A stretch of 64,000 nt of DNA from Pseudobutyrivibrio sp. MD2005. GTDB taxonomy: Bacteria; Bacillota; Clostridia; Lachnospirales; Lachnospiraceae. The position numbers and the translations under genes were made by a program. Each line of letters opens with the position of its first letter. The first letter of the stretch is position 1. Location: positions 1-64,000 of the forward strand of contig NZ_JHXE01000001.1 in the NCBI RefSeq assembly GCF_000621865.1, read 5' to 3'. The notes beneath the pieces were generated by a model. It had not been told where the DNA came from. It worked only from the letters and a program-made list of their open reading frames with translations, and ran no database searches. This document shows, piece after piece, positions 1-64,000 of the stretch.

Positions 1-279
<279 letters not shown>

Positions 280-531
280 AAAAGTTTAATTCCGAATCAG
301 TATAAAACTGACTTGTTTACTGTAAATGTAAGAATCAAAGATTCTTACTAGAACACGAATTTTGAAATCAAGTTTCAAAATTCATATTCATATAATAAAG
401 GTTTTGTTTCGTCTTAGAAACTAAATGAATTTCAAGGATACATGTTTTAAAAACTTGTATTAATTCAAGGTTTGTTTCACTGTTCAGTTATCAATCTTCA
501 CTTTGTTGTTGCCTTCAGCAGCAACTCGTTT
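280..531 (-). other. rRNA operon leader with two inverted repeats
   Basis: This is the transcribed spacer between rrn promoter P2 and the 16S 5' end. It has no convincing ORF. Two perfect inverted repeats stand out: 328-348 (GTAAGAATC / GATTCTTAC, three-base loop) and 357-383 (arms of about 12 bases around TCA). They could be leader hairpins used in antitermination or RNase III processing. The pairing partner downstream of 16S lies outside the window. No clear boxA was identified. Confidence 0.6.
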
Positions 532-560
532 ATACTACCACGATGTCAGCTTTTTGTCAA
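532..560 (-). promoter_or_regulatory. rrn promoter P2
   Basis: On the minus strand there is a -35 TTGACA (plus 555-560), a 17-base spacer and a -10 TAGTAT (plus 532-537). The perfect -35 and ideal spacing fit a strong sigma-A promoter proximal to 16S. Confidence 0.85.
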
Positions 561-645
561 CAACTTTTTTGATTTATTTTTCAAAATCTTTTTTAGAAAA
601 CTCACTGTTTTCTAAGTGGTTACCGCTCTTAGCGGAACGAAAAAT

Positions 646-674
646 ATAATATCATCCGTAACCGTTTTCGTCAA
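646..674 (-). promoter_or_regulatory. rrn promoter P1
   Basis: On the minus strand there is a -35 TTGACG (plus 669-674), a 17-base spacer and a -10 TATTAT (plus 646-651). It lies 114 bases upstream of P2, the tandem arrangement typical of rRNA operons. It starts only about 30 bases past the stop codon of the CvpA-family gene. Confidence 0.82.
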
Positions 675-701
675 CACTTTTTTGAAAAAAACTTATTATC
701 T

Positions 702-1373
702 TTATATTCCGATAATTCTTTCAATTACATTGTTACTATAAACCCAATATATTACTTGGTTACTCTGAGCATTCTCCCTTACAAACCTGCCTATGCTAGA
801 TGTAGGAAAACAATCAGCAATAAACATCAAAAGCCATATAATTAGTAATCCCTCTATAAGGCCAGCTATTATACCTAATAGGCGATTTACATCTTTTACT
901 CCAGGAACAAATCCAATAGCTTTTATTATTTTATCCAATATAAATATCAACAAAACACCAACAACTACGCATAATATAGTAGAAAAGCCCTTAATCGCTG
1001 CCAATGCTAATTCTGTAGCAATTAAACTAATCGTCATGTCTATAGATGTCTGTACAGATTCTAATACCTTATTTTTAATATTTGCTGGTACTATCTTCAT
1101 GACTGCATCTTCTCCAGATCCAGCCTCCTCTTCTTCAGATACTCTATATCTCTCATGTAAATGATTATCTATATTCGTCTGTATTGTTTGAGGTAATGCT
1201 GTACTTGTAGATATATAGCCCGATACAAACTCACTTCCATAATTTACAAAGCATATTAAGAAAATCCATGATACTAGACCAAATATAATCCGTAGCATGC
1301 CCTTTGTAGCGCCTCTAATAATACATATTAATAATATTATGATTATTGCTATCAATAGATAATTAATTTCCAT
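702..1373 (-). CDS. CvpA family membrane protein
   Basis: 223 residues with about four hydrophobic segments: near 5-18, 28-46, about 120-145, and a last one within roughly 165-190 containing GLIEGLLIIWLLMF. The N-terminal pattern (membrane helix, then RGATKGMLR, then a second helix) is typical of the CvpA / colicin V production family, whose members are small integral membrane proteins of poorly defined function. An extracytoplasmic loop of about 70 residues, rich in acidic residues, lies between helices 2 and 3. The start has an AGGTG ribosome site. It begins 7 bases after the DUF5711 gene, so the two are surely co-transcribed, and it is the last gene before the rrn promoters. Confidence 0.8.
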   Translation of the reverse strand: MEINYLLIAIIIILLICIIRGATKGMLRIIFGLVSWIFLICFVNYGSEFVSGYISTSTALPQTIQTNIDNHLHERYRVSEEEEAGSGEDAVMKIVPANIKNKVLESVQTSIDMTISLIATELALAAIKGFSTILCVVVGVLLIFILDKIIKAIGFVPGVKDVNRLLGIIAGLIEGLLIIWLLMFIADCFPTSSIGRFVRENAQSNQVIYWVYSNNVIERIIGI

Positions 1374-1380
1374 CTTACAC

Positions 1381-2607
1381 CTATTTTAAGTATATCTCTT
1401 CTGTCTTGTTCTCTTGAATTACATAGTATCTTCTAGATGTGGTTGCCGGAATAATGCTATATACTGATTCATCAAATGTGTATGAGAATCTTTCAAATCC
1501 CTGCAAATTATATAATGCCACTTCATTTCCATTATTAATGAATACTTCGTTATTATCCAAAATAGTTACATCCTGATAACTATTAGCTATTTCTTTTGAA
1601 ACACATTTAAATCCATAAAGATTATATACATTTAGTTCATTTACAACTTCTCCATTATCTAATGCTTTTTCGCATACAAATCCAAAATGTGTGTCGTTGT
1701 AAAAGATACTCTTCATTTCTATTCCAACTGATATATCCTTAGCTACTGTAGCCTTTGTATTATTGTTAAAAATGATTACCCTTGAGTCTGAAAAAGCTAT
1801 AGCTTTATTGTTCTTTACAAAATCTACTTTTGGAATAAGAGCTCCAATATATTGATATGTCGCAACTATATTATCCTGCTCTTTTTTTCCTGCACTTGTG
1901 AAATCATAGAATACAAGCTCAGAAGATACTTCTCCATCATCGATATTAACTATAGAAAGCAATAGTCTTGTTGCATCTGATGATAACGCCATGGATATAG
2001 GAAATCCTCTATTTTCAGGATGAATTTCTCCCGAAACCAGTAATGTTCCATCTCTATCATACATTTGTATGTAGCTTGTTGTGCCTTCTTGCAGCAACAT
2101 CGCTACCGTTCCCTGAGAAGCTATTTTTGCTTCAATTACCGGCGTAGTGGTTGATATAGAGCGCACAAACCCTTTTGTTGAAAAAATGTCGACCTCTGAA
2201 CCTTTCTTATCATAGACAACTATGTAATCATCGCATATATCAATGCTTGGATCTACCATGTCATATGTATAGTTCCATATTAAGCTTCCATCGAAATTTG
2301 TATAAAAAATACCATCTGCACTATATTTTATTAGATTGTTATTATAGCTAAGGTAATGGCTTTCAGCTGAATCCTGTCGTTCCCAAGTCTTTTCAACTTC
2401 ATAGTCGTCATAGGTGGTTACTATTCTAATTGTAAGTATAGATACAACTATTATTAATAAAAGCAAAAATATAAAGAAGTAGCGCTTTTTCGGTGGATTG
2501 TAGTCGTCATCCATCTTAACTCGCTCTTCTTTGACCTTTACTTTTTCTTCTTTTTCGTCTTCATTATCTTTTTTGTTTGGTAAAGTTATTATTTTAAATT
2601 CTTCCAT
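1381..2607 (-). CDS. DUF5711 family membrane-anchored beta-propeller-like protein
   Basis: 408 residues. A highly charged cytoplasmic N-terminus (about 1-42) is followed by one membrane helix (about 43-63, FFIFLLLLIIVVSILTI). The remaining ~340 residues form an extracytoplasmic domain with repeated blade-like segments (for example YSADGIFYTNFDGSLIWNY and DDYIVVYDKKGSEVDIFSTKG) that resemble WD40/PQQ-type propeller strands. This matches DUF5711, a family common in Lachnospiraceae and of unknown function. It is followed at once by the CvpA-family gene. A terminator for glgB lies just upstream, so this pair is probably a separate unit. Confidence 0.72.
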   Translation of the reverse strand: MEEFKIITLPNKKDNEDEKEEKVKVKEERVKMDDDYNPPKKRYFFIFLLLLIIVVSILTIRIVTTYDDYEVEKTWERQDSAESHYLSYNNNLIKYSADGIFYTNFDGSLIWNYTYDMVDPSIDICDDYIVVYDKKGSEVDIFSTKGFVRSISTTTPVIEAKIASQGTVAMLLQEGTTSYIQMYDRDGTLLVSGEIHPENRGFPISMALSSDATRLLLSIVNIDDGEVSSELVFYDFTSAGKKEQDNIVATYQYIGALIPKVDFVKNNKAIAFSDSRVIIFNNNTKATVAKDISVGIEMKSIFYNDTHFGFVCEKALDNGEVVNELNVYNLYGFKCVSKEIANSYQDVTILDNNEVFINNGNEVALYNLQGFERFSYTFDESVYSIIPATTSRRYYVIQENKTEEIYLK

Positions 2608-2623
2608 TATAACTGCGCCCTAC

Positions 2624-2655
2624 TTAAAAAATAATGGGCTGCTTTCACAGCCCAT
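2624..2655 (-). terminator. intrinsic terminator after glgB
   Basis: Read on the minus strand, an 8-bp perfect stem (ATGGGCTG / CAGCCCAT) with a six-base loop is followed by TATTTTTTAA. It begins a few bases after the glgB stop codon. Confidence 0.85.
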
Positions 2656-2659
2656 ATGT

Positions 2660-4558
2660 TTAGTATGTAAAAATAGCTACTTGATATGGTGCAACAGGGA
2701 ATGCGATTGAGTACTCTCTGCCGTCACATTCAGCTTTTTCAGGTGTGTAACTCTTTTCGATGATACTTCCTGGACCACCAAACTTCTCTTCTTCGCTATC
2801 AAGCAATAACTTTAGCTTTCTGTTTTCTGGTACACCTACTTTATAATCGTCATATCTCATAGGTGTCATATTGATAACAAACAGCATGTTATTCTTGCCA
2901 CTTTTTGATTTTCTTATAAAACTAAATATGCTTCTATAGTTGTCATTAGCATTTATCCACTCAAAGCCAGCCCATGATACATCCTGCTCGTACATAGCTG
3001 GATACTGACGGTAGATGTGAAGAAGCTCTTTAAACATTGTTGCTACATGTCTATGATTTGGATTTTCCAAAACATACCAATCAAGCTCTCTTGCCTCACT
3101 CCACTCAGTGCCTTGAGCAAATTCCTGACCCATAAATAACAGTTTCTTGCCTGGATGACCCATCATAAATGCATATCCAGCCATAAGATTCTTATATTTA
3201 TCAAGCTCTAAACCAGGCATCTTTGCAAGCATAGATCCCTTTAAATGAACTACTTCATCGTGGCTAAGCACTAGAATATATCTTTCAGCCTCATTGTAGC
3301 TCATAGCAAAAGTCATTCTATTGTGGTTATCTTTTCTAAAGTATGGATCTAACTTCATGTAATCAATAAAGTCATGCATCCATCCCATGTTCCATTTGTA
3401 TGAGAAATTTAAACCGCCATCTTCAACATCACCTGTAATCTTTGGCCATGCTGTTGATTCTTCGGCAATCATTACAACACCTGGATTACGGCCTCTAATA
3501 AGCGTATTAATGTGCTTAAAGAGCTCTATAGCTTCAAGATTTTCGTTTCCGCCATATTCATTGGCAACCCACTGTCCATCCTGCTTTCCATAATCCAAAT
3601 AAAGCATTGATGCAACTGCATCGACTCTAAGTCCATCAATGTGATAGTGCTCAATCCACTGTAAAGCACTACCAATTAAGAAATTCTTAACTTCTGTCTT
3701 ACCATAATTGAATATCTTTGTGCCCCAGTCTGGATGCTCACCCTTTCTTGGGTCTGGATATTCATATAAAGGTTGACCATCAAAGTCTGCCAATCCATGG
3801 GCGTCTCTTGGGAAGTGGGCTGGTACCCAATCCAAAATAACGCCTATTCCATTTTTGTGGAGATAATTGATTAAATACATGAAATCATCAGGTGTACCGT
3901 ATCTTGATGTAGGTGCATAGTAACCTGTAACCTGATATCCCCATGAACCATCAAATGGATATTCTGATATTCCCATCAGCTCCACATGAGTGTACCCCAT
4001 ATCCAAAACATATTCTGTTATGCTATGAGCAAATTCCTTATATGAGTAAAAACCATCGTTTTCTGGTCTTGGATGACGTTTCCATGAACCAGGATGCACC
4101 TCGTAAATGGCCATTGGCTGCTCCCAAAACTCTTTGTGAGACTTACGCTGTTTCATCCATGCCTGATCTGTCCATTTAAATTTACTTGTATCGTAGAGTC
4201 TTGATGCTGTACCAGGTCTGACTTCTGCATAACTAGCATATGGATCTGCTTTATATAGTTTAGTACCATCTTCTGTATAGATTAAAAACTTATATAGCTG
4301 ACCTTCCTTTGCGCCTGGAATAAATGTCTCATATACTCCAACCTCCGCTGGCTCAACTCTATGCATAAGATTGCTGGATTCGTTCCAGCCGTTAAATTCA
4401 CCAATTACTGCAACACTTGCTGCATGTGGTGCCCAGACATCGAAATAGAAGCCCTCTTCCTTTCCGTGCTTACCCTTGTGTGCGCCTAATTTCTTGTAGA
4501 TGTCATAGTGAGTACCCTGCCCAAAAAGGTAGGCATCTAAGTCTGTAAAATTGCTCAT
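2660..4558 (-). CDS. glgB: 1,4-alpha-glucan branching enzyme
   Basis: 632 residues from the chosen start. It transfers alpha-1,4 glucan segments to form alpha-1,6 branches in glycogen. The N-terminal CBM48 domain (FDVWAPHAASVAVIGEFNGW, about 40-60) is followed by a GH13 catalytic barrel. The barrel has the nucleophile Asp in DGLRVDA (about 313), the acid/base Glu in MIAEES (about 366) and the third Asp in LSHDEVVH; a beta-sandwich C-terminus follows. The reading frame is open 12 codons further upstream, but the AAGGGG ribosome site is spaced correctly (about 10 bases) only for the ATG at 4558. It lies just downstream of the TPR-AAA gene (25-base gap). No other glg biosynthesis gene is in the window. 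Confidence 0.95.
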   Translation of the reverse strand: MSNFTDLDAYLFGQGTHYDIYKKLGAHKGKHGKEEGFYFDVWAPHAASVAVIGEFNGWNESSNLMHRVEPAEVGVYETFIPGAKEGQLYKFLIYTEDGTKLYKADPYASYAEVRPGTASRLYDTSKFKWTDQAWMKQRKSHKEFWEQPMAIYEVHPGSWKRHPRPENDGFYSYKEFAHSITEYVLDMGYTHVELMGISEYPFDGSWGYQVTGYYAPTSRYGTPDDFMYLINYLHKNGIGVILDWVPAHFPRDAHGLADFDGQPLYEYPDPRKGEHPDWGTKIFNYGKTEVKNFLIGSALQWIEHYHIDGLRVDAVASMLYLDYGKQDGQWVANEYGGNENLEAIELFKHINTLIRGRNPGVVMIAEESTAWPKITGDVEDGGLNFSYKWNMGWMHDFIDYMKLDPYFRKDNHNRMTFAMSYNEAERYILVLSHDEVVHLKGSMLAKMPGLELDKYKNLMAGYAFMMGHPGKKLLFMGQEFAQGTEWSEARELDWYVLENPNHRHVATMFKELLHIYRQYPAMYEQDVSWAGFEWINANDNYRSIFSFIRKSKSGKNNMLFVINMTPMRYDDYKVGVPENRKLKLLLDSEEEKFGGPGSIIEKSYTPEKAECDGREYSIAFPVAPYQVAIFTY

Positions 4559-4583
4559 ATACTTCATTCCCCTTTTAAATAAA

Positions 4584-7457
4584 TTACTTATCAAAATCCT
4601 TTTCCTTTAAAATGACGTTGCCATTCTTGTCGTATTTTGGCTTATTGAAAAATCCACCCTTAGTAGACTTTTCAATGGCATCGTCCATTATCTCTGCTAC
4701 CTCCTTAACAGTGGTGACGTGGTCATATCGACCGATGAGATTTATTCTGTTATATAACGCAAGTATTCCCATATCGTCGATAGTACAACCAGCTTCTAAT
4801 GCATATGTCTTAGCAAATGAAACCAGCTCATCAATTGAAAATACTGGTATAACAATCTTTTCTGTAAATCGCTTTGCAAAGGAACCATCCCTCATTAAAG
4901 CCTTATCGATTCCCTTTTTATTATCCTCAATGATAATAATTGTTCCGGAATCATCTGTTTCCATCAATAATGATAAAGTAACTGCTGTTTCTTTTGAGAT
5001 TCCTCCAGCTGATTCTATAATCAGGCAACCACCCTGGATCTTGGCATAAAGCTTTTGTATATCCTTTTCATTAAGCTTTTCGCCGGAAATCTTTCCTATT
5101 CCACCCTTTGGATAGCCAACCTTTTTCTGTAAAACCTTTATGATGCTGGTTGCCATCTGTGTCTTTCCAGATCCAGGCTCACCAACAATAACAATGCTTC
5201 CGCCATTGTCACCAGGATGTCTAAGATGCTCTGCTGTTCCTGCGATGGCACGTACAATACTCTCCTTCATACCGTCGATTGGTAAGAAATAAGAGAATAT
5301 ATCTAAATCTTCTTCCTCAAGATCCACTACCGTGGTTTCTCTATAGGTAAATGCTTCATGATTTGATTCTGGTACATAAGGCTTTACCTCAGGCATAACC
5401 TGCTGAACAGGCTCTTGTTCTATTTCTACCTGTTGTGGTATTGGTTCCTCAACCGAAACCTCCGGTATGTATGGCTCTGCATACTGTTCAGGCTCAACGT
5501 ATTCTTCTTGAACAGGAGCTTCTAATTCTTCCACAGGAATTTCTTCTGCATCAAATGAAGATGTACCAGACATCTCTTTAAGGATATCCTCTGGAATAAT
5601 GATTGGTGGAAGCTCAAAATCATCATCGATAGTCTGCTGAGATTGTGGTGCCTCATCAATATCCTCAGAAACATCTTCGGAAGAATCCTCTACAAATTCT
5701 TCATTCAAGCCTTCTGGCATTTGGATAGTTGGTAATTCTGGCTCATCTTCCTTTTTAGGAACTGTTAACCTATCGATTTCTTTCTGCAATAGACTATTCA
5801 TATCTGCAATCATCTGTGATGCTTCTGTATAGTCTACTTCATCTTGGTCCTCCTCGGACTCAAGTACAGGTGGCTCCCAGCTTGTAGTATCTCCTAATGA
5901 AACACCTGCGCCATGCATAAGAGCCCCAGCTGCTGCAATTTCTGCTCCTGCCGCTGCAGCCTCTGCTGCACTAACTACTGGAATATCTACCAATCCCTGC
6001 TGCATACCATCTGTAGATAACTTTGGAATAGCAAATCCTGTATGTTCCGTAGCCTTTTCTTCTAAGTCTGCTATTTCTTCATCTTTAGGAATATCGCTAG
6101 TCTCGATTTCTTCCTCAGGTATGTCTTCTTCTATTGCTACTTCTTCAGAAGCTATTTCCTCTGGCTCCTCAGGTAGCTCAGGTAAAACAATTTCTTCTGT
6201 TTCAGTAGACTCAATAGCCTCAACAGGTGCTGCTGCATCTGCTGTAGATTCATTTGACAAATATTCTTCTTTTAAGAGGTCTTGAGGGCTTACACCTGCA
6301 TCAAGCTTTGACATAGCTCCTTCTAGTCGATTTAAAACACTATTTGCCTCTCTTAATGCCTTTGCACGTGCACTTTCAAGCTCTTTTGACTTTGCATCTT
6401 CCATGGCAGCTTCAGCTGCTCTTTTTGTCTTTTCCCACTCAGCCAAAACATCTTCGATTGTCATTTGACCTTCGATTTGTTCTTCTGTCTCTGTACTGTC
6501 ATCTGTAAGTCTTAGACTGATTTGACCATCAAAGCCTTCTTCGAGGTATTGCTGGAATGTATCATTGATTGAGAACTCTTCTGTTTCTTCTTCAATTGGC
6601 TCTTCCGGTACCTGAAGATAAGGTATCTCTTCAACAAGATTTTTAATTGCATCAATATTCTCTGATACCTCTCCAGTATCAGTAGCTTTCATGATTTCAT
6701 CAATATTCTTTTTTATTTCTGCCTGAAGATTTATTGTGTCAAAACGTTCTGGACCTTCTGGCAATTGAATCTGCTTAATGTTTGGAACCACACTACTTGA
6801 TTCAGCAATAATTTGAGGCGAAATCTCTGTAATACCGTCTTTCTTTTGCTGGAAATTACGGTATTTATCCTCTTGACTTTTATCAAGAGGCTGATAGAGC
6901 ATTTTTAATTCAAGAGCTCTCTCAACTACTGGACCATCACCAAACCAAAGTATGATTTCATCACATAATGCGATACATTTATCACCTTGATTGGTTTTGT
7001 GGTAAAGATAAGCAAGCTCGTATGCCCACTCTTCGATAAAATCACTTTCTTTTAATTGTTCAAGGATTTTAATAAGAGTAGCATTATCCGCGCCCTTTGC
7101 TACATTGATGTTATATTTTAAGATATATCTTAAGCTATCATGAGGTGCAATTTGAACAAATTCGTTGTAATACTCCTGGGCTTCATCTATATCTCTTAAT
7201 TTGATAGAAATCATACAAAGCTTGTATAGAATCATTCTGCCTATTGGCGAACGCTCGTGGGCAATTAATAATAAATCTCTTGCCTCTTCGATTTTTCCAC
7301 AAGTCTCATATGATTCACTTCCTGCAATTAAGTCGTTTATATTATGAACCTTGCGCCAGTTTATAGTATCAGCAACATTCATTGCATCTGCAAACTTATT
7401 TTTTGATACGAGATTTTTCATCTCTTCGATTCTAGTACGATACTCCATTTTTTCCAC
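4584..7457 (-). CDS. TPR / AAA+ (CbxX/SpoVK-like) protein
   Basis: 957 residues if started at the GTG at 7457, which sits 9 bases after a GGAG site; a TTG at 7472 and an ATG at 7448 are alternatives. Residues 1-200 are helical repeats of TPR type. Residues about 220-720 are extremely acidic, Glu/Pro/Val-rich and probably disordered. Residues about 725-940 are an AAA+ module: Walker A GEPGSGKT (about 759), a Walker B position reading LIIESA instead of hhhhDE, and SFAKRF resembling the Arg-finger region of CbxX/SpoVK proteins. It is cytosolic and soluble. The function is unknown; being directly upstream of glgB suggests, but does not prove, a link to glycogen. The AAA assignment is firm, but ATPase activity is uncertain. 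Confidence 0.75.
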   Translation of the reverse strand: MEKMEYRTRIEEMKNLVSKNKFADAMNVADTINWRKVHNINDLIAGSESYETCGKIEEARDLLLIAHERSPIGRMILYKLCMISIKLRDIDEAQEYYNEFVQIAPHDSLRYILKYNINVAKGADNATLIKILEQLKESDFIEEWAYELAYLYHKTNQGDKCIALCDEIILWFGDGPVVERALELKMLYQPLDKSQEDKYRNFQQKKDGITEISPQIIAESSSVVPNIKQIQLPEGPERFDTINLQAEIKKNIDEIMKATDTGEVSENIDAIKNLVEEIPYLQVPEEPIEEETEEFSINDTFQQYLEEGFDGQISLRLTDDSTETEEQIEGQMTIEDVLAEWEKTKRAAEAAMEDAKSKELESARAKALREANSVLNRLEGAMSKLDAGVSPQDLLKEEYLSNESTADAAAPVEAIESTETEEIVLPELPEEPEEIASEEVAIEEDIPEEEIETSDIPKDEEIADLEEKATEHTGFAIPKLSTDGMQQGLVDIPVVSAAEAAAAGAEIAAAGALMHGAGVSLGDTTSWEPPVLESEEDQDEVDYTEASQMIADMNSLLQKEIDRLTVPKKEDEPELPTIQMPEGLNEEFVEDSSEDVSEDIDEAPQSQQTIDDDFELPPIIIPEDILKEMSGTSSFDAEEIPVEELEAPVQEEYVEPEQYAEPYIPEVSVEEPIPQQVEIEQEPVQQVMPEVKPYVPESNHEAFTYRETTVVDLEEEDLDIFSYFLPIDGMKESIVRAIAGTAEHLRHPGDNGGSIVIVGEPGSGKTQMATSIIKVLQKKVGYPKGGIGKISGEKLNEKDIQKLYAKIQGGCLIIESAGGISKETAVTLSLLMETDDSGTIIIIEDNKKGIDKALMRDGSFAKRFTEKIVIPVFSIDELVSFAKTYALEAGCTIDDMGILALYNRINLIGRYDHVTTVKEVAEIMDDAIEKSTKGGFFNKPKYDKNGNVILKEKDFDK

Positions 7458-7520
7458 AAAATTATTCTCCAAAAGTCATACTTATAGTTATAAGGATTTT
7501 AACATAGGTCTTCTTTAAAA

Positions 7521-7557
7521 TCAAAAAAACCAGGAGGAAAAAATCCTGGTTTTTGAT
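7521..7557 (-). terminator. intrinsic terminator after the AI-2E-family gene
   Basis: The stem CAAAAACCAGGA / TCCTGGTTTTTTTG has an eight-base loop and U-rich flanks on both strands. On the minus strand it directly follows the stop codon of the 7562-8869 gene. It separates that gene from the TPR-AAA/glgB unit. Confidence 0.85.
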
Positions 7558-7561
7558 TGAT

Positions 7562-8869
7562 TTATTTATTCTTTTTTAGGTGAAAATTGAGGTTTGTCCT
7601 TTTAAAAGCTTTATCCTCACGTTTTACAAGTTTATTGGTAGCTAAATCAATATAATCCATCAATATGTACTCGCCAGTATCTCGTGGAAGATTGCGCTTT
7701 GATACCAAATATGTGGCTGCTCTACCTACAATGTAATGAATAATTGCAACTATTGGCACAGCAATAATCATTCCTCCAATGCCAAAGAATCCGGCACCTA
7801 CTACTACTGCAAATACTACCCAGAATGATGATATTCCTGTAGAGCCACCTAAAATCTTTGGCCCTATAATATTTCCATCAATCTGCTGCAATATCAGGAT
7901 AAATATCAAGAAATATATACCCTTTACTGGCTCTGTTAAGAAAACAATAAATACTGTTGGAACAGCTCCTATGTATGGACCAAATACCGGAACAACATTT
8001 GTTACACCTACAATTACTGATATAAGCACTGGATATGGCATGCTCATGATCAAACAAGCGATATAGCATATTATTCCGATTATGATTGAATCTATAATTT
8101 TTCCTATGATAAAGCCATAGAATATTTCTGTAGATTTCCTTGTGATTTCAAGAATTATGTTTGAATACCTAGGTGCAACTAGTCCACATACAAGCTTTTT
8201 AGCCTGAGCCTTAAATGTCTCTTTTGACATCAAAACATATACAGAAACAAACATTCCGATGACTATGTTTACAATGAATTTACCAACTGATAAAACACTG
8301 CTAGTAATCATAGACATCATATCAGTAGTGTCGTAATCAATATATTGGTCAGCCAAAACAAGTCCCTGATCAACCAAATCACCAATATTATTGTCTTTTG
8401 CTTTCATTAAGACTTCTTCGTATTGTCCCTTAGTAATGTCATTACACCAATCTAATACTCCTGCAATCTGTTCTTCAATGTGATTAGCAAGGTAAAGTAT
8501 GGTATTAAAGAGATTTGGCAAAATCGATGCAATAATAAACATTACCACTCCCGTTAAAATAACAAGGGAAATGATTGACGATAAAGCTCTACTTGCCTTT
8601 CTAACTCCATTATCCGTCTTACATACTAAAGAAAATGGCATATACAGTCTTTTTTCAAAAAAGGCCATTATTGGATTCATCAAAAATGCCATGACGAATC
8701 CAATAAGAATCGGTTGAATAACTTTATTTACATGATTCAATGCCATAGATACACTTCTACTATTTCTTAGTAGAAAATAAAATGAAATCGTCACACAGGT
8801 TGCAAATACATAGCTACACAGCTTTCTTCTTAATGCCTTTTGTTCATTTTTTTCGTTATCTTCTGGCAT
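7562..8869 (-). CDS. AI-2E family transporter (PerM/YdbI-like permease)
   Basis: 435 residues with about seven to eight membrane segments: a pair near 20-65, one near 95-115, then several from about 195 to 390. The C-terminal half carries the family-typical pattern of a GFIIGKIIDSIIIGIICYI helix, a VVPVFGPYIGAVP loop and an IGPKILGGSTGISSFWVVFAVVVG-type stretch. Known members export AI-2 or act as Na+/H+ or other permeases, so the substrate cannot be named. It has its own terminator downstream. It starts 18 bases after the hydratase gene stops and could be co-transcribed with it. Confidence 0.82.
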   Translation of the reverse strand: MPEDNEKNEQKALRRKLCSYVFATCVTISFYFLLRNSRSVSMALNHVNKVIQPILIGFVMAFLMNPIMAFFEKRLYMPFSLVCKTDNGVRKASRALSSIISLVILTGVVMFIIASILPNLFNTILYLANHIEEQIAGVLDWCNDITKGQYEEVLMKAKDNNIGDLVDQGLVLADQYIDYDTTDMMSMITSSVLSVGKFIVNIVIGMFVSVYVLMSKETFKAQAKKLVCGLVAPRYSNIILEITRKSTEIFYGFIIGKIIDSIIIGIICYIACLIMSMPYPVLISVIVGVTNVVPVFGPYIGAVPTVFIVFLTEPVKGIYFLIFILILQQIDGNIIGPKILGGSTGISSFWVVFAVVVGAGFFGIGGMIIAVPIVAIIHYIVGRAATYLVSKRNLPRDTGEYILMDYIDLATNKLVKREDKAFKRTNLNFHLKKNK

Positions 8870-8887
8870 AACAGCCTCCTATCACAA

Positions 8888-11173
8888 CTATTGTCTGTTG
8901 TAGTTTATTAAACAGCCCTTGAGAATAATCTCTCTCTCATCATCTGTAAGGTCGCCTAAAGTCATTGTAAACTCCTTTAGACCTTCTTCTTTTACAACAT
9001 AGGCTTTAATTACCTCAGCCTTATTTACAACAGCTTCTTTTATTCCAGGAATAAAGATATAATCAAGATTCTTGAATGGAAGCTCTCCTTCTGGAATTAC
9101 AAATGGAAGCATACCCCAGTTAATAAGGTTTGAACGATATCTCTTTGTGGCATATTCATTGGCAATGTTTGCCCATCCACCAAGAACCTTCTGACATGAA
9201 GCTGCCTGCTCTCTTGCTGAACCATCACCTGGCTTTACAGCAAAGATAGTAGAACCAACACCGAAGTTATCATGGTTAACATCTGGATACGTCTCCTTAA
9301 CCTTGTGAACAATTTTCTTTAATTCTGGAACTGCTTCTCCTGCACACTCGCCAGCCTCAAGCGCCTTTTGAGCTTTCTGTATATTCTTTGCACGTCCAAC
9401 ATACTCTGGATCCTTACGAGAAAGTGTAAACTCAGCAAGTCCAAGTGGATTTGAACGATATGATGATGTCTCACCTGAAGGAATAAGCTCATCTGTTGTA
9501 GTTACAGGATCGTGAATCTCTGAAACAACCTGAAGGAATAAATTCTCTGGAAGAGCGCTCATCTTTGGCCAGTCTTTAATGTTTGGACCAAAGTGAATCT
9601 CTGTCTCAGGTTCAGCAACTCCATGTGAATCAAATACGCGGTTAGCATAAATTCTTCCGTCAAAGTGATACTTTGGCTTACTGAAATCAACATCCATATC
9701 TGTTGCTGCTGTAAGGAATCCCTTATTTGCTGCTGTTGCTGCGATTGAGCGAGCATCCATAAGAGCAACTGAAGCAATCTGACCATTCTGAAGCTTAGAA
9801 CCTTCACGGTTAGGGAAGTTTCTAGTAGAGTGGCGGATTGAGAAGCCGTTATTAGATGGTGTATCACCAGCGCCGAAGCAAGGTCCGCAGAATGCTGTCT
9901 TAACGATAGCACCTGTGCTCATAAGGTCTGCAACTGCACCGTTCTTAACAAGCTCCATATAAATAGGTGTAGATGCTGGATATACAGAAAGAGTGAACTC
10001 ATCTGGCCCAATGCTGCTTCCTCTGAGGATATCTGCTGCATCACAGATATTTTCGAATCCACCGCCAGCACAACCTGCGATAATACCCTGATCTACGTAT
10101 AATTTTCCGTTTCTAACCTTATCTTTAAGCGAGAATTCTACCTGACCATCAAGAGAAACCTTTGCGCGCTTCTCGCAATCATCAAGAATGTCCATAAGAT
10201 TAGCATTTAATTCTTCGATTGTGTATGTGTTGCTTGGGTGGAATGGCATAGCAATCATAGGCTTAATCTCATCAAGATTAATCTCAATCATGCCATCATA
10301 GTAAGCAACCTGTCCTGGGTTAAGCTCCTTATATTCTTCTTTGCGACCATGAATCTCGTAGAATTCCTCAGTCTTTTTATCTGTAGTCCAAATTGAGCTA
10401 AGGCATGTTGTTTCTGTGGTCATAACATCCACGCCAATTCTGAAGTCCATAGAAAGGTTGGCAACACCTGGGCCTACAAACTCCATAACTTTATTCTTAA
10501 CGTATCCCTTATCGAATACCTCTCCGATAATAGCAAGTGCAACGTCCTGTGGACCAACACCCTTTCTTGGTGTACCTGTCATATATACGCCAATAACGCC
10601 TGGCATAGCAATGTCATATGTCTGATTAAGAAGCTGCTTAACAAGCTCTGGGCCACCTTCGCCCATAGCCATTGTTCCAAGGGCTCCGTATCTTGTGTGT
10701 GAATCTGAACCAAGAAGCATCTTGCCGCCTCCGGCCATCATTTCACGAGCAAACTGGTGAATTACAGCCTGATGTGGTGGAACATAGATTCCGCCGTACT
10801 TCTTTGCACATGTAAGTCCAAACATGTGATCATCTTCGTTGATAGTACCACCTACTGCACAAAGTGAATTGTGGCAGTTTGTAAGGCAGTATGGAATAGG
10901 AAACTTCTCAAGGCCTGAAGCTCTTGCTGTCTGAATAATTCCTACATAGGTGATATCATGGCTTATAAGTTTGTCGAACTTAATCTGCAAATTGTTCATA
11001 TTACCTGATGTGTTGTGATCAGATAAAATGCCATAAGCCATAGTTGCCTGATGTGCCTGTTCTTTAGTAACGTCAAGGCCTGTCGCTGCTTTAATAGCGG
11101 CAGCTGCCTCGTGACCGTCTTCAACGATCTGTGTGCCATTAACTAGGTATACTCCGTTGTTGTAAAGCTTCAT
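8888..11173 (-). CDS. aconitase-superfamily hydratase
   Basis: 761 residues, soluble, aconitase/homoaconitase superfamily. Recognisable elements are a GSDSHT substrate-loop motif (155-160), the third-domain iron-sulfur Cys pair in CGPC (429-432) and a probable first ligand Cys368 in [12 protein letters not shown], where aconitases usually have a SCTN-type motif. The C-terminal swivel domain is fused at the end (about 600-761), as in AcnA. Together these point to a [4Fe-4S] hydro-lyase. The diverged first-Cys loop means the substrate may not be citrate. A GGAG site precedes the ATG. The coiled-coil gene lies 17 bases upstream. No citrate synthase or isocitrate dehydrogenase gene is nearby. Confidence 0.8.
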
Positions 11174-11190
11174 TCCTTAATTCTCCTTTT

Positions 11191-11952
11191 TTAGTGCTTT
11201 AATCCAAAAAGACCGGAAAGGCCTTTCTTTTCAGGTTTCTTAGGTTCTGTATTCTCCTCCTCTTGCCACTTAAAATACTCGGCATCTAAATCCTCTGAAG
11301 ATATGAGATTTTCCTCATTTTCTTCTTCGTTAGGCTGATCTAAATCCTCGTCTATTTCAAGACCGGCACGTGCAAAATAATCTTTATCAATACGAATCTC
11401 AGGAGCTGCATATTTTGGAGCACTATCGAAATCTTCTTCTGTGCCCTCCTCTTTTTCCTTGCGGATTCGCATGTTTTCTTCATCAATTAATCTCAGATAT
11501 TTTTGAGTATCAATCAAATCACCTAGATGACTCTTTAATTCCAACTGATTAGTTTTAACTGATTTTGCTTCTTCTTTAATTTTCTTAGTTGCTTCTTCGT
11601 ATATCTTAGTAATAGAATCCTGGGATTCTTTTATAATGTCTTGTATAGAATCAAGAGCGTTATCTGTATACATTAAAGATGCAGCATAGATATCCTCGGC
11701 TTTTCTTGTTGCCTCAAATACAATGTCATCTCCCTGCTTTTGCATTTCACGATTGGCCTTATCACGACTTTTGACAGTAAGCTCATGCTCCTCCATCATA
11801 TCGTACATACAAGCATTTAATTCTTTTAAAAGATCCATCATTTCGTTTTTGTTGACAATGACATTTCTTGTGCTGCCTTCATAAGGCTGTGCTTTTGAAA
11901 ATAGCACATGCATATCTCTTAATACTTTTTCTGTTCTATCTTGTGCGCCCAT
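11191..11952 (-). CDS. coiled-coil cytosolic protein (V-ATPase subunit H-like/DivIVA-like)
   Basis: 253 residues, no membrane segment. Residues about 30-160 are strongly helical and charged, and look like a long coiled coil with the pattern of COG2811-like V-ATPase subunit H stalks or DivIVA-like proteins. The C-terminal third is very acidic (EENEENLISSEDLDAEYF) and ends in a basic, Gly-rich tail (KKGLSGLFGLKH). The function is not recognised. The start has an AAGGA site. The gene lies between the SRP RNA and the hydratase, 17 bases before the latter. Confidence 0.45.
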   Translation of the reverse strand: MGAQDRTEKVLRDMHVLFSKAQPYEGSTRNVIVNKNEMMDLLKELNACMYDMMEEHELTVKSRDKANREMQKQGDDIVFEATRKAEDIYAASLMYTDNALDSIQDIIKESQDSITKIYEEATKKIKEEAKSVKTNQLELKSHLGDLIDTQKYLRLIDEENMRIRKEKEEGTEEDFDSAPKYAAPEIRIDKDYFARAGLEIDEDLDQPNEEENEENLISSEDLDAEYFKWQEEENTEPKKPEKKGLSGLFGLKH

Positions 11953-11998
11953 ATATTTATCCTTTTCTATAAATAATTAAGCTCTATATACAAAAATA

Positions 11999-12195
11999 CC
12001 GAGCCAATCTCTAGATATCATTTGGTAGCCGCTCTGTGAGGACTCCCTTCAGGTGACCCCGCGTCAGATGAACGGTCCTACTTAGTGCTGCTGCATTCCT
12101 GCCCTGACACGATTCGTAGGTGCCCATTACGCAGGACCCAAAGATCATAGCCCCCATAAAGCGACCGCCAAATGATATCTAAATTTATTGCTCGG
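11999..12195 (-). ncRNA. ffs: signal recognition particle RNA (SRP RNA, 4.5S/scRNA type)
   Basis: On the minus strand the conserved domain IV apical region reads GTCAGGGCAGGAATGCAGCA (within 12090-12115), the binding site for Ffh. The ends pair perfectly: 12168-12180 with 12013-12025 (13 bp), and CCGAGC with GCTCGG at the outer ends. This gives a closed rod of about 197 nucleotides. The 3' end runs into GGTATTTTTG, consistent with termination. It lies between tadA and the coiled-coil gene and has its own promoter. The exact ends are estimated from the pairing. Confidence 0.9.
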
Positions 12196-12224
12196 AGTCC
12201 TTATTTTAAGCTAAAAAGGACTCC
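12194..12224. repeat. inverted repeat overlapping the SRP RNA promoter
   Basis: GGAGTCCTT and AAGGACTCC are perfect 9-bp arms. Between them a second, inner palindrome (TTTTA GCT TAAAA on the minus strand) includes the -10 element. Read from tadA it could act as a weak terminator, but no U-run follows. As double-stranded DNA it could be an operator. Confidence 0.6.
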
Positions 12225-12232
12225 TTTGTCAA
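12203..12232 (-). promoter_or_regulatory. promoter of the SRP RNA gene
   Basis: On the minus strand there is a -35 TTGACA (plus 12227-12232), an 18-base spacer and a -10 TAAAAT (plus 12203-12208). This puts the transcription start close to the CCGAGC that begins the RNA. The promoter overlaps a perfect inverted repeat (12194-12224). Confidence 0.75.
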
Positions 12233-12245
12233 TAAAATCCATGTA

Positions 12246-12785
12246 TTACATAATTTGATTTTTCTGTTCCCTTAACTCTTCAAAGAATTTCGTCATCATC
12301 TGAGTGCATCTTTCGCCTAAAATTCCTGTCTCCAATTCGCACTGATGGTTGAACTTATCTATCTGTAAAATGTTGATAACTGAGCCTGCACAGCCTGCTT
12401 TAGGATTCATAGCTCCCACTACAACTTTTGGGATTCTAGCCTGAACTATTGCTCCTGCACACATTTGACATGGCTCAAGAGTTACGTATAAAACACAATC
12501 TTCTAGTCTCCAGTCGCCTGTCTTTTTACAAGCCTCTGAAATTGCTGCAATTTCTGCATGAGCTAAAACACTCTTTTCAGTATTTCTTCGATTGTATCCA
12601 CGTGCAATTATCTTATCATCTTGAACAATTACGCAACCAATTGGGACTTCGTTAATGTCATAGGCTTTTTGTGCCTCCTTTAGAGCTTGCTCCATGTATT
12701 TTTCATAGATTTTCAGATTATGCTTTTCGTCTTTCTCTATCTGCTTGGCTAAACGCTTTTCTTCGCGTTCCTCCTTTGACATCAT
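12246..12785 (-). CDS. tadA: tRNA(adenine34) deaminase TadA
   Basis: 179 residues; cytosolic zinc enzyme that converts A34 to inosine in tRNA-Arg(ACG). Two motifs identify the cytidine/deoxycytidylate-deaminase fold: HAEIAAI (zinc His plus catalytic Glu) and PCQMC (two zinc Cys). Residues 1-30 are an unusually charged helical N-terminal extension, and the deaminase domain starts near 31 (MEQALKEAQKAYDINEVPIGCVIV). An AGGAGG site lies 9 bases before the ATG. It is divergent from the radical-SAM gene and upstream of the SRP RNA, a common neighbour of tadA in Firmicutes. Confidence 0.94.
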   Translation of the reverse strand: MMSKEEREEKRLAKQIEKDEKHNLKIYEKYMEQALKEAQKAYDINEVPIGCVIVQDDKIIARGYNRRNTEKSVLAHAEIAAISEACKKTGDWRLEDCVLYVTLEPCQMCAGAIVQARIPKVVVGAMNPKAGCAGSVINILQIDKFNHQCELETGILGERCTQMMTKFFEELREQKNQIM

Positions 12786-12891
12786 AGATTTTCCCCTCCT
12801 GTTTTGCTATACTTTTCTTGTAAATAGCGAATATACGCAATTTCTGCTATGTTATTTATATCACTTTTATATACAAAAGGAAAGAAAGCTT

Positions 12892-13587
12892 ATGTTAATA
12901 CTAGGACTACAAAAAACAACGCTTTTAGACTTTCCTGGCAAGGTTGCATCCACCATTTTTACTGGTGGCTGTAATTTTAAATGTCCATATTGTCATAACA
13001 GCGAACTTGTTATTCCACCTGCTGATGCATTTGCTTTTTCTGAAGAAGAGATTTTTGACCATTTAATCGCGAAGAAACGCGTTTTAGATGGTGTATGTAT
13101 CACTGGTGGCGAGCCTACTCTACACAAAGACCTACCTGATTTTATCAAGAAAATTAAGGATTTAGGACTATTGGTTAAGCTTGATTCTAATGGCACCAAT
13201 CCTGCCATGCTTAGAGGGCTTATAGATAATGGACTTGTGGACTATATCGCCATGGATATCAAAAATTCAAAAGAAAAATACAATTCTATTGCCTGCATGA
13301 AAAATTTTGATATTAAGCCTATTGAAGAATCTGTTTCTATCTTACTTGAGGGAAAGGTAGACTATGAATTTAGAACTACTATCATGAAGGAATGTCATGA
13401 TTCATCTGATATGATAGCCATTGGTGAGTGGCTAAAGGGTGCAAAAGCTTATTATCTACAGAGCTATAAAGAATCTGAACAGGTGATTAATCCTATTTTT
13501 TCACCACATGATTACGATACATTAAAAGATTTTGTTAACCTATTGAAACCATACATAACAAATACTAACCTAAGAGGTGTAGATTAA
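12892..13587 (+). CDS. anaerobic ribonucleotide-reductase-activating-type radical SAM protein
   Basis: 231 residues from the ATG at 12892, which has an AGGAAAG site; the upstream part of the open frame overlaps tadA and is not coding. It has the radical SAM cluster CNFKCPYC (C-x3-C-x2-C, about residues 25-32) and a following GGEPTLHKDL glycine-rich motif. The short N-terminal segment (LQKTTLLDFPGKVASTIFTGGC) is characteristic of the NrdG/PflA-like activases annotated as anaerobic ribonucleoside-triphosphate reductase activating protein. It would generate a glycyl radical on a partner enzyme. No nrdD or other glycyl-radical enzyme is in the window, so the partner is unproven. It is one of the few plus-strand genes left of oriC. 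Confidence 0.8.
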   Translation: MLILGLQKTTLLDFPGKVASTIFTGGCNFKCPYCHNSELVIPPADAFAFSEEEIFDHLIAKKRVLDGVCITGGEPTLHKDLPDFIKKIKDLGLLVKLDSNGTNPAMLRGLIDNGLVDYIAMDIKNSKEKYNSIACMKNFDIKPIEESVSILLEGKVDYEFRTTIMKECHDSSDMIAIGEWLKGAKAYYLQSYKESEQVINPIFSPHDYDTLKDFVNLLKPYITNTNLRGVD

Positions 13588-13613
13588 ATATTATGTAATA
13601 TGGGGAATTTGGC

Positions 13614-14162
13614 ATGAAATTTGAAGTTAAAACAGATCGACTGTTACTTAAAGTATTGGGGCCTGAGTCAGCTCCTATGGTTCTTAAATTTTATCAGAAA
13701 AACCGTGATATTTTTGAAAAATACGAGCCTGTTATAGGTGATGATTTTTACACACTTGCCCATCAAAAGAAAATTCTAGATTTTGAGCATAAGAATATTC
13801 TGCGTCTTGTGATGATTAGATATTGGATATTTAATAAAGATAATCCATACGAAATCATTGGTACTTTAAGCTATAGAAATATTGTTAGACCTATTTATGC
13901 ATGCTGTACAGTTGGATACAAAATGGATAGAGATAACATGAATAAAGGTTACTGTAGCGAAGCTATCAAGGCTACAATTCCTCTTCTTGTAGAAGATTTT
14001 GATATTCATCGTTTTGAAGCCCTTATTTTGCCTGATAATATGCCATCTATTCATATGGTCGAAAAACTTGGATTTAAATTTGAAGGCATCCTCCGAGATA
14101 AAATTATTATCAACGGAGAACGCCTTGATCATTGCATGTATGCTTATTTAGCGGATAATTAA
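13614..14162 (+). CDS. GNAT family N-acetyltransferase (RimJ/RimL-like)
   Basis: 182 residues. The start FEVKTDRLLLKVL, the central NMNKGYCSEAIKATI (acetyl-CoA loop region) and the late DNMPSIHMVEKLGFKFEGILRD are the hallmark segments of Acetyltransf_3/RimJ-RimL-type GNATs. These acetylate protein N-termini or small amines. The substrate cannot be told from sequence. The gene lies 26 bases downstream of the radical-SAM gene, so the two are probably one transcript. Its stop codon directly abuts the stop codon of the convergent GH13 gene. Confidence 0.85.
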   Translation: MKFEVKTDRLLLKVLGPESAPMVLKFYQKNRDIFEKYEPVIGDDFYTLAHQKKILDFEHKNILRLVMIRYWIFNKDNPYEIIGTLSYRNIVRPIYACCTVGYKMDRDNMNKGYCSEAIKATIPLLVEDFDIHRFEALILPDNMPSIHMVEKLGFKFEGILRDKIIINGERLDHCMYAYLADN

Positions 14163-15452
14163 TTATTTTAAAATTTTACTTCCATGTGGTTCTAATTCAA
14201 TATCGTAATGCTGGCCTCTATAATCAAAACTTAGAGGCTTTTTTTCTGCCGTATTGTTCAGAGCAACTACCACATACTCATCCTCATATACTCTTGCAAA
14301 TACTAAAGTTTCATTTTTAACCTGCACTTCCTCGTATATTCCTTGCTGAAGTGCCTTTGACTCTTTTCTGATATCAGCAAGTGTCTTTATATGTTCTATT
14401 AAGTCTGGATTTTTCATAGATTTAATATCAATTGCTGGTCGCAATGCATAATCTCCGTCTCCAGATTTTTTATCACCTTCAATAGCCCACTCACTTCCAT
14501 AGTAGATTGAAGGAATTCCAGGCATTGTGAATAGTAGTGTGTATGTTGGGAAGATGTTTTCCTTATCAGTTAAAAGTGTAGCTATGCGATTTACATCATG
14601 ATTGTCCACAAAATTGTATAAATACTTTCCTGCATACAATCCACCCTGGCCCCATTGGCGCTTCATAGCATAATTTATCTCAAAATAATTGTGATCATTA
14701 TGACTAGAGTATATTCCCTTCCAACACTCGTAATTTGTTACAGCATCCAGCATTTCTTCGTTGACATAGATATTATAATCTCCATGGATTATTTCTCCCA
14801 TCAACCAGAAGCTTGATTTTTTCTGCTCTGTAAAGGCTTTTAGTCGTTTGAAAAAGCCTCTTTCTATGCAATCTGCAGCATCCAATCTAAGGCCATCTAT
14901 ATCAAATTCATCTATCCACATTCCCACTGCGTTTAGTATATGGTTATCCACAGCTTCACACCAATGGTTGAGTTTAACTAATTCTTCTGCACCTGACCAA
15001 CATTCGTATGACAAACCGTCATTATGCCAGTTGTTACCACCTAAGTTTAATCCTGCTATCCATTCCTTATAGCTTGAGTTTTCGCGATTTTTCAAAACAT
15101 CGACAAAAGCTTCATGTCCTCTACCTACATGATTGAAGACTCCGTCTAATACCACTTTTATGTCATTCTTATGACATTCCGAAACTACTTTTTTAAAATC
15201 ATCATTGGTGCCTAATCGACTATCAATTTTGTAATAATCGATTGTGTCATATCCATGTGTGCCTGATTCCATAATAGGTCCTAAATATATTGCATTTACG
15301 CCTATTTCCTTGAGATGTGGTATCCAATCAATCAATGTAAGAATTCTTCTACCAGCTGTCTCTTCACCTTTATTCTCTCTAGGGCATCCAAAAGCGCCTA
15401 AAGGATAAATGTGATAAAATACCGATTTCTTAACCCACTCGATGTCTCTCAT
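14163..15452 (-). CDS. GH13 alpha-amylase family glycoside hydrolase
   Basis: 429 residues, no signal peptide, so cytosolic. GH13 regions appear in order: DGVFNHVG (region I), DGLRLDAAD with the nucleophile Asp, GEIIHGD with the acid/base Glu, and NFVDNHDVNR with the transition-state Asp. The C-terminal beta domain is short (about 75 residues), and there is no obvious N-terminal starch-binding domain. The size fits an intracellular maltodextrin- or oligosaccharide-degrading enzyme (maltogenic amylase/glucosidase type); the precise specificity is open. A GGGAGG site precedes the ATG. It may work on branched glucans made by GlgB elsewhere in the window, but the two genes are not linked. Confidence 0.86.
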   Translation of the reverse strand: MRDIEWVKKSVFYHIYPLGAFGCPRENKGEETAGRRILTLIDWIPHLKEIGVNAIYLGPIMESGTHGYDTIDYYKIDSRLGTNDDFKKVVSECHKNDIKVVLDGVFNHVGRGHEAFVDVLKNRENSSYKEWIAGLNLGGNNWHNDGLSYECWSGAEELVKLNHWCEAVDNHILNAVGMWIDEFDIDGLRLDAADCIERGFFKRLKAFTEQKKSSFWLMGEIIHGDYNIYVNEEMLDAVTNYECWKGIYSSHNDHNYFEINYAMKRQWGQGGLYAGKYLYNFVDNHDVNRIATLLTDKENIFPTYTLLFTMPGIPSIYYGSEWAIEGDKKSGDGDYALRPAIDIKSMKNPDLIEHIKTLADIRKESKALQQGIYEEVQVKNETLVFARVYEDEYVVVALNNTAEKKPLSFDYRGQHYDIELEPHGSKILK

Positions 15453-15477
15453 AAAAACCTCCCACTATATAATATTT

Positions 15478-15500
15478 AAAGGCAGGTTGCCCTGCCTTTA
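15478..15500 (-). terminator. intrinsic terminator after the first YhgE/Pip gene
   Basis: The stem AAAGGCAGG / CCTGCCTTT has a four-base loop, followed on the minus strand by AAATATTATA. The U-run is poor but the stem is strong. It lies between the YhgE/Pip operon and the GH13 gene. Confidence 0.65.
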
Positions 15501-15502
15501 TT

Positions 15503-17695
15503 TTAAATCAAAATGCCCGAATTTTCTTTACTGTTCTCAATTTTTTCATTTATTAACTTGAAAGGATGATATAATACGACTCCAATAAAAATAGCCACAA
15601 TGCCATATATAATAAGTGTTAACATACAGTTTCTATATGTGTGCTTATAGAATCCGGCTATACATTCTCTTACTGCATTCATCGAATAGTTGAATGGCAT
15701 AAACTTATATAGGATTTGGAATACCTTTGGAAGAACTTCAATTGGAAAAGTTCCGCCTGCTCCCGCTACCTGTATAACCATGAGTACTACTGATAATGCC
15801 TCGCCAAGATTACCAAATGAATATGAAAGGGCATACAAGAATAACGAATATATTAGTACAGACCATGCACAGGCTAACCATAGGTAAAATGGATGCTCAC
15901 ACTGGATTCCAACAAACAATAAAGCGCCCATGACTGTAATTATTGTTTGTATTTGACCAATTACAAATGTTACAAAGTATCTACCAAAGAAGCATTGCCA
16001 GTTTTTAAGATTTTCAAAGCCTTCTTTGTTCTTAATATTTGTTTTGAGGATTGTAGACATAATAAGCGAACCAACCCATATAGATAAAACAATATAAAAT
16101 GGCGCTGTCATGGAACCATTATTTTCAACAGGATAAATATATTCATCGGAAATCTCTACCGGGCTACTGATAAAATCAGATAGTAATTCTGGATCAGATT
16201 TCAGTAAATCCATTAGCTTTTTATATGCATCATTTTGGCCTAAACTTTTGATTTCAGCAATCATAGAAGACAATTGTTCTTCCATTTCAATGGCCTCATC
16301 CCTTGATTTAACAAGGGATTCCTTGGACTGATTCATTATTGTTGAATAGTTATCCAAATTATCCACTACTAAATCAATACTTGTCGCATTGTAGTTAAGC
16401 AGCTTTTCAATTTCCGCCACCGAATTAGAAGCAGAGCTTATTACTTCTTGCTCCATAGGTTCTATTGCTGAAACATACTTTTCTCTAACATCCTTTGTTT
16501 CATCTAAACAAGCCTGTAAATCTTTTGATAATGCATTTTTAGCCTCTTCAATATTGCCCTTACCATTTGAAACAGCTTCTTCAACAGCAAAAACATCATC
16601 ATCTAATTTTTGGACTTTTTCATTAAAACTATCTGCCCATGCTGCAATCTTATCTACTGTATTTTTATCTATTAATAAGCCCGTATTTACATGGGTTAAA
16701 AGATAATAATAGCCTGCACCATCATCACGTGTACCCCAATCAGCCTGGAATGCTAGTACCTTTTCATTGATTTCCTGAATACTATTGACTCCAGCTTTTG
16801 GTGCAATCGCATTAACAAGACTTCTTATTTCTTCGACTTTTCCATCTACATTATCTAAGTAATCGTTAAATCCAGAAACCTTATCGTCTTTTTTGTTCTT
16901 TATATCTTGTATATCATTTTTTGTATCTGCTGCAGAATTCTGAGCTGATTTTGCCATTTCTTCTGCTAGCTTTGTAATAGAGTCAGCGCTATCTGTAATA
17001 GCTTCTCCAGCACTAGCAACACTTTCAGTTGAATCTACAAGTGCTACATAAGAATCTAATAAAGCAATCACTCCGTTTAAATCAGAATCTAATCTCTCTA
17101 ACTTGGCAATTCCTTCACCTGTTATATTGCCTTCTTCATCAAGTGTGGCAAAATATTCTCCACCTTTAAGCAGTGATTCTGCAATAGTACCTACAAAAGC
17201 ATGATCTACTTCACGCTCTATAGTAGTCTTTACCTTCGATGTGATTTTTGGAGCAATAGCATTTTTCTTCTCATTCTCATAATAAGTTATTACTGGATTT
17301 TCGATATTTCCACCAAGGAAACTTATCATGTTTGCGCTAAATTCTTCATCTATTACAAGTGCTGCGTAATAGTCTCCAGAATACACTCCGTCAATGGCTT
17401 CTTCGGCTGTATCTGTGAATACCCAGCCTATAGTTGTATTCTCTTTTAGATTACTAATTATTAAATCTCCAACATTTAGCTCAATACTTCCGATTACTAT
17501 TCCTTGGTCTGATGATGCTACAGCAACCTGAAGATGTTTTGTGGCATCTGCCCCATATGGATCCCAATTGGAAAGAATATTAAACCACGCATATAAGCTA
17601 GGAATTACTGTAAGTCCTATTATTACAACCATGGCAACAACATTTACAGATAACCTTTTTATGTCTGAGACAATTATTTTTATCACATTTTTCAT
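15503..17695 (-). CDS. YhgE/Pip family membrane protein (copy 1)
   Basis: 730 residues. An N-terminal membrane helix is followed by the family signature IPSLYAWFNILSNWDPYG. A long extracytoplasmic region (about 50-520) with coiled-coil stretches comes next, then about five membrane helices at the C-terminus that resemble an ABC-2 permease domain. This is the YhgE/Pip architecture: B. subtilis YhgE, lactococcal phage infection protein, and EsaA/YueB-like proteins linked to type VII secretion and phage adsorption. It starts in an ATGA overlap with the small membrane protein upstream, so the two are translationally coupled. It ends in a terminator. The role is unknown; surface export or a phage receptor is plausible. 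Confidence 0.85.
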   Translation of the reverse strand: MKNVIKIIVSDIKRLSVNVVAMVVIIGLTVIPSLYAWFNILSNWDPYGADATKHLQVAVASSDQGIVIGSIELNVGDLIISNLKENTTIGWVFTDTAEEAIDGVYSGDYYAALVIDEEFSANMISFLGGNIENPVITYYENEKKNAIAPKITSKVKTTIEREVDHAFVGTIAESLLKGGEYFATLDEEGNITGEGIAKLERLDSDLNGVIALLDSYVALVDSTESVASAGEAITDSADSITKLAEEMAKSAQNSAADTKNDIQDIKNKKDDKVSGFNDYLDNVDGKVEEIRSLVNAIAPKAGVNSIQEINEKVLAFQADWGTRDDGAGYYYLLTHVNTGLLIDKNTVDKIAAWADSFNEKVQKLDDDVFAVEEAVSNGKGNIEEAKNALSKDLQACLDETKDVREKYVSAIEPMEQEVISSASNSVAEIEKLLNYNATSIDLVVDNLDNYSTIMNQSKESLVKSRDEAIEMEEQLSSMIAEIKSLGQNDAYKKLMDLLKSDPELLSDFISSPVEISDEYIYPVENNGSMTAPFYIVLSIWVGSLIMSTILKTNIKNKEGFENLKNWQCFFGRYFVTFVIGQIQTIITVMGALLFVGIQCEHPFYLWLACAWSVLIYSLFLYALSYSFGNLGEALSVVLMVIQVAGAGGTFPIEVLPKVFQILYKFMPFNYSMNAVRECIAGFYKHTYRNCMLTLIIYGIVAIFIGVVLYHPFKLINEKIENSKENSGILI

Positions 17696-18120
17696 TTTTT
17701 CAATTTGTCTCCTATTGATCGTATATCTGATTTAAGTCCATTTTTTAAATCTTTTATATCATTAACCATCTCGTTACTTGCATCGTGAATATCTTTAATG
17801 CTCTGAATGACTTCCTCACCAATTAAAGCTTGGGCTTCTGCCTCTTTTTCCATTATTCCAAGTTCCCTTAATTGTTCTTGTAACTTAAAATCCATATATT
17901 CAACATACAAAAGATAAAAAGCTATTCCAAATAGTGAGATTATCCAAAGTAAAAGAAATACCAGTTTGGAGCGCTTGGAAACAAAACTAATAATCAAAAA
18001 CACTAATGGAAGTAGAATATTTACTTTTAATCCTACTTTGATTTTTCTTTGATTCTTTTGATGAATTTGCTGCTGCAAATCCAAAAACTTTTCATACAAT
18101 ATTTCTTTATCGTTAGCCAT
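17692..18120 (-). CDS. small two-helix membrane protein between two YhgE/Pip genes
   Basis: 142 residues. A charged N-terminus (1-28) is followed by two hydrophobic helices (about 29-45 and 50-70). The C-terminal tail of about 70 residues is a likely coiled coil (VIQSIKDIHDASNEMVNDIK) and should face the cytoplasm. The family is not recognised. A GAGG site precedes the ATG. Its stop overlaps the start of the downstream YhgE/Pip gene by four bases (ATGA), and it begins 27 bases after the upstream YhgE/Pip gene. The tight packing suggests it belongs to the same membrane complex. Confidence 0.6.
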   Translation of the reverse strand: MANDKEILYEKFLDLQQQIHQKNQRKIKVGLKVNILLPLVFLIISFVSKRSKLVFLLLWIISLFGIAFYLLYVEYMDFKLQEQLRELGIMEKEAEAQALIGEEVIQSIKDIHDASNEMVNDIKDLKNGLKSDIRSIGDKLKK

Positions 18121-18147
18121 ATTTTTTCCTCAAATTACGAAGATTTT

Positions 18148-20400
18148 CTACATCATTTCCGTGTCTTCCATTCGTTCTTCCATATAATGATTAATTGGCT
18201 CAAATGGAATTCTTATGAGTAATCCTATAAATAATGCCACAGCTATAAAGATTAGCAGTGTGCCAAGATATTTAACATAATCCATTTTATATAAACCGCA
18301 TAGGCATTCTCTTATGGCATTTATCGCATAAGGGAATGGGAAGAAAATGTACATCTTTTTAAAAAAATCTGGTAGTAATTCAATTGGATAAGTTCCGGAG
18401 CTTCCAGCTATTTGGATAACTACAAGTACTACTGCCAATGCCTTACCTGCATCTCCCCAAGTAACAACAAGTGAATAGATTAATAGGGTAAATGTTGTCG
18501 CTATTATGGAACCTGCAAGTAAGAATAATCCAGGATGTAAACACTGAATTTTTAATAGATATATGTCTCCAATAACAATAATTACCGCTTGAATTTGTCC
18601 TAATATCCAAAATAGTACATATCTACCAAAAAATAATTGTCTTAAAGACGCATTTGAATATTTTTCTTTATCCGGTTTTACTTTAATTAATGCTGTTAGA
18701 ATTAAAGCTCCAACCCAAAATGCCAATGTAGAGTAGAAAGGTGCAACTGCCGAACCATAATTCTCTATTGGATATACTTCTTCAGTAACTACTTCTACAG
18801 GTGTTGAAAAGAATTTTCCATACATTTCTGGGTCACCTGACAAAGCATTAATTAATACTTTTAGCTTTTCACTTTCTCCAGCCTTCTCAACATCATTAAT
18901 TAACTCAATCAATCTACCATTTACATACACGATTGCTTCGTTAGTTTTTTCAAGACTTGTGTTTGCATTATCGATTGTGCTACCTATAGCATCAAACATT
19001 ATTTCTAAATTGCCAAATGTTTCACCCACATTATTTAGCAATGCGTTTGTGTTATCTAACATTCCTGAGAGAGAAGATAAGCCTGTACTTATCTTTGGTA
19101 TTACTTCGCTGTTTAAAGTAGATTCTAAATTAGCCCCTTCCTGCTTTGCTTCTTTAAGAGCGCTTCTCAAATCATCATTAACATCAACGGTTACGCCATT
19201 TAATCCCATTGATTTTATAGCTTCTTCAAGTGAATTTATTTCTGAAATTTTGGCAGATACATTTTCTTCAGAAAAATCTATTTCATTTACTGATTTTTGA
19301 AGATTACTTATTAAAGCCTTTAACTCCTGGTTATCTGTTTTAAAGATTCTTTCAAAATTAAGAATCAGACTCATTGTTCTGTTTAGTCGATTTAATGTGT
19401 GTTCTTTTGCAAAATCCAATCTTTCTTCACCAATTGTATTTGGTAGGGCATAAATATCCTTTTCGATTTCGCATATTAAGACTGATGCTTCCTGTAATTT
19501 GCTATTAATAACTGCCGCATCGTTTGAACTAGATAACTCATCAAGTATTTTTGTCAAATCTGCCGATTTACTATTTATAACATCAAGGGCTTTATTTACA
19601 TCTTCGGAATAGCTATTGATTGTAGTATTTGCCTTTACTGCATCACTAGCAGAGTCCTTAACAGCTTTTGCGCTTTTATATGCCTGATCTTTCAGGTTGC
19701 CAGCATCTACCTTTGCAGCCTCCAGAGATTCCTGAAGCTTAGCATCATTGTCTATTATTTCTGTAAGTGAGTTTTGATATGTTGTAAGATCTTCACTAAG
19801 TGACTGAAGCTTTTCTAATGCCTTATCAACGCTTCCTTCTTCTTGAATGTCATTCGATACGTCTTCCGCATTTGAAAAAAGCTCGCTGACAACAACCTCT
19901 GTGAAAGCTACATTTATATTATTCTGCAATGTCTGCACAACTGTATCTGATATTTTAGTTGCTACTGGATTTTTCTTTTGATTCTCATAGAAGTGAAGAG
20001 TAGGTCTATCTACTTTTTCTGTAAGAACATTGAACATGTTGTATGTGAAATTTTCATCGACAACTACAGCGGCATAATACTTGCCGCTATATACGCCATT
20101 TACAGCGTCTTCTGATGAATCTACGAATTGCCAATTGACTGATGTGTTTTCTTTTAGATTTTCCATGATAGTATCACCTTGATTGTGATACTTGCCATCT
20201 TCATCTGTATATCCCTTATCCATTGATACTGCTGCAATTTTTAGTGCGCCAGTATTTCCATATGGATTCCAATTAGAATAAATATTAAACCATGCATAAA
20301 GCGCTGGTAAAAAACATACTCCAAGCACTATTACTAGTGCAAAGAAATTCTTTACCAAGCCCAAAATGTCATCTAAAAATATCCTTTTTATGGTTTTCAT
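18148..20400 (-). CDS. YhgE/Pip family membrane protein (copy 2)
   Basis: 750 residues with the same layout as the protein at 15503: one N-terminal helix, the signature LPALYAWFNIYSNWNPYG, a long extracytoplasmic region (about 50-560) of helical and coiled-coil character with repeated Ser/Asn/Lys heptads, then about five C-terminal membrane helices (for example FYSTLAFWVGALILTALI and GSSGTYPIELLPDFFKK). The two paralogues align well only at the N-terminus and in the membrane domain, while the extracytoplasmic parts have diverged. It is first in the three-gene unit. The diguanylate cyclase gene lies 35 bases upstream and may be co-transcribed. Confidence 0.85.
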   Translation of the reverse strand: MKTIKRIFLDDILGLVKNFFALVIVLGVCFLPALYAWFNIYSNWNPYGNTGALKIAAVSMDKGYTDEDGKYHNQGDTIMENLKENTSVNWQFVDSSEDAVNGVYSGKYYAAVVVDENFTYNMFNVLTEKVDRPTLHFYENQKKNPVATKISDTVVQTLQNNINVAFTEVVVSELFSNAEDVSNDIQEEGSVDKALEKLQSLSEDLTTYQNSLTEIIDNDAKLQESLEAAKVDAGNLKDQAYKSAKAVKDSASDAVKANTTINSYSEDVNKALDVINSKSADLTKILDELSSSNDAAVINSKLQEASVLICEIEKDIYALPNTIGEERLDFAKEHTLNRLNRTMSLILNFERIFKTDNQELKALISNLQKSVNEIDFSEENVSAKISEINSLEEAIKSMGLNGVTVDVNDDLRSALKEAKQEGANLESTLNSEVIPKISTGLSSLSGMLDNTNALLNNVGETFGNLEIMFDAIGSTIDNANTSLEKTNEAIVYVNGRLIELINDVEKAGESEKLKVLINALSGDPEMYGKFFSTPVEVVTEEVYPIENYGSAVAPFYSTLAFWVGALILTALIKVKPDKEKYSNASLRQLFFGRYVLFWILGQIQAVIIVIGDIYLLKIQCLHPGLFLLAGSIIATTFTLLIYSLVVTWGDAGKALAVVLVVIQIAGSSGTYPIELLPDFFKKMYIFFPFPYAINAIRECLCGLYKMDYVKYLGTLLIFIAVALFIGLLIRIPFEPINHYMEERMEDTEMM

Positions 20401-20435
20401 ATTTATACGTCCCTTTTATTTATATTCAAATAAAA

Positions 20436-22043
20436 CTATAAATCGGAAGCTTTACTAATTTTTATGGCATTTCTGCTATGTTGTTTTACCTCGTATAACA
20501 TCTTATCTGCCCCTTGTAGATAAGCAAACATGCTGTCATCCCTTTCAGGAACTCCATAGCATATTCCCTGTGAAATTGTGACTCTATCATCGGTAAGAGA
20601 GAAGAGATGCTCAACATTTTCTTCATAAATCATTTCTCTCAGTTCATTAGCTTTAGCCTCTACCATTTCATAACTGAGTCCTTCATAAATAACAACAAAC
20701 TCATCACCGCCATATCTGGCAACGAAAATACCCTCATATTCCGCTAGTTTCATAAGAGTATTGGCTATAAATTTGATACATTCATCACCTTTTTGATGAC
20801 CATAGTTATCATTAAACTGCTTAAAGAAATCTATATCAAGAATCTCTACTGCAATGCTTGTTCTATTGATTAATGCCTTTTCAAAAGCTTCCTCACTATA
20901 TTCATTAAGTTTCAGTCTATTATACATTCCCGTTAAAGGATCTGTCTCTGAACGTTTTTGTAAGAATGTATTCTTTTCTTCGACTTTTCGATTGATTTGT
21001 GTAAGCTCCATATACGAATTGTGCATAACGATCATATTACTAACCATCAATCTGTTTTCACGTTCCATAAATTCTGACAGCTCAAAATAAAGGACTGAAG
21101 CTATTTTATATTCCTCAATTTGTCCTACGCGTCTGTAATATCTGATTTTTAAAGTAAGAAGTTTTCTTTCTAGATTCTTAATAGCCGTGCGTTTTGTTAG
21201 ATCGTCTAAGATTGTGTATGCATTAAAGAAATCATCATATTTTTCAATAGTTAATAACATGTGTAGATAATCATAGAAATCATCAAATACATCCAAAATA
21301 GGCATACTGGTGCTAGCATGCTCATTAACCATTTTTATCCAATAATCCCTGGCTTCTTCTTCGGATATTGCCTGATGAACTCTTGCAAAAAAGCAAAAAA
21401 TAACGATTTTATCCATTTCCTGCAAGAATGGAAGACAGTCGACCCTAAGACGCTTTTCAATCTCTAAATATTTATCATCCTGATCTAACATCAAATATGC
21501 TCGCCCCATACCAAGTAGGGTAGCAGTGATACTTTCTGTATAGTTTTCAATATCTTTGTGGTCTAATAGATATCTATATGCAATTTCTGTATGTGAAATA
21601 GATTTTTGAAATTCTTCGATATTTAGATACAGTGAACCAAGATTCATATGTATCATCCATTCAATATCTGGAAGAGAGTAGTCCTCACAAATACTGATTG
21701 CTTTTATGAAATAATCTAGAGCAAAAGGGGCATTTCCACGATTTAAAGAAACGATTCCTAGCATGTTGTTGGCCATAGCAACATAACCCCATTCTTTAAC
21801 ATGCTCCATAGGGCCCATGCAAGACAGCATTTGAGAATAAAAGTTTGATGCATCATTCAAAAGATAATATGTCTCACCCTTTGAAAAATAAGCATATCCA
21901 ATCAATGCATCATCCTTCAATCCCTTGCCGTATGCAAGCAGCTCATCACATGCCTGAATTAGGGCAGTAGAATCCTTACCTCTATTCTTTTGTATATCAC
22001 CTATTAGAAGTTGAATCTCTCTGCTATAACTACGAACATCCAT
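20436..22043 (-). CDS. TPR-GGDEF protein, probable diguanylate cyclase
   Basis: 535 residues, no membrane segment. Residues about 1-330 form TPR-like helical repeats (ALIGYAYFSKGETYYLL, MANNMLGIVSLNRGNAPFALDYF, MNLGSLYLNIEEFQKSISH). A helical linker follows, and the GGDEF domain covers about 365-530, with DPLTGMYNRLKL, DIDFFKQFNDNYGHQKGD and an intact YGGDEF (444-449). The active-site residues look complete, so c-di-GMP synthesis is expected. No RxxD inhibitory site is seen five residues before GGDEF. The TPR domain probably senses a protein or peptide partner in the cytosol. It lies between rsmA and the YhgE/Pip genes. Confidence 0.88.
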   Translation of the reverse strand: MDVRSYSREIQLLIGDIQKNRGKDSTALIQACDELLAYGKGLKDDALIGYAYFSKGETYYLLNDASNFYSQMLSCMGPMEHVKEWGYVAMANNMLGIVSLNRGNAPFALDYFIKAISICEDYSLPDIEWMIHMNLGSLYLNIEEFQKSISHTEIAYRYLLDHKDIENYTESITATLLGMGRAYLMLDQDDKYLEIEKRLRVDCLPFLQEMDKIVIFCFFARVHQAISEEEARDYWIKMVNEHASTSMPILDVFDDFYDYLHMLLTIEKYDDFFNAYTILDDLTKRTAIKNLERKLLTLKIRYYRRVGQIEEYKIASVLYFELSEFMERENRLMVSNMIVMHNSYMELTQINRKVEEKNTFLQKRSETDPLTGMYNRLKLNEYSEEAFEKALINRTSIAVEILDIDFFKQFNDNYGHQKGDECIKFIANTLMKLAEYEGIFVARYGGDEFVVIYEGLSYEMVEAKANELREMIYEENVEHLFSLTDDRVTISQGICYGVPERDDSMFAYLQGADKMLYEVKQHSRNAIKISKASDL

Positions 22044-22073
22044 ACATCATATTCCCCAATACATTAAGCTTCA

Positions 22074-22928
22074 CTAGCTTTCTTTTAAAATATTTGTCAG
22101 GGTAGCAAAATCCTCTAATGATAATGCTTCACCTCTTATAGTTGGACTGAATCCAGCTTTTTCAATTGCTTCAGCAATTTGTTCCTTAGAATAGTGTAAA
22201 CCATTACTTAATCCATTTTGTAATGTTTTACGTCTTTGATTAAATGATGCTCTTATTATCTGGAATAAGAGTTTCTCATCACATTCTACTGGCGGATTAT
22301 CATGACATTTAAGCGTAATTACTGTACTAGACACCTTAGGCTGTGGTATAAAGCAACTTGGTGGAACCTCACACACGATTTCAGGCTTAGAATAATACTG
22401 AACAGCGAGAGAGAGAGCTCCATATTCCTTTGAACCAGGGCCTTCCTGCATTCTATCCGCAACTTCCTTCTGAATCATTATAGTAATTGACTCAAGTGGT
22501 ACATGACTTTCAAATAATCCCATAATGATTGGTGTTGTAATATAATAAGGCAAATTTGCTACAACCTTGATAGGTTTTCCAGCATTTTTTTCTTCAGCTA
22601 ACTTATTGATATCAACTTTGAGAATATCTTGATTAATTACAGTCCAATTCTTATATGATGAGAGAGTATCAGCCAAAATTGGAATCAGAGTCTTATCAAT
22701 TTCTACAGCAACAACTTCCCTTGCTTCCTCACAAAGGCGCTGTGTCATAGTTCCGATTCCTGGGCCTATTTCAAGCACAAAATCATCTTTTGTAATGCCT
22801 GCTGCATCTATAATGCTATTCAAAACATTCCCATCAATAAGAAAGTTCTGACCATATTTTTTTTGAAATGAGAATCCATGTGCCTCTAAAACAGCACGTG
22901 TATATGTTGGATTACTTAAATATGCCAT
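22074..22928 (-). CDS. rsmA: 16S rRNA (adenine1518/1519-N6)-dimethyltransferase
   Basis: 284 residues, normal length. It dimethylates two adenines in helix 45 of 16S rRNA. Signature segments are KKYGQNFLIDGNVLNSI at the N-terminus, the SAM-binding LEIGPGIGTMTQRL, and motif IV NLPYYITTPI. The C-terminal RNA-binding helical domain contains FNQRRKTLQNGL. A GGAA site precedes the ATG. It follows tatD with only a two-base gap, the usual metG-tatD-rsmA order of Firmicutes. Confidence 0.97.
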   Translation of the reverse strand: MAYLSNPTYTRAVLEAHGFSFQKKYGQNFLIDGNVLNSIIDAAGITKDDFVLEIGPGIGTMTQRLCEEAREVVAVEIDKTLIPILADTLSSYKNWTVINQDILKVDINKLAEEKNAGKPIKVVANLPYYITTPIIMGLFESHVPLESITIMIQKEVADRMQEGPGSKEYGALSLAVQYYSKPEIVCEVPPSCFIPQPKVSSTVITLKCHDNPPVECDEKLLFQIIRASFNQRRKTLQNGLSNGLHYSKEQIAEAIEKAGFSPTIRGEALSLEDFATLTNILKES

Positions 22929-22930
22929 GT

Positions 22931-23716
22931 TTAATTCCTTTTACTTTTATTATATATGTTAAGTGCATTTTCATAAGTGATTCTTTCAACTTCTTCTAAA
23001 GAAACACCCTTTATTTCTGCTATCTTTTCTGCAACTAATGTAAGATAGATAGAAGAATTTCTTTCTCCTCTATGAGGAACTGGTGCCATATAAGGACAAT
23101 CAGTCTCTAATACAATACTTTCAAGTGGTATTGCTTCAACTGTCTCCACAAGTTTTTTAGCATTTTTAAATGTTACGACACCACCTACACCTATGTACCA
23201 ACCCATTTTTACATATTCCAAAGCTATTTCTTTAGAATACGAATAACAATGGACAATACCTTTCAGGTGCCTATTATTATACATCTTAATTGTGTTTAAA
23301 GTGTCTTCTGCAGCGTCCCTTGAGTGTATTATTACCGGCAGTTCTACTTCAAGAGCCAAATCCATCTGCCTATTAAACCATTCTCTTTGCTTTGCTCTTT
23401 GCGCCTCATCCTTCACCCAATAATAGTCTAGACCGATTTCACCAATCGCCACAACCTTTGGGTGTGACGCTGTTTTTCGCATCCAATCCAATACTTCATC
23501 ATCTATTTCATCAATTTCCTCTGGATGAATACCAACTGCTGCATATACATTTTCATATTCTTCAGCAAGGGCTAAGCTGTTCTTGCAGCCTTCAAAAGAA
23601 GCCCCTACATTCACTAATTTTTCTATTCCATTTTCTCTCAATAAATGAGAAAGAAGTTCGACTCTATCCTCGTCGAACTTCTCATCATCATAATGAGCAT
23701 GTGTCTCAAAAATCAT
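22931..23716 (-). CDS. TatD family metal-dependent hydrolase (putative DNase)
   Basis: 261 residues from the ATG at 23716, chosen because TGAGG lies 6 bases upstream; an ATG 12 bases earlier has no ribosome site and would overlap it. The metal ligands of the amidohydrolase-like barrel are all present: THAH near the N-terminus, Glu in GEIGLDY, His in VIIHSRDA, His in GIVHCYS and Asp in LETDCPY. TatD proteins are 3'-5' exonucleases implicated in DNA repair, but this clostridial group is untested. It sits in the metG-tatD-rsmA cluster. Confidence 0.93.
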   Translation of the reverse strand: MIFETHAHYDDEKFDEDRVELLSHLLRENGIEKLVNVGASFEGCKNSLALAEEYENVYAAVGIHPEEIDEIDDEVLDWMRKTASHPKVVAIGEIGLDYYWVKDEAQRAKQREWFNRQMDLALEVELPVIIHSRDAAEDTLNTIKMYNNRHLKGIVHCYSYSKEIALEYVKMGWYIGVGGVVTFKNAKKLVETVEAIPLESIVLETDCPYMAPVPHRGERNSSIYLTLVAEKIAEIKGVSLEEVERITYENALNIYNKSKRN

Positions 23717-23734
23717 TAATAACCTCATGTGTGG

Positions 23735-23858
23735 CTCGCCTGTTACACATACAATCCTAAATATTGCTTTCAGTCACTAGATGTTCCTTACAGCAACATT
23801 TAGAGATTGTCTGTTACAGGCTATCTATACTTTAGTGCATAATTTTCTCGCCTGTTAC
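23735..23858. repeat. repeated CTCGCCTGTTAC motifs in the metG-tatD spacer
   Basis: The 12-base word CTCGCCTGTTAC occurs at 23735-23746 and 23847-23858, and a related CTGTTACAGG lies between them at 23811-23820. The ~150-base spacer has no ORF and no clear terminator. The copies could be protein-binding sites, or leader or processing elements of the metG-tatD transcript. The function is unknown. Confidence 0.5.
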
Positions 23859-23869
23859 GCTTATAATTC

Positions 23870-25837
23870 CTAGCAGATTTCTGCTCCGTTAGGCATATCC
23901 TTTTCTGGAGTCATGAGGGCGAGATTTCCCGCAGCATCCTCAGCACAAAGAAGCATTCCCTCTGATAATACGCCTGCAAGCTTTGCTGGCTTAAGGTTTA
24001 CGAGAACCATTACCTTCTTGCCAACCATTTCGTCAGGAGAGTAGTGCTTACTAATTCCTGAAACAATCTGCTTTGTCTGAGAACCAATCTTTACTTGAGA
24101 GCAAAGAAGCTTCTTAGAACCCTTAACTGCCTCACAAGCAACAATCTTTCCAACTTGGAACTGAAGCTTCATGAAATCATCAAATGTGATTTCTGGCTTT
24201 GCCTCGATATCAATACCTTCCTCATCATCTGATTCTTCTGGCTGTGCAGGGTGAAGCTCAGCTACCTTTGCCATAACTTCGTCAAGATCAAGACGAGCAA
24301 AAAGAATCTCAGGAGAATCTGTTACCTTATCACCATTTACATAATGTCCGAATGTAGAAAGCTCATCATATGGAATTTCTTTAGCACCAATCTGAGCAAG
24401 TACCTTTTCAGATGTCTCTGGCATAAATGCCTTAAGAAGAGTAGCACCGATTGAAATTCCTTCAACAAGATTGTAAAGAACAGTAGCAAGTCTATCCTGC
24501 TTTGCCTCGTCCTTTGCAAGTGCCCATGGCATTGTCTCGTCGATATATTTATTACATCTCTTGAATAGATTAAATACTTCTGTGATAGCATCAGCTACAC
24601 GAAGTTCAGCCATTTTATCTTCTACAGCCTTAACTGTTCCTGTAACTACTGATTTAAGATCTGCATCAACTTCTTCTGCAACACCCTTATCCTCGACAAC
24701 ACCGCCAAAGTATTTATTGCTCATAGAAATTGTACGGTTAACAAGGTTACCAAGTGTATTAGCAAGATCTGAATTTACACGCTCAACCATAAGTGGCCAT
24801 GAGATAGCACCATCGTTTTCAAATGGCATCTCGTGAAGAACGAAATATCTAACTGCATCTACACCGAAGAAATCAACTAATTCATCAGCATAGATAACAT
24901 TTCCCTTTGACTTAGACATCTTGTCATCGCCACCATCTGCAGCCTTTGTAAGAAGCCATGGATGACCAAATACCTGCTTTGGAAGTGGAAGATCAAGAGC
25001 CATAAGGAAAATTGGCCAATAAATTGTATGGAAACGGATAATATCCTTTCCGATAAGGTGAAGGTCTGCTGGCCAAAGAGCCTTAAACTGGTCTGTAGAC
25101 TCACCGTCACAATCGTAACCGATACCTGTAATATAGTTTGTAAGGGCATCAAGCCATACATATACAACATGCTTTGGATCAAAATCTACTGGGATTCCCC
25201 ATGTAAATGATGTACGTGATACGCAAAGATCCTGAAGACCTGGAAGTAAGAAGTTGTTCATCATCTCGTTCTTACGTGATACAGGCTGGATAAACTCAGG
25301 ATGTGTATTGATATATTCAATAAGCTTATCAGCATATTTGCTCATTTTGAAGAAGTAAGCCTCTTCCTTAGCTGGCTGTACCTCACGACCGCAGTCTGGG
25401 CACTTACCATCTACAAGCTGTGACTCAGTCCAGAAAGACTCACATGGTGTACAGTAAAGTCCTTCGTAAGAGCTCTTATAAATATCGCCCTTATCATAGA
25501 GCTTCTTAAAAATCTTCTTAACCTGTTTCTCATGATCTTCATCTGTAGTACGGATAAATTTATCATAAGATGTATTCATTAAATCCCAGATTGAACGAAC
25601 CTGTCCTGATACATTATCTACAAATTCCTTTGGAGTAATACCTGCCTCTGCAGCCTTAAGCTCAATCTTTTGGCCGTGCTCATCTGTACCTGTCTGGAAG
25701 AATACATCATATCCCTCCTGACGACGAAAACGAGCTATACTGTCTGCAAGTACGATTTCGTATGTATTTCCAATGTGTGGCTTACCTGATGTGTAAGCAA
25801 TCGCTGTTGTAATGTAATAATTGCCTTTGTTACCCAT
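23870..25837 (-). CDS. metG: methionyl-tRNA synthetase
   Basis: 655 residues; charges tRNA-Met. It is a class I synthetase with HIGN (residues 21-24, HIGH motif) and KMSKSKGN (KMSKS motif). A zinc-knuckle insertion carries CTPCESFW and CPDCGREV. A C-terminal EMAP/Trbp111-type tRNA-binding and dimerisation domain covers about 545-655 (FDDFMKLQFQVGKIVACEAVKGSKKLL). This is the normal length for the Firmicute form. A TAGGAG site precedes the ATG. It lies 9 bases downstream of the zinc-ribbon gene, with no room for a T-box leader directly in front of it. Confidence 0.97.
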   Translation of the reverse strand: MGNKGNYYITTAIAYTSGKPHIGNTYEIVLADSIARFRRQEGYDVFFQTGTDEHGQKIELKAAEAGITPKEFVDNVSGQVRSIWDLMNTSYDKFIRTTDEDHEKQVKKIFKKLYDKGDIYKSSYEGLYCTPCESFWTESQLVDGKCPDCGREVQPAKEEAYFFKMSKYADKLIEYINTHPEFIQPVSRKNEMMNNFLLPGLQDLCVSRTSFTWGIPVDFDPKHVVYVWLDALTNYITGIGYDCDGESTDQFKALWPADLHLIGKDIIRFHTIYWPIFLMALDLPLPKQVFGHPWLLTKAADGGDDKMSKSKGNVIYADELVDFFGVDAVRYFVLHEMPFENDGAISWPLMVERVNSDLANTLGNLVNRTISMSNKYFGGVVEDKGVAEEVDADLKSVVTGTVKAVEDKMAELRVADAITEVFNLFKRCNKYIDETMPWALAKDEAKQDRLATVLYNLVEGISIGATLLKAFMPETSEKVLAQIGAKEIPYDELSTFGHYVNGDKVTDSPEILFARLDLDEVMAKVAELHPAQPEESDDEEGIDIEAKPEITFDDFMKLQFQVGKIVACEAVKGSKKLLCSQVKIGSQTKQIVSGISKHYSPDEMVGKKVMVLVNLKPAKLAGVLSEGMLLCAEDAAGNLALMTPEKDMPNGAEIC

Positions 25838-25846
25838 TTTTAACTC

Positions 25847-26203
25847 CTACTCTTCAAATATATCCTCTATTTTTGCTCCGCAAGCGCTGCAATACTTGGA
25901 ACCATTTTTAACTAGTGCCTGACACTTAGGACATGCAACACCACCCTTAAGAGCCATAATATCTTCTGATATTTCTTTAATTCGAAGAGTAACAGCTGTG
26001 ATTTCTTTAATCTCTTCTATATCCTCTTCCTTATGCTCCTGATAGTATTTTTTACCTAGTTTTTCATAAAGCTTTATTAGTTCACCTTCTTTAACCTTTT
26101 TATCGTATTGTAATTTAGTTAAATCTCCAGCATTTTGCGCAAACTTGCCAAACTCTTTGGTTGTACTTGCTATGCTATCTGAAAGCTCATCTAATAATCC
26201 CAT
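25847..26203 (-). CDS. small zinc-ribbon protein
   Basis: 118 residues from the ATG at 26203, which has a perfect GGAGG site; the open frame extends further upstream but without a ribosome site. Residues about 1-85 are helical (LLDELSDSIASTTKEFGKFAQNAGDLTKLQYD, then a charged helix). The C-terminus is a zinc ribbon with CPKC and CSAC. Such proteins are widespread beside metG in Lachnospiraceae (from memory). The function is unknown; the zinc ribbon could bind protein or nucleic acid. It ends 9 bases before metG. Confidence 0.7.
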   Translation of the reverse strand: MGLLDELSDSIASTTKEFGKFAQNAGDLTKLQYDKKVKEGELIKLYEKLGKKYYQEHKEEDIEEIKEITAVTLRIKEISEDIMALKGGVACPKCQALVKNGSKYCSACGAKIEDIFEE

Positions 26204-26292
26204 TGTATTACCTCCGCTTAAACGAAAAAATAAGCCCTTTAAACCTTTTGATTTTAACACATAACCCGTTTTTTTACCACTTTTTTACCGTT

Positions 26293-27273
26293 TTATGAAA
26301 GTCCACCATCTCTGATAATAATATATGCCAGGTATGCAAAATATAAAGCAAGCATAATGATACCATTAAATCTATTTAAACTCTTTTTCTTAATACAGAA
26401 AATCCAGATTATGCCTGAAAATGCAACTAAAATTAATGTATCAATTGCATTTACTGTTAGATAAGTCATTGGAGATATCGCTCCCGCAACTCCTAATATA
26501 AGCAATACATTAAATACATTTGAACCTACTACATTACCAATTGCCATATCCAACTTATTTTTCTTGGCAGCAACTACTGATGTAACAAGCTCTGGAAGAG
26601 AAGTTCCAAGTGCAACTATTGTAAGTCCAACAAGTGTTTCTGACATTCCAAACTTCAATGCCAGAGTAGTACATGAATCAACAACCCAATCACCACCAAA
26701 CTTAATTGCAACAGCACCGCCAACTATATATATGATGCAAAGCCATGTTGGAATATCAACAATTTCCTGTTCTTCATTACTTTCTTTAACAGCATTTCTT
26801 GATTTCATAGCACTTTTTAGCATTATTCCTAAGAATATTGCAAAGAATACAAGAAGTATTGCACCATCAAAATGTCCAACTGAATTTCCAATAAGACCTA
26901 GTACCATTAGTCCAAGAGTGCATCCAACCGAAAATGGAAAATCTCTTTTAATAGTCTCATCTGCAACCATGAGAGAAGAGAAGAGTGCACAACTTCCTAA
27001 AACTACCATCAGATTGAATATATTAGATCCTACTACATTTCCAATTGCCAACTGATTGCTTCCAGCTAAAGATGCTGTAACTGAAACTGAAAGTTCTGGA
27101 AGTGATGTTCCCATAGCAACTATTGTCATTCCAATTACAAGAGCTGGAACATGGAGCTTTTTTGCCACTGCAGATGCGCCTTCAACAAAAAAATCAGCTC
27201 CCTTAATCAAAAAGATGAATCCTAAAATAAGTAATATTAGTGCTCCCGGCACTGTCGAAAAAAATGTAACCAT
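26293..27273 (-). CDS. calcium/sodium antiporter (CaCA family, YrbG-like)
   Basis: 326 residues, about ten membrane helices in two inverted halves. The alpha-repeat signatures occur twice: GTSLPELSVSVTASLAGSN with GNVVGSNIFNL, and GTSLPELVTSVVAAKKNK with GNVVGSNVFNV. This is diagnostic for K+-independent Ca2+/Na+ (or cation/H+) exchangers. It is in the cytoplasmic membrane. A TAGGAGG site precedes the ATG. It lies 8 bases after mntP, so it is co-transcribed with the Mn exporter and likely shares its Mn2+-riboswitch control. That raises the possibility that it helps with divalent cation homeostasis in general. Confidence 0.92.
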   Translation of the reverse strand: MVTFFSTVPGALILLILGFIFLIKGADFFVEGASAVAKKLHVPALVIGMTIVAMGTSLPELSVSVTASLAGSNQLAIGNVVGSNIFNLMVVLGSCALFSSLMVADETIKRDFPFSVGCTLGLMVLGLIGNSVGHFDGAILLVFFAIFLGIMLKSAMKSRNAVKESNEEQEIVDIPTWLCIIYIVGGAVAIKFGGDWVVDSCTTLALKFGMSETLVGLTIVALGTSLPELVTSVVAAKKNKLDMAIGNVVGSNVFNVLLILGVAGAISPMTYLTVNAIDTLILVAFSGIIWIFCIKKKSLNRFNGIIMLALYFAYLAYIIIRDGGLS

Positions 27274-27281
27274 ATTTCCTC

Positions 27282-27872
27282 CTAGAATAAAAAATTTATC
27301 CCCATTGTATGTTCTAAAAGAATCTTAGTACCAAGTAATATAAGGATAATTCCTCCAGCAAGCTGTGCTTTTGCTTTATATTTATCCCCAAAGATATTTC
27401 CAACATATACTGCGATAGAAGAGAGTACAAATGTTGTAACTCCGATTATCAATATTGCCTTTAGTATATTAAAATTCTCTTCAAATGAAAATGTAACTCC
27501 ACATGCTAATGCATCAATGCTTGTTGCTATAGCAAGTACAAATAGTTCTTTAATGTCTAGAGGTGGATCCATCTGATCAACTATATCAATATCTTTCCAT
27601 TCCTTAATAGCATCAATTACCATTTTTCCACCAACATATAATAGTAAAATAAATGCAATCCAGTGATCAAAAGCAACTATCTTTTTAGCAAAGGTACTTC
27701 CAACTAACCATCCGATTAGTGGCATTAATGCCTGAAATCCTCCAAAAAATAGCGCTATAACAAGCATTTGCTTTTTGTTAACCTGCCTCATTGCCAGTCC
27801 TTTGCAGATTGATACAGCAAATGCGTCCATGGATAATCCTACTCCAAGCAGGAAGATGTCCAAAACACTCAT
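27282..27872 (-). CDS. mntP: manganese efflux pump MntP
   Basis: 196 residues with six membrane helices in two homologous halves. The conserved intramembrane aspartates sit in GLSMDAFAVSICKG and ATSIDALACGV. Members export Mn2+. The assignment is strengthened by the yybP-ykoY riboswitch directly upstream, which senses Mn2+. An AAAGGAG site precedes the ATG. It is first in an operon with the CaCA antiporter. Confidence 0.95.
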   Translation of the reverse strand: MSVLDIFLLGVGLSMDAFAVSICKGLAMRQVNKKQMLVIALFFGGFQALMPLIGWLVGSTFAKKIVAFDHWIAFILLLYVGGKMVIDAIKEWKDIDIVDQMDPPLDIKELFVLAIATSIDALACGVTFSFEENFNILKAILIIGVTTFVLSSIAVYVGNIFGDKYKAKAQLAGGIILILLGTKILLEHTMGINFLF

Positions 27873-27911
27873 ATTAAACTCCTTTCGTCTATCGCAGGAA
27901 AGTTTCTAATA

Positions 27912-27956
27912 TAACAAAAGACCCACGTGCAACCCTAAAGGGCTACACGTGAGTCT
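27912..27956 (-). terminator. riboswitch-controlled terminator upstream of mntP
   Basis: On the minus strand AGACTCACGTGTAGCCC pairs with GGGTTGCACGTGGGTCT across a TTTA loop, followed by TTTGTT. The 5' arm of this terminator contains the CTCACG that would otherwise close the riboswitch P1 helix, so the two structures exclude each other. Confidence 0.85.
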
Positions 27957-28036
27957 CACTATTTAATGTTTGCCAGGTTAAAAACCGAGTCTGTTGACAA
28001 ACAACACAATCAATATGCGCTAGCTACTCCCTCACG
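27948..28036 (-). promoter_or_regulatory. yybP-ykoY (Mn2+) riboswitch aptamer
   Basis: On the minus strand the hallmark GGGAGTAGC follows the P1 strand CGTGAG (plus 28031-28036). A second conserved element, ACCTGGC, lies further along, and the P1 closing strand CTCACG is at plus 27948-27953. It sits in the leader of the Mn2+ exporter gene mntP, the classical target. Ligand binding should stabilise P1 and stop terminator formation, so Mn2+ would switch transcription on. Confidence 0.88.
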
Positions 28037-28047
28037 AAGATGTATAC

Positions 28048-28077
28048 AATATACTAAAAAAATAAGGGAATTGTCAA
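28048..28077 (-). promoter_or_regulatory. promoter of the mntP riboswitch transcript
   Basis: On the minus strand there is a -35 TTGACA (plus 28072-28077), an 18-base spacer and a -10 TATATT (plus 28048-28053), about 12 bases before the P1 helix of the riboswitch. Confidence 0.78.
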
Positions 28078-28083
28078 CTGTAG

Positions 28084-28659
28084 TTATCCACACATACTGT
28101 TTTTCTCATGTCTTTTATACACGTTATTAACAATAAAATAACTGATTATTCCGCAGCAAATTCCTACTAGACTACCTACAATTACATCAGTTGGCCAATG
28201 AACGAATATATATAATCGACTAATTGCAATTAAAGCCGCAAGCACAATAGCTGGAATTCCAAGTTTTTTATTTCTCATTAAAATAGCCGTTGCTACTGCA
28301 AAACTCGCATTTGAATGACCTGATGGAAATGAATAATCATGAGGTATTTTTACTAGTAATTGAACCTCTGGCTCAAGCCAACATGGTCTACATCTCATTA
28401 TCCATGGTTTTAATATTACATTACAAATAATTGCTGCCATAATCAATGAGACAGCAGCATGTACTCCAATTTTTCTATAATGGGGCAATAAGAGGAGTAG
28501 GAGAGTAGCGACTATCCAAAACCATCCGCCGTTTGCTAACATTGTAATCTTTGGAACAATCCAATCTAAAACTGTATTATGAATACTTTGAAACCAATGT
28601 AATAAATCTAACTCCCATTGAGAATAGAATATATTGGAATTTTCAATTATAGCTTCCAT
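28084..28659 (-). CDS. PAP2 superfamily membrane phosphatase
   Basis: 191 residues from the ATG at 28659, preceded by GGAGG at 6 bases; the frame is open 10 codons further but has no ribosome site. It has about five membrane helices. All three PAP2 motifs are intact: KPWIMRCRP (K-x6-RP), PSGHSNASF (PSGH) and SRLYIFVHWPTD (SR-x5-H-x3-D). Likely substrates are undecaprenyl pyrophosphate or phosphatidic acid/PGP at the outer face of the membrane. It ends 7 bases before the -35 of the mntP promoter. Confidence 0.9.
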   Translation of the reverse strand: MEAIIENSNIFYSQWELDLLHWFQSIHNTVLDWIVPKITMLANGGWFWIVATLLLLLLPHYRKIGVHAAVSLIMAAIICNVILKPWIMRCRPCWLEPEVQLLVKIPHDYSFPSGHSNASFAVATAILMRNKKLGIPAIVLAALIAISRLYIFVHWPTDVIVGSLVGICCGIISYFIVNNVYKRHEKNSMCG

Positions 28660-28678
28660 AAAATCCTCCATAACCAAT

Positions 28679-28711
28679 AAAAGTGCCAAAGCTAAGCCTT
28701 GGCACTTTTTA
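28679..28711 (-). terminator. intrinsic terminator after tyrS
   Basis: The stem AAAAGTGCCAA / TTGGCACTTTT has a loop of about nine bases and is followed on the minus strand by ATTGG. On the plus strand it has a longer U-run, so it may work in both directions. It lies between tyrS and the PAP2 gene. Confidence 0.78.
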
Positions 28712-28726
28712 TTATATCATTTTATC

Positions 28727-29947
28727 TTAAGCTTCAATCTTGCAAAATGACTTTTTGCCTTTCTTAAGAAGGAATTCATCTACAAATGTTGATTTTTCGT
28801 ATGATGTAAATGGATCAGCAACCTTTTCTCCATTGACAGATACGCCACCCTGCTGTACAGCACGGCGAGCCTCAGCACGGCTAGCTGTAAGTCCAGATGA
28901 AACAAGAATCTGAAGAATATCTACTTTTCCATCACGGAAATCTTCGTCAGCAAGCTTGTGACATGGAATATTCTCTGAATTAGCACCACCTGCAAAAAGT
29001 GCCTTTGATGCCTCACGTGCTTTATCAGCTTCTTCTGTACCATGTACCATCTGTGTAAGCTCATAAGCTAAAATATCCTTTGCTTCATTGAGCTTTGCAC
29101 CTTCCCAACTATCCATTTCACGAATCTGCTCCATTGGAAGGAATGTAAGCATACGAATACATTTGAGAACGTCTGCATCACCAACATTTCTCCAATACTG
29201 ATAGAACTCGAATGGTGTAGTCTTGTTTGGATCAAGCCATACTGCATTACCAGCTGTCTTACCCATTTTCTTACCCTGTGAATCTGTGAGAAGAGTAATA
29301 GTCATAGCATGGGCATCCTTACCAAGCTTACGTCTGATAAGCTCTGTACCACCAAGCATGTTAGACCACTGATCATCGCCACCAAATTCAAGGTTACAAT
29401 TATACTTTTGGAACATGTAGTAGAAGTCATAAGACTGCATAATCATGTAGTTAAACTCAAGGAATGAAAGACCCTTTTCCATACGCTGCTTGTAGCACTC
29501 AGCACGAAGCATGTTGTTAACTGAGAAGCAAGCACCAACCTCTCGAAGAAGATCTACATAGTTAAGGTTAAGAAGCCAATCAGCATTGTTAACCATAAGA
29601 GCTTTATCATCAGAAAAATCAATGAAACGCTCCATCTGACGCTTGAAACATTCTGCATTGTGATCAATATCCTCACGTGTGAGCATCTTTCTCATGTCTG
29701 TACGACCTGAAGGATCACCAATCATTGTTGTACCGCCACCGATAAGAGCGATAGGTTTATTTCCAGCCATCTGTAATCTCTTCATAAGTGTGAGAGCCAT
29801 AAAGTGACCAGCAGTAAGGCTATCTGCAGTACAATCAAAGCCGATATAGAAAGTTGCCTTGCCCTCATTAATTAATTTTTTAATTTCTTCCTCATTTGTT
29901 ACCTGAGCAATGAGGCCACGTTCTACTAACTCGTCATAAATTGTCAT
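28727..29947 (-). CDS. tyrS: tyrosyl-tRNA synthetase
   Basis: 406 residues from the ATG at 29947, which has AAGGAG 8 bases upstream. A GTG seven codons earlier is open, but the ribosome site lies inside that stretch. It is a class I synthetase with YIGFDCTADSLTAGHF (HIGH-region variant) and KMGKT (KMSKS variant). A C-terminal S4 RNA-binding domain covers about 340-400 (SSGLTASRAEARRAVQQGGVSVNGEKV). No T-box leader is visible: the upstream region is the terminator of the tRNA operon. Confidence 0.96.
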   Translation of the reverse strand: MTIYDELVERGLIAQVTNEEEIKKLINEGKATFYIGFDCTADSLTAGHFMALTLMKRLQMAGNKPIALIGGGTTMIGDPSGRTDMRKMLTREDIDHNAECFKRQMERFIDFSDDKALMVNNADWLLNLNYVDLLREVGACFSVNNMLRAECYKQRMEKGLSFLEFNYMIMQSYDFYYMFQKYNCNLEFGGDDQWSNMLGGTELIRRKLGKDAHAMTITLLTDSQGKKMGKTAGNAVWLDPNKTTPFEFYQYWRNVGDADVLKCIRMLTFLPMEQIREMDSWEGAKLNEAKDILAYELTQMVHGTEEADKAREASKALFAGGANSENIPCHKLADEDFRDGKVDILQILVSSGLTASRAEARRAVQQGGVSVNGEKVADPFTSYEKSTFVDEFLLKKGKKSFCKIEA

Positions 29948-29994
29948 TGCAAAATTCTCCTTTCTCACATTTTTGAACAGTAATATTTTTTTAT

Positions 29995-30036
29995 AAACAA
30001 AAATCCCTCGCCCCCATTACTAGGGTCGAGGGATTA
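29995..30036 (-). terminator. intrinsic terminator of the tRNA-Ser/tRNA-Cys operon
   Basis: On the minus strand AATCCCTCGACCC pairs with GGGGGCGAGGGATT across a seven-base loop and is followed by TTTGTTT. It begins 5 bases after tRNA-Cys. Confidence 0.9.
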
Positions 30037-30041
30037 AAAAG

Positions 30042-30112
30042 AGGTGCCAACCAGATTTGAACTGGTGATAGAGGTGTTGCAGACCTTTGCCTTACCACTT
30101 GGCTATGGCACC
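30042..30112 (-). tRNA. tRNA-Cys (anticodon GCA)
   Basis: The cloverleaf reads GGTGCCA acceptor, GCC/GGC D-stem, anticodon loop CTGCAAC, T-arm with TTCAAAT, and discriminator U73 as expected for Cys. The 3' CCA is not encoded. The first base pair of the anticodon stem is A27-C43, a mismatch where G-C is usual. It lies 16 bases downstream of tRNA-Ser. Confidence 0.95.
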
Positions 30113-30128
30113 ATATATAAAAGTAAAA

Positions 30129-30216
30129 CGGAGAAGGAGGGATTTGAACCCTCGCGCCGGTTGCCCGACCTACACCCTTAGCAGGGGCGCCTCTTCGGCC
30201 TCTTGAGTACTTCTCC
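30129..30216 (-). tRNA. tRNA-Ser (anticodon GCU)
   Basis: Acceptor GGAGAAG/CTTCTCC with discriminator G, anticodon loop CTGCTAA (GCU), a long variable arm typical of serine tRNA (within 30150-30172), and T-loop TTCAAAT. It is 88 bases long. CCA is not encoded. It is the first gene of the two-tRNA transcript. Confidence 0.96.
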
Positions 30217-30255
30217 AAGTTGTAGGTATTACTTCTTTTGTTCGACGCAAGTGTT

Positions 30256-30284
30256 ATTCTACTAGAGAAGAACCATAAAGTCAA
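30256..30284 (-). promoter_or_regulatory. promoter of the tRNA-Ser/tRNA-Cys operon
   Basis: On the minus strand there is a -35 TTGACT (plus 30279-30284), a 17-base spacer and a -10 TAGAAT (plus 30256-30261). The -35 directly abuts the gyrA terminator. Confidence 0.82.
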
Positions 30285-30285
30285 T

Positions 30286-30324
30286 AAAAAAATGGGGAAA
30301 ATTTAATATTTCCCCATTTTTTTT
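30286..30324 (-). terminator. intrinsic terminator after gyrA
   Basis: The stem AAAAAATGGGGAAA / TTTTCCCCATTTTTTT has a short AT loop and a U-run on the minus strand. It lies 13 bases after the gyrA stop codon. Confidence 0.9.
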
Positions 30325-30337
30325 ACAGTAGTTATTT

Positions 30338-32851
30338 TTACTCTGTTTCTTCTCCATTTTCGGCTAAGATTGTGTCACTTTTTCTTACTTTTGCAATACT
30401 AATTAGCTTAGTATTCTCTTTTAAATCTATAAGTTTTACACCTGATGTAATTCTGCTAAGGAGAGCAGTTCCTGCTACTTCAATACGAATAATTGTACCA
30501 GCAGTATTTATAAGCATTACCTCATCATCCTGCTCGACTGCTTTAGCACCAATAAGATTTCCAGTTTTTTCTGTAATCTTATAGCACTTAACACCCTTTC
30601 CACCTCTGTGGATTGTGTTAAATTCACTCATTAATGTGCACTTTCCAAGACCATTTTCAGAAACTGTCATTAATGACTCACCCTGAGAAATTAGCTGCAT
30701 ACCAATAATCATATCATCAGCGGCAAGATTCATACCGATTACACCCATAGTTGCACGACCGGTTGCACGTACTTCAGTCTCACTGAATCTGATGGCCTGT
30801 CCATACTTAGTAACCATGATTACATCTTCGTCACCATCTGTAAGCTTAACTTCAATAAGCATATCATCATCACGAAGAGTAATAGCTGTAAGTCCATTCT
30901 TTCTGATGTTATCGTACTCAGTAATCTTTGTTTTCTTAACAAATCCATCTGCAGTTGCCATGAAGAGATATTTGTCCTCATGATAATCTTCGATAGGAAT
31001 CATAGCTGTAACTTTTTCGTCTGGCTGCAACTGTAAAATATTTACAATAGCTATACCTCGACTTGTACGACTACTTTCTGGAATTTCGTATGCCTTAATT
31101 CTGTATACTCGTCCCTTGTTAGTGAAGAAGAGTAGGTAATCATGAGAAGACATCATTAGCATTTCTACAACATAATCTTCATCTATTGTATCCATGCCCT
31201 TGATTCCTTTACCACCACGGTGTTGAGCTTTGAAATTATCCTCATTCATACGTTTGATATATCCAAGCTTTGTAAATGTCACTACTGTGTTTGTAACAGG
31301 AATCATATCTTCCATGCTTATATCATATTCATCATATCCAATAGATGTACGTCTATCATCGCCATATTTATCAGCGATTTCTGTAATTTCTGTTTTGATT
31401 ACAGAAAGAAGTACCTTTTCGTCTGAAAGAATTGCTTTCAATTTTCCAATAAGCACCTGTAATTCATTGTATTCCTGCTGAATTTTATCGCGCTCCAAAC
31501 CTGTAAGAGCACGAAGACGCATATCAACAATAGCCTGAGCCTGAGCATCTGATAAACCAAAACGCTCCATTAAAGTGGCTTTTGCTGTATTTACATCAGC
31601 AGAACTTCTGATAATCTGAATAACCTCATCGATATTATCAAGAGCGATGAGTAAGCCCTCTAAAATATGAGCGCGTTCTTCAGCTTTGTTAAGTTCGTAT
31701 TTTGTACGACGAGTTACAACATCTTTCTGATGATTTAAGTAGTGAGTAAGCATCTCCTTAAGGTTGAGAATCTTTGGCTGATTATCAACTAAGGCAAGCA
31801 TAATTACACCAAAAGTATCCTGAAGTTGAGTATGCTTGTAAAGCTGATTTAGAATGATGTTAGGATTAACATCACGTCTAAGCTCGATACAAATTCTCAT
31901 ACCTTCTCTAGATGATTCATCACGAAGATCTGTAATTCCATCGATTTTTTTATCTTTATGAAGCTCTGCAATCTTTTCTATTAATCGAGCTTTATTAACA
32001 TTATATGGAATTTCGGTAACAACAATTCTGTTTTTACCATTGTCCATAGGCTCAATTTCTGAAACAGCACGAACTCTAATTTTAGCCTTACCTGTACGGT
32101 ATGCCTCTTCGATTCCGGCTTTTCCTAGAATTACGCCACCTGTAGGAAAATCAGGACCTTTTACAATCTCAAGTATTTCATCGATTTCAGTATCTCTGTT
32201 TTCCTCAATTTGATTATCAATAATCTTATTAACAGCACCAATAATTTCACGAAGATTATGTGGTGGGATATTAGTAGCCATACCTACAGCAATACCAGTG
32301 GTACCATTTACAAGCAGGTTAGGATAACGAGCTGGAAGAACAGTAGGTTCTTTTTCAGTCTCGTCAAAGTTAGGCATGAAGTCAACGCCATCCATGTCGA
32401 TATCTTTACCAAGTGTGAATTTATCATCCTTGTAATTGATACCGAACATTGTCATGGATATCTTAGAAAGACGTGCTTCTGTGTATCGCATGGCAGCGGC
32501 GCCATCGCCATCCACAGAACCAAAGTTACCATGTCCATCAACTAGTGGATAACGTGTGTTCCATTCCTGCGCCATGTTGACAAGTGCTCCATAAATAGAG
32601 CTATCACCATGTGGATGATATTTACCCATTGTATCACCAACAATACGAGCACATTTTCTGTGTGGCTTGTCAGGACCATTATTAAGTTCGATCATAGAGA
32701 AAAGAACTCTACGCTGAACAGGTTTGAGACCATCTCTTACATCTGGAAGAGCACGTGAGGCAATTACACTCATGGCATAATCGATATAAGAGTTTTCCAT
32801 TGTTGCTTTCAGGTCAACATCATGAATGTTATCAAATATTTTGTCGTCCAT
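30338..32851 (-). CDS. gyrA: DNA gyrase subunit A
   Basis: 837 residues. It cuts and rejoins DNA in the A2B2 gyrase. The catalytic tyrosine is Y123 in RYTEARL. The quinolone-determining region reads [20 protein letters not shown], with Ser84 but Gly88 where E. coli has Asp87 and S. aureus Glu88. The C-terminal beta-pinwheel domain includes the gyrase-box-like [11 protein letters not shown]. An AAGGA site precedes the ATG. It is 51 bases downstream of gyrB in the origin cluster, and a small GGGC/GCCC hairpin lies in that gap. Confidence 0.98.
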
Positions 32852-32902
32852 ATTTTTCCTTTTTCTTTCTACGGGCTTTGCCCGAAAAATTTTTAAGAAA
32901 TC

Positions 32903-34831
32903 TTATATATCAAGGTTTTGTACATATTTTGCATTTGCTTCGATGAATTCACGTCTAGGCTCTACATTATCACCCATAAGTGTTGAGAATGTAACGTTAA
33001 TCTCTGAAACATCTTCATCATCAATAACAACTCTCTTTAAGATACGCTTTTCAGGATCCATAGTTGTCTCCCAAAGCTGCTCAGCATCCATCTCACCAAG
33101 ACCTTTATATCGCTGAATTTTGTTATTTCCATCACGACCAACCTCAGTAAGAATATTATTTAATTCTTCATCAGAATATGCATACCAAACCTTTTTGTTT
33201 TTTTCTAGCTTATAAAGTGGTGGGGTAGCAAGATATACATATCCCTGTTTAATAAGCTCTGGCATAAATCTATAAAGGAATGTAAGCATGAGAGTAGCAA
33301 TATGAGCTCCATCAACATCGGCATCAGTCATAATGATGATTTTGTGATAACGAAGCTTTGATATATCAAAATTCTCATGTATACCTGTTCCGAATGCAGT
33401 AATCATAGCCTGGATTTCTGCATTACCATAAATTCTATCTTCTCTAGCTTTTTCTACGTTAAGGATTTTTCCACGAAGTGGAAGAATAGCCTGAGTTGCA
33501 CGGCTTCTAGCTGTTTTAGCTGAACCACCAGCGGAATCTCCCTCAACGATAAAGATTTCGCAATTTCTTGGATCTTTGTCTGAACAGTCTGCAAGCTTAC
33601 CAGGTAGTGACATTCCTTCAAGTGGAGTCTTTCTACGGCTTAAATCTCTAGCCTTTCTAGCTGCTTCTCTAGCTCTTTGTGCCTGAAGAGATTTTTCACA
33701 AATAAGCTTTGCGGTAGCAGGATTTTGCTCAAGGAACCATGTCAACTGCTCTGTAACAATTGAATCTACAGCACCTCTAGCTTCTGAATTTCCAAGCTTT
33801 TGCTTTGTTTGTCCTTCAAACTGTGGTTCTTCGATTTTGATTGATATGATTGCAGCCAATCCCTCACGAATATCATCACCCTCAAGCTGAGGATCATTAT
33901 CCTTTAAAATCTTGTTGTCTCTAGCATATTTATTAAATACTTTTGTAAGAGCACCTCTAAAACCAGTAAGATGTGTACCACCTTCAGGTGTAACAATATT
34001 ATTTACATAACTGTAAGCCTGATCCTGATATCCATCATTATGCTGCATTGCAACTTCGACATAGATATTATCTCTTGTACCTTCACAGTAAATAACATCT
34101 TCATAAAGTGGCTTATTTCCACGATTGATGTATTGAACAAATTCTTTAATTCCACCCTCGTAGTGGAAGCTTTCTTCCTTCACTTCTTCATTTCTTGTAT
34201 CTGAAAGAGTGATACGAAGACCTTTTGTAAGAAATGCAGTCTCACGAAGTCTTACTTTTAGTGTCTTATAATCAAATATTGTTGTTTCAAAAATTGTATC
34301 ATCAGGAAGGAATGTTACTTTTGTTCCAGTTTCTTTTGGATTGCATGTTCCAATTTCTTTAAGAGGATACATTGTTTTTCCACGCTCATATCTCTGCTTA
34401 AAGATTTTTCCTTCACGTTTAATTTCAACTTCTACCCAATTTGAGAGGGCATTAACAACAGAAGCACCTACACCATGAAGACCACCAGATACCTTGTATC
34501 CGCCACCACCAAATTTTCCACCAGCGTGTAACACGGTAAATACAACTTCAACAGCTGGAATACCAGCTTTATGATTGATACCTGTTGGAATACCACGTCC
34601 ATCATCGATTACTGTAATTGAATTATCAGGATTAATTGTAACTTGAATATGCTTACAAAATCCTGCCAATGCTTCATCTACAGCATTATCAACTATCTCA
34701 TAAACTAAATGATGAAGACCTCTTTCAGATGTAGAACCAATATACATACCAGGTCTTTTTCTAACTGCTTCTAGTCCTTCTAGAATCTGTATTTGGTCTG
34801 CACCGTATTCCTGATTAATTTCTGCTGCCAT
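32903..34831 (-). CDS. gyrB: DNA gyrase subunit B
   Basis: 642 residues; ATPase subunit of gyrase. The GHKL ATPase domain has [10 protein letters not shown] and DDGRGIPTG with [14 protein letters not shown]. The Toprim domain has [10 protein letters not shown] and DADVDGAHI. The C-terminus ends in the usual [17 protein letters not shown] and [17 protein letters not shown]. This is the normal length for Firmicutes. A CGGAGG site precedes the ATG. Its start overlaps the end of recF by 17 bases, indicating translational coupling. Confidence 0.98.
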
Positions 34832-35924
34832 TTAGTTCCTCCGTAATTAATTCTATAGAGCCATCTTTAACCTTGTATACTGTATTAAGCTGAAATCTGT
34901 TTTTTACAAATTCATCTAATCCAGTACACGTAATAATAGTTTGTGTATCAAGTAAATTATCTAATAAATCACTTTGACGATTTTTATCTAACTCAGATAA
35001 AACATCATCTAAAAGTAAAATAGGTTTGTCATTAATCGTATTTTCAACTAGTTTAATTTCAGAAAGCTTTAGAGATAGGGCACAAGTACGTTGTTGTCCC
35101 TGACTTCCAAACTTTCTAATATCTATTCCATCAACTGTTATTTTTATGTCATCTCTATGTGGGCCTACTGATGTTTGACAGAATCTTATATCTTTTTCTT
35201 TATTCTTAACTAATTCGTCTAAGAAAAAGATATCTTCTATATTTGGATCATAACTAACATTTATATCTTCTTTGTTAGATGTGATTTTTGAATGAATATC
35301 TTTAACTATGATATTGATATCATTTATAAATTGCTGACGTCTATTGATTATTTTTTTGCCATAATTAATAAGCTGCTCATCCCAAATTGGTAATGTTTCT
35401 TTCAATTCTGGCTTATAAACCATTTCTTTTAACAAAGCATTTCTTTGATTTAAGGCTTTATTGTAGTTTGTAAGATCTGAAAGATATATTTTATCAATCT
35501 GACATAATTCAGCATCCATAAATTTTCTTCTCTCAGAAGGACCATTTTTTATAATATTCAAATCCTCTGGTGAGAAGAAAATAATATTTATAAGACCAAA
35601 TAAATCTGCAGCCTTTTTTATTGGTACCCTGTTAATAGCAATTCCCTTAGATTTATTTTTTCTAAGATGAATATCTATCTGATAGTCTCTATCATTTTTT
35701 GAAATAATTGTTTTGATATGACTTTCATTTTTATCAAATTTAATTATTTCTTTATCACGACTACCTTTATGCGACTTTGTAGTACCTGAAATATAAGCTG
35801 ATTCTAAGATATTTGTTTTACCCTGAGCATTATCACCGAAAAGGATAGTAGTATGTTCATCAAAATTAATTGATAATGAATCATAGTTTCTAAAGTTTTC
35901 AAGCTCAATGGATTTAATTATCAT
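34815..35924 (-). CDS. recF: DNA replication and repair protein RecF
   Basis: 369 residues; SMC-like ATPase that loads RecA at gaps. Walker A is [12 protein letters not shown], the ABC-type signature region is [17 protein letters not shown], and Walker B is [13 protein letters not shown]. The start [13 protein letters not shown] is typical. The ribosome site is weak, consistent with coupling to the S4 gene it overlaps by 11 bases. It sits in the canonical dnaA-dnaN-S4-recF-gyrB-gyrA order. Confidence 0.97.
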
Positions 35925-36129
35925 TAGTAACTGTTACGCTTTCTCCATTAAATTCAACAACATCACCAGGATAGATTTTTTTACCACGGCGAGTTTCAAC
36001 TTCACCATTGTATTTAACTAATCCATCCTCTATAACTTCTTTTGCCATTGCACCTGATTCAACTAAGTTAGCTAACTTAAGTAGTTGACCAAGTTTTATA
36101 AATTCATCTCTAATTTGTATTTTTTCCAT
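35914..36129 (-). CDS. yaaA: S4-domain RNA-binding protein YaaA-type
   Basis: 71 residues, nearly all one S4 RNA-binding domain (IKLGQLLKLANLVESGAMAKEVIEDGLVKYNGEVETRRGKKIYPGD, about 12-58). It is the small S4 protein that lies between dnaN and recF in most Firmicutes (B. subtilis YaaA/RlbA). It is thought to act in ribosome biogenesis; the exact target is not clear. Its ATG overlaps the dnaN stop (TAATG), and its 3' end overlaps recF. Confidence 0.92.
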   Translation of the reverse strand: MEKIQIRDEFIKLGQLLKLANLVESGAMAKEVIEDGLVKYNGEVETRRGKKIYPGDVVEFNGESVTVTNDN

Positions 36130-37244
36130 TAGTTTGCTCCTGGATTATTGAAATTAACAGGAAGAACAATATATGTGTATGAACCTGCATCATCTTTGAT
36201 AAAGCATGGGCTCTTTGCATTTAACATATAAAGATTGATTTCTTCATCATCAATTACTTTAAGTGCATCTAATACAAATTTTGGATTGAATCCAATCATT
36301 ATGTCCTTACCTTCTTTTACAATATCAACTGTTCTGTTCATAGAACCCTTAACAGAAGAGAATGATAGTGACATAGAATTATCAACTGCATTAACAATAA
36401 TTGGTTTTTTATCTACTTCGATAATGAATGGAGTAGCACCATTTACGCAATCAAAGAATTTTCTCTTATTAATTTTAATTTTTGTTTCGTAATCTGCAGA
36501 AAGCATTTGTTCTATCTTGAAAAACTCACCTTCAATGATTCTTGAAACAACTGTAGTCTTATCGTATTCGAAAATAATATGATTATCAGTAACATAGATG
36601 CTTACTTCATCATCAATGCCGCCATCGATAATCTTAGTAATTTCGTTTAATGTCTTTTTAGGAACAATTACCTTTACATCATTTGCTGGATTCTTAAGAT
36701 CTACATTTCTAATTGATACTCTATGACCATCAAGAGCTACAACTTTAAGCTTATTATCTTTGATTTCAATTAATTCACCAGTCATAAGCTTATTGTTTTC
36801 ATTATCAGCAACTGAGAAAATTGTCTGTCTAATGATATCTTTAAGAGTAAGCTGAGAAATGATGATTGGCTGATTTCTTTGAATAACAGGAATATAAGAA
36901 AAATCTTCTCCAGATTTTCCTACAATTTTGTATTCAGCATCTTCACATGTAATGTATGTTAAGAAAGAAGCATCTGTACTGATAGTAACTTCGTTATCAG
37001 GAAGCATTCTAACTATATCAGAGAAAGTCTTTGCATCAAGAGCAATGATTCCTCTTTCTTCTATATTTCCATTTATGATTGTTTCAATTCCTATTTCCAT
37101 ATCGTTAGCAGTGAGTTTTATTTCACCAGAAGATGCATCAATAAGAATACATTCAAGTATTGCCATAGTGGTTCTGGTAGGAACTGCTTTCGATACAATA
37201 TTAACTCCTTTGACAAGGTCAGCTTTTTGACAAGTAATTTTCAT
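36129..37244 (-). CDS. dnaN: DNA polymerase III beta subunit (sliding clamp)
   Basis: 371 residues, the normal length. It forms the dimeric ring that tethers the replicase to DNA. It shows the three-fold repeated clamp fold, with the characteristic start MKITCQKADLVKGVNIVSKAVPTRTTMAILECILI and the end FIKDDAGSYTYIVLPV. A GGGAG site precedes the ATG. It is separated from dnaA by a 270-base AT-rich spacer that carries DnaA-box-like sites. Confidence 0.97.
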   Translation of the reverse strand: MKITCQKADLVKGVNIVSKAVPTRTTMAILECILIDASSGEIKLTANDMEIGIETIINGNIEERGIIALDAKTFSDIVRMLPDNEVTISTDASFLTYITCEDAEYKIVGKSGEDFSYIPVIQRNQPIIISQLTLKDIIRQTIFSVADNENNKLMTGELIEIKDNKLKVVALDGHRVSIRNVDLKNPANDVKVIVPKKTLNEITKIIDGGIDDEVSIYVTDNHIIFEYDKTTVVSRIIEGEFFKIEQMLSADYETKIKINKRKFFDCVNGATPFIIEVDKKPIIVNAVDNSMSLSFSSVKGSMNRTVDIVKEGKDIMIGFNPKFVLDALKVIDDEEINLYMLNAKSPCFIKDDAGSYTYIVLPVNFNNPGAN

Positions 37245-37514
37245 TTGATTCGCTCCCTTTCTTAAACATAAAAAATATAATTTATATTCTAAGTACTATT
37301 CTTATAGGTTGTTGATTTGTATATAACTGTGAAACGCCTTTATTTATACGTAAAACATAAAAAGTTAAATCAAAAAAATATGTGAATTAATTATTGATAA
37401 ACTATGGATAATTTGTGAATAAAAAATGATAATTTTTTGAATTAATTAATTGTCTACATTCTATAAACATGAAACTAACAAGTTATTATCATACTTATCA
37501 ACAAGTTTTACACA
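37245..37514. other. AT-rich dnaA-dnaN spacer, probable second part of oriC
   Basis: There is no ORF. DnaA-box-like sequences are TTATCAACA (37495-37503), TTTTACACA (37505-37513), TGTGAATAA (37414-37422, reverse) and TATGGATAA (37403-37411, reverse). The sequence between them is almost pure A/T. In B. subtilis the matching spacer (incC side) holds the unwinding element, so the same is inferred here. No clear dnaN promoter could be fixed. Confidence 0.6.
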
Positions 37515-38903
37515 TTAATTTGGATTAATCTTTTTCTTAATTGTTTCAACTAGATTCTTTGTATTTTCATCTTTATCTATTTCTTCTTCTATTTTATTAG
37601 CTCCATGGATGATTGTTGAATGATCACGACCACCAAGAAGTAATCCAATAGCTTGAAGTGAAGAATCTGTCATTGTATTACATAAATACATGGCAATTTG
37701 TCTAGGTCTAACTACTGAGCTTGATCTATTTTTTGATGCCATTTGATCTACTGTAATATTAAAATGTTCTGCTACAACTTCTATTATTAACTGCGGAGTT
37801 ATTTCTCTAGATATATTTGGAGAAATAAAATTCTGTAATTCTCTTTCAGCTATATCCATTGTTATATCAATCTTTTCCAATCGAGAAAAAGCTATGAGTT
37901 TATTTAAAGCTCCTTCGATTTCTCTAATATTTGATTGAATATTTTCTGCAATATATTTTCTAATTGATTCATCTAAATTGAAGTTTTTCTCTTCAATTTT
38001 TTTATTAAGGATAGCCATACGAGTTTCATAATCTGGATATCCTATATCTGCCATAAGACCCATATCGAATCTTGATTTGAAACGATCGTCTAATGTTTCC
38101 ATATCTTTTGGTGGTTTATCAGAAGATATTACAATCTGTTTTCCCATTGCATGTAATGCATTAAATGTATGGAAAAATTCTTCCTGTGTTGCTTCTTTTC
38201 CTATAATAAACTGAATATCATCTACCATGAGAACATCTACAGTTCTGTATTTATCTCTGAAACGCTGCATTGCTGTAGCATTATTATTAGTTCTCATGTT
38301 TTCAATTACTTCATTAGTAAATTCTTCCGAAGTTACATATAAGATATGAGTATTAGGATTTTGATCTTCGATGTAGTTTCCAATAGCCTGCATCAAATGA
38401 GTTTTACCAAGACCAGGGCCACCATATATATAGAGAGGATTGTAAAATTCTCCAGGTGATTCCGCTACCGCAAGAGCAGCAGTCTGAGCAAATCTATTAT
38501 TTCTACCTACGACAAAATTTTCAAAAGTAAACTTTGGATTGATGGAAGAGTTACCCATTCTTTTTTCTTCAAATGGTTGTGTTTCTTCCATATTAATATT
38601 GAGATTTATATTTTTTTCTTTTTTGATTTGATTTGCATTGTCTTGAGTGATGAAGATTATTTCTTCGTAATGAATTCCAGTTATTTCTTCAATTGTTACT
38701 TTTATTGGAGTGGCGTACTTTCTTGTAATATAACCGATTGTCATATTATTTTGATCGCCGTTGTAAGTGATATATAATTTGTTATCTTCTACTTGAAATA
38801 ATTCGAGAGGTTTTAACCAAGAATTATAAGAAACATCAGAGATGCTATACTCAATTTTAAGATAATCCAGGACTTCGTCCCATTTTTTAACAAGTTCTTC
38901 CAT
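37515..38903 (-). CDS. dnaA: chromosomal replication initiator DnaA
   Basis: 462 residues, the normal length. Domain I covers 1-85. A short linker follows. The AAA+ domain III has Walker A GGPGLGKT (161-168), Walker B LMVDDIQF, and DDRFKSRFDMGL (Arg-finger region). Domain IV is a helix-turn-helix with RPRQIAMYLCN and the DnaA signature LGGRDHSTI near residue 430. A GGGAAAG site lies just before the ATG. The gene is flanked on both sides by DnaA boxes, so autoregulation is likely. Confidence 0.98.
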   Translation of the reverse strand: MEELVKKWDEVLDYLKIEYSISDVSYNSWLKPLELFQVEDNKLYITYNGDQNNMTIGYITRKYATPIKVTIEEITGIHYEEIIFITQDNANQIKKEKNINLNINMEETQPFEEKRMGNSSINPKFTFENFVVGRNNRFAQTAALAVAESPGEFYNPLYIYGGPGLGKTHLMQAIGNYIEDQNPNTHILYVTSEEFTNEVIENMRTNNNATAMQRFRDKYRTVDVLMVDDIQFIIGKEATQEEFFHTFNALHAMGKQIVISSDKPPKDMETLDDRFKSRFDMGLMADIGYPDYETRMAILNKKIEEKNFNLDESIRKYIAENIQSNIREIEGALNKLIAFSRLEKIDITMDIAERELQNFISPNISREITPQLIIEVVAEHFNITVDQMASKNRSSSVVRPRQIAMYLCNTMTDSSLQAIGLLLGGRDHSTIIHGANKIEEEIDKDENTKNLVETIKKKINPN

Positions 38904-39300
38904 ATACTTTCCCTTTTATCCACATTCTAAACTATTATCTATTCTAAACTAAAAAGCCCGTATAATCAATATTTACTGTAAAAAGGTGTAGGGGATTGTT
39001 TGATTAATAAAATGGCTTATTTTTTGAATTTGGGCCTTTAAAATTAGTTTTGTTATTTATCCACAATCAATAATTAGAGTTTTCCACATATTTTTCTTTT
39101 ATTTTAATATATTTTCGTCTTTTTATGTGGATAAATATTTATTTTTTTATAATTATCCACATAGTTTTCCACAGGCTGTAGATAAGATTGAAATTTTTTT
39201 TCGAAGATTTCCACTATATTTTGTATTAATCCTGATTTAATCACTTTAGATATTGTGTTTTATAGTTATCCACAATGTATTCCAACTTATTTTCCTTTAA
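38904..39300. other. oriC: replication origin oriC, main DnaA-box cluster
   Basis: Between the divergent dnaA and rpmH genes lie five perfect DnaA boxes TTATCCACA: 38916-38924, 39057-39065, 39126-39134 (reverse), 39153-39161 and 39266-39274. Near matches are at 39080-39088 and 39165-39173 (both TTTTCCACA) and 39177-39185 (reverse TTATCTACA). The tight group 39126-39185 is the likely DnaA assembly core. Gene orientation switches from minus to plus exactly here. Confidence 0.92.
38941..38969 (-). promoter_or_regulatory. dnaA promoter
   Basis: On the minus strand there is a -35 TTGATT (plus 38964-38969), a 17-base spacer and a -10 TAGAAT (plus 38941-38946). The DnaA box at 38916-38924 lies in the 5' leader, suited to autoregulation. 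Confidence 0.72.
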
Positions 39301-39306
39301 TTTTTA

Positions 39307-39335
39307 TTGACTTTATGGGCTTTTGCCTTTATAAT
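39307..39335 (+). promoter_or_regulatory. promoter of the rpmH-rnpA operon
   Basis: TTGACT (39307-39312), 17-base spacer, perfect TATAAT (39330-39335), 40 bases upstream of rpmH. Confidence 0.88.
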
Positions 39336-39375
39336 TTCAACTGATGTTTTCTCATAAAGAGGAGGTGGATATATT

Positions 39376-39510
39376 ATGAAGATGACATATCAACCAAAAA
39401 AGAGACAGAGATCCAAAGTTCATGGATTTAGATCTAGAATGAGCACAGCAGGTGGACGTAAGGTTCTTGCTGCAAGACGTGCAAAAGGAAGAAAGAAATT
39501 ATCAGCTTAG
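39376..39510 (+). CDS. rpmH: 50S ribosomal protein L34
   Basis: 44 residues, highly basic: starts [18 protein letters not shown], continues [21 protein letters not shown] and ends KKLSA. This is the complete and typical L34 sequence. A very strong AGGAGGTGG site lies just upstream. It is the first gene right of oriC, in the conserved rpmH-rnpA-yidD-yidC-jag order. Confidence 0.98.
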
Positions 39511-39558
39511 GCCACAGACCATGTGGTCTTTCTTTCTATTTAAAGGAAAATAATTGTT

Positions 39559-39897
39559 ATGGAATTTAGTGAATCTCTAAAAAAGAATAAAGACTTCACA
39601 ACTGTATACAGAAGAGGTGTATCCAAAGCTAATAAGCAGCTTGTTATGTATATTTACCATAATAATTCAGATCGAAATCGACTTGGAATTTCTGTTAGTA
39701 AAAAGGTTGGAAATTCAATTGTTAGGCATCATTTGACGAGACTGATACGCGAAAGCTATAGACTAAATGAAGAGATGTTCAATAGTGGTTTGGACATTGT
39801 AGTCGTTGTAAGAGAAGCTGCAGCATCTGCTACATTCGGTGAAATTCAAAAATCTTTACTTCATCTTGCAAATCTTCACAAAGTAACTCGTAAATAA
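39559..39897 (+). CDS. rnpA: ribonuclease P protein component
   Basis: 112 residues, basic. It helps the RNase P RNA process tRNA 5' ends. The fold is recognised by LKKNKDFTTVYRRGVS and the long helix KKVGNSIVRHHLTRLIRESYRLN. In that helix the family usually has an RNR-type signature (VRNRxKRxxRE); here it reads VRHHLTRLIRE, an unusual but probably tolerated change. The gene lies 48 bases after rpmH. The RNA subunit gene is not in the window. Confidence 0.95.
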   Translation: MEFSESLKKNKDFTTVYRRGVSKANKQLVMYIYHNNSDRNRLGISVSKKVGNSIVRHHLTRLIRESYRLNEEMFNSGLDIVVVVREAAASATFGEIQKSLLHLANLHKVTRK

Positions 39898-39917
39898 TTG
39901 GAATCGATGTTTCTATT

Positions 39918-40130
39918 ATGTTGAAGAAGCTTTTTATATTTTTAATTAAGTTTTATCAAAAATATTTATCTCCAATGAAGTCGACCAAATGTCCATATTG
40001 TCCTACTTGTTCAGTATATGGTTTACAAGCTGTTGAAAAGTATGGAGCAATAAAGGGCGGTTGTCTTGCTTTTTGGAGAGTTTTAAGGTGTAATCCTTTT
40101 TCTCATGGTGGATATGATCCGGTTCCATAA
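39918..40130 (+). CDS. yidD: membrane protein insertion efficiency factor YidD
   Basis: 70 residues, the normal length. It has an amphipathic N-terminal helix (LKKLFIFLIKFYQKYLSP) and the family cysteines and C-terminal FSHGGYDPVP motif. YidD aids YidC-dependent insertion at the inner face of the membrane. It is placed 20 bases after rnpA and just before yidC. Confidence 0.95.
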   Translation: MLKKLFIFLIKFYQKYLSPMKSTKCPYCPTCSVYGLQAVEKYGAIKGGCLAFWRVLRCNPFSHGGYDPVP

Positions 40131-40148
40131 GTAACTGGAGGTTTTACA

Positions 40149-41423
40149 TTGAGCGATTTATTACTTACCGCTTACGGTGGATCTATCCTTGGACCAATTG
40201 CTAAATTACTTGGATGGATTATGGATAGGATTTATGTTCTTCTTGCTAATATTGGCATCGAGAATATAGCTCTTACAATTTTTATTTTTACTGTCTTTAT
40301 TTACTTATGTATGTTTCCTCTTACATATAAGCAGCAAAAGTTTGCTGTTCTTACTCGTAAGATGCAGCCAGAATTAAAGGCTATTCAGGATAAGTACAAA
40401 GGTGCTAAAGATCAGGATAGTATGCAAAAGCAGCAGATGGAGACTCAGGCACTCTACGATAAATATGGTATTTCCATGACAGGTTCATGTGGATACATGC
40501 TTATTCAAATGCCTATTCTTTTTGCACTTTATAGAGTTTTCTATAATGTACCTGCTTATATCACATCTGTTAAAAATGTATTTGGTGGATTAGTTAGCGG
40601 AATTATTGCAACTGATGGATATGCTGATAAGATGCAGAGTATCTATGATGGAGCTAATCTCAGATTACAGACAACTCCTGATTTTGGAGCAGCTGATTCA
40701 GATGTTGTTTCTAATTTTATTGTTGATGTTCTTTATAAGTTACCAACTTCTGGTTGGGATGCAGTTACAAGTGCTTTTCCTGATTTAACATCATCAATTG
40801 ATTCAGTTATTGCAAAGCTTGAAAAGATTAATTATCTTTTTGTTCTTAATATTTCAGATACTCCACTTAACCTTATTAAGGCTGGATGGTCTTCAGAATC
40901 AAAGAACTTTGCAGTAATTATTTGTGCATTACTCATTCCTGTTATTTCATATTTGACACAGATGGCAAATATTAAGCTTACTCCACAGGCTACTGAAGGT
41001 CAGTCAGAACAGATGGCTGCCCAGATGAAGACTATGAATCTTATGATGCCACTTATGTCACTTTTCATCTGCTTCACTGTTCCAGTTGGTCTCGGTCTTT
41101 ACTGGATTGCTGGTGCTGTTGTTCGTATTGTTCAGCAGTATTTCTTAAATAAGCATTTTGAAAAGATTGATCTTGAAAGTATTATTGAGAAGAATAAAGA
41201 TAAGGCTGCAGCAAAGGCTGAGAAGAGAGGAATTCGTCAGGCTCAGATTTATGAAGCAGCTCGTATGTCTACTAAGTCTTCAATGTCTGACAAAGCTAAT
41301 CTTGTAAAAGATAACGAAGATGCTTTAAAGGCAGCTGATGAATTAAGATCAAAGGCAAGTTCAAATTCTCTTGCAGCAAAGGCTAATCTTGTAAAAGAAT
41401 TTAATGAAAAAAATAATAAATAG
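40149..41423 (+). CDS. yidC: membrane protein insertase YidC/OxaA
   Basis: 424 residues. It starts at a TTG (40149), 7 bases after GGAGG; no ATG fits better. It has five to six membrane segments: the first pair about 15-60, a middle pair about 115-135 and 255-280, and the last about 300-330. A large insertion (about 140-250) between the second and third core helices is longer than in B. subtilis SpoIIIJ. The C-terminal tail is a basic coiled coil (NKDKAAAKAEKRGIRQAQ). It inserts membrane proteins alone or with Sec, and it overlaps the upstream end of the khpB reading frame region without overlapping its start. Confidence 0.94.
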   Translation: MSDLLLTAYGGSILGPIAKLLGWIMDRIYVLLANIGIENIALTIFIFTVFIYLCMFPLTYKQQKFAVLTRKMQPELKAIQDKYKGAKDQDSMQKQQMETQALYDKYGISMTGSCGYMLIQMPILFALYRVFYNVPAYITSVKNVFGGLVSGIIATDGYADKMQSIYDGANLRLQTTPDFGAADSDVVSNFIVDVLYKLPTSGWDAVTSAFPDLTSSIDSVIAKLEKINYLFVLNISDTPLNLIKAGWSSESKNFAVIICALLIPVISYLTQMANIKLTPQATEGQSEQMAAQMKTMNLMMPLMSLFICFTVPVGLGLYWIAGAVVRIVQQYFLNKHFEKIDLESIIEKNKDKAAAKAEKRGIRQAQIYEAARMSTKSSMSDKANLVKDNEDALKAADELRSKASSNSLAAKANLVKEFNEKNNK

Positions 41424-41436
41424 GGGGCAGATACCA

Positions 41437-42066
41437 ATGGAATATAAAGAGTTTACTGGTAAAAGCGTAGAAGATGCACTTACTAATGCCACTGTTTCAT
41501 TAGGTGTAACTTCTGATCAGATTAAGTACGAAGTTTTAGAAGAGGGCAGTGCTGGTTTTCTTGGACTTGGTTCAAAAGATGCTGTTATTAAAGTTGTTAT
41601 TTCTACTGAAGAAGACCCAAAGGATGTTGCTAATGAATTTTTAAAGGGTGTATTTGAAGCAATGCAGCTTGAAGTAAATATTTCTATGGAATATGAAGAA
41701 GCTGATAAGACACTTTCAATTGATTTAGCTGGTCCTGAAATGGGAGTTTTAATTGGAAAGCGTGGACAGACATTAGATTCTTTACAGTATCTTACAAATC
41801 TTGCAGTTAATCGTTCAGCAGAAAATTATACAAGAGTTAAGATTGATACAGAAGATTATAGACGTCGTAGAAAAGAGACACTTGAAAATTTAGCTAAGAA
41901 CATGGCTAGCAAAGTTAAGAGAACAAAGAAGGCTGTTACTCTTGAGGCAATGAATCCTTATGAGAGACGCATTATTCATTCAGCACTTCAAAATGATAAT
42001 AATGTTACTACTCATTCTGAAGGTGAAGAGCCATATCGTTATGTAGTTATTACTCTTAAGAAATAA
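41437..42066 (+). CDS. khpB: KhpB/Jag RNA-binding protein
   Basis: 209 residues from the ATG at 41437, chosen for its GGGGG site and the typical MEYKEFTGKSVEDAL start; the frame is open 11 codons further into yidC. The Jag_N domain covers 1-50, the KH domain has GPEMGVLIGKRGQTLDSL (GxxG loop GKRG), and the R3H domain has NPYERRIIHSAL. It binds RNA with KhpA and influences cell wall and division in Firmicutes. It ends the rpmH operon, which closes with a strong terminator. Confidence 0.95.
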   Translation: MEYKEFTGKSVEDALTNATVSLGVTSDQIKYEVLEEGSAGFLGLGSKDAVIKVVISTEEDPKDVANEFLKGVFEAMQLEVNISMEYEEADKTLSIDLAGPEMGVLIGKRGQTLDSLQYLTNLAVNRSAENYTRVKIDTEDYRRRRKETLENLAKNMASKVKRTKKAVTLEAMNPYERRIIHSALQNDNNVTTHSEGEEPYRYVVITLKK

Positions 42067-42071
42067 TAATT

Positions 42072-42101
42072 AAGGGGTTAGTCTATAGGCTAACCCTTTT
42101 T
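42072..42101 (+). terminator. intrinsic terminator after khpB
   Basis: AAGGGGTTAG pairs with CTAACCCTTT across an eight-base loop, followed by TTATTCTTTTT. It lies 5 bases after the khpB stop. Confidence 0.88.
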
Positions 42102-42170
42102 ATTCTTTTTATAAAATGTTCAATAATGTTGTATATTTTATAAAATGAATAATTTTTATGGAGCATTATT

Positions 42171-43541
42171 ATGAATCATTCAGATACTATTTGTGCTATT
42201 GCTACATCTTTAAATAGTTCTGGCATTGGAATTATTCGTGTCAGTGGAGAAAAATCAATTTCTATAGTTGATTCTATTTTTCGTGGAAAGAATAAGTTAG
42301 TAGATTGCGATACTCATACAATTCAATATGGACATATTTATGATAATGAAAATATTGTTGATGAAGTATTAGTTATGATAATGAAAGCACCTCGTAGTTA
42401 TACTACTGAAGATGTTATTGAAATAGATTGTCATGGTGGAATTTTAGTTTTAAAGAAAGTTCTATCATTACTTGTTAATGCTGGTGCTAGAATTGCAGAA
42501 CCAGGAGAGTTCACTAAGAGAGCTTTTTTAAATGGAAGAATAGATTTATCAGAAGCAGAATCTATTATGGATTTGATTTCTTCTAATTCAGAGCTTTCAA
42601 TGAAAAATTCTATTAAGCAGCTTTCTGGTTCTTTGAATAAAATTATTGTTAATCTAAGAGATAAGATTTTATATGAGACTGCTTATATTGAATCAGCTTT
42701 AGATGATCCTGAACATTATGATTTAACAGGATATCCAAATGAGTTAGATAAAAAAGTTAATGAAATGATTTCATCAATTGATGATTTGATTAATTCATTT
42801 AATTCTGGTCATATTTTAAAAGAAGGAATTAATACTTTAATTCTAGGTAAACCTAATGCTGGTAAATCTTCTTTATTGAATACTTTATCTAGAAGAGAGA
42901 GAGCAATTGTTACAGATATTCCTGGAACAACTCGAGACACTTTGGAAGAGCAGATTACAATAAATGGTATTTCATTAAATATTATTGATACTGCAGGTAT
43001 CAGACAAACAGATGATATTGTTGAGAAGATTGGTGTCGATAAAGCTATTGATTCTATTGATGATGCAGATTTGATTTTGTTTGTGTTAGATTCATCTAGA
43101 CCTATAGATAGTGATGATGAGTTCATAATTAATAAAATTATGGATAAAAAGGTGATAATATTACTTAATAAATCTGACCTCGTATCTGTAATTAGCGAGG
43201 AAGATGTATACAAAAAATATAATAAAAATGTTATTTCTTTTTCATCTGTTAGTTTAGATGGTTTGAAAAAATTAGAGAGTACTATTACTGATATGTTTTT
43301 CAGTGGAGATGTACATTCTGATGATACATTATATATTACTAATTCAAGACAAGCGGCTTGTTTAACTAATGCTAAAAATAGTTTGAATAATGTTTTAGTT
43401 AGTATTGAAAATATGATGCCAGAAGATTTCTTTTCTATTGATTTAATGGATGCCTATAATTATTTAGGTGAGATTACTGGTGAAACAATCGATGATGATT
43501 TAGCTAATAAAATCTTCTCAGAATTTTGTATGGGAAAATAA
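42171..43541 (+). CDS. mnmE: tRNA U34 modification GTPase MnmE
   Basis: 456 residues, the normal length. With MnmG it installs the (carboxymethyl)aminomethyl group on U34 of several tRNAs. The N-terminal tetrahydrofolate-binding domain has SGIGIIRVSG and the FTKRAFLNGRIDLSEAE segment. The inserted Ras-like G domain has GKPNAGKSS (G1), DIPGTTRDT (G2), DTAGIRQT (G3) and NKSD (G4). The C-terminal helical domain ends in FCMGK, with the catalytic Cys of the CxGK motif. A TGGAG site precedes the ATG. Confidence 0.97.
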   Translation: MNHSDTICAIATSLNSSGIGIIRVSGEKSISIVDSIFRGKNKLVDCDTHTIQYGHIYDNENIVDEVLVMIMKAPRSYTTEDVIEIDCHGGILVLKKVLSLLVNAGARIAEPGEFTKRAFLNGRIDLSEAESIMDLISSNSELSMKNSIKQLSGSLNKIIVNLRDKILYETAYIESALDDPEHYDLTGYPNELDKKVNEMISSIDDLINSFNSGHILKEGINTLILGKPNAGKSSLLNTLSRRERAIVTDIPGTTRDTLEEQITINGISLNIIDTAGIRQTDDIVEKIGVDKAIDSIDDADLILFVLDSSRPIDSDDEFIINKIMDKKVIILLNKSDLVSVISEEDVYKKYNKNVISFSSVSLDGLKKLESTITDMFFSGDVHSDDTLYITNSRQAACLTNAKNSLNNVLVSIENMMPEDFFSIDLMDAYNYLGEITGETIDDDLANKIFSEFCMGK

Positions 43542-43629
43542 TAAATCAAGCTTTGCGAAGGTTTGTTGATATCAGTAACAAAAGAAATTTTTATTTTGTT
43601 ATTATATATTTATTTTTAAGGAGTTATAT

Positions 43630-45513
43630 ATGTCTGTAGTAGAAGAGACCTATGACGTTGTTGTTATAGGTGCTGGTCATGCTGGATGTGAAGCTGCATT
43701 AGCTTCAGCTCGTATGGGTCAGAATACAATTTGTTTTACTGTTAGTATGGATTCAGTTGCTTTAATGCCATGTAATCCTAATATTGGTGGTAGTTCTAAA
43801 GGCCATTTAGTTAGAGAGTTAGATGCTCTTGGTGGCCAGATGGGTATCAATATTGATCATACATTTATTCAATCAAAGATGCTTAATTCATCTAAAGGAC
43901 CAGCAGTTCATTCTTTAAGAGCTCAGGCTGATAAATCTGCATATTCTCTTAGAATGAGAAAAACTATGCAAGATACAGATAATCTTACACTTCGTCAGGC
44001 AGAAGTTACTGAGTTAATAGTTAATGATGGAAAGGTTTGTGGAGTTAAAACTTTATCTGGAGCTATTTACCATTCAAAAGCAGTAATTATCTGTACAGGA
44101 ACATATCTTAGAGCTAGATGTTTGTATGGAGATGTTATTGAACATACAGGTCCTAACGGTTTAAAGGCTGCAAACCACCTAACATCTTCATTAACTGCTA
44201 ATAATGTAGAAATGAACCGCTTTAAAACTGGTACTCCTGCAAGAATTGATAGTCGTTCTATTGATTATTCTAAGATGGAAATCCAGTTAGGAGACACTCC
44301 AGTTGTTCCTTTTTCATTTAGCACTAATCCTGATGATGTTCAGATTGAGCAGGTTCCATGTTATCTTACTTATACAAATGAAAAGACACATGAAATAATT
44401 AGAGCTAATCTGGATAGATCACCTATGTATTCTGGAGTTATTGAAGGAACAGGTCCAAGATACTGTCCTAGTATAGAAGATAAGGTTGTTAGATTTTCAG
44501 ATAAAAATAGACATCAATTATTTGTTGAACCTGAAGGACTAAATACTAATGAAATGTATATTGGTGGTATGAGTTCTTCAATGCCAGAGGATGTTCAGTA
44601 TGCTATGTATCATACTGTCCCTGGATTAGAAAATTGTAAAATTGTTCGTAACGCATATGCGATAGAGTACGATTGTATAAACGCGACTCAACTAAAAGCA
44701 TCATTAGAATTTAAAAATATTGATGGTCTTTTTGCTGCGGGTCAATTTAATGGAAGTAGTGGTTATGAAGAGGCTGCAGCTCAGGGTATAGTTGCAGGCA
44801 TTAATGCTGCTCTAAAATTACAAAATAGGGAGCCAATGATTCTTGATAGATCAAATTCTTATATTGGTGTTCTTATAGATGATCTTGTTACAAAAGAAAC
44901 AAAAGAACCTTATCGTATGATGACTTCAAGAGCAGAGTATAGGCTATTACTTAGACAGGATAATGCAGATATTCGCCTCTCTAAAATCGGTTACGAGGTT
45001 GGACTTCTTTCAAAAGAACGCTATGATCATGTTGTAGAAAAGGAGCGTTTGATCAACGAAGAGGTTGCTAGAGTAAAAGAAATTAATATAGGTGCAAGAA
45101 AAGAAGTTCAAGCACTTTTAGAGTCTTATGGAAGTATACCTCTTTCTAATGGAATTAAGTTAGTAGATTTAATTAGAAGACCAGAACTTGATTATGATAA
45201 ACTTGCTCCTATTGATCCAGATAGACCAGAGCTTTCTGCTGAAGTTAGAGAAGAAGTTAATATCTATATTAAGTATGAGGGATATCTTACTCGTCAAGAA
45301 AAGCAAGTAAAACAATTTAAAAAACTTGAACTAAAATTAATTCCGGAAGATCTTGATTATGATGATGTATCTAGTCTAAGAATAGAAGCACGACAGAAGC
45401 TTACAAAATTGCGTCCAGCAAATATTGGACAAGCATCTAGAATTTCTGGTGTTAGCCCAGCAGATATTTCTGTGTTGTTAGTATACTTAGAAACCTATAA
45501 AAAGAAAAAATAA
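43630..45513 (+). CDS. mnmG: tRNA uridine-5-carboxymethylaminomethyl synthesis enzyme MnmG
   Basis: 627 residues, the normal length; FAD- and NADH-dependent partner of MnmE. It has the Rossmann motif [12 protein letters not shown] near residue 15, the conserved [20 protein letters not shown] block, the FAD-contact [13 protein letters not shown] near 370, and a helical C-terminal MnmE/tRNA-binding domain ([15 protein letters not shown]). An AAGGAG site precedes the ATG. An 88-base spacer with a weak TAACAAAA/TTTTGTTA hairpin separates it from mnmE. Confidence 0.97.
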
Positions 45514-45572
45514 TGATCGTTTTTAGGATATATAGAAGTACCCTTAAAACACACTGATTTTTTAGGAGTATT

Positions 45573-46292
45573 ATGAATAGAGATTATTCTTATTTAATTA
45601 ATACATTATCAAAGTGGAATTTTGATTTATCTGAAGAGAAGATAAATCAACTTGATAAGTATTATGAATTATTAATTGAAAAAAATAAGGTAATGAATCT
45701 TACAGCTATCACAGATTTTGATGAAGTAATAGTAAAACATTTTGCAGATAGTTTATCTATATGTACTGTGTTACCTGAAGATGTTAAGACAGTTTGTGAT
45801 TTAGGAACAGGTGCAGGCTTTCCAGGAATACCTATGGCTATAGCTTATCCAAATTTAAAATTTACTTTAATTGATTCACTTAATAAACGTATAAAGTTTT
45901 TACAAGAAGTAGTAGATACTTTAGGATTAAAAAATGTTGAGCTTGTTCATGCTAGGGCAGAAGAGGCTGGTAGAAATAAAATCTTTAGAGAAAGTTTTGA
46001 TTTAGTTGTTTCACGTGCAGTAGCAAATATATCTACTTTATCAGAGTACTGCTTACCATTAGTAAGACTAGAAGGATATTTTATTAGTTTTAAGTCTGGT
46101 GATATTACAGAAGAGATTAATCAGTCAGGTTCAGCTATTACTAAATTAGGTGGAAAGTTGAAAAAGCCTATATTATTTACTTTACCTGAGACAGATATTA
46201 GTAGATCATTTCTTATAATCAACAAGATTAAATCTACGCCAAAAGTATATCCTAGAAAAGCTGGAACTCCAAGTAAGGAGCCACTTAAATAA
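45573..46292 (+). CDS. rsmG: 16S rRNA (guanine527-N7)-methyltransferase
   Basis: 239 residues, the normal length. The SAM-binding motif is CDLGTGAGFPGIPMAIAYP, followed by IDSLNKRIKFLQEV and the late SRAVANISTLSEYC with YPRKAGTPSKEPL at the end. It methylates G527 in the 530 loop of 16S rRNA; loss in other bacteria gives low-level streptomycin resistance. An AGGAG site precedes the ATG. It is in the conserved mnmE-mnmG-rsmG-parA-parB order. Confidence 0.97.
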   Translation: MNRDYSYLINTLSKWNFDLSEEKINQLDKYYELLIEKNKVMNLTAITDFDEVIVKHFADSLSICTVLPEDVKTVCDLGTGAGFPGIPMAIAYPNLKFTLIDSLNKRIKFLQEVVDTLGLKNVELVHARAEEAGRNKIFRESFDLVVSRAVANISTLSEYCLPLVRLEGYFISFKSGDITEEINQSGSAITKLGGKLKKPILFTLPETDISRSFLIINKIKSTPKVYPRKAGTPSKEPLK

Positions 46293-46298
46293 TTATTA

Positions 46299-46314
46299 TG
46301 TTTCATATGAAACA
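46299..46314. promoter_or_regulatory. degenerate parS-like palindrome
   Basis: TGTTTCATATGAAACA is a perfect 16-base palindrome identical to consensus parS except for the two central bases (TA for CG). It lies 7 bases after rsmG and 20 before the next gene. Since ParB reads the central CG-containing half sites, binding may be weak or absent. Confidence 0.6.
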
Positions 46315-46334
46315 ATTAATGTATTGGAGATTTT

Positions 46335-46814
46335 ATGATTAATGATTTCTTAAAAAAATATCAAGAAGAATTAAATTCTGATAGAATTCAACTTAAAGAA
46401 GATATAGACTTACTTGAAACAAAAATTAAAGAAGAGAGTAAGTTCTTATCTTTATTAGAAGAATCTAATGAGTCTTATTTTAAAGAATTTACTCCTAGAG
46501 ATATTAATGCAAAAAATAATGAAAAAGCTGCTGAGATTAGACTTAGCTTAGAAAATCTTAATAGTGAGATGAATGATAAGCTACAACAAATGAGATTTTT
46601 CGATGCAAGAATAGTAGAGATAAATGCATTGTTAAGTAATACTGCAGTTATTAATCGTCCTTCTAAAAAACAAAATTTTGTGAATGATGATGTAAATAAT
46701 GATTCCGATTCTACAAAATCTTTAAAAGATTCTCTTTTATTAATAAAAGATTTTGTTGTTTTAGATCCTTATAGAGCAAAACTTGAGTTAGAAAAACTGA
46801 TTTCTTTACTTTAA
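46335..46814 (+). CDS. coiled-coil protein with resemblance to the DegS sensor domain
   Basis: 159 residues, soluble. Residues about 1-115 are charged helices with heptad character. The stretch ESNESYFKEFTPRDINAKN, then LENLNSEMNDKLQQMRFFDARI, resembles the helical N-terminal DegS signalling domain of Firmicute histidine kinases (from memory, uncertain). A Ser/Asn/Asp-rich linker (about 115-133) is followed by a C-terminal helix LLLIKDFVVLDPYRAKLELEKLISLL. There is no kinase domain. A GGAG site precedes the ATG. It lies between rsmG and the parS sites, where no such gene is usual. The function is unknown. Confidence 0.5.
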   Translation: MINDFLKKYQEELNSDRIQLKEDIDLLETKIKEESKFLSLLEESNESYFKEFTPRDINAKNNEKAAEIRLSLENLNSEMNDKLQQMRFFDARIVEINALLSNTAVINRPSKKQNFVNDDVNNDSDSTKSLKDSLLLIKDFVVLDPYRAKLELEKLISLL

Positions 46815-46851
46815 ATAGTAATTATAATTATTACTAACCTAAATATAGTGA

Positions 46852-46867
46852 TGTTTCACGTGAAACA
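46852..46867. promoter_or_regulatory. parS: parS centromere site 1
   Basis: TGTTTCACGTGAAACA is a perfect match to the bacterial parS consensus bound by ParB/Spo0J. It is in the gap upstream of parA, about 7.7 kb from the oriC core. Confidence 0.95.
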
Positions 46868-46953
46868 TTTTTGTATTTAGCCCATCCGAAACACAAAATA
46901 TAGTATTTGGATTTATAAATCAACTTCTATATGTTGCTGTTTTAAAGAAATAA

Positions 46954-46969
46954 TGTTTCACGTGAAACA
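46954..46969. promoter_or_regulatory. parS: parS centromere site 2
   Basis: A second perfect TGTTTCACGTGAAACA, 102 bases after the first. The rest of the 306-base gap (46815-47120) is AT-rich and shows no convincing gene or clear promoter. Confidence 0.95.
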
Positions 46970-47120
46970 TTAATAATTAATATAAATCATAACAATATCT
47001 AGTAATATCAAGAAAGATATATGCTAAATCAAACAGAATTTCTTGGTAGAATTGAAAAATATAGAATGATATAATCTAAAAGTTGAATAAAATAATATTA
47101 CATAAAGAGGGAGACAATAA

Positions 47121-47891
47121 ATGAAAAGAGTAATTGCAATTGCCAACCAGAAGGGTGGAGTTGGTAAAACTACTACAAGTATTAATCTTTCAGCATGTCT
47201 TGCTGAAGCAGGAAAGAAGGTATTAGTTATCGATACTGATCCACAGGGAAATGCAACTAGTGGACTTGGTTTAGACAAAGATGAATGTGAAAACACAGTT
47301 TACGATTTAGTTCTTGATCAGTGTAGTATCAAGGAATGTATGTATAGTGTAGAAAATATTCCAAACCTTACAATTATTCCATCGAATGTAGATTTAGCTG
47401 GTGCTGAAATTGAACTTCTTGGAATTAATGAAAAGGAATATATTCTTAGAAATGCTGTAGATTACGTAAAGGATGATTTCGATTATGTAATTATTGATTG
47501 TCCTCCTTCATTAAATATGTTAACAATCAACGCAATGACAACAGCAGATTCTGTATTAGTACCAATCCAGTGTGAGTACTATGCGTTGGAAGGTATTAGC
47601 CAGTTGATTCATACAATTGATCTTGTTCAGCAGAGACTTAATTCTAAACTTAAGATTGATGGAGTAGTGTTTACTATGTATGATGCAAGAACAAATCTTT
47701 CTTCAGATGTAGTTGATACTGTAAAGAATAATTTAAATACAACAGTTTACCAGACAATTATTCCTAGAAATGTAAGACTTGCCGAAGCTCCTTCTCACGG
47801 ACTTCCAATCAATCTTTATGATTCAAAGTCTACTGGAGCAGAAAGCTATCGCAATCTTGCAAAAGAAATTATTGGAAGAAAGGATATATAA
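47121..47891 (+). CDS. parA: chromosome partitioning ATPase ParA/Soj
   Basis: 256 residues, the normal length. Deviant Walker A KGGVGKTT (about 11-18), DTDPQGNATSGLGL, and Walker B DFDYVIIDCPPSLNML. It binds DNA non-specifically and is stimulated by ParB; Soj also regulates DnaA in Firmicutes. A GAGGGAG site precedes the ATG. parB follows three bases after its stop codon. Confidence 0.97.
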   Translation: MKRVIAIANQKGGVGKTTTSINLSACLAEAGKKVLVIDTDPQGNATSGLGLDKDECENTVYDLVLDQCSIKECMYSVENIPNLTIIPSNVDLAGAEIELLGINEKEYILRNAVDYVKDDFDYVIIDCPPSLNMLTINAMTTADSVLVPIQCEYYALEGISQLIHTIDLVQQRLNSKLKIDGVVFTMYDARTNLSSDVVDTVKNNLNTTVYQTIIPRNVRLAEAPSHGLPINLYDSKSTGAESYRNLAKEIIGRKDI

Positions 47892-47894
47892 TAA

Positions 47895-48785
47895 ATGGCT
47901 GCAAAAAAGGGAGGATTAGGTAAGGGATTAGATTCTCTTATTGTAAATAAGAATGAGGGTGTTGTTGCTGTTAATCCGGAACAGCATGGTTCACCAGTTA
48001 AGGTTGATATTGATAAAGTAGAGCCTAATAAGCTTCAGCCTAGAAAGAATTTTGATGAAGATAAGCTACAGGAGTTAGCAGATAATATTAAGATTCATGG
48101 AATCGTTAATCCAATTATCGTTCAGGATCGTCAAAAGTATTATGAAATAATTGGTGGTGAGCGTCGTTGGAGAGCTGCAAGAATTGCAGGCTTCAAAGAG
48201 GTACCAGTAATTATTATGAATCTTAGCGAGCAGGAGTTCGTTGAGATTTCTCTTATTGATAATATTCAGCGTGAACAGTTAAATCCAATTGAGGAAGCAA
48301 TGGCTTTCGCAAGACTTATTGATGAGTTTAAGCTAAAGCAGGATGAAGTTGCTGAAAGAGTATCAAAGAGCAGAACTACAATTACAAATGCACTTCGTTT
48401 ATTAAAACTAGATAAGCGAGTTCAGGATATGATTGTTGATGATAAGCTTACAACTGGTCATGCCAGAGCAATGCTTGCAATTACAGATTTAGATAAGCAG
48501 TATGAGTTTGCTGAGAGAGCTTTTGATGAAAAGATGTCTGTTCGTGATGTTGAACGTGAAGTTAAAAAGCTTATCAATGAAAAATCTTCTGATAAAAAGT
48601 CAAAGGTAGGAATTGATCCTCAGCTTGTAGCAGTTTATCAGGATACACAGGAGAAGCTTAAGGGTGTTCTTGGAACAAAAGTATTTATCAATGCTAAGGA
48701 TAACAAATCAGGCAAGCTTGAAATTGAGTACTATTCTCAGGATGAATTAAATAGAATCGTTGATTTGCTTGAATCTATAAAATAA
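47895..48785 (+). CDS. parB: chromosome partitioning protein ParB/Spo0J
   Basis: 296 residues. The start KKGGLGKGLDSLI is family-typical. The CTP-binding ParB/Srx domain has QPRKNFDEDKLQELADNI and GERRWRAARIAG (boxes I and II). The helix-turn-helix KQDEVAERVSKSRTTITNALRLL reads parS, and the C-terminal dimerisation domain ends at the stop. It spreads from the two parS sites just upstream and recruits SMC to the origin region. Confidence 0.97.
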   Translation: MAAKKGGLGKGLDSLIVNKNEGVVAVNPEQHGSPVKVDIDKVEPNKLQPRKNFDEDKLQELADNIKIHGIVNPIIVQDRQKYYEIIGGERRWRAARIAGFKEVPVIIMNLSEQEFVEISLIDNIQREQLNPIEEAMAFARLIDEFKLKQDEVAERVSKSRTTITNALRLLKLDKRVQDMIVDDKLTTGHARAMLAITDLDKQYEFAERAFDEKMSVRDVEREVKKLINEKSSDKKSKVGIDPQLVAVYQDTQEKLKGVLGTKVFINAKDNKSGKLEIEYYSQDELNRIVDLLESIK

Positions 48786-48812
48786 AACATATGTTCGAAT
48801 GGAGATATTATA

Positions 48813-49301
48813 ATGATTGAACGTTATTTAGGAATTAGTACAGACTATATTGTTATCGGACTCACAGCGCTAGTTCTAATTATGATGATCTTATTAATTG
48901 TATTCATTGTTCAAATGAGTAAATTAAAAAAGAGATACAAGATTTTCATGCAGGGAAACGATGCTAAGTCTTTAGAGGATACACTCGTATACAGATTAGA
49001 GCAGGTTGATGAGCTTATTGAAGCAAATGCTAGTAATGAAAGAAATATAGATGCAATCTTCAAGAATATGAAAGATTGTTTCCAAAAAATTGGTCTTGTT
49101 AAGTATGACGCATTTAACGAGATGGGTGGTAAGCTTAGCTTTTCACTTTGTATGTTAAATGAAAAGAATAATGGATACATAATTAATGCTATGCATTCGC
49201 GAGAAGGATGTTATACTTATGTTAAGGAAATTATAGATGGAAATTCTATAATCCAGCTTGCAGAAGAAGAGGAGCAGGCTCTTCAGCAGGCTTTAAATTA
49301 A
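48813..49301 (+). CDS. DUF4446 family membrane protein
   Basis: 162 residues. One membrane helix (about 12-36, YIVIGLTALVLIMMILLIVFIVQM) is followed by a coiled coil (about 40-85). A small alpha/beta domain has the typical IGLVKYDAFNEMGGKLSFSLCMLNEKNNGYIINAMHSR segment of DUF4446. The function is unknown; in Firmicutes the gene commonly follows parB. A GGAG site precedes the ATG. Confidence 0.85.
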   Translation: MIERYLGISTDYIVIGLTALVLIMMILLIVFIVQMSKLKKRYKIFMQGNDAKSLEDTLVYRLEQVDELIEANASNERNIDAIFKNMKDCFQKIGLVKYDAFNEMGGKLSFSLCMLNEKNNGYIINAMHSREGCYTYVKEIIDGNSIIQLAEEEEQALQQALN

Positions 49302-49317
49302 TCACGGATGGTATGTA

Positions 49318-50190
49318 ATGCATAAATTTTTACCGGCAATAGGTTTTAGTAAAATAAATAAAGAAGAAATGGAAAGTCTCCTTCAAGAGATTATATTGAG
49401 ACCTGACTATCAGGAATCTGCAATAGATTTAGAAGGAAATCAATTTGTTGAGCTTAGATATATGGTGGCCGACAATGTTGGTATGGTTCTTCGAGGCATA
49501 TACAATTATAATGATGAATTTATTTTAGATTATTATTATCCAACATTTTTTGCAGAATCTATTTCAATTACAAATGATGTAGATGTGATAAAACAATCAG
49601 ATAAAGAAAACTACCAGGTTATGGTTGATGAAATTAGACTTGGTGTGAATCTTATCTTCCAATTGCAAAACATGGGAGAGTACTTACGTAAGAATATAAC
49701 AGTAAAAAAGGGTAACGCAAAAGTTATTAGATTAGCGGCTCTTTCTGTTGAAGGCAAAATTATTCTTCCTTTGTACGATGATGAAAAAAGTCGTATAAAG
49801 GAAAAAATGAATAATAAAAAAAGAATTGATTTAGTTGAACAGGCTAGAGAAGGTAATGAAGAAGCTCTTGAGAGTCTTACAATGGATGAGATTGATCTTT
49901 ATCAGCGAATTTCAAGACGCGTTGCGAGAGAAGATATTTTAAGTGTTGTAACAAGCTTTTTCATGCCTTACGGTATTGAAAATGATAAATACGAAATCAT
50001 GGGTGACATACTAGATGTAAAATCTGTTGTGAATCATCTTACGATGGAAGAAATGTATTTATTAGTTGTTGAAAGTAATGATGTCGTATTAGAGGTTTGT
50101 ATCAATAAAAAGAATTTGCTGGGTGAACCAATTGTAGGTAGACGTTTTAAAGGAACAATTTGGTTACAGGGAACTGTAGAATTTGATTAA
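49318..50190 (+). CDS. DUF3881 family protein
   Basis: 290 residues, soluble. The start HKFLPAIGFSKINKEEMESLLQEII and the mixed alpha/beta pattern match DUF3881, a family of unknown function seen mainly in Lachnospiraceae. A short helical insert rich in charged residues lies near 155-185. No catalytic motif is evident. It begins 16 bases after the DUF4446 gene, so it is probably the last gene of the parAB transcript. No terminator is visible before the tRNA-Arg promoter. Confidence 0.72.
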   Translation: MHKFLPAIGFSKINKEEMESLLQEIILRPDYQESAIDLEGNQFVELRYMVADNVGMVLRGIYNYNDEFILDYYYPTFFAESISITNDVDVIKQSDKENYQVMVDEIRLGVNLIFQLQNMGEYLRKNITVKKGNAKVIRLAALSVEGKIILPLYDDEKSRIKEKMNNKKRIDLVEQAREGNEEALESLTMDEIDLYQRISRRVAREDILSVVTSFFMPYGIENDKYEIMGDILDVKSVVNHLTMEEMYLLVVESNDVVLEVCINKKNLLGEPIVGRRFKGTIWLQGTVEFD

Positions 50191-50206
50191 TATAATGGCA
50201 CTATTC

Positions 50207-50235
50207 TTGATTTTTTCTATTCATTAGATTACAAT
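50207..50235 (+). promoter_or_regulatory. promoter of tRNA-Arg
   Basis: TTGATT (50207-50212), 17-base spacer, TACAAT (50230-50235), 15 bases upstream of the tRNA. Confidence 0.68.
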
Positions 50236-50250
50236 CAAATAGTTGCTTAT

Positions 50251-50322
50251 GTTCCCTTAGTTAAATGGATATAACAAGCGCCTCCTAAGCACTAGTTGAG
50301 GGTTCGATTCCCCCAGGGAACA
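50251..50322 (+). tRNA. tRNA-Arg (anticodon CCU)
   Basis: Acceptor GTTCCCT/AGGGAAC with discriminator A, anticodon loop CTCCTAA (CCU), T-loop TTCGATT. It is 72 bases long and CCA is not encoded. Two stem positions are mismatched: C29-A41 in the anticodon stem and A50-C64 in the T-stem. A strong terminator follows. Probably functional, but the mismatches are worth noting. Confidence 0.9.
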
Positions 50323-50338
50323 TTAATAATGAATTATT

Positions 50339-50368
50339 AGAGTCGATTTAGGTCGGCTCTATTTTTTT
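50339..50368 (+). terminator. intrinsic terminator after tRNA-Arg
   Basis: AGAGTCGA pairs with TCGGCTCT across a six-base loop, followed by ATTTTTTTA. Confidence 0.88.
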
Positions 50369-50560
50369 ACCTCGAAAAATTACATTTTGTCCACAGATAT
50401 TTCGCAATATTAGGTTACAATAAATTAATGTGATAAGTAGTCTAAAAATTGCAAATATTGTATAATCTAATTAATAGTTATTTGACAATGATTAGAATGT
50501 AACAAGCACTTCTTTAGGTTATTTCAAAAAGGGAGAAAGCAATCAAAGGAGGAAAAGGCT
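50369..50560 (+). other. AT-rich spacer upstream of the CheC-like gene
   Basis: There is no ORF. A TATAAT occurs at about 50460 and a TTGACA at about 50483, but neither has a well-placed partner, so no promoter is assigned. An AAAGGAGG ribosome site lies directly before the next gene. Confidence 0.4.
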
Positions 50561-51163
50561 ATGGCGGAATTAACACTTACTAAAGAGCAGCAGGATACAT
50601 TAGGAGAAATCGCAAATATCAGCATGGGTTCATCTGCAACTTCTCTTAGTGCTCTTTTAAATAATTTAAAAGTTGATATTACAACACCTAAAATTGAATT
50701 AATTAGAAAGAGTGAATCTCTGGACGATTATCATAATGTGTGTGTACTTGTACATATTAATTATGTAAAGGGTTTAACAGGAAGTAATGTTTTAATATTA
50801 AAAGAAGATGATGTAAAGATTATTGCTGATTTGATGATGGGAGGTCCAGGTGTAGCTGGCCCCGACGAAATAGGGGAGTTACAGTTGTCAGCAGTATCTG
50901 AAGCTATGAATCAAATGATGGGCAGTGCTGCGTCATCAATGTCACAGTTACTTGATAGAGTAGTAGATATTTCACCACCAAAGACAGATAACATTGATGT
51001 AGAAAGTGTAAAGATATTTGAGAGGTTATTTGAATCACCAGAAATAGATTTTGTAAAGATAACATTTAATTTAAAAATTGGTACAGTAGTAGATTCAGTT
51101 ATGGTTCAACTGTATCCTATTACTTTTGCACAGGATATGGTATCTCTATTTGAAAGAAAATAA
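50561..51163 (+). CDS. stand-alone CheC/FliY-N-type CheY-P phosphatase
   Basis: 200 residues, soluble. Two copies of the CheC phosphatase motif (D/S-x3-E-x2-N) are intact: D12-E16-N19 in DTLGEIAN and S110-E114-N117 in SAVSEAMN, each followed by a helix and a Pro-containing strand. This matches CheC and the N-terminal part of FliY. The C-terminal SpoA/FliN domain of FliY is absent, since the protein ends at the phosphatase domain. The expected activity is removal of phosphate from a CheY-like response regulator. An AAAGGAGG site precedes the ATG. The membrane-scaffold gene starts 14 bases after its stop, so the two form a unit. No CheY or flagellar gene is in the window. Confidence 0.78.
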   Translation: MAELTLTKEQQDTLGEIANISMGSSATSLSALLNNLKVDITTPKIELIRKSESLDDYHNVCVLVHINYVKGLTGSNVLILKEDDVKIIADLMMGGPGVAGPDEIGELQLSAVSEAMNQMMGSAASSMSQLLDRVVDISPPKTDNIDVESVKIFERLFESPEIDFVKITFNLKIGTVVDSVMVQLYPITFAQDMVSLFERK

Positions 51164-51177
51164 TAGTAGGGGGCACA

Positions 51178-52629
51178 ATGGACGAGAACGCTAAGAAAAT
51201 TCAAAGAGAAATAGCCAAAGACAAAGTTCAAGTTATTCTAGCTAGCATTGCACTTTCTGTGTTGGTAGTCATGGAATTCTATGTCATGATTAACTACAAA
51301 AGTAATTTTATAGCAATGGCAGCTGGAATTCTTTTGATGATTTTTGCACTATTTTTCCTTATCAGTGCATTAATGGATATGTCCTTGAAGCAAAAGGATA
51401 TGGAGCAAGAAAAATACGAGGAAATATATAATGCACAAAAGGCGTCTTATCTCGTAATTAAGAAAAGTTTTGATGAGATGGAGCAAAGACTCCGTGCAAT
51501 CGAAGAAAACAGTTCTCTGCCAGCAGAAGATATTATCAATGCCCAAAAAGCTGTGGCAAAGGTAACAATCTCTAGAAGTAAAGAAAATACAGATGCATTG
51601 ATGAACTCAAATGATGAGTTGATAAATCAGCTATTTAATATTCAAGAAAAATTAGATAGCAACAATTCTCAAATTATAGAGAAGCAGCAATCATTATTAA
51701 AAGAATCGAATCTTGATTTACAGCAAAAGATAGCTGCACTTACAACTCAAATTTCAAGTATTGAAGGAAAGATACAAAATGGAATTCCTGTTATGGCATC
51801 ACAGCCTATGCAGATGCAGGTGCCACCAGTTACACCACAGCCTACAATGCCAATGCCTGAAGCTGTATTAGAACCAACACCTGAAATAATTCCTGAGCCA
51901 ACAATAGAAGAAGTAATACAAGAAGAAATATCTGAGCCAGTTCCAGAGATGGAACCAGAACCTGAATTTGAAGCAGCAGTAGAAGAAGCTCCTGTTGAAG
52001 ATTTAGGATTAGATTTAGATATAGCAATAGAAGAACCAGCAGCGGAAGATGAAGTTGGATTAGATTTAGATTCAATGATAGAAGAGTCTGATAGTGGAGA
52101 TGCATCACTAGAAGAACCAATTGCAGAAGAAATTTCACTAGAAGAATCTGTGGCTGAAGAAGCTGTGCAGGAGCCAGTTGAAGAAATAGCAGTCGAAGAT
52201 ATTCAAATAGAAGCTGTAGAAGAAATACCTGTAGAAGAAACGCAAGTTGAAGAGGCTCCAATAGAGGAGGCCACAATAGAAGAGAGTCCTGTGGAAGAGG
52301 TTCCAGCAGAACCAGTTATTGAAGAGCCTGTTGTAGAAGAAGCACCTAGCGAGCCAGTAGCTGAGGAACCTGTAGTAGAAGAAACAGTAGAGGTTGCTCC
52401 TGAAGCTAGCGAGCCAGCTTTAGCAGATCCAGGCGCATCTCTAGATACATTGCTTGATGAGATAGGAGAAACAGTAGAAGAACCAGAGCCTGAACCAGAG
52501 CCAGTCCCAGAACAACCTGAAGAAGAAAAGGATGATTCTATAGTAATTCCAGATGTTGGAGTGGACTTAACAGATCCTAACAGAGTAATGAGTCCTGAAG
52601 AAATAGAAAAGCTATTTGCAAATATTTAA
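51178..52629 (+). CDS. membrane-anchored Glu/Pro-rich scaffold with C-terminal FliM/FliY-like peptide
   Basis: 483 residues; the overall family is not recognised. Two membrane helices (about 18-38 and 44-66) are followed by a coiled coil (about 70-200) and a Met/Pro/Gln patch (about 205-225). A long Glu/Val/Pro/Ala-rich low-complexity region (about 225-460) has repeated VEEAP/VEEIP-like units. The last 13 residues, MSPEEIEKLFANI, resemble the N-terminal CheY-P-binding peptide of FliM and FliY (consensus like LSQDEIDALL). A GGGGG site precedes the ATG. It sits 14 bases after the CheC-like gene and ends in a terminator. Inference: a membrane platform that recruits a CheY-like protein for its partner phosphatase. 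Confidence 0.55.
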   Translation: MDENAKKIQREIAKDKVQVILASIALSVLVVMEFYVMINYKSNFIAMAAGILLMIFALFFLISALMDMSLKQKDMEQEKYEEIYNAQKASYLVIKKSFDEMEQRLRAIEENSSLPAEDIINAQKAVAKVTISRSKENTDALMNSNDELINQLFNIQEKLDSNNSQIIEKQQSLLKESNLDLQQKIAALTTQISSIEGKIQNGIPVMASQPMQMQVPPVTPQPTMPMPEAVLEPTPEIIPEPTIEEVIQEEISEPVPEMEPEPEFEAAVEEAPVEDLGLDLDIAIEEPAAEDEVGLDLDSMIEESDSGDASLEEPIAEEISLEESVAEEAVQEPVEEIAVEDIQIEAVEEIPVEETQVEEAPIEEATIEESPVEEVPAEPVIEEPVVEEAPSEPVAEEPVVEETVEVAPEASEPALADPGASLDTLLDEIGETVEEPEPEPEPVPEQPEEEKDDSIVIPDVGVDLTDPNRVMSPEEIEKLFANI

Positions 52630-52633
52630 AATC

Positions 52634-52668
52634 CTACCTGCCTCGATTAGGGGCAGGTAATTTTATAA
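52634..52668 (+). terminator. intrinsic terminator after the scaffold gene
   Basis: TACCTGCC pairs with GGCAGGTA across a nine-base loop, followed by ATTTTAT. Confidence 0.82.
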
Positions 52669-52704
52669 AAATCTTTCTAATTATTAAAAAAATAAAAAAA
52701 AGAC

Positions 52705-52733
52705 TTGCAAAATATCTAATAAGGTTATATAAT
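52705..52733 (+). promoter_or_regulatory. promoter of tRNA-Lys
   Basis: TTGCAA (52705-52710), 17-base spacer, perfect TATAAT (52728-52733), 31 bases before the tRNA. Confidence 0.85.
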
Positions 52734-52764
52734 TATTTTCGTTGCTGAGGCAATAATTTAATAT

Positions 52765-52837
52765 GCGCGATTAGCTCAGCTGGCAGAGCACCTGACTCTT
52801 AATCAGGGTGTCCAGGGTTCGAACCCCTGATCGCGCA
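52765..52837 (+). tRNA. tRNA-Lys (anticodon CUU)
   Basis: Acceptor GCGCGAT/ATCGCGC with discriminator A, GCTC/GAGC D-stem, anticodon loop CTCTTAA (CUU), T-loop TTCGAAC. All stems pair. It is 73 bases long and CCA is not encoded. Single-gene unit with its own promoter and terminator. Confidence 0.97.
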
Positions 52838-52840
52838 CTT

Positions 52841-52869
52841 ACCGTCGAGAAGTTCTCGGCGGTTTTTTT
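52841..52869 (+). terminator. intrinsic terminator after tRNA-Lys
   Basis: ACCGTCGAGAA pairs with TTCTCGGCGGT with almost no loop, followed by seven T. Confidence 0.9.
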
Positions 52870-52885
52870 GTATATAGAAACTATA

Positions 52886-52929
52886 AATAAAAACCCATTT
52901 GCTATCATCAAACAAATGGGTTTTTATTT
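52886..52929 (-). terminator. intrinsic terminator after trmB (probably bidirectional)
   Basis: AATAAAAACCCATTTG pairs with CAAATGGGTTTTTATT. It has U-runs on both strands and lies at the trmB stop codon. Confidence 0.88.
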
Positions 52930-53572
52930 ATCTACTAGCAATAAGCTTACAAATAGGATTACCTATGCTAGAAAACTTTTCTTCGTATTCAGTCATTACA
53001 TTACCTTCATTCATTACGGAATCATTATGAAGGTCATATGTAAGAGCATCTATTTTCCATAAAGGATGATTGTTAATTTCTTCAACAGAAAAATCAAATA
53101 AAGCTCTGTTATCAGTCTTAAATTCAATATGACCATCTGAAGCTAAAATAGAATTATATCTATTTAAGAAAGTGGATGAAGTAAGGCGTCTCTTTGAATG
53201 TCTGTCCTTTGGCCATGGATCACTAAAATTAAGATAGATTCTATCAATTTCTCTGCAAGCAAAAATATCAAGTATATCAGCTGCGTCAAAACAAATAAAA
53301 CGAAGATTAGGAATCTCTTCTTCTTGAACCTTTTGAACAGCTCTTAAAAGAACGCTTGTGTATCTTTCAATACCAATATAATTAATATTAGGATTTTGTT
53401 TTGCAAGAGTCGTAATAAACTGGCCCTTGCCCATTCCTATTTCAATGTAGATAGGATTGTCGTTATGAAAAAGTTCTGATTTATATTTTCCTTTAAGCTT
53501 TATAGGTTCATTTATGCAATATGGGCTGTTTGCAACAACTTCGTCAGCTCCAGGTATATTTCTTAATCTCAT
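52928..53572 (-). CDS. trmB: tRNA (guanine46-N7)-methyltransferase
   Basis: 214 residues from the ATG at 53572, which has GGAGG five bases upstream; the frame is open eight codons further without a ribosome site. Family markers are EIGMGKGQFI (SAM site), NYIGIERYTSVLLRAVQK, and the catalytic LNFSDPWPKDRHSKRRLTS. It forms m7G46 in the variable loop of tRNAs. It is one of only three minus-strand genes right of oriC, with its own terminator. Confidence 0.97.
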   Translation of the reverse strand: MRLRNIPGADEVVANSPYCINEPIKLKGKYKSELFHNDNPIYIEIGMGKGQFITTLAKQNPNINYIGIERYTSVLLRAVQKVQEEEIPNLRFICFDAADILDIFACREIDRIYLNFSDPWPKDRHSKRRLTSSTFLNRYNSILASDGHIEFKTDNRALFDFSVEEINNHPLWKIDALTYDLHNDSVMNEGNVMTEYEEKFSSIGNPICKLIASR

Positions 53573-53630
53573 AATTACCTCCAAGAATAAAATCAAAGCT
53601 GATTATAACATAAAATTTAGAATATTAGTA

Positions 53631-53660
53631 TTGCAAGTAGTAGATTGGAGACTGTATACT
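53631..53660 (+). promoter_or_regulatory. promoter of the D,D-carboxypeptidase gene
   Basis: TTGCAA (53631-53636), 18-base spacer, TATACT (53655-53660), 25 bases before the ATG. Confidence 0.7.
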
Positions 53661-53685
53661 AGAAAAAGTGTAAAGGAAGTGGGAT

Positions 53686-55077
53686 ATGAAGATTAATAAG
53701 ATAATAACAAAAGTGCTGGCATTGACATGCCTAGTAAATAGTTTACTTGTAATAAATTCAAAAACGGTTGAGGCTGAAGACTACTGGCCGAGTGGTGTAG
53801 ATGTAGTTGCAGAATCAGCCATAGTAATGGAACAGGAAACAGGAACGATACTGTATTCTAAGAATATGGATGAAGTTCATTTCCCTGCAAGTATTACAAA
53901 GATAATGACTGCGCTAATTGTTTTGGAAAACTGTGATTTAGATGAAACAGTCACATTTTCAGCAGATGCAGTTTATGGAACGGAGCTTGGTTCATCAAGT
54001 ATCGCCAGAGATGTTAACGAAGAAATGACTGTAGAGCAGACATTGTACGGAATGATGCTCGAGTCGGCAAATGAATGTGCTTATGCTTTGGGTGAGCATG
54101 TGGCAGGAGATATTCCTTCATTTGTTGATATGATGAATGAAAAAGCTAAAGAGCTTGGTTGTACCAATACACATTTTAATAATACGAATGGTCTTCCTGA
54201 TGATGAACATTACACTACTGCACATGATATGGCATTGATTGCTAGAGCAGCTTATGCCATTCCAAAATTTGCAGAGATAGCAGGAACAAAGAACTACACA
54301 ATTCCACCAACAAATAAGCATCCTGATCCAACACCACTTAATAACCATCATCAGATGTTGCATTACTATAAAACTAACAAATATCTTTATGATTATTGTT
54401 TAGGTGGTAAGACAGGTTATACAGTAGTAGCAGGTGCAACACTTGTTACTTATGCTAAAAAAGACGGAATGACACTCATTTGTGTTGTAATGAAAGATAC
54501 AACAAGTGATGAGTACACAGATACAACAAATCTGTTTGAATACTGTTTCGATAACTTTAATACATATCCTGTATCAGATTTCGCATCGATTTCAGAAGAT
54601 GATACGAATGTTACTGGAATACTTAGCGAAAATAGTGAATTGATTAAAGTAGATGAAAATGGATTAATAGTAATTCCAAAGACAGCAAGTGTTTTAGATG
54701 TTGTAGCAGAGGTTGTACCTTATAGTGATGCAAATGATAAATCAGTAATTGGCCAATTAAGATATACTTATGCAGATAGAAGCGTTGGAAGTGCTAATCT
54801 GGTATTTACAAGCGCAGAAACTGGTAGCTATCCATTTGATAATCTTCCAGTAGAAAAGGGTGGAAGCGGAAAGCAATACATTCAGGTTGATTATCCTAGA
54901 ATAGCTTTGATAATAGTCATAATTGGAGTTTTAGTATGGGTAGTGCTATTTATCAGAAGTAAATCAAGTAAGATATTATTAGTTAAGCATAGATTCGAAA
55001 GTAAGCATGCTAAACGTGAAAAAAAAGGTATGGTTATAATAAGAGATAACGGCAGAAAGAGAAAAAGAAGAAGATAA
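53686..55077 (+). CDS. D-alanyl-D-alanine carboxypeptidase (PBP5/DacF type)
   Basis: 463 residues. A signal peptide (about 1-30, KVLALTCLVNSLLVI) leads to an exported S11 peptidase domain. Penicillin-binding motifs are all present: SxxK as SITK (about 64-67), SxN as SAN in ESANECAYALGEH, and KTG in GGKTGYT. A PBP5-like C-terminal beta domain follows. It ends with a membrane helix (about 410-430, IALIIVIIGVLVWVVLFI) and a basic tail, so it is held on the outer face of the membrane. It trims the stem peptide of peptidoglycan. A GGAAG site precedes the ATG. Confidence 0.94.
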   Translation: MKINKIITKVLALTCLVNSLLVINSKTVEAEDYWPSGVDVVAESAIVMEQETGTILYSKNMDEVHFPASITKIMTALIVLENCDLDETVTFSADAVYGTELGSSSIARDVNEEMTVEQTLYGMMLESANECAYALGEHVAGDIPSFVDMMNEKAKELGCTNTHFNNTNGLPDDEHYTTAHDMALIARAAYAIPKFAEIAGTKNYTIPPTNKHPDPTPLNNHHQMLHYYKTNKYLYDYCLGGKTGYTVVAGATLVTYAKKDGMTLICVVMKDTTSDEYTDTTNLFEYCFDNFNTYPVSDFASISEDDTNVTGILSENSELIKVDENGLIVIPKTASVLDVVAEVVPYSDANDKSVIGQLRYTYADRSVGSANLVFTSAETGSYPFDNLPVEKGGSGKQYIQVDYPRIALIIVIIGVLVWVVLFIRSKSSKILLVKHRFESKHAKREKKGMVIIRDNGRKRKRRR

Positions 55078-55127
55078 AGACATAATCTGTCGTAATTTTA
55101 AAAAAAATAGGACATAAATAAAAAATA

Positions 55128-55162
55128 AACGACAATCTATTTTTGATAGATTGTCGTTTTTA
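55128..55162 (+). terminator. intrinsic terminator after the D,D-carboxypeptidase gene
   Basis: AAACGACAATCTA pairs with TAGATTGTCGTTT across a TTTTTGA loop, followed by TTAT. A-rich on the other side, so possibly bidirectional for the minus-strand gene at 55207. Confidence 0.86.
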
Positions 55163-55206
55163 TATTCTGTAGACTTTGAAATAATATTATTAAAACAAGG
55201 AGCAAA

Positions 55207-55719
55207 TTATCTATTTATCAGACTATTTATCATAATTTCTAGCTGTTGTTTATTATTAGTAAACAATATAAGGCCATTAGAAGAGTTTACAATAGTAATT
55301 ACTTTATCTGCAAAGGTCTCTGATTCAGATAGAAGCTGATATAAATAATCTTTGTATTTACCTTCGGTTTTAAGAAAAACAGTCTGGTATTCTTCAAATG
55401 GCATGAGCTTGGAATTGCATTTTTGCATTAGGAAAGCAATTTCCTTATCTTGATTAAGCTGAGCTTCAGTTTTGTTGATGATGAAATACCCACGATCATC
55501 TTTTGGCATTTGAAGATTTTTAACTGCACGCTGAACCTGCTTAGTCAAACTATCGCTAGCTGGATAAAGAGACTGGAAGTATTTCATAAAATCGGAAGCA
55601 CTCTTAAAGTGTTCGTTAGTGCCACGTTCCAATACTTCAGTCATAAGTATCTTCTTGATTACCTTTTCGCATTCTTTACGAGAAGGATTTTTTCTAAGAC
55701 CCATTGTTTCTTCAGACAT
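55207..55719 (-). CDS. ArgR-like putative regulator
   Basis: 170 residues, soluble. A GGGAGG site precedes the ATG. Residues about 15-80 could be a winged helix: SASDFMKYFQSLY, then SLTKQVQRAVKNLQMPKDDRGYFIIN, with the same spacing as the TQATVSRDIKELGLV and wing of arginine repressors. The C-terminal part ends in DKVITIVNSSNGLILFTNN plus a helix, like the ArgR oligomerisation domain end. The glycine/aspartate arginine-binding motif of ArgR is not seen. It is an inference from pattern, not a confident family call. The gene is divergent from the AbiE-like pair. Confidence 0.45.
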   Translation of the reverse strand: MSEETMGLRKNPSRKECEKVIKKILMTEVLERGTNEHFKSASDFMKYFQSLYPASDSLTKQVQRAVKNLQMPKDDRGYFIINKTEAQLNQDKEIAFLMQKCNSKLMPFEEYQTVFLKTEGKYKDYLYQLLSESETFADKVITIVNSSNGLILFTNNKQQLEIMINSLINR

Positions 55720-55814
55720 AATTACCTCCCAAAGACAAAAATAATAGTACTAATAATATTATAAGACATTTATATTTTATATTGAAGACATAAAGTGTCT
55801 ATCTATCTAAAATC

Positions 55815-55861
55815 AAATAATCTGACAATTATTTGACAGCAGGCCATTATAATGGGATAAT
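55815..55861 (+). promoter_or_regulatory. promoter with two palindromes upstream of the AbiE-like pair
   Basis: TTGACA (55833-55838), 17-base spacer, GATAAT (55856-55861). Inside the spacer is the perfect 12-base palindrome CCATTATAATGG (55844-55855). An inverted repeat AAATAAT/ATTATTT (55815-55834) overlaps the -35. AbiEi proteins are known to repress their own promoter through inverted repeats, so these are candidate operators. Confidence 0.68.
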
Positions 55862-55900
55862 GAAGAAAATAACCTCGTATTGATTACAGGAGTGGAAAAA

Positions 55901-56533
55901 ATGGAAAACTTATTTTCAAGAGATGAGAAGAAGCAATATCAACTAGAACAAATAAACGATTTAGTTGAGCAAAATGGTGGATTAATCAAGACAAGTGATA
56001 TAGAAGCTCTCGGTGTTGATTACAGGAGAGTTTTAAAATTTGTTGAAGAAGGTTATTTGATTAGAGTTAAAAGTGGTTATTATACTACGAAGTATTTTGA
56101 GTGTTCTGAAGAAGAATGGATATATAAGTTATTTGGCGAAGATGGAATTCTTACAATCGAATCAGCTTTATGGGTATATGGATATTTAAAAGATAGGCCA
56201 TATAAATGGAGCATTGCCATCAATAAGAATACATCAAAATCCAGATTTCATATTGATTATCCAATAGTAGAGCCATATTATACTGAGCCAGAAGTGTTGG
56301 AGCTTGGTGTTAAAGAAGTAGATTTTGCAGGTGGCAAAATGAAAATCTACACAAAAGAGAGATTAATTTGTGATGTGCTTAAGTATCAGGAAAAAATTGA
56401 TCGCGAGCTATTTAAGCAAGGCGTTTGGGCATACATAATGGATGATAATAAAGATGTGGCAAAGCTTATGGAATATGCTAAAGAAAGAAAAGTGCTTAAG
56501 AAAGTTCAAACAATGGTAGGCGTGTGGTTATGA
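55901..56533 (+). CDS. AbiEi-like type IV antitoxin/transcriptional regulator
   Basis: 210 residues from the ATG at 55901, preceded by AGGAG; the frame is open seven codons further. The N-terminal winged-helix domain (about 10-65, INDLVEQNGGLIKTSDIEALGVDYRRVLKFVEEGYLIRVKSGYY) is followed by the AbiEi C-terminal region (IESALWVYGYLKDRP, MKIYTKERLICDVLKYQEKIDRELF). AbiEi proteins autoregulate and act as the antitoxin of a nucleotidyltransferase toxin AbiEii. Its last bases overlap the next gene (ATGA), the usual AbiE coupling. Confidence 0.8.
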   Translation: MENLFSRDEKKQYQLEQINDLVEQNGGLIKTSDIEALGVDYRRVLKFVEEGYLIRVKSGYYTTKYFECSEEEWIYKLFGEDGILTIESALWVYGYLKDRPYKWSIAINKNTSKSRFHIDYPIVEPYYTEPEVLELGVKEVDFAGGKMKIYTKERLICDVLKYQEKIDRELFKQGVWAYIMDDNKDVAKLMEYAKERKVLKKVQTMVGVWL

Positions 56534-57384
56534 TAAATAGATATGGAATAAAAGAAAAAGCAGAAAAACTAAATATTCCATTTAAAAATCTACTTGCAGC
56601 AGCTGTTGGAGAAATCATTATCGAATTGCTTGCGGATGGTAATTACTGTAATGAATTGTATTTGTGTAATTATAACGAGTTTGATACAGAGGTTTACAAG
56701 GACCTTTGCATTACAAATATTTATTACGAGTACGTTCGTCAGCTAGATGACAAAATGGCGATTCTTTATATGAGAGATATTTTAAAAGAGATAATCTCTA
56801 AGGCAGCAAAAGAAGGCTTTGCAGTAGAAGGATCAGTTGGTGAAAATGGAATCACTTTAAAGGTGACAGTGGATGAGATGTATATTCCACTTCATCTCTA
56901 TTTCAAACGACATCAGGCCAGCAATGAGCCAGAAAAAATCACATTAAAACTGGTCGCTTATGAAAATAGAACAGTAGATGTGCTGACAAATCCGAAAGAA
57001 GAAGAATTATCAAAGCATTTGTTTGAGATAATTGAAAAACTCGAACTTATAAATGATATGGACCATTACTATACAGTGTATGATATTCTTACATCCAATC
57101 CTGTAAATGGTAGAAAAGTAAAAGATAGATTACAGGATTTATTAAAGCAAAAAGGGATTGTGATAGATAATACCAGAATGGATATGTTGGCAGAATATGG
57201 CAACTATACATACATGAAAAGAAAGTGGAAAGTCGAATTACGACAAAAAAAGAAGTCTGAACCGGAATGGTTAGACGTAAATAAATGTCTTGTTAACTTT
57301 CTAAGACCAATCTGGGAAGCGATGGAAAAGAATATGGTGTTCCTTGGAGATTGGATGCCACAGTTAAAACGCTTCCTAGACTAG
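56530..57384 (+). CDS. AbiEii-like protein lacking recognisable nucleotidyltransferase motifs
   Basis: 284 residues, starting in the ATGA overlap with the AbiEi-like gene. The N-terminus (KEKAEKLNIPFKNLLAAAVGEIIIELLADGNYCNELYL) and the C-terminus (MDHYYTVYDILTSNP, then FLRPIWEAMEKN) follow the pattern of AbiEii toxins. Where AbiEii has GG/GS plus the DxD metal site, this protein reads CNYNEFDTEVYKDL. The later catalytic Asp strand reads YIPLHLYF, and the usual LAEK-type lysine motif reads ELSKHL. So either a catalytically dead relative or a distinct, diverged partner. The family call rests on position and end patterns. Confidence 0.5.
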   Translation: MINRYGIKEKAEKLNIPFKNLLAAAVGEIIIELLADGNYCNELYLCNYNEFDTEVYKDLCITNIYYEYVRQLDDKMAILYMRDILKEIISKAAKEGFAVEGSVGENGITLKVTVDEMYIPLHLYFKRHQASNEPEKITLKLVAYENRTVDVLTNPKEEELSKHLFEIIEKLELINDMDHYYTVYDILTSNPVNGRKVKDRLQDLLKQKGIVIDNTRMDMLAEYGNYTYMKRKWKVELRQKKKSEPEWLDVNKCLVNFLRPIWEAMEKNMVFLGDWMPQLKRFLD

Positions 57385-57395
57385 CATGTTATTAA

Positions 57396-58013
57396 TTAGC
57401 AGATGAAGTTGTGTTTAAGGATAGAGAATACAGCATAGTAGTATGAGCTTCTATCATTAACCTTGTAAAACTGCTGCTCCATTGAAATAGTAGAAATATT
57501 ATCGATTTCATTTGTTTCAATCAGATTGGTGCGGCATTTTTCCTGAAGAAAACTATTTGAAACTTTTTTAAAGAACATACCCTTAAAAAGAGTACCGATG
57601 CAATTTTTATTGTAAACACCGCAAATAGTATCGGAGCAGGCTTCATTAAAATTAAAAGTGGTAATGTCGTAATCAGTGGAATGCTCGTAAAGTAAAACAG
57701 CAGTACGAGGATCCATAAAAGGTGTATCAACAGACATAAAAAATGCTCTGTCACCAGAAATCATAGTAAGGCAAGAAAGAATCGCACCAAATGGGCCAGC
57801 GTTTCTTGAAATATCAGGTATCTCTTGTGCATCAAGATTAAGGTGAGTCAAATCGCCACGTTCATTTACTGAAAGATATATCTTATCGAAAAAAGGTTTG
57901 AATTTATCATAGATATATTCAACCATTGTCTTATCTTCAAAAGGTAAAAGAGCTTTCTTGGTACCCATGCGTGAGCTGTCACCGCCACATAGGATAACGA
58001 GAGTTCTGTTCAT
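57396..58013 (-). CDS. mobA: molybdenum cofactor guanylyltransferase-like protein
   Basis: 205 residues from the ATG at 58013 with GGAGG five bases upstream. The N-terminal nucleotide-binding signature CGGDSSRMGTKKALLPF (MobA-type GGxSxRMGxxK) and SVDTPF (metal-binding Asp) identify a MobA/NTP-transferase. It would attach GMP to molybdopterin. The second half (about 120-205) is divergent and has unusual repeats of Phe/Lys. No other molybdenum cofactor gene is in the window, so a different NTP substrate is possible. Minus strand against the general gene direction. Confidence 0.75.
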   Translation of the reverse strand: MNRTLVILCGGDSSRMGTKKALLPFEDKTMVEYIYDKFKPFFDKIYLSVNERGDLTHLNLDAQEIPDISRNAGPFGAILSCLTMISGDRAFFMSVDTPFMDPRTAVLLYEHSTDYDITTFNFNEACSDTICGVYNKNCIGTLFKGMFFKKVSNSFLQEKCRTNLIETNEIDNISTISMEQQFYKVNDRSSYYYAVFSILKHNFIC

Positions 58014-58081
58014 GTCTGCCTCCAAGTAATAAATAATAAATACATTATATTGATTCTTAATAAAAAATAAAAGTTAGAAAT

Positions 58082-59446
58082 ATGAGTTTACACGAAACAT
58101 TAAAAGAATATTCAAAGAGTGAAATGTATTCCTTTCACATGCCAGGCCATAAGCGAATGTTAGATGGTTGCTACAAAATAGATATGACAGAAGTGGAGGG
58201 GGTTGATGATTTGCATGATCCTGATGGTGTCATAGCAGATGAACAAAACCGATTAGCCAAGCTTTATAAAGTAAATAAAGCATTTATGCTGGTAGGTGGT
58301 TCCACGGTTGGTAATCTATCTGCCATATATGGGACTTTAAATGAAAATGATTTGATATTAATAGGGCGAAATTCTCACAAGAGTGTATATAACGGGGCAA
58401 CCCTTAGGCACTTGAGAGTAGGATATATATATTCAAAGGTTGATGAAAATGGAATATATGAAGCTTCTTCTTTAAAAGATATAAAAGATGCAGTAGAAAG
58501 AGAAGGCGAAATGCCAAAAGCCGTATTGATCACTTCACCAACCTACGAAGGCTATTTTTGTGAAATAGAAAAGATAAGTGAATACTGCCACAAGAATAAA
58601 ATCATATTAATAGTAGATGAAGCCCATGGAGCTCATTTAGGATTTAACCAGTGGTTTCCAAACCAAACATCTAGATATGCAGATATTACAATAACAAGTT
58701 TGCACAAAACATTACCATGTCTTACACAAACTGCGGCAATGCTTGTTTCATCTGACAAAGTCAACATTACTAGAATTCGAGAAGCATTAGACATATTCGA
58801 AACCAGTTCACCAAGCTACGTTTTGATGAATTCTATTAGTGAATGTCTAGATATCCTTGAAAATAGTGAGGATTTATTCAGAAAATATGTGGATAACTTA
58901 AAGAAATTTTATAGCTTTAGTGGACAGCTTAGAAATCTACGAGTGCTCAATGAATCCTATCAAAAAAAGGATATGGGAAAGCTTGTAATATCTACAAAAC
59001 ACACAAGCATTACGGGAATAGAGCTGGCTAGAATCCTAAGAGAAAAATACAAAATCGAAACGGAACTATCAAGTTTTTCTTATGTGCTTGCAATGACAAG
59101 TATCATGGATACAAAAGAAGGTTTTAATCGATTAAAGATTGCTTTAGAGGAAATTGATAAATCGTTACAAAAAGGTGAAATAAAAGTTCCAGTTGCCAAG
59201 ACTATAAATCCTAGCAAAAAAATGGAGTTATGGCAGGCCAAAACAGAGCCATTTAAAGAGATAGATTTATCGGAAGCTGAAGGAAAAATAAGCACAACAA
59301 TGATTTGTTTATATCCACCTGGTGCACCAATAGTGGTTCCAGGAGAAGAGGTAACGAATCAGGCAATTGATGTAATTAATGATGCACTTGAAAAAGGTAT
59401 ACACGTAACCGGTCTAAATAATGGACGAATCTGCGTTGTCAATTAG
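58082..59446 (+). CDS. Orn/Lys/Arg decarboxylase family PLP enzyme (YaaO type)
   Basis: 454 residues. The fold-type I PLP site has VDEAHGAHLGF and SLHKTLPCLTQTA with the Schiff-base Lys. The N-terminal MPGHKR and the substrate loop TEVEGVDDLHDPDG are typical of the short lysine/arginine/ornithine decarboxylases without the wing domain found upstream of tmk-yaaQ-yaaR-holB in Firmicutes (B. subtilis YaaO). The product would be a polyamine precursor (cadaverine, putrescine or agmatine); the substrate is not settled. The ribosome site is weak. It is 68 bases from the divergent mobA gene. Confidence 0.88.
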   Translation: MSLHETLKEYSKSEMYSFHMPGHKRMLDGCYKIDMTEVEGVDDLHDPDGVIADEQNRLAKLYKVNKAFMLVGGSTVGNLSAIYGTLNENDLILIGRNSHKSVYNGATLRHLRVGYIYSKVDENGIYEASSLKDIKDAVEREGEMPKAVLITSPTYEGYFCEIEKISEYCHKNKIILIVDEAHGAHLGFNQWFPNQTSRYADITITSLHKTLPCLTQTAAMLVSSDKVNITRIREALDIFETSSPSYVLMNSISECLDILENSEDLFRKYVDNLKKFYSFSGQLRNLRVLNESYQKKDMGKLVISTKHTSITGIELARILREKYKIETELSSFSYVLAMTSIMDTKEGFNRLKIALEEIDKSLQKGEIKVPVAKTINPSKKMELWQAKTEPFKEIDLSEAEGKISTTMICLYPPGAPIVVPGEEVTNQAIDVINDALEKGIHVTGLNNGRICVVN

Positions 59447-59492
59447 CACGGCGTGAATTATACTTTAGATAATAAAATTGTAAGAGGATAGT

Positions 59493-60086
59493 ATGGGAAG
59501 TATTTTTTGCATAATGGGCAAAAGCTCATCTGGAAAAGACACAATATTTAAGCTTTTGCTAAATAGGGAGGATTTAAATCTAAACAGGATTATTTCATAC
59601 ACAACAAGGCCAATACGAAGTAACGAAAAGCCAGGTGATGAATACAATTTTGTAGACCTTGAAGAAAAGGATAGATTATTAGAATCTGGTAAAGTAATAG
59701 AGATTCGTAAGTATGATACAGTTCATGGTCCATGGTTTTATTTTACAGTGGATGATGAAAAGATTGATTTATCAAAGAACGATTACATTGTCATTGGAAC
59801 AGTAGAAAGCTTTGTTAAAATCAGAGATTACTACGGCAGTAAAAAAGTTTTGCCGATATATATAGAGGTAGATGATGGCATTCGCCTTACCAGAGCCCTT
59901 GAGCGAGAAAAGAGCCAGAAGCAACCAAAATATGAAGAAATGTGTAGACGTTTTCTAGCAGATCAGCAGGATTTTTCAGAAGAAAAAATCAAAGCTGCAC
60001 AGATAGAAAATGTATTCAACAATGATGAAGATAGTAACGAAACTTGTGAGAAGATAGCTGCATTTATTAAGCAAAGAAGGGGATAG
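59493..60086 (+). CDS. guanylate-kinase-like nucleotide kinase in the tmk position
   Basis: 197 residues. The P-loop is [10 protein letters not shown] (about 8-17), and the GMP-kinase core has [21 protein letters not shown], which is the conserved TTRPxRxxExxGxxYxF guanylate-kinase block. This puts it in the guanylate kinase family rather than thymidylate kinase, although the slot before yaaR-holB normally holds tmk. It might be a second GMP kinase or have other nucleotide specificity. An AGAGGATAG site precedes the ATG. Only one base separates its stop from yaaR. It was not possible to tell whether a housekeeping gmk lies elsewhere. Confidence 0.8.
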
Positions 60087-60087
60087 T

Positions 60088-60528
60088 ATGGATATTCGAG
60101 TTAGTGATGTAAGTCAAGTCCAGCCTGCAGAAGCTCCAAAGACAACTGCGCCAGTAGATGATACTTTTAAGTTTACCCTTGCAGCAGCGGTGGATGATGC
60201 AGAATTGCAGGAAAAACTCACTAATCTTTTAAATGACATTACCACTCAGGGCAAGCTTTTGTCTGAGCACATGGATATTAGAGACATGAAGCGATATCGT
60301 GGATTGGTAAAGGACTTTCTAAATGAAGTAGTTAATCGAAGTCATAAGTTTTCAAGAGAAAACTTCTTAGATAGACGTGGTCGCCATAGAGTATATGGTA
60401 TGATTAAGCTTGTGGACGAGCAGATGGATGAGCTTGCCACAGCACTTGTCCAAGATGAAAAGGACCACATTGCAATATTAAACAAGGTAGATGAAATCAG
60501 AGGTCTGCTTCTAGATATCATCACCTAG
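60088..60528 (+). CDS. yaaR: YaaR (DUF327) family protein
   Basis: 146 residues, soluble, mostly helical. The central [36 protein letters not shown] and the late [24 protein letters not shown] are the conserved DUF327/YaaR core. The N-terminus ([18 protein letters not shown]) is flexible. The function is unknown, but the gene is conserved just before holB in Firmicutes. An AGGGGATAG site precedes the ATG. Confidence 0.9.
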
Positions 60529-60548
60529 AATTAGGAGAATTTTGTTAG

Positions 60549-61583
60549 ATGAGCTTTGCAGATATTATAGGTCAGGAGGAGGCTAAGAACCTTCTTAGAA
60601 GTGCCGTTACAACAGGAAATCATAGTCATGCCTATATATTCAGCGGAGAAAAAGGCTCAGGCAAGATGATGTTAGCAGAGGCTTTTGCCGCAATGCTTCA
60701 GTGTGAGAATCCAACTGATGATGCATGTGGCCAGTGCCATTGCTGTAAGCAGTCATTATCCAGAAACAATCCTGATATAATCTACGTAACTAGAGAAGAG
60801 GGGAAGGCTAATATCAGCGTTGATGTAGTACGTGAGAAAATCGTAAATGATGTTGATATAAAGCCCTATAGCAATAAATACAAAATCTATATTGTGGATG
60901 AAGCAGAGCGCATGAATCAACAGGCTCAGAATGCTATCTTAAAAACAATCGAAGAGCCGCCAGAATATGCAATTATCATTCTACTCACTGCAAATCATAA
61001 TGCATTCCTTCAGACAATTCTGTCTAGGTGTGTTCTAATCCAAATGAAATCCGTAGATACTGAAAGCATAGTTAGAATTCTTAGAACTAAGTATGAAACA
61101 GTTGATTATCAGGCAAACATGGTGGCATCATTTGCTCAAGGAAACGTGGGAAAAGCCATAGCCCTTGTAACTGATTCAAACTTTAATGATGTTAAGAATC
61201 GAGTTATCGCTTTGTGTAAAAAAGCGGGGAAAATGGAAGAGCTGCAGATTGCTGACGAGGTTAAATCCATAAAAGAAGAAAATGATGCAGATAAAAAGAA
61301 TGATAACCCTGAGAAATTTGAGGGATTTATGGACCAAATGCTAGATTTAATCACCCTTTGGTTTAAAGATGTGCTATTATATAAAGCGACATCAGACGAT
61401 AATCTCTTGCTTTTCAAGGAAGATATCTTTGATATACATGAGCAGGCAAATGACTGCTCTTACTACGGCTTAAATGAGATAGTGAAAGCAATCTCAGAAA
61501 CTAGAGCCAGACTTAATGCTAATGTCAATTTCGAGTTGACAATTATGCTTCTTATAAATGCGATTAAGGAGAACACTAGATGA
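60549..61583 (+). CDS. holB: DNA polymerase III delta' subunit
   Basis: 344 residues. It is part of the clamp loader that places DnaN rings. The AAA+ module has HAYIFSGEKGSGKMMLAEAFA (Walker A GEKGSGKM), a Cys cluster CxxCHCCKQ for zinc, IYIVDEAERMNQQAQNAILKTIEEPPEYAI (Walker B to sensor) and LSRCVLIQMK with the SRC motif. The Walker A ends in KM rather than KT/KS. The delta' ATPase is inactive in many species, so this may not matter. An AGGAG site precedes the ATG. Its stop overlaps the ricT start (ATGA). Confidence 0.95.
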   Translation: MSFADIIGQEEAKNLLRSAVTTGNHSHAYIFSGEKGSGKMMLAEAFAAMLQCENPTDDACGQCHCCKQSLSRNNPDIIYVTREEGKANISVDVVREKIVNDVDIKPYSNKYKIYIVDEAERMNQQAQNAILKTIEEPPEYAIIILLTANHNAFLQTILSRCVLIQMKSVDTESIVRILRTKYETVDYQANMVASFAQGNVGKAIALVTDSNFNDVKNRVIALCKKAGKMEELQIADEVKSIKEENDADKKNDNPEKFEGFMDQMLDLITLWFKDVLLYKATSDDNLLLFKEDIFDIHEQANDCSYYGLNEIVKAISETRARLNANVNFELTIMLLINAIKENTR

Positions 61584-62458
61584 TAAAGGTTATAGGAGTA
61601 CGCTTCAGAGGAGGCGGAAAGGTATATTATTTTGATCCAAATAACGTAGATTTCAAGCGTGAGGATCAGGTTATTGTTGAGACTGTTCGTGGTGTTGAAA
61701 TCGGAACAGTATTGTTAGTTGATAAGGTGATTTCAGATGATGAGGTTCCAGGACCTATCAAGAAAATCATTCGTAAGGCTACAGAAGAGGATGTAAAGAA
61801 GGCTGAAAAGAATCTTGAAAAAGAAAAAGAGGCCATGAAGATTTGCGAAGAAAAAATCGCAAAGCGTGAGCTGGAGATGAAGCTTGTTGGCGCAGAATAC
61901 ACTTTTGATAACAATAAGCTTATTTTCTATTTTACAGCAGATGGACGTATTGATTTTAGAGAGCTTGTAAAGGATCTTGCAGCAGTATTCCATACTCGTA
62001 TCGAGCTTCGTCAAATCGGAGTTCGTGATGAGACTAAACTCATGGGAGGAATTGGTATCTGCGGAAGAGAACTTTGCTGTAAGAGCTGGCTTGGAGATTT
62101 CGTTCCTGTTTCTATCAAGATGGCAAAGGAGCAAAATCTTTCCCTCAACCCTACAAAGATTTCAGGACTTTGCGGAAGACTTATGTGCTGCTTGAAGAAT
62201 GAGCAGGAGACATACGAGTATCTTAACAGCCGTTTACCAGGAATCAATGATACAGTTACTACTCCAGAAGGAATCAAAGGAATTGTACAGTCTGTCAATG
62301 TACTTCGTCAGACAGTTAGAGTACTTTTCGAGGATGGAGATTTGAAAGAGGTTAAGGATTACCCAACAACCGAGCTTAAGTTTAAGCCTAGAAAGCGTAA
62401 AGTACAGGTTTCAAAAGAAGAGGCAAAGGAGCTTGCCGACTTGGAGGACAAGAATTAA
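61580..62458 (+). CDS. ricT: RicT/YaaT PSP1-domain protein
   Basis: 292 residues. The PSP1 C-terminal domain has GGIGICGRELCCKSWLGDF and GLCGRLMCCLKNEQETYEY, including the conserved Cys of the Ric complex that hold iron-sulfur clusters. In B. subtilis RicT works with RicA and RicF to guide RNase Y cleavage and to support competence and biofilm regulation. The coding frame is complete. It overlaps holB by four bases (ATGA) and shares one base with the next gene (TAATG), so it is translated in a coupled series. Confidence 0.94.
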   Translation: MIKVIGVRFRGGGKVYYFDPNNVDFKREDQVIVETVRGVEIGTVLLVDKVISDDEVPGPIKKIIRKATEEDVKKAEKNLEKEKEAMKICEEKIAKRELEMKLVGAEYTFDNNKLIFYFTADGRIDFRELVKDLAAVFHTRIELRQIGVRDETKLMGGIGICGRELCCKSWLGDFVPVSIKMAKEQNLSLNPTKISGLCGRLMCCLKNEQETYEYLNSRLPGINDTVTTPEGIKGIVQSVNVLRQTVRVLFEDGDLKEVKDYPTTELKFKPRKRKVQVSKEEAKELADLEDKN

Positions 62459-63204
62459 TGGAAAATCTTGTGCTTGAGTGTGAGCGTGTAGATGATCTTC
62501 AAATAAATGGATATAAAATAATTCAGCATCCTGACAAATTTTGTTTTGGCATGGATGCTGTCTTGCTATCTGACTTTGCAAAGGTGAACGAAGGTGAAAA
62601 GGCATTGGATCTTGGAACAGGCACCGGAATTTTACCGATTCTTTTAGAGGCAAAGAATAAGGGAGAGCATTATACAGGCCTTGAAATCCAAACAGAGAGT
62701 GCGGATATGGCAAGGCGCTCGGTATTATTTAATAATTTGCAGGATAGAATTGATATAATAGAGGGTGATATCAAAGAGGCTAGTAAGATTTTTGGCAAGG
62801 CATGTATGGATGTTGTTACTAGCAACCCACCTTATATGACCAATCATCATGGATTAAAAAATCCAAATGATGCCAAGGCAATAGCCAGACATGAGCTACT
62901 ATGCTCACTTGAAGATGTTATGCGCGAGACAGCAGCAGTACTTAAGCCAAAGGGAAGATGCTATTTTGTGCATAGACCTTTTAGACTAGTGGAAATATTT
63001 GAAAGCATGCGAAAGTATAAGCTTGAGCCAAAGCGAATGAGACTAGTCTATCCATATGTAGACAAGGAGCCAAACATGGTACTTATCGAGGGAGTTAGAG
63101 GCGGAGGGCCTCAGCTCACTGTTGAGTCACCACTTATTGTTTATGATGCTCCGGGACAATACACAAAAGAAATATACGATATTTATGGCATGATAATGCA
63201 ATAG
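62458..63204 (+). CDS. trmN6: tRNA1(Val) (adenine37-N6)-methyltransferase-like (YabB/TrmN6)
   Basis: 248 residues. The SAM site is ALDLGTGTGILPILLEAKN and the N6-adenine methyltransferase motif is VTSNPPYMT (NPPY). The start QINGYKIIQHPDKFCFGMDAVLLSDFAKV is characteristic of the YfiC/TrmN6 and YabB proteins. The most likely activity is N6-methylation of an adenine in tRNA, but the target in Firmicutes is less certain. It lies between ricT and rsmI, the usual place of yabB. Confidence 0.9.
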   Translation: MENLVLECERVDDLQINGYKIIQHPDKFCFGMDAVLLSDFAKVNEGEKALDLGTGTGILPILLEAKNKGEHYTGLEIQTESADMARRSVLFNNLQDRIDIIEGDIKEASKIFGKACMDVVTSNPPYMTNHHGLKNPNDAKAIARHELLCSLEDVMRETAAVLKPKGRCYFVHRPFRLVEIFESMRKYKLEPKRMRLVYPYVDKEPNMVLIEGVRGGGPQLTVESPLIVYDAPGQYTKEIYDIYGMIMQ

Positions 63205-63219
63205 ATTAAGAGGGTAAAT

Positions 63220-64000
63220 ATGGCAGGAACAGTATATTTAGTGGCTACTCCAATTGGAAATCTGGAAGACATGACTTTTAGAGCAGTCCGAATCCTTAAA
63301 GAAGTGGATTTGATTGCAGCAGAGGATACCAGAAATTCAATAAAGCTTTTAAATCATTTTGAGATAGATACGCCAATGACAAGCTACCATGAGTTCAATA
63401 AGGTAGACAAGGCAATCACTTTAATTGAAAAATTAAAGGAAGGAAAAAACATAGCAGTTATTACAGATGCAGGAACGCCAGGAATATCTGACCCAGGTGA
63501 AGAGCTTGTAAAAATGTGCTATGAAAATGGCATAGAGGTTACTTCAGTGCCAGGACCTGCGGCATGTATTACTGCGGTAACAATGTCCGGACAGGCCTGT
63601 AGACGTTTTGCTTTTGAGGCATTTTTACCAAAAGATAAAAAAGAACGTCGAAGAGTATTGGAAGAGACAAAGAATGAAACTAGAACAATCATCATTTATG
63701 AAGCTCCACACCATTTAATCGGCACACTTAAGGAGCTTAGAGATGTACTTGGAGAAGATAGAGGAATCACCCTTTGTAGGGAGCTTACCAAAAAGCACGA
63801 AGAAAAAGAGAAGACTACAATCGGTGAAGCATTAAAGGCATACGAAACTAAAGAACCACGCGGGGAATATGTTTTAGTAATTGCTGGTAAATCTAAGGCG
63901 GAAGTAATCGAGGAAGCGAGAGCAGCCTTTGATGAAATGACCATAGAGGAGCACATGGATATGTACTTATCCAAGGGGATGGATAAGAAAGAAGCAATGA
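63220..64000 (+). CDS. rsmI: 16S rRNA (cytidine1402-2'-O)-methyltransferase RsmI (3' end outside the window)
   Basis: An open frame of at least 260 codons starts at the ATG 63220, preceded by AGAGGG, and runs off the right edge. The RsmI/tetrapyrrole-methylase start is typical (GTVYLVATPIGNLEDMTFRAVRIL), with AAEDTRNSIKLLNHF, DAGTPGISDPGEELV, VPGPAACITAVTMSG, and IIYEAPHHL. It methylates the 2'-O of C1402 in the ribosomal decoding centre. It is the last gene of the holB-ricT-yabB-rsmI series and is in the conserved order. Confidence 0.95.
   Translation, partial: MAGTVYLVATPIGNLEDMTFRAVRILKEVDLIAAEDTRNSIKLLNHFEIDTPMTSYHEFNKVDKAITLIEKLKEGKNIAVITDAGTPGISDPGEELVKMCYENGIEVTSVPGPAACITAVTMSGQACRRFAFEAFLPKDKKERRRVLEETKNETRTIIIYEAPHHLIGTLKELRDVLGEDRGITLCRELTKKHEEKEKTTIGEALKAYETKEPRGEYVLVIAGKSKAEVIEEARAAFDEMTIEEHMDMYLSKGMDKKEAM

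Follow-up and report, generated by a model that had tools for sequence, protein, structure and literature searches.

A FliY-type CheC gene paired with a membrane protein ending in a FliM-like peptide: a candidate CheY-P docking and dephosphorylation station in Pseudobutyrivibrio

In Pseudobutyrivibrio sp. MD2005, a stand-alone CheC domain of the FliY type is encoded directly upstream of a membrane protein ending in a peptide that resembles the N-terminal docking peptide of FliM and FliY, and this gene pair suggests a previously undescribed way in which the swimming signal is captured at the membrane and switched off. On balance, and as a slight inclination only, the two genes are considered to specify a membrane-tethered station of the flagellar chemotaxis pathway, where CheY-P would be docked and dephosphorylated. 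The gene pair itself, the phosphatase motifs and fold, the conservation, repetition and FliM/FliY likeness of the terminal peptide (hereafter the tail), as well as its confinement, within the family sample, to genomes with FliM, were computed directly. The window, i.e., the whole stretch of DNA analysed, comprises 64,000 nucleotides, in which the relevant features are the following:

50338..50361, + strand: terminator-like hairpin downstream of tRNA-Arg (50250-50323), from a consensus scan only
50561..51163, + strand: putative CheY-P phosphatase of 200 aa, a FliY-type CheC domain standing alone
50594..50617, + strand: phosphatase motif 1, D-x3-E-x2-N, residues 12-19, from sequence, invariant in 30 relatives
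50888..50911, + strand: phosphatase motif 2, S-x3-E-x2-N, residues 110-117, from sequence, invariant in 30 relatives
51178..52629, + strand: class-1 tether protein, 483 aa, with membrane hairpin, helical region, acidic linker and terminal peptide
51229..51375, + strand: membrane hairpin, residues 18-66, hydrophobic stretches assigned by eye, helices in a low-confidence model
51376..51792, + strand: region predicted to be helical, residues 67-205, where most positions with cross-genus conservation fall
51793..52554, + strand: acidic Pro/Glu-rich linker, residues 206-459, with identity of 0.39 and gaps of 0.23 within the genus
52564..52626, + strand: terminal tail DLTDPNRVMSPEEIEKLFANI, residues 463-483, putative FliM-N-like docking motif
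52635..52659, + strand: terminator-like hairpin 3' of the tether gene and upstream of tRNA-Lys (52765-52838), from a consensus scan only

The CheC-type protein and the membrane tether

The two open reading frames, i.e., 50561-51163 (200 aa) and 51178-52629 (483 aa), are both located on the + strand, and the gap of 14 bases between them, given in an earlier sequence-only reading, is confirmed from the ORFs. Because terminator-like hairpins and tRNAs are present on both sides, the CheC and tether genes look like a two-gene unit, and their spacing together with the hairpins points to a transcript that is probably shared.

The 200-residue protein matches the Pfam CheC domain with 103.6 bits and exhibits the CheC fold with two phosphatase motifs, namely D12-x3-E16-x2-N19 and S110-x3-E114-x2-N117 (from sequence). 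Both motifs are present in 32/32 of its stand-alone relatives and their six residues are invariant across an alignment of 30 CheC-type relatives, which bears out the initial statement that they are intact; with such motifs, the protein is predicted to act as a CheY-P phosphatase. The absence of a FliN/SpoA domain was also stated correctly, since Pfam found no FliN_C at E<=1 in this protein, which ends at residue 200; by contrast, the FliY of genome G107 does match FliN_C. Regarding the family, the profile check proposed at that stage did return a CheC domain, but of a type which the reader had missed, namely FliY: the NCBIfam FliY model gives 237.7 bits, exceeding its cut-off of 218, while the Thermotogales CheC model gives only 64.5 bits against a cut-off of 250. 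Nearer to FliY than to CheC or CheX in sequence and fold, the protein is, as judged from its sequence, of the FliY type and not CheC proper. It belongs to a clade of stand-alone FliY-type copies in a tree holding no CheC row, from which the genome's own CheC was left out and where the choice between CheC and FliY is not decidable. A docking-peptide pattern was found within the first 60 residues of none of the 32 stand-alone relatives, and an N-terminal docking peptide is likewise missing from the window sequence. The loci considered came from the 80 best-scoring relatives out of at least 578, and the closest named ones among them are 90-96% identical and belong to Pseudobutyrivibrio. Stand-alone FliY-type CheC genes from Butyrivibrio and others (L007-L034) are without an adjoining tether gene in the stretches examined, and the CheC gene of several Butyrivibrio is followed by one for a 378-residue protein.

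The tether protein (class 1) is composed, in order, of (i) two hydrophobic stretches near the N-terminus, (ii) a conserved helical stretch, (iii) an acidic Pro/Glu linker, and (iv) the tail, the C-terminal end in the window being ...VMSPEEIEKLFANI. The hydrophobic stretches and the acidic linker seen in the sequence agree with the long-tethered membrane protein described at first; the two membrane helices were assigned by eye, and an AlphaFold2 model exhibits long helices but at low confidence (pLDDT 62). In the window tether, Pfam found neither LysM (E<=1) nor any other match above cut-off, and NCBIfam gave no above-cut-off match for this protein, for two further class-1 proteins or for two class-2 proteins (described below). 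Over 22 residues, the tail matches Pfam Prok_Ub weakly and below cut-off (E 0.049), which was rejected as a sign of ubiquitin-like biology.

Residues 1-201 of the tether match 21/150 Lachnospiraceae genomes (one genome per genus), of which five weak matches without the domain layout (L105-L109) were left out, the class-1 set being composed of 16 members including the window; in a further search, matches whose E lay between 4.5e-6 and 0.01 were set aside as chance. Genes for ParA, ParB, DUF4446 and DUF3881 are present at 11/16 class-1 loci, the identical 11 for all four, some of the remaining loci being short contigs. This location near parA-parB, outside any chemotaxis operon, was counted against the docking station. 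In the window, the DUF4446 and DUF3881 genes (48813-50190) are among those staying close to parA-parB and the tether gene, and a 159-residue protein (46335-46814) with no Pfam match above cut-off recurs near parA-parB in 6/16 tether loci. As for a CheC-like gene, the window is alone among the 16 class-1 loci, none adjoining the tether gene in the 15 other genera.

The terminal peptide and its likeness to FliM and FliY

Conservation of the terminal peptide in orthologues had been named as a check, and the tail is indeed kept at the C-terminal end of 15/16 class-1 homologues (150-genus sample), the exception being a 188-residue homologue (L152) whose genome encodes a tailed copy elsewhere. Two to five copies occur in 11/16 class-1 homologues, i.e., 36 copies altogether, and the 25 different ones yield, by eye, the consensus D-P-N-[KH]-x-[ML]-[ST]-[PA]-[DE]-[ED]-I-A-A-[LM]-[FLIV]-A, with Pro 5 and Ile 14 invariant. 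Across 25 Pseudobutyrivibrio tether genes, the mean identity is 0.93 in the tail, 0.78 in the helical part, 0.72 in the hairpin and 0.39 in the linker, and the last 24 codons display 2671 synonymous and 512 non-synonymous differences (7200 comparisons), the synonymous excess indicating that the tail is under purifying selection. A tail HMM recovers the window copy with an E of 2e-11, this copy being part of its training set.

For comparison with FliM and FliY, whose N-terminal starts in relatives include LSQNEIDNLL and MDGMLSQDEINALLSGM, a matrix was built from 38 FliM/FliY N-terminal 12-residue peptides, with no tail in the training. Over 3230 ORFs, the top 20 consist of one FliM, one FliY and, in the other 18 places, ORFs that bear the tail; some of these entries are repeats of one gene, and two genes score via a FliM-like variant. 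This FliM (L057) lies outside the training set and is confirmed by Pfam, and the FliY appears there via an internal motif. As many scanned loci were chosen for carrying the tail, more tail ORFs are present, the ranking being unaffected. With tail-bearing proteins ranked first by a matrix trained on FliM and FliY, the resemblance originally noticed by eye is upheld. The window tail scores 13.6, between the 99th and 99.9th percentile of other ORFs, and the best score of the window tether is equalled by 4/500 shuffles of its own protein. Weak tails are reached by their own shuffles more often, i.e., in 132/500 for L139 and 68/500 for L219, and such weak scores were counted against the docking station. 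In the own genome, a pattern scan for the peptide was uninformative, with 28 places versus 12 for a reversed-pattern control. Chance as the origin of the tail peptide was rejected based on homologue conservation, repetition, matrix ranking, shuffling and purifying selection.

The FliY of G107 (L226:6913-8340) has its CheC domain at the very start and RMLSPEEIAALVAG between the CheC and FliN domains, a linker segment which, at the sequence level, is the tail motif within a FliY. In E. coli, FliM Asp12 bridges CheY Lys119, according to the portion of text available from PMC7012829. The corresponding position is occupied by Glu in the window tail and by Ala in 21/25 different tail copies, which was counted against docking, and by Asn in most FliYs of relatives. 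The tail peptide may bind CheY.

Other carriers and the link to flagella

The search for the peptide in Lachnospiraceae membrane proteins, proposed along with the sequence-only reading, revealed the tail in 27/150 genomes (profile, best E <1e-6), namely 20 via class 1 and seven via a second carrier, class 2, G107 (E 1.9e-5, FliY) not being counted; the repeats of the peptide had been missed. FliM was found in 80/150 of the genera sampled and in 27/27 tail genomes (hypergeometric p 3.6e-9), including 20/20 class-1 genomes (p 1e-6), both p-values being too small because genera share ancestry. In the class-wide sample, the tail is present in 4/391 genomes, all four from the Lachnospiraceae, and none was found outside this family. 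The initial suggestion of a sink or hub separate from the flagellum is not supported: in the sampled family, tail proteins were seen only where FliM is encoded, and class 2 is located near cheV (24/27 loci). A system unrelated to flagella was rejected on the former ground. Two MAG contigs labelled Alistipes/Bacteroides (L035, L068) harbour fliM-fliY of Lachnospiraceae type and may stem from mislabelled or contaminated bins.

Within Pseudobutyrivibrio, 27/29 genomes carry the tail. Two observations were counted against the docking station, i.e., FliM without a tail match in G561 (99% complete), and the tail without a FliM match in G547, G552 and G553 (81-91% complete); G560 (77% complete) has neither. 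From the 26 tail genomes besides the window came 26 loci, two of them cut by a contig end, and in 24/24 readable loci the CheC gene lies directly upstream of the tether gene. The gap is 8-22 bases in 22/24, and -38 and 307 in the two others, depending on the automatically chosen start codon; one of the tethers carries two tail copies and the other 23 carry one. A CheC gene beside the tether gene was seen only in Pseudobutyrivibrio, which was also counted against the docking station. Counted by hand as open frames <231 residues with identity >=37%, matches at <=35% identity being assigned to CheC proper, stand-alone FliY-type CheC is present in 10/80 FliM genomes, and 7/10 of these possess the tail versus 27/80 overall (p 0.015), a modest co-occurrence that was likewise counted against the docking station.

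Class-2 proteins are of the single-pass membrane type and exhibit (i) an N-terminal part that looks disordered and matches the tail profile up to 13 times (13 in G100), (ii) a Lys-rich stretch, (iii) one hydrophobic helix, and (iv) a conserved C-terminal domain with no Pfam match above cut-off. This domain is present in 61/150 Lachnospiraceae genomes, 59/61 with FliM, the two without being G042, which has FliY, and G147, a fragment. A cheV-like gene adjoins the class-2 gene, or lies one or two genes off, at 24/27 loci, including that of the window's genome; of the three others, L220 (13 copies) and L285 end at a contig edge and L273 has none in the stretch examined. By Pfam, the CheV of L213 and that of the window's genome both consist of CheW plus a receiver domain. 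The CheY of the latter genome is encoded after fliY (G000 contig C6; L002:2560-2922). Class-2 proteins without the DPN motif may hold FliM-like stretches, e.g., GLMSEDEIDRLLSGE and GLDQDAINALLSGE (0/500 shuffles each), and many others score not clearly above their shuffles. The class-1 and class-2 motifs (20 and 7 genomes) coincide in no genome, which is not significant (P 0.12).

Examples of class 2 include L266:6272-8167 (own genome, G000 contig C3), L213-L220 and L267-L285; the gene is found near cheV and ahead of hisH-hisF (names by eye), and the protein typically starts with (S/N)EDYLDSLLNS or similar. At L217:10169-11917, a PAS-GGDEF-EAL gene lies directly 5' of one for a class-2 protein in which the motif occurs eight times, and a c-di-GMP link is possible there. 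A third kind of carrier occurs in G052 besides its class-2 protein, namely a 233-residue ORF (L214:9117-9818) with the tail end DDPNRVLSPDEIQALFAAMGAG and no Pfam match at E<=0.1.

Interpretation and comparison with known systems

In the proposed docking station, the hairpin protein would hold a long flexible cytoplasmic tether at the membrane, with the tail probably on the cytoplasmic side; the terminal peptide would capture CheY-P, or the receiver domain of CheV, via the face that FliM uses; and, in Pseudobutyrivibrio, the FliY-type CheC domain from the upstream gene would strip the phosphate from CheY-P, tether and CheC-type protein presumably cooperating. The function of FliY or CheZ would then be split over two proteins and relocated from the motor to the membrane. 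Since other genera have no adjoining phosphatase gene and often several peptides, the tether there would rather be a multivalent CheY buffer or hub, buffering and localisation being equally likely roles for many peptides without an adjoining phosphatase gene. More broadly, and with belief falling a little short of even, Lachnospiraceae with flagella, bacteria of gut and rumen, may own membrane-anchored multivalent CheY sponges, i.e., at least two different membrane proteins with 1 to 13 FliM-like peptides. For CheY-P, these would be competitors of the motor; they would buffer the signal or localise it and, in Pseudobutyrivibrio, pass it to a dedicated FliY-type phosphatase.

The main rival, rather unlikely, is a polar landmark resembling HubP/FimV, whose peptides would bring CheY, CheV or switch proteins together at a cell pole and not serve signal removal. 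The acidic membrane-anchored region of the tether, the peptides repeated in relatives, the company of parA, parB, DUF4446 and DUF3881 at 11/16 class-1 loci and the class-2 gene near cheV would all suit such a protein, as would two properties of HubP described in the accessible part of PMC8789113, namely partners binding its large acidic cytosolic repeat region and the enrichment of CheV4 in HubP-positive minicells; the window protein, however, lacks LysM or any other above-cut-off Pfam match, and the CheC neighbour in Pseudobutyrivibrio indicates signal removal. That very neighbour, directly upstream at 24/24 readable loci of the genus, is what would favour a partner not of the CheY type, e.g., the adjoining CheC domain itself, or FliN/FliY. 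Such a partner is nonetheless improbable, as 20/27 tail genomes are without stand-alone FliY-type CheC, the motif matches FliM/FliY N-peptides, and it is found in the linker of the G107 FliY, which is without the usual start. Finally, an ordinary envelope protein, resembling FliM by composition alone and lying beside an unrelated FliY-domain duplicate, would fit the acidic low-complexity linker and the 4/500 shuffles equalling the window score, but is very hard to believe with a tail that is under purifying selection, repeated, also present in a different protein and accompanying FliM in the family sample.

Docking peptides for CheY are also carried by FliY and CheA. They are already known on FliM at the motor and on CheZ (available text of PMC7355467, PMC1447658, PMC3774744). 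Proteins of the present kind were not found described in the parts of the literature searched, which covered few subscription journals and constitutes weak evidence of absence. Bacteria of this kind are not known to possess CheZ, and the clearance of CheY-P away from the motor is therefore a question that the gene pair makes directly testable. If true, a membrane protein with tandem docking peptides would be a new chemotaxis element, a sink or relay with a capacity evolving by copy number, and two uncharacterised protein families, including the cheV neighbour (61/150 genera), would gain a function.

Like the tether, HubP/FimV exhibits a membrane anchor and a long acidic cytoplasmic region; the tether differs in lacking a LysM match and in that the repeats of its relatives are FliM-N-like peptides. 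CheC and CheX have the same fold and motifs as the window CheC-type protein, which is closer to FliY. The pattern [LM]-[ST]-x-[DE]-[ED]-I-x-x-[LM]-[FLIV] is common to the FliM N-peptide and the tail, and the FliM/FliY matrix detects the latter, but the tail is C-terminal or in tandem arrays, is preceded by D-P-N, has Pro/Ala instead of Gln after Ser, and mostly Ala in place of Asp12. A role in CheY delivery, as a flexible tether, has been suggested for the FliM linker (text available from PMC7355467), and in Caulobacter an Ile-Asp change in the FliM motif abolished the density of bound CheY homologue (text available from PMC7534056).

The affinity of CheZ for CheY-P resides mainly in a short helix at its C-terminus, which is carried on a flexible tether (PMC1447658; layout also in PMC7750401), and CheZ and FliM bind one face of CheY (PMC3774744). 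The tether likewise carries its peptide at the extreme C-terminus, with the linker between it and the region predicted to be helical, and beside what would be a CheY-P phosphatase activity, but it is membrane-anchored and the phosphatase function would belong to a second protein, of the CheC type. For the four-helix bundle of CheZ, the comparison with the tether is limited to the low-confidence model (pLDDT 62). The tether as a CheZ itself was rejected, as the CheZ active-site motif D-x3-Q (PMC7750401, in part) is not conserved among the 15 class-1 proteins aligned, the sole alignment column with at least three occurrences having it in 3/15. FliY likewise combines a CheC middle domain bearing two phosphatase motifs with a FliM-N-like docking peptide. 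In the window, by contrast, these two elements are distributed over two proteins, the one with the peptide being anchored in the membrane, and FliN (SpoA) is missing. The arrangement is best read as a split, membrane-bound variant of the FliY/CheZ scheme.
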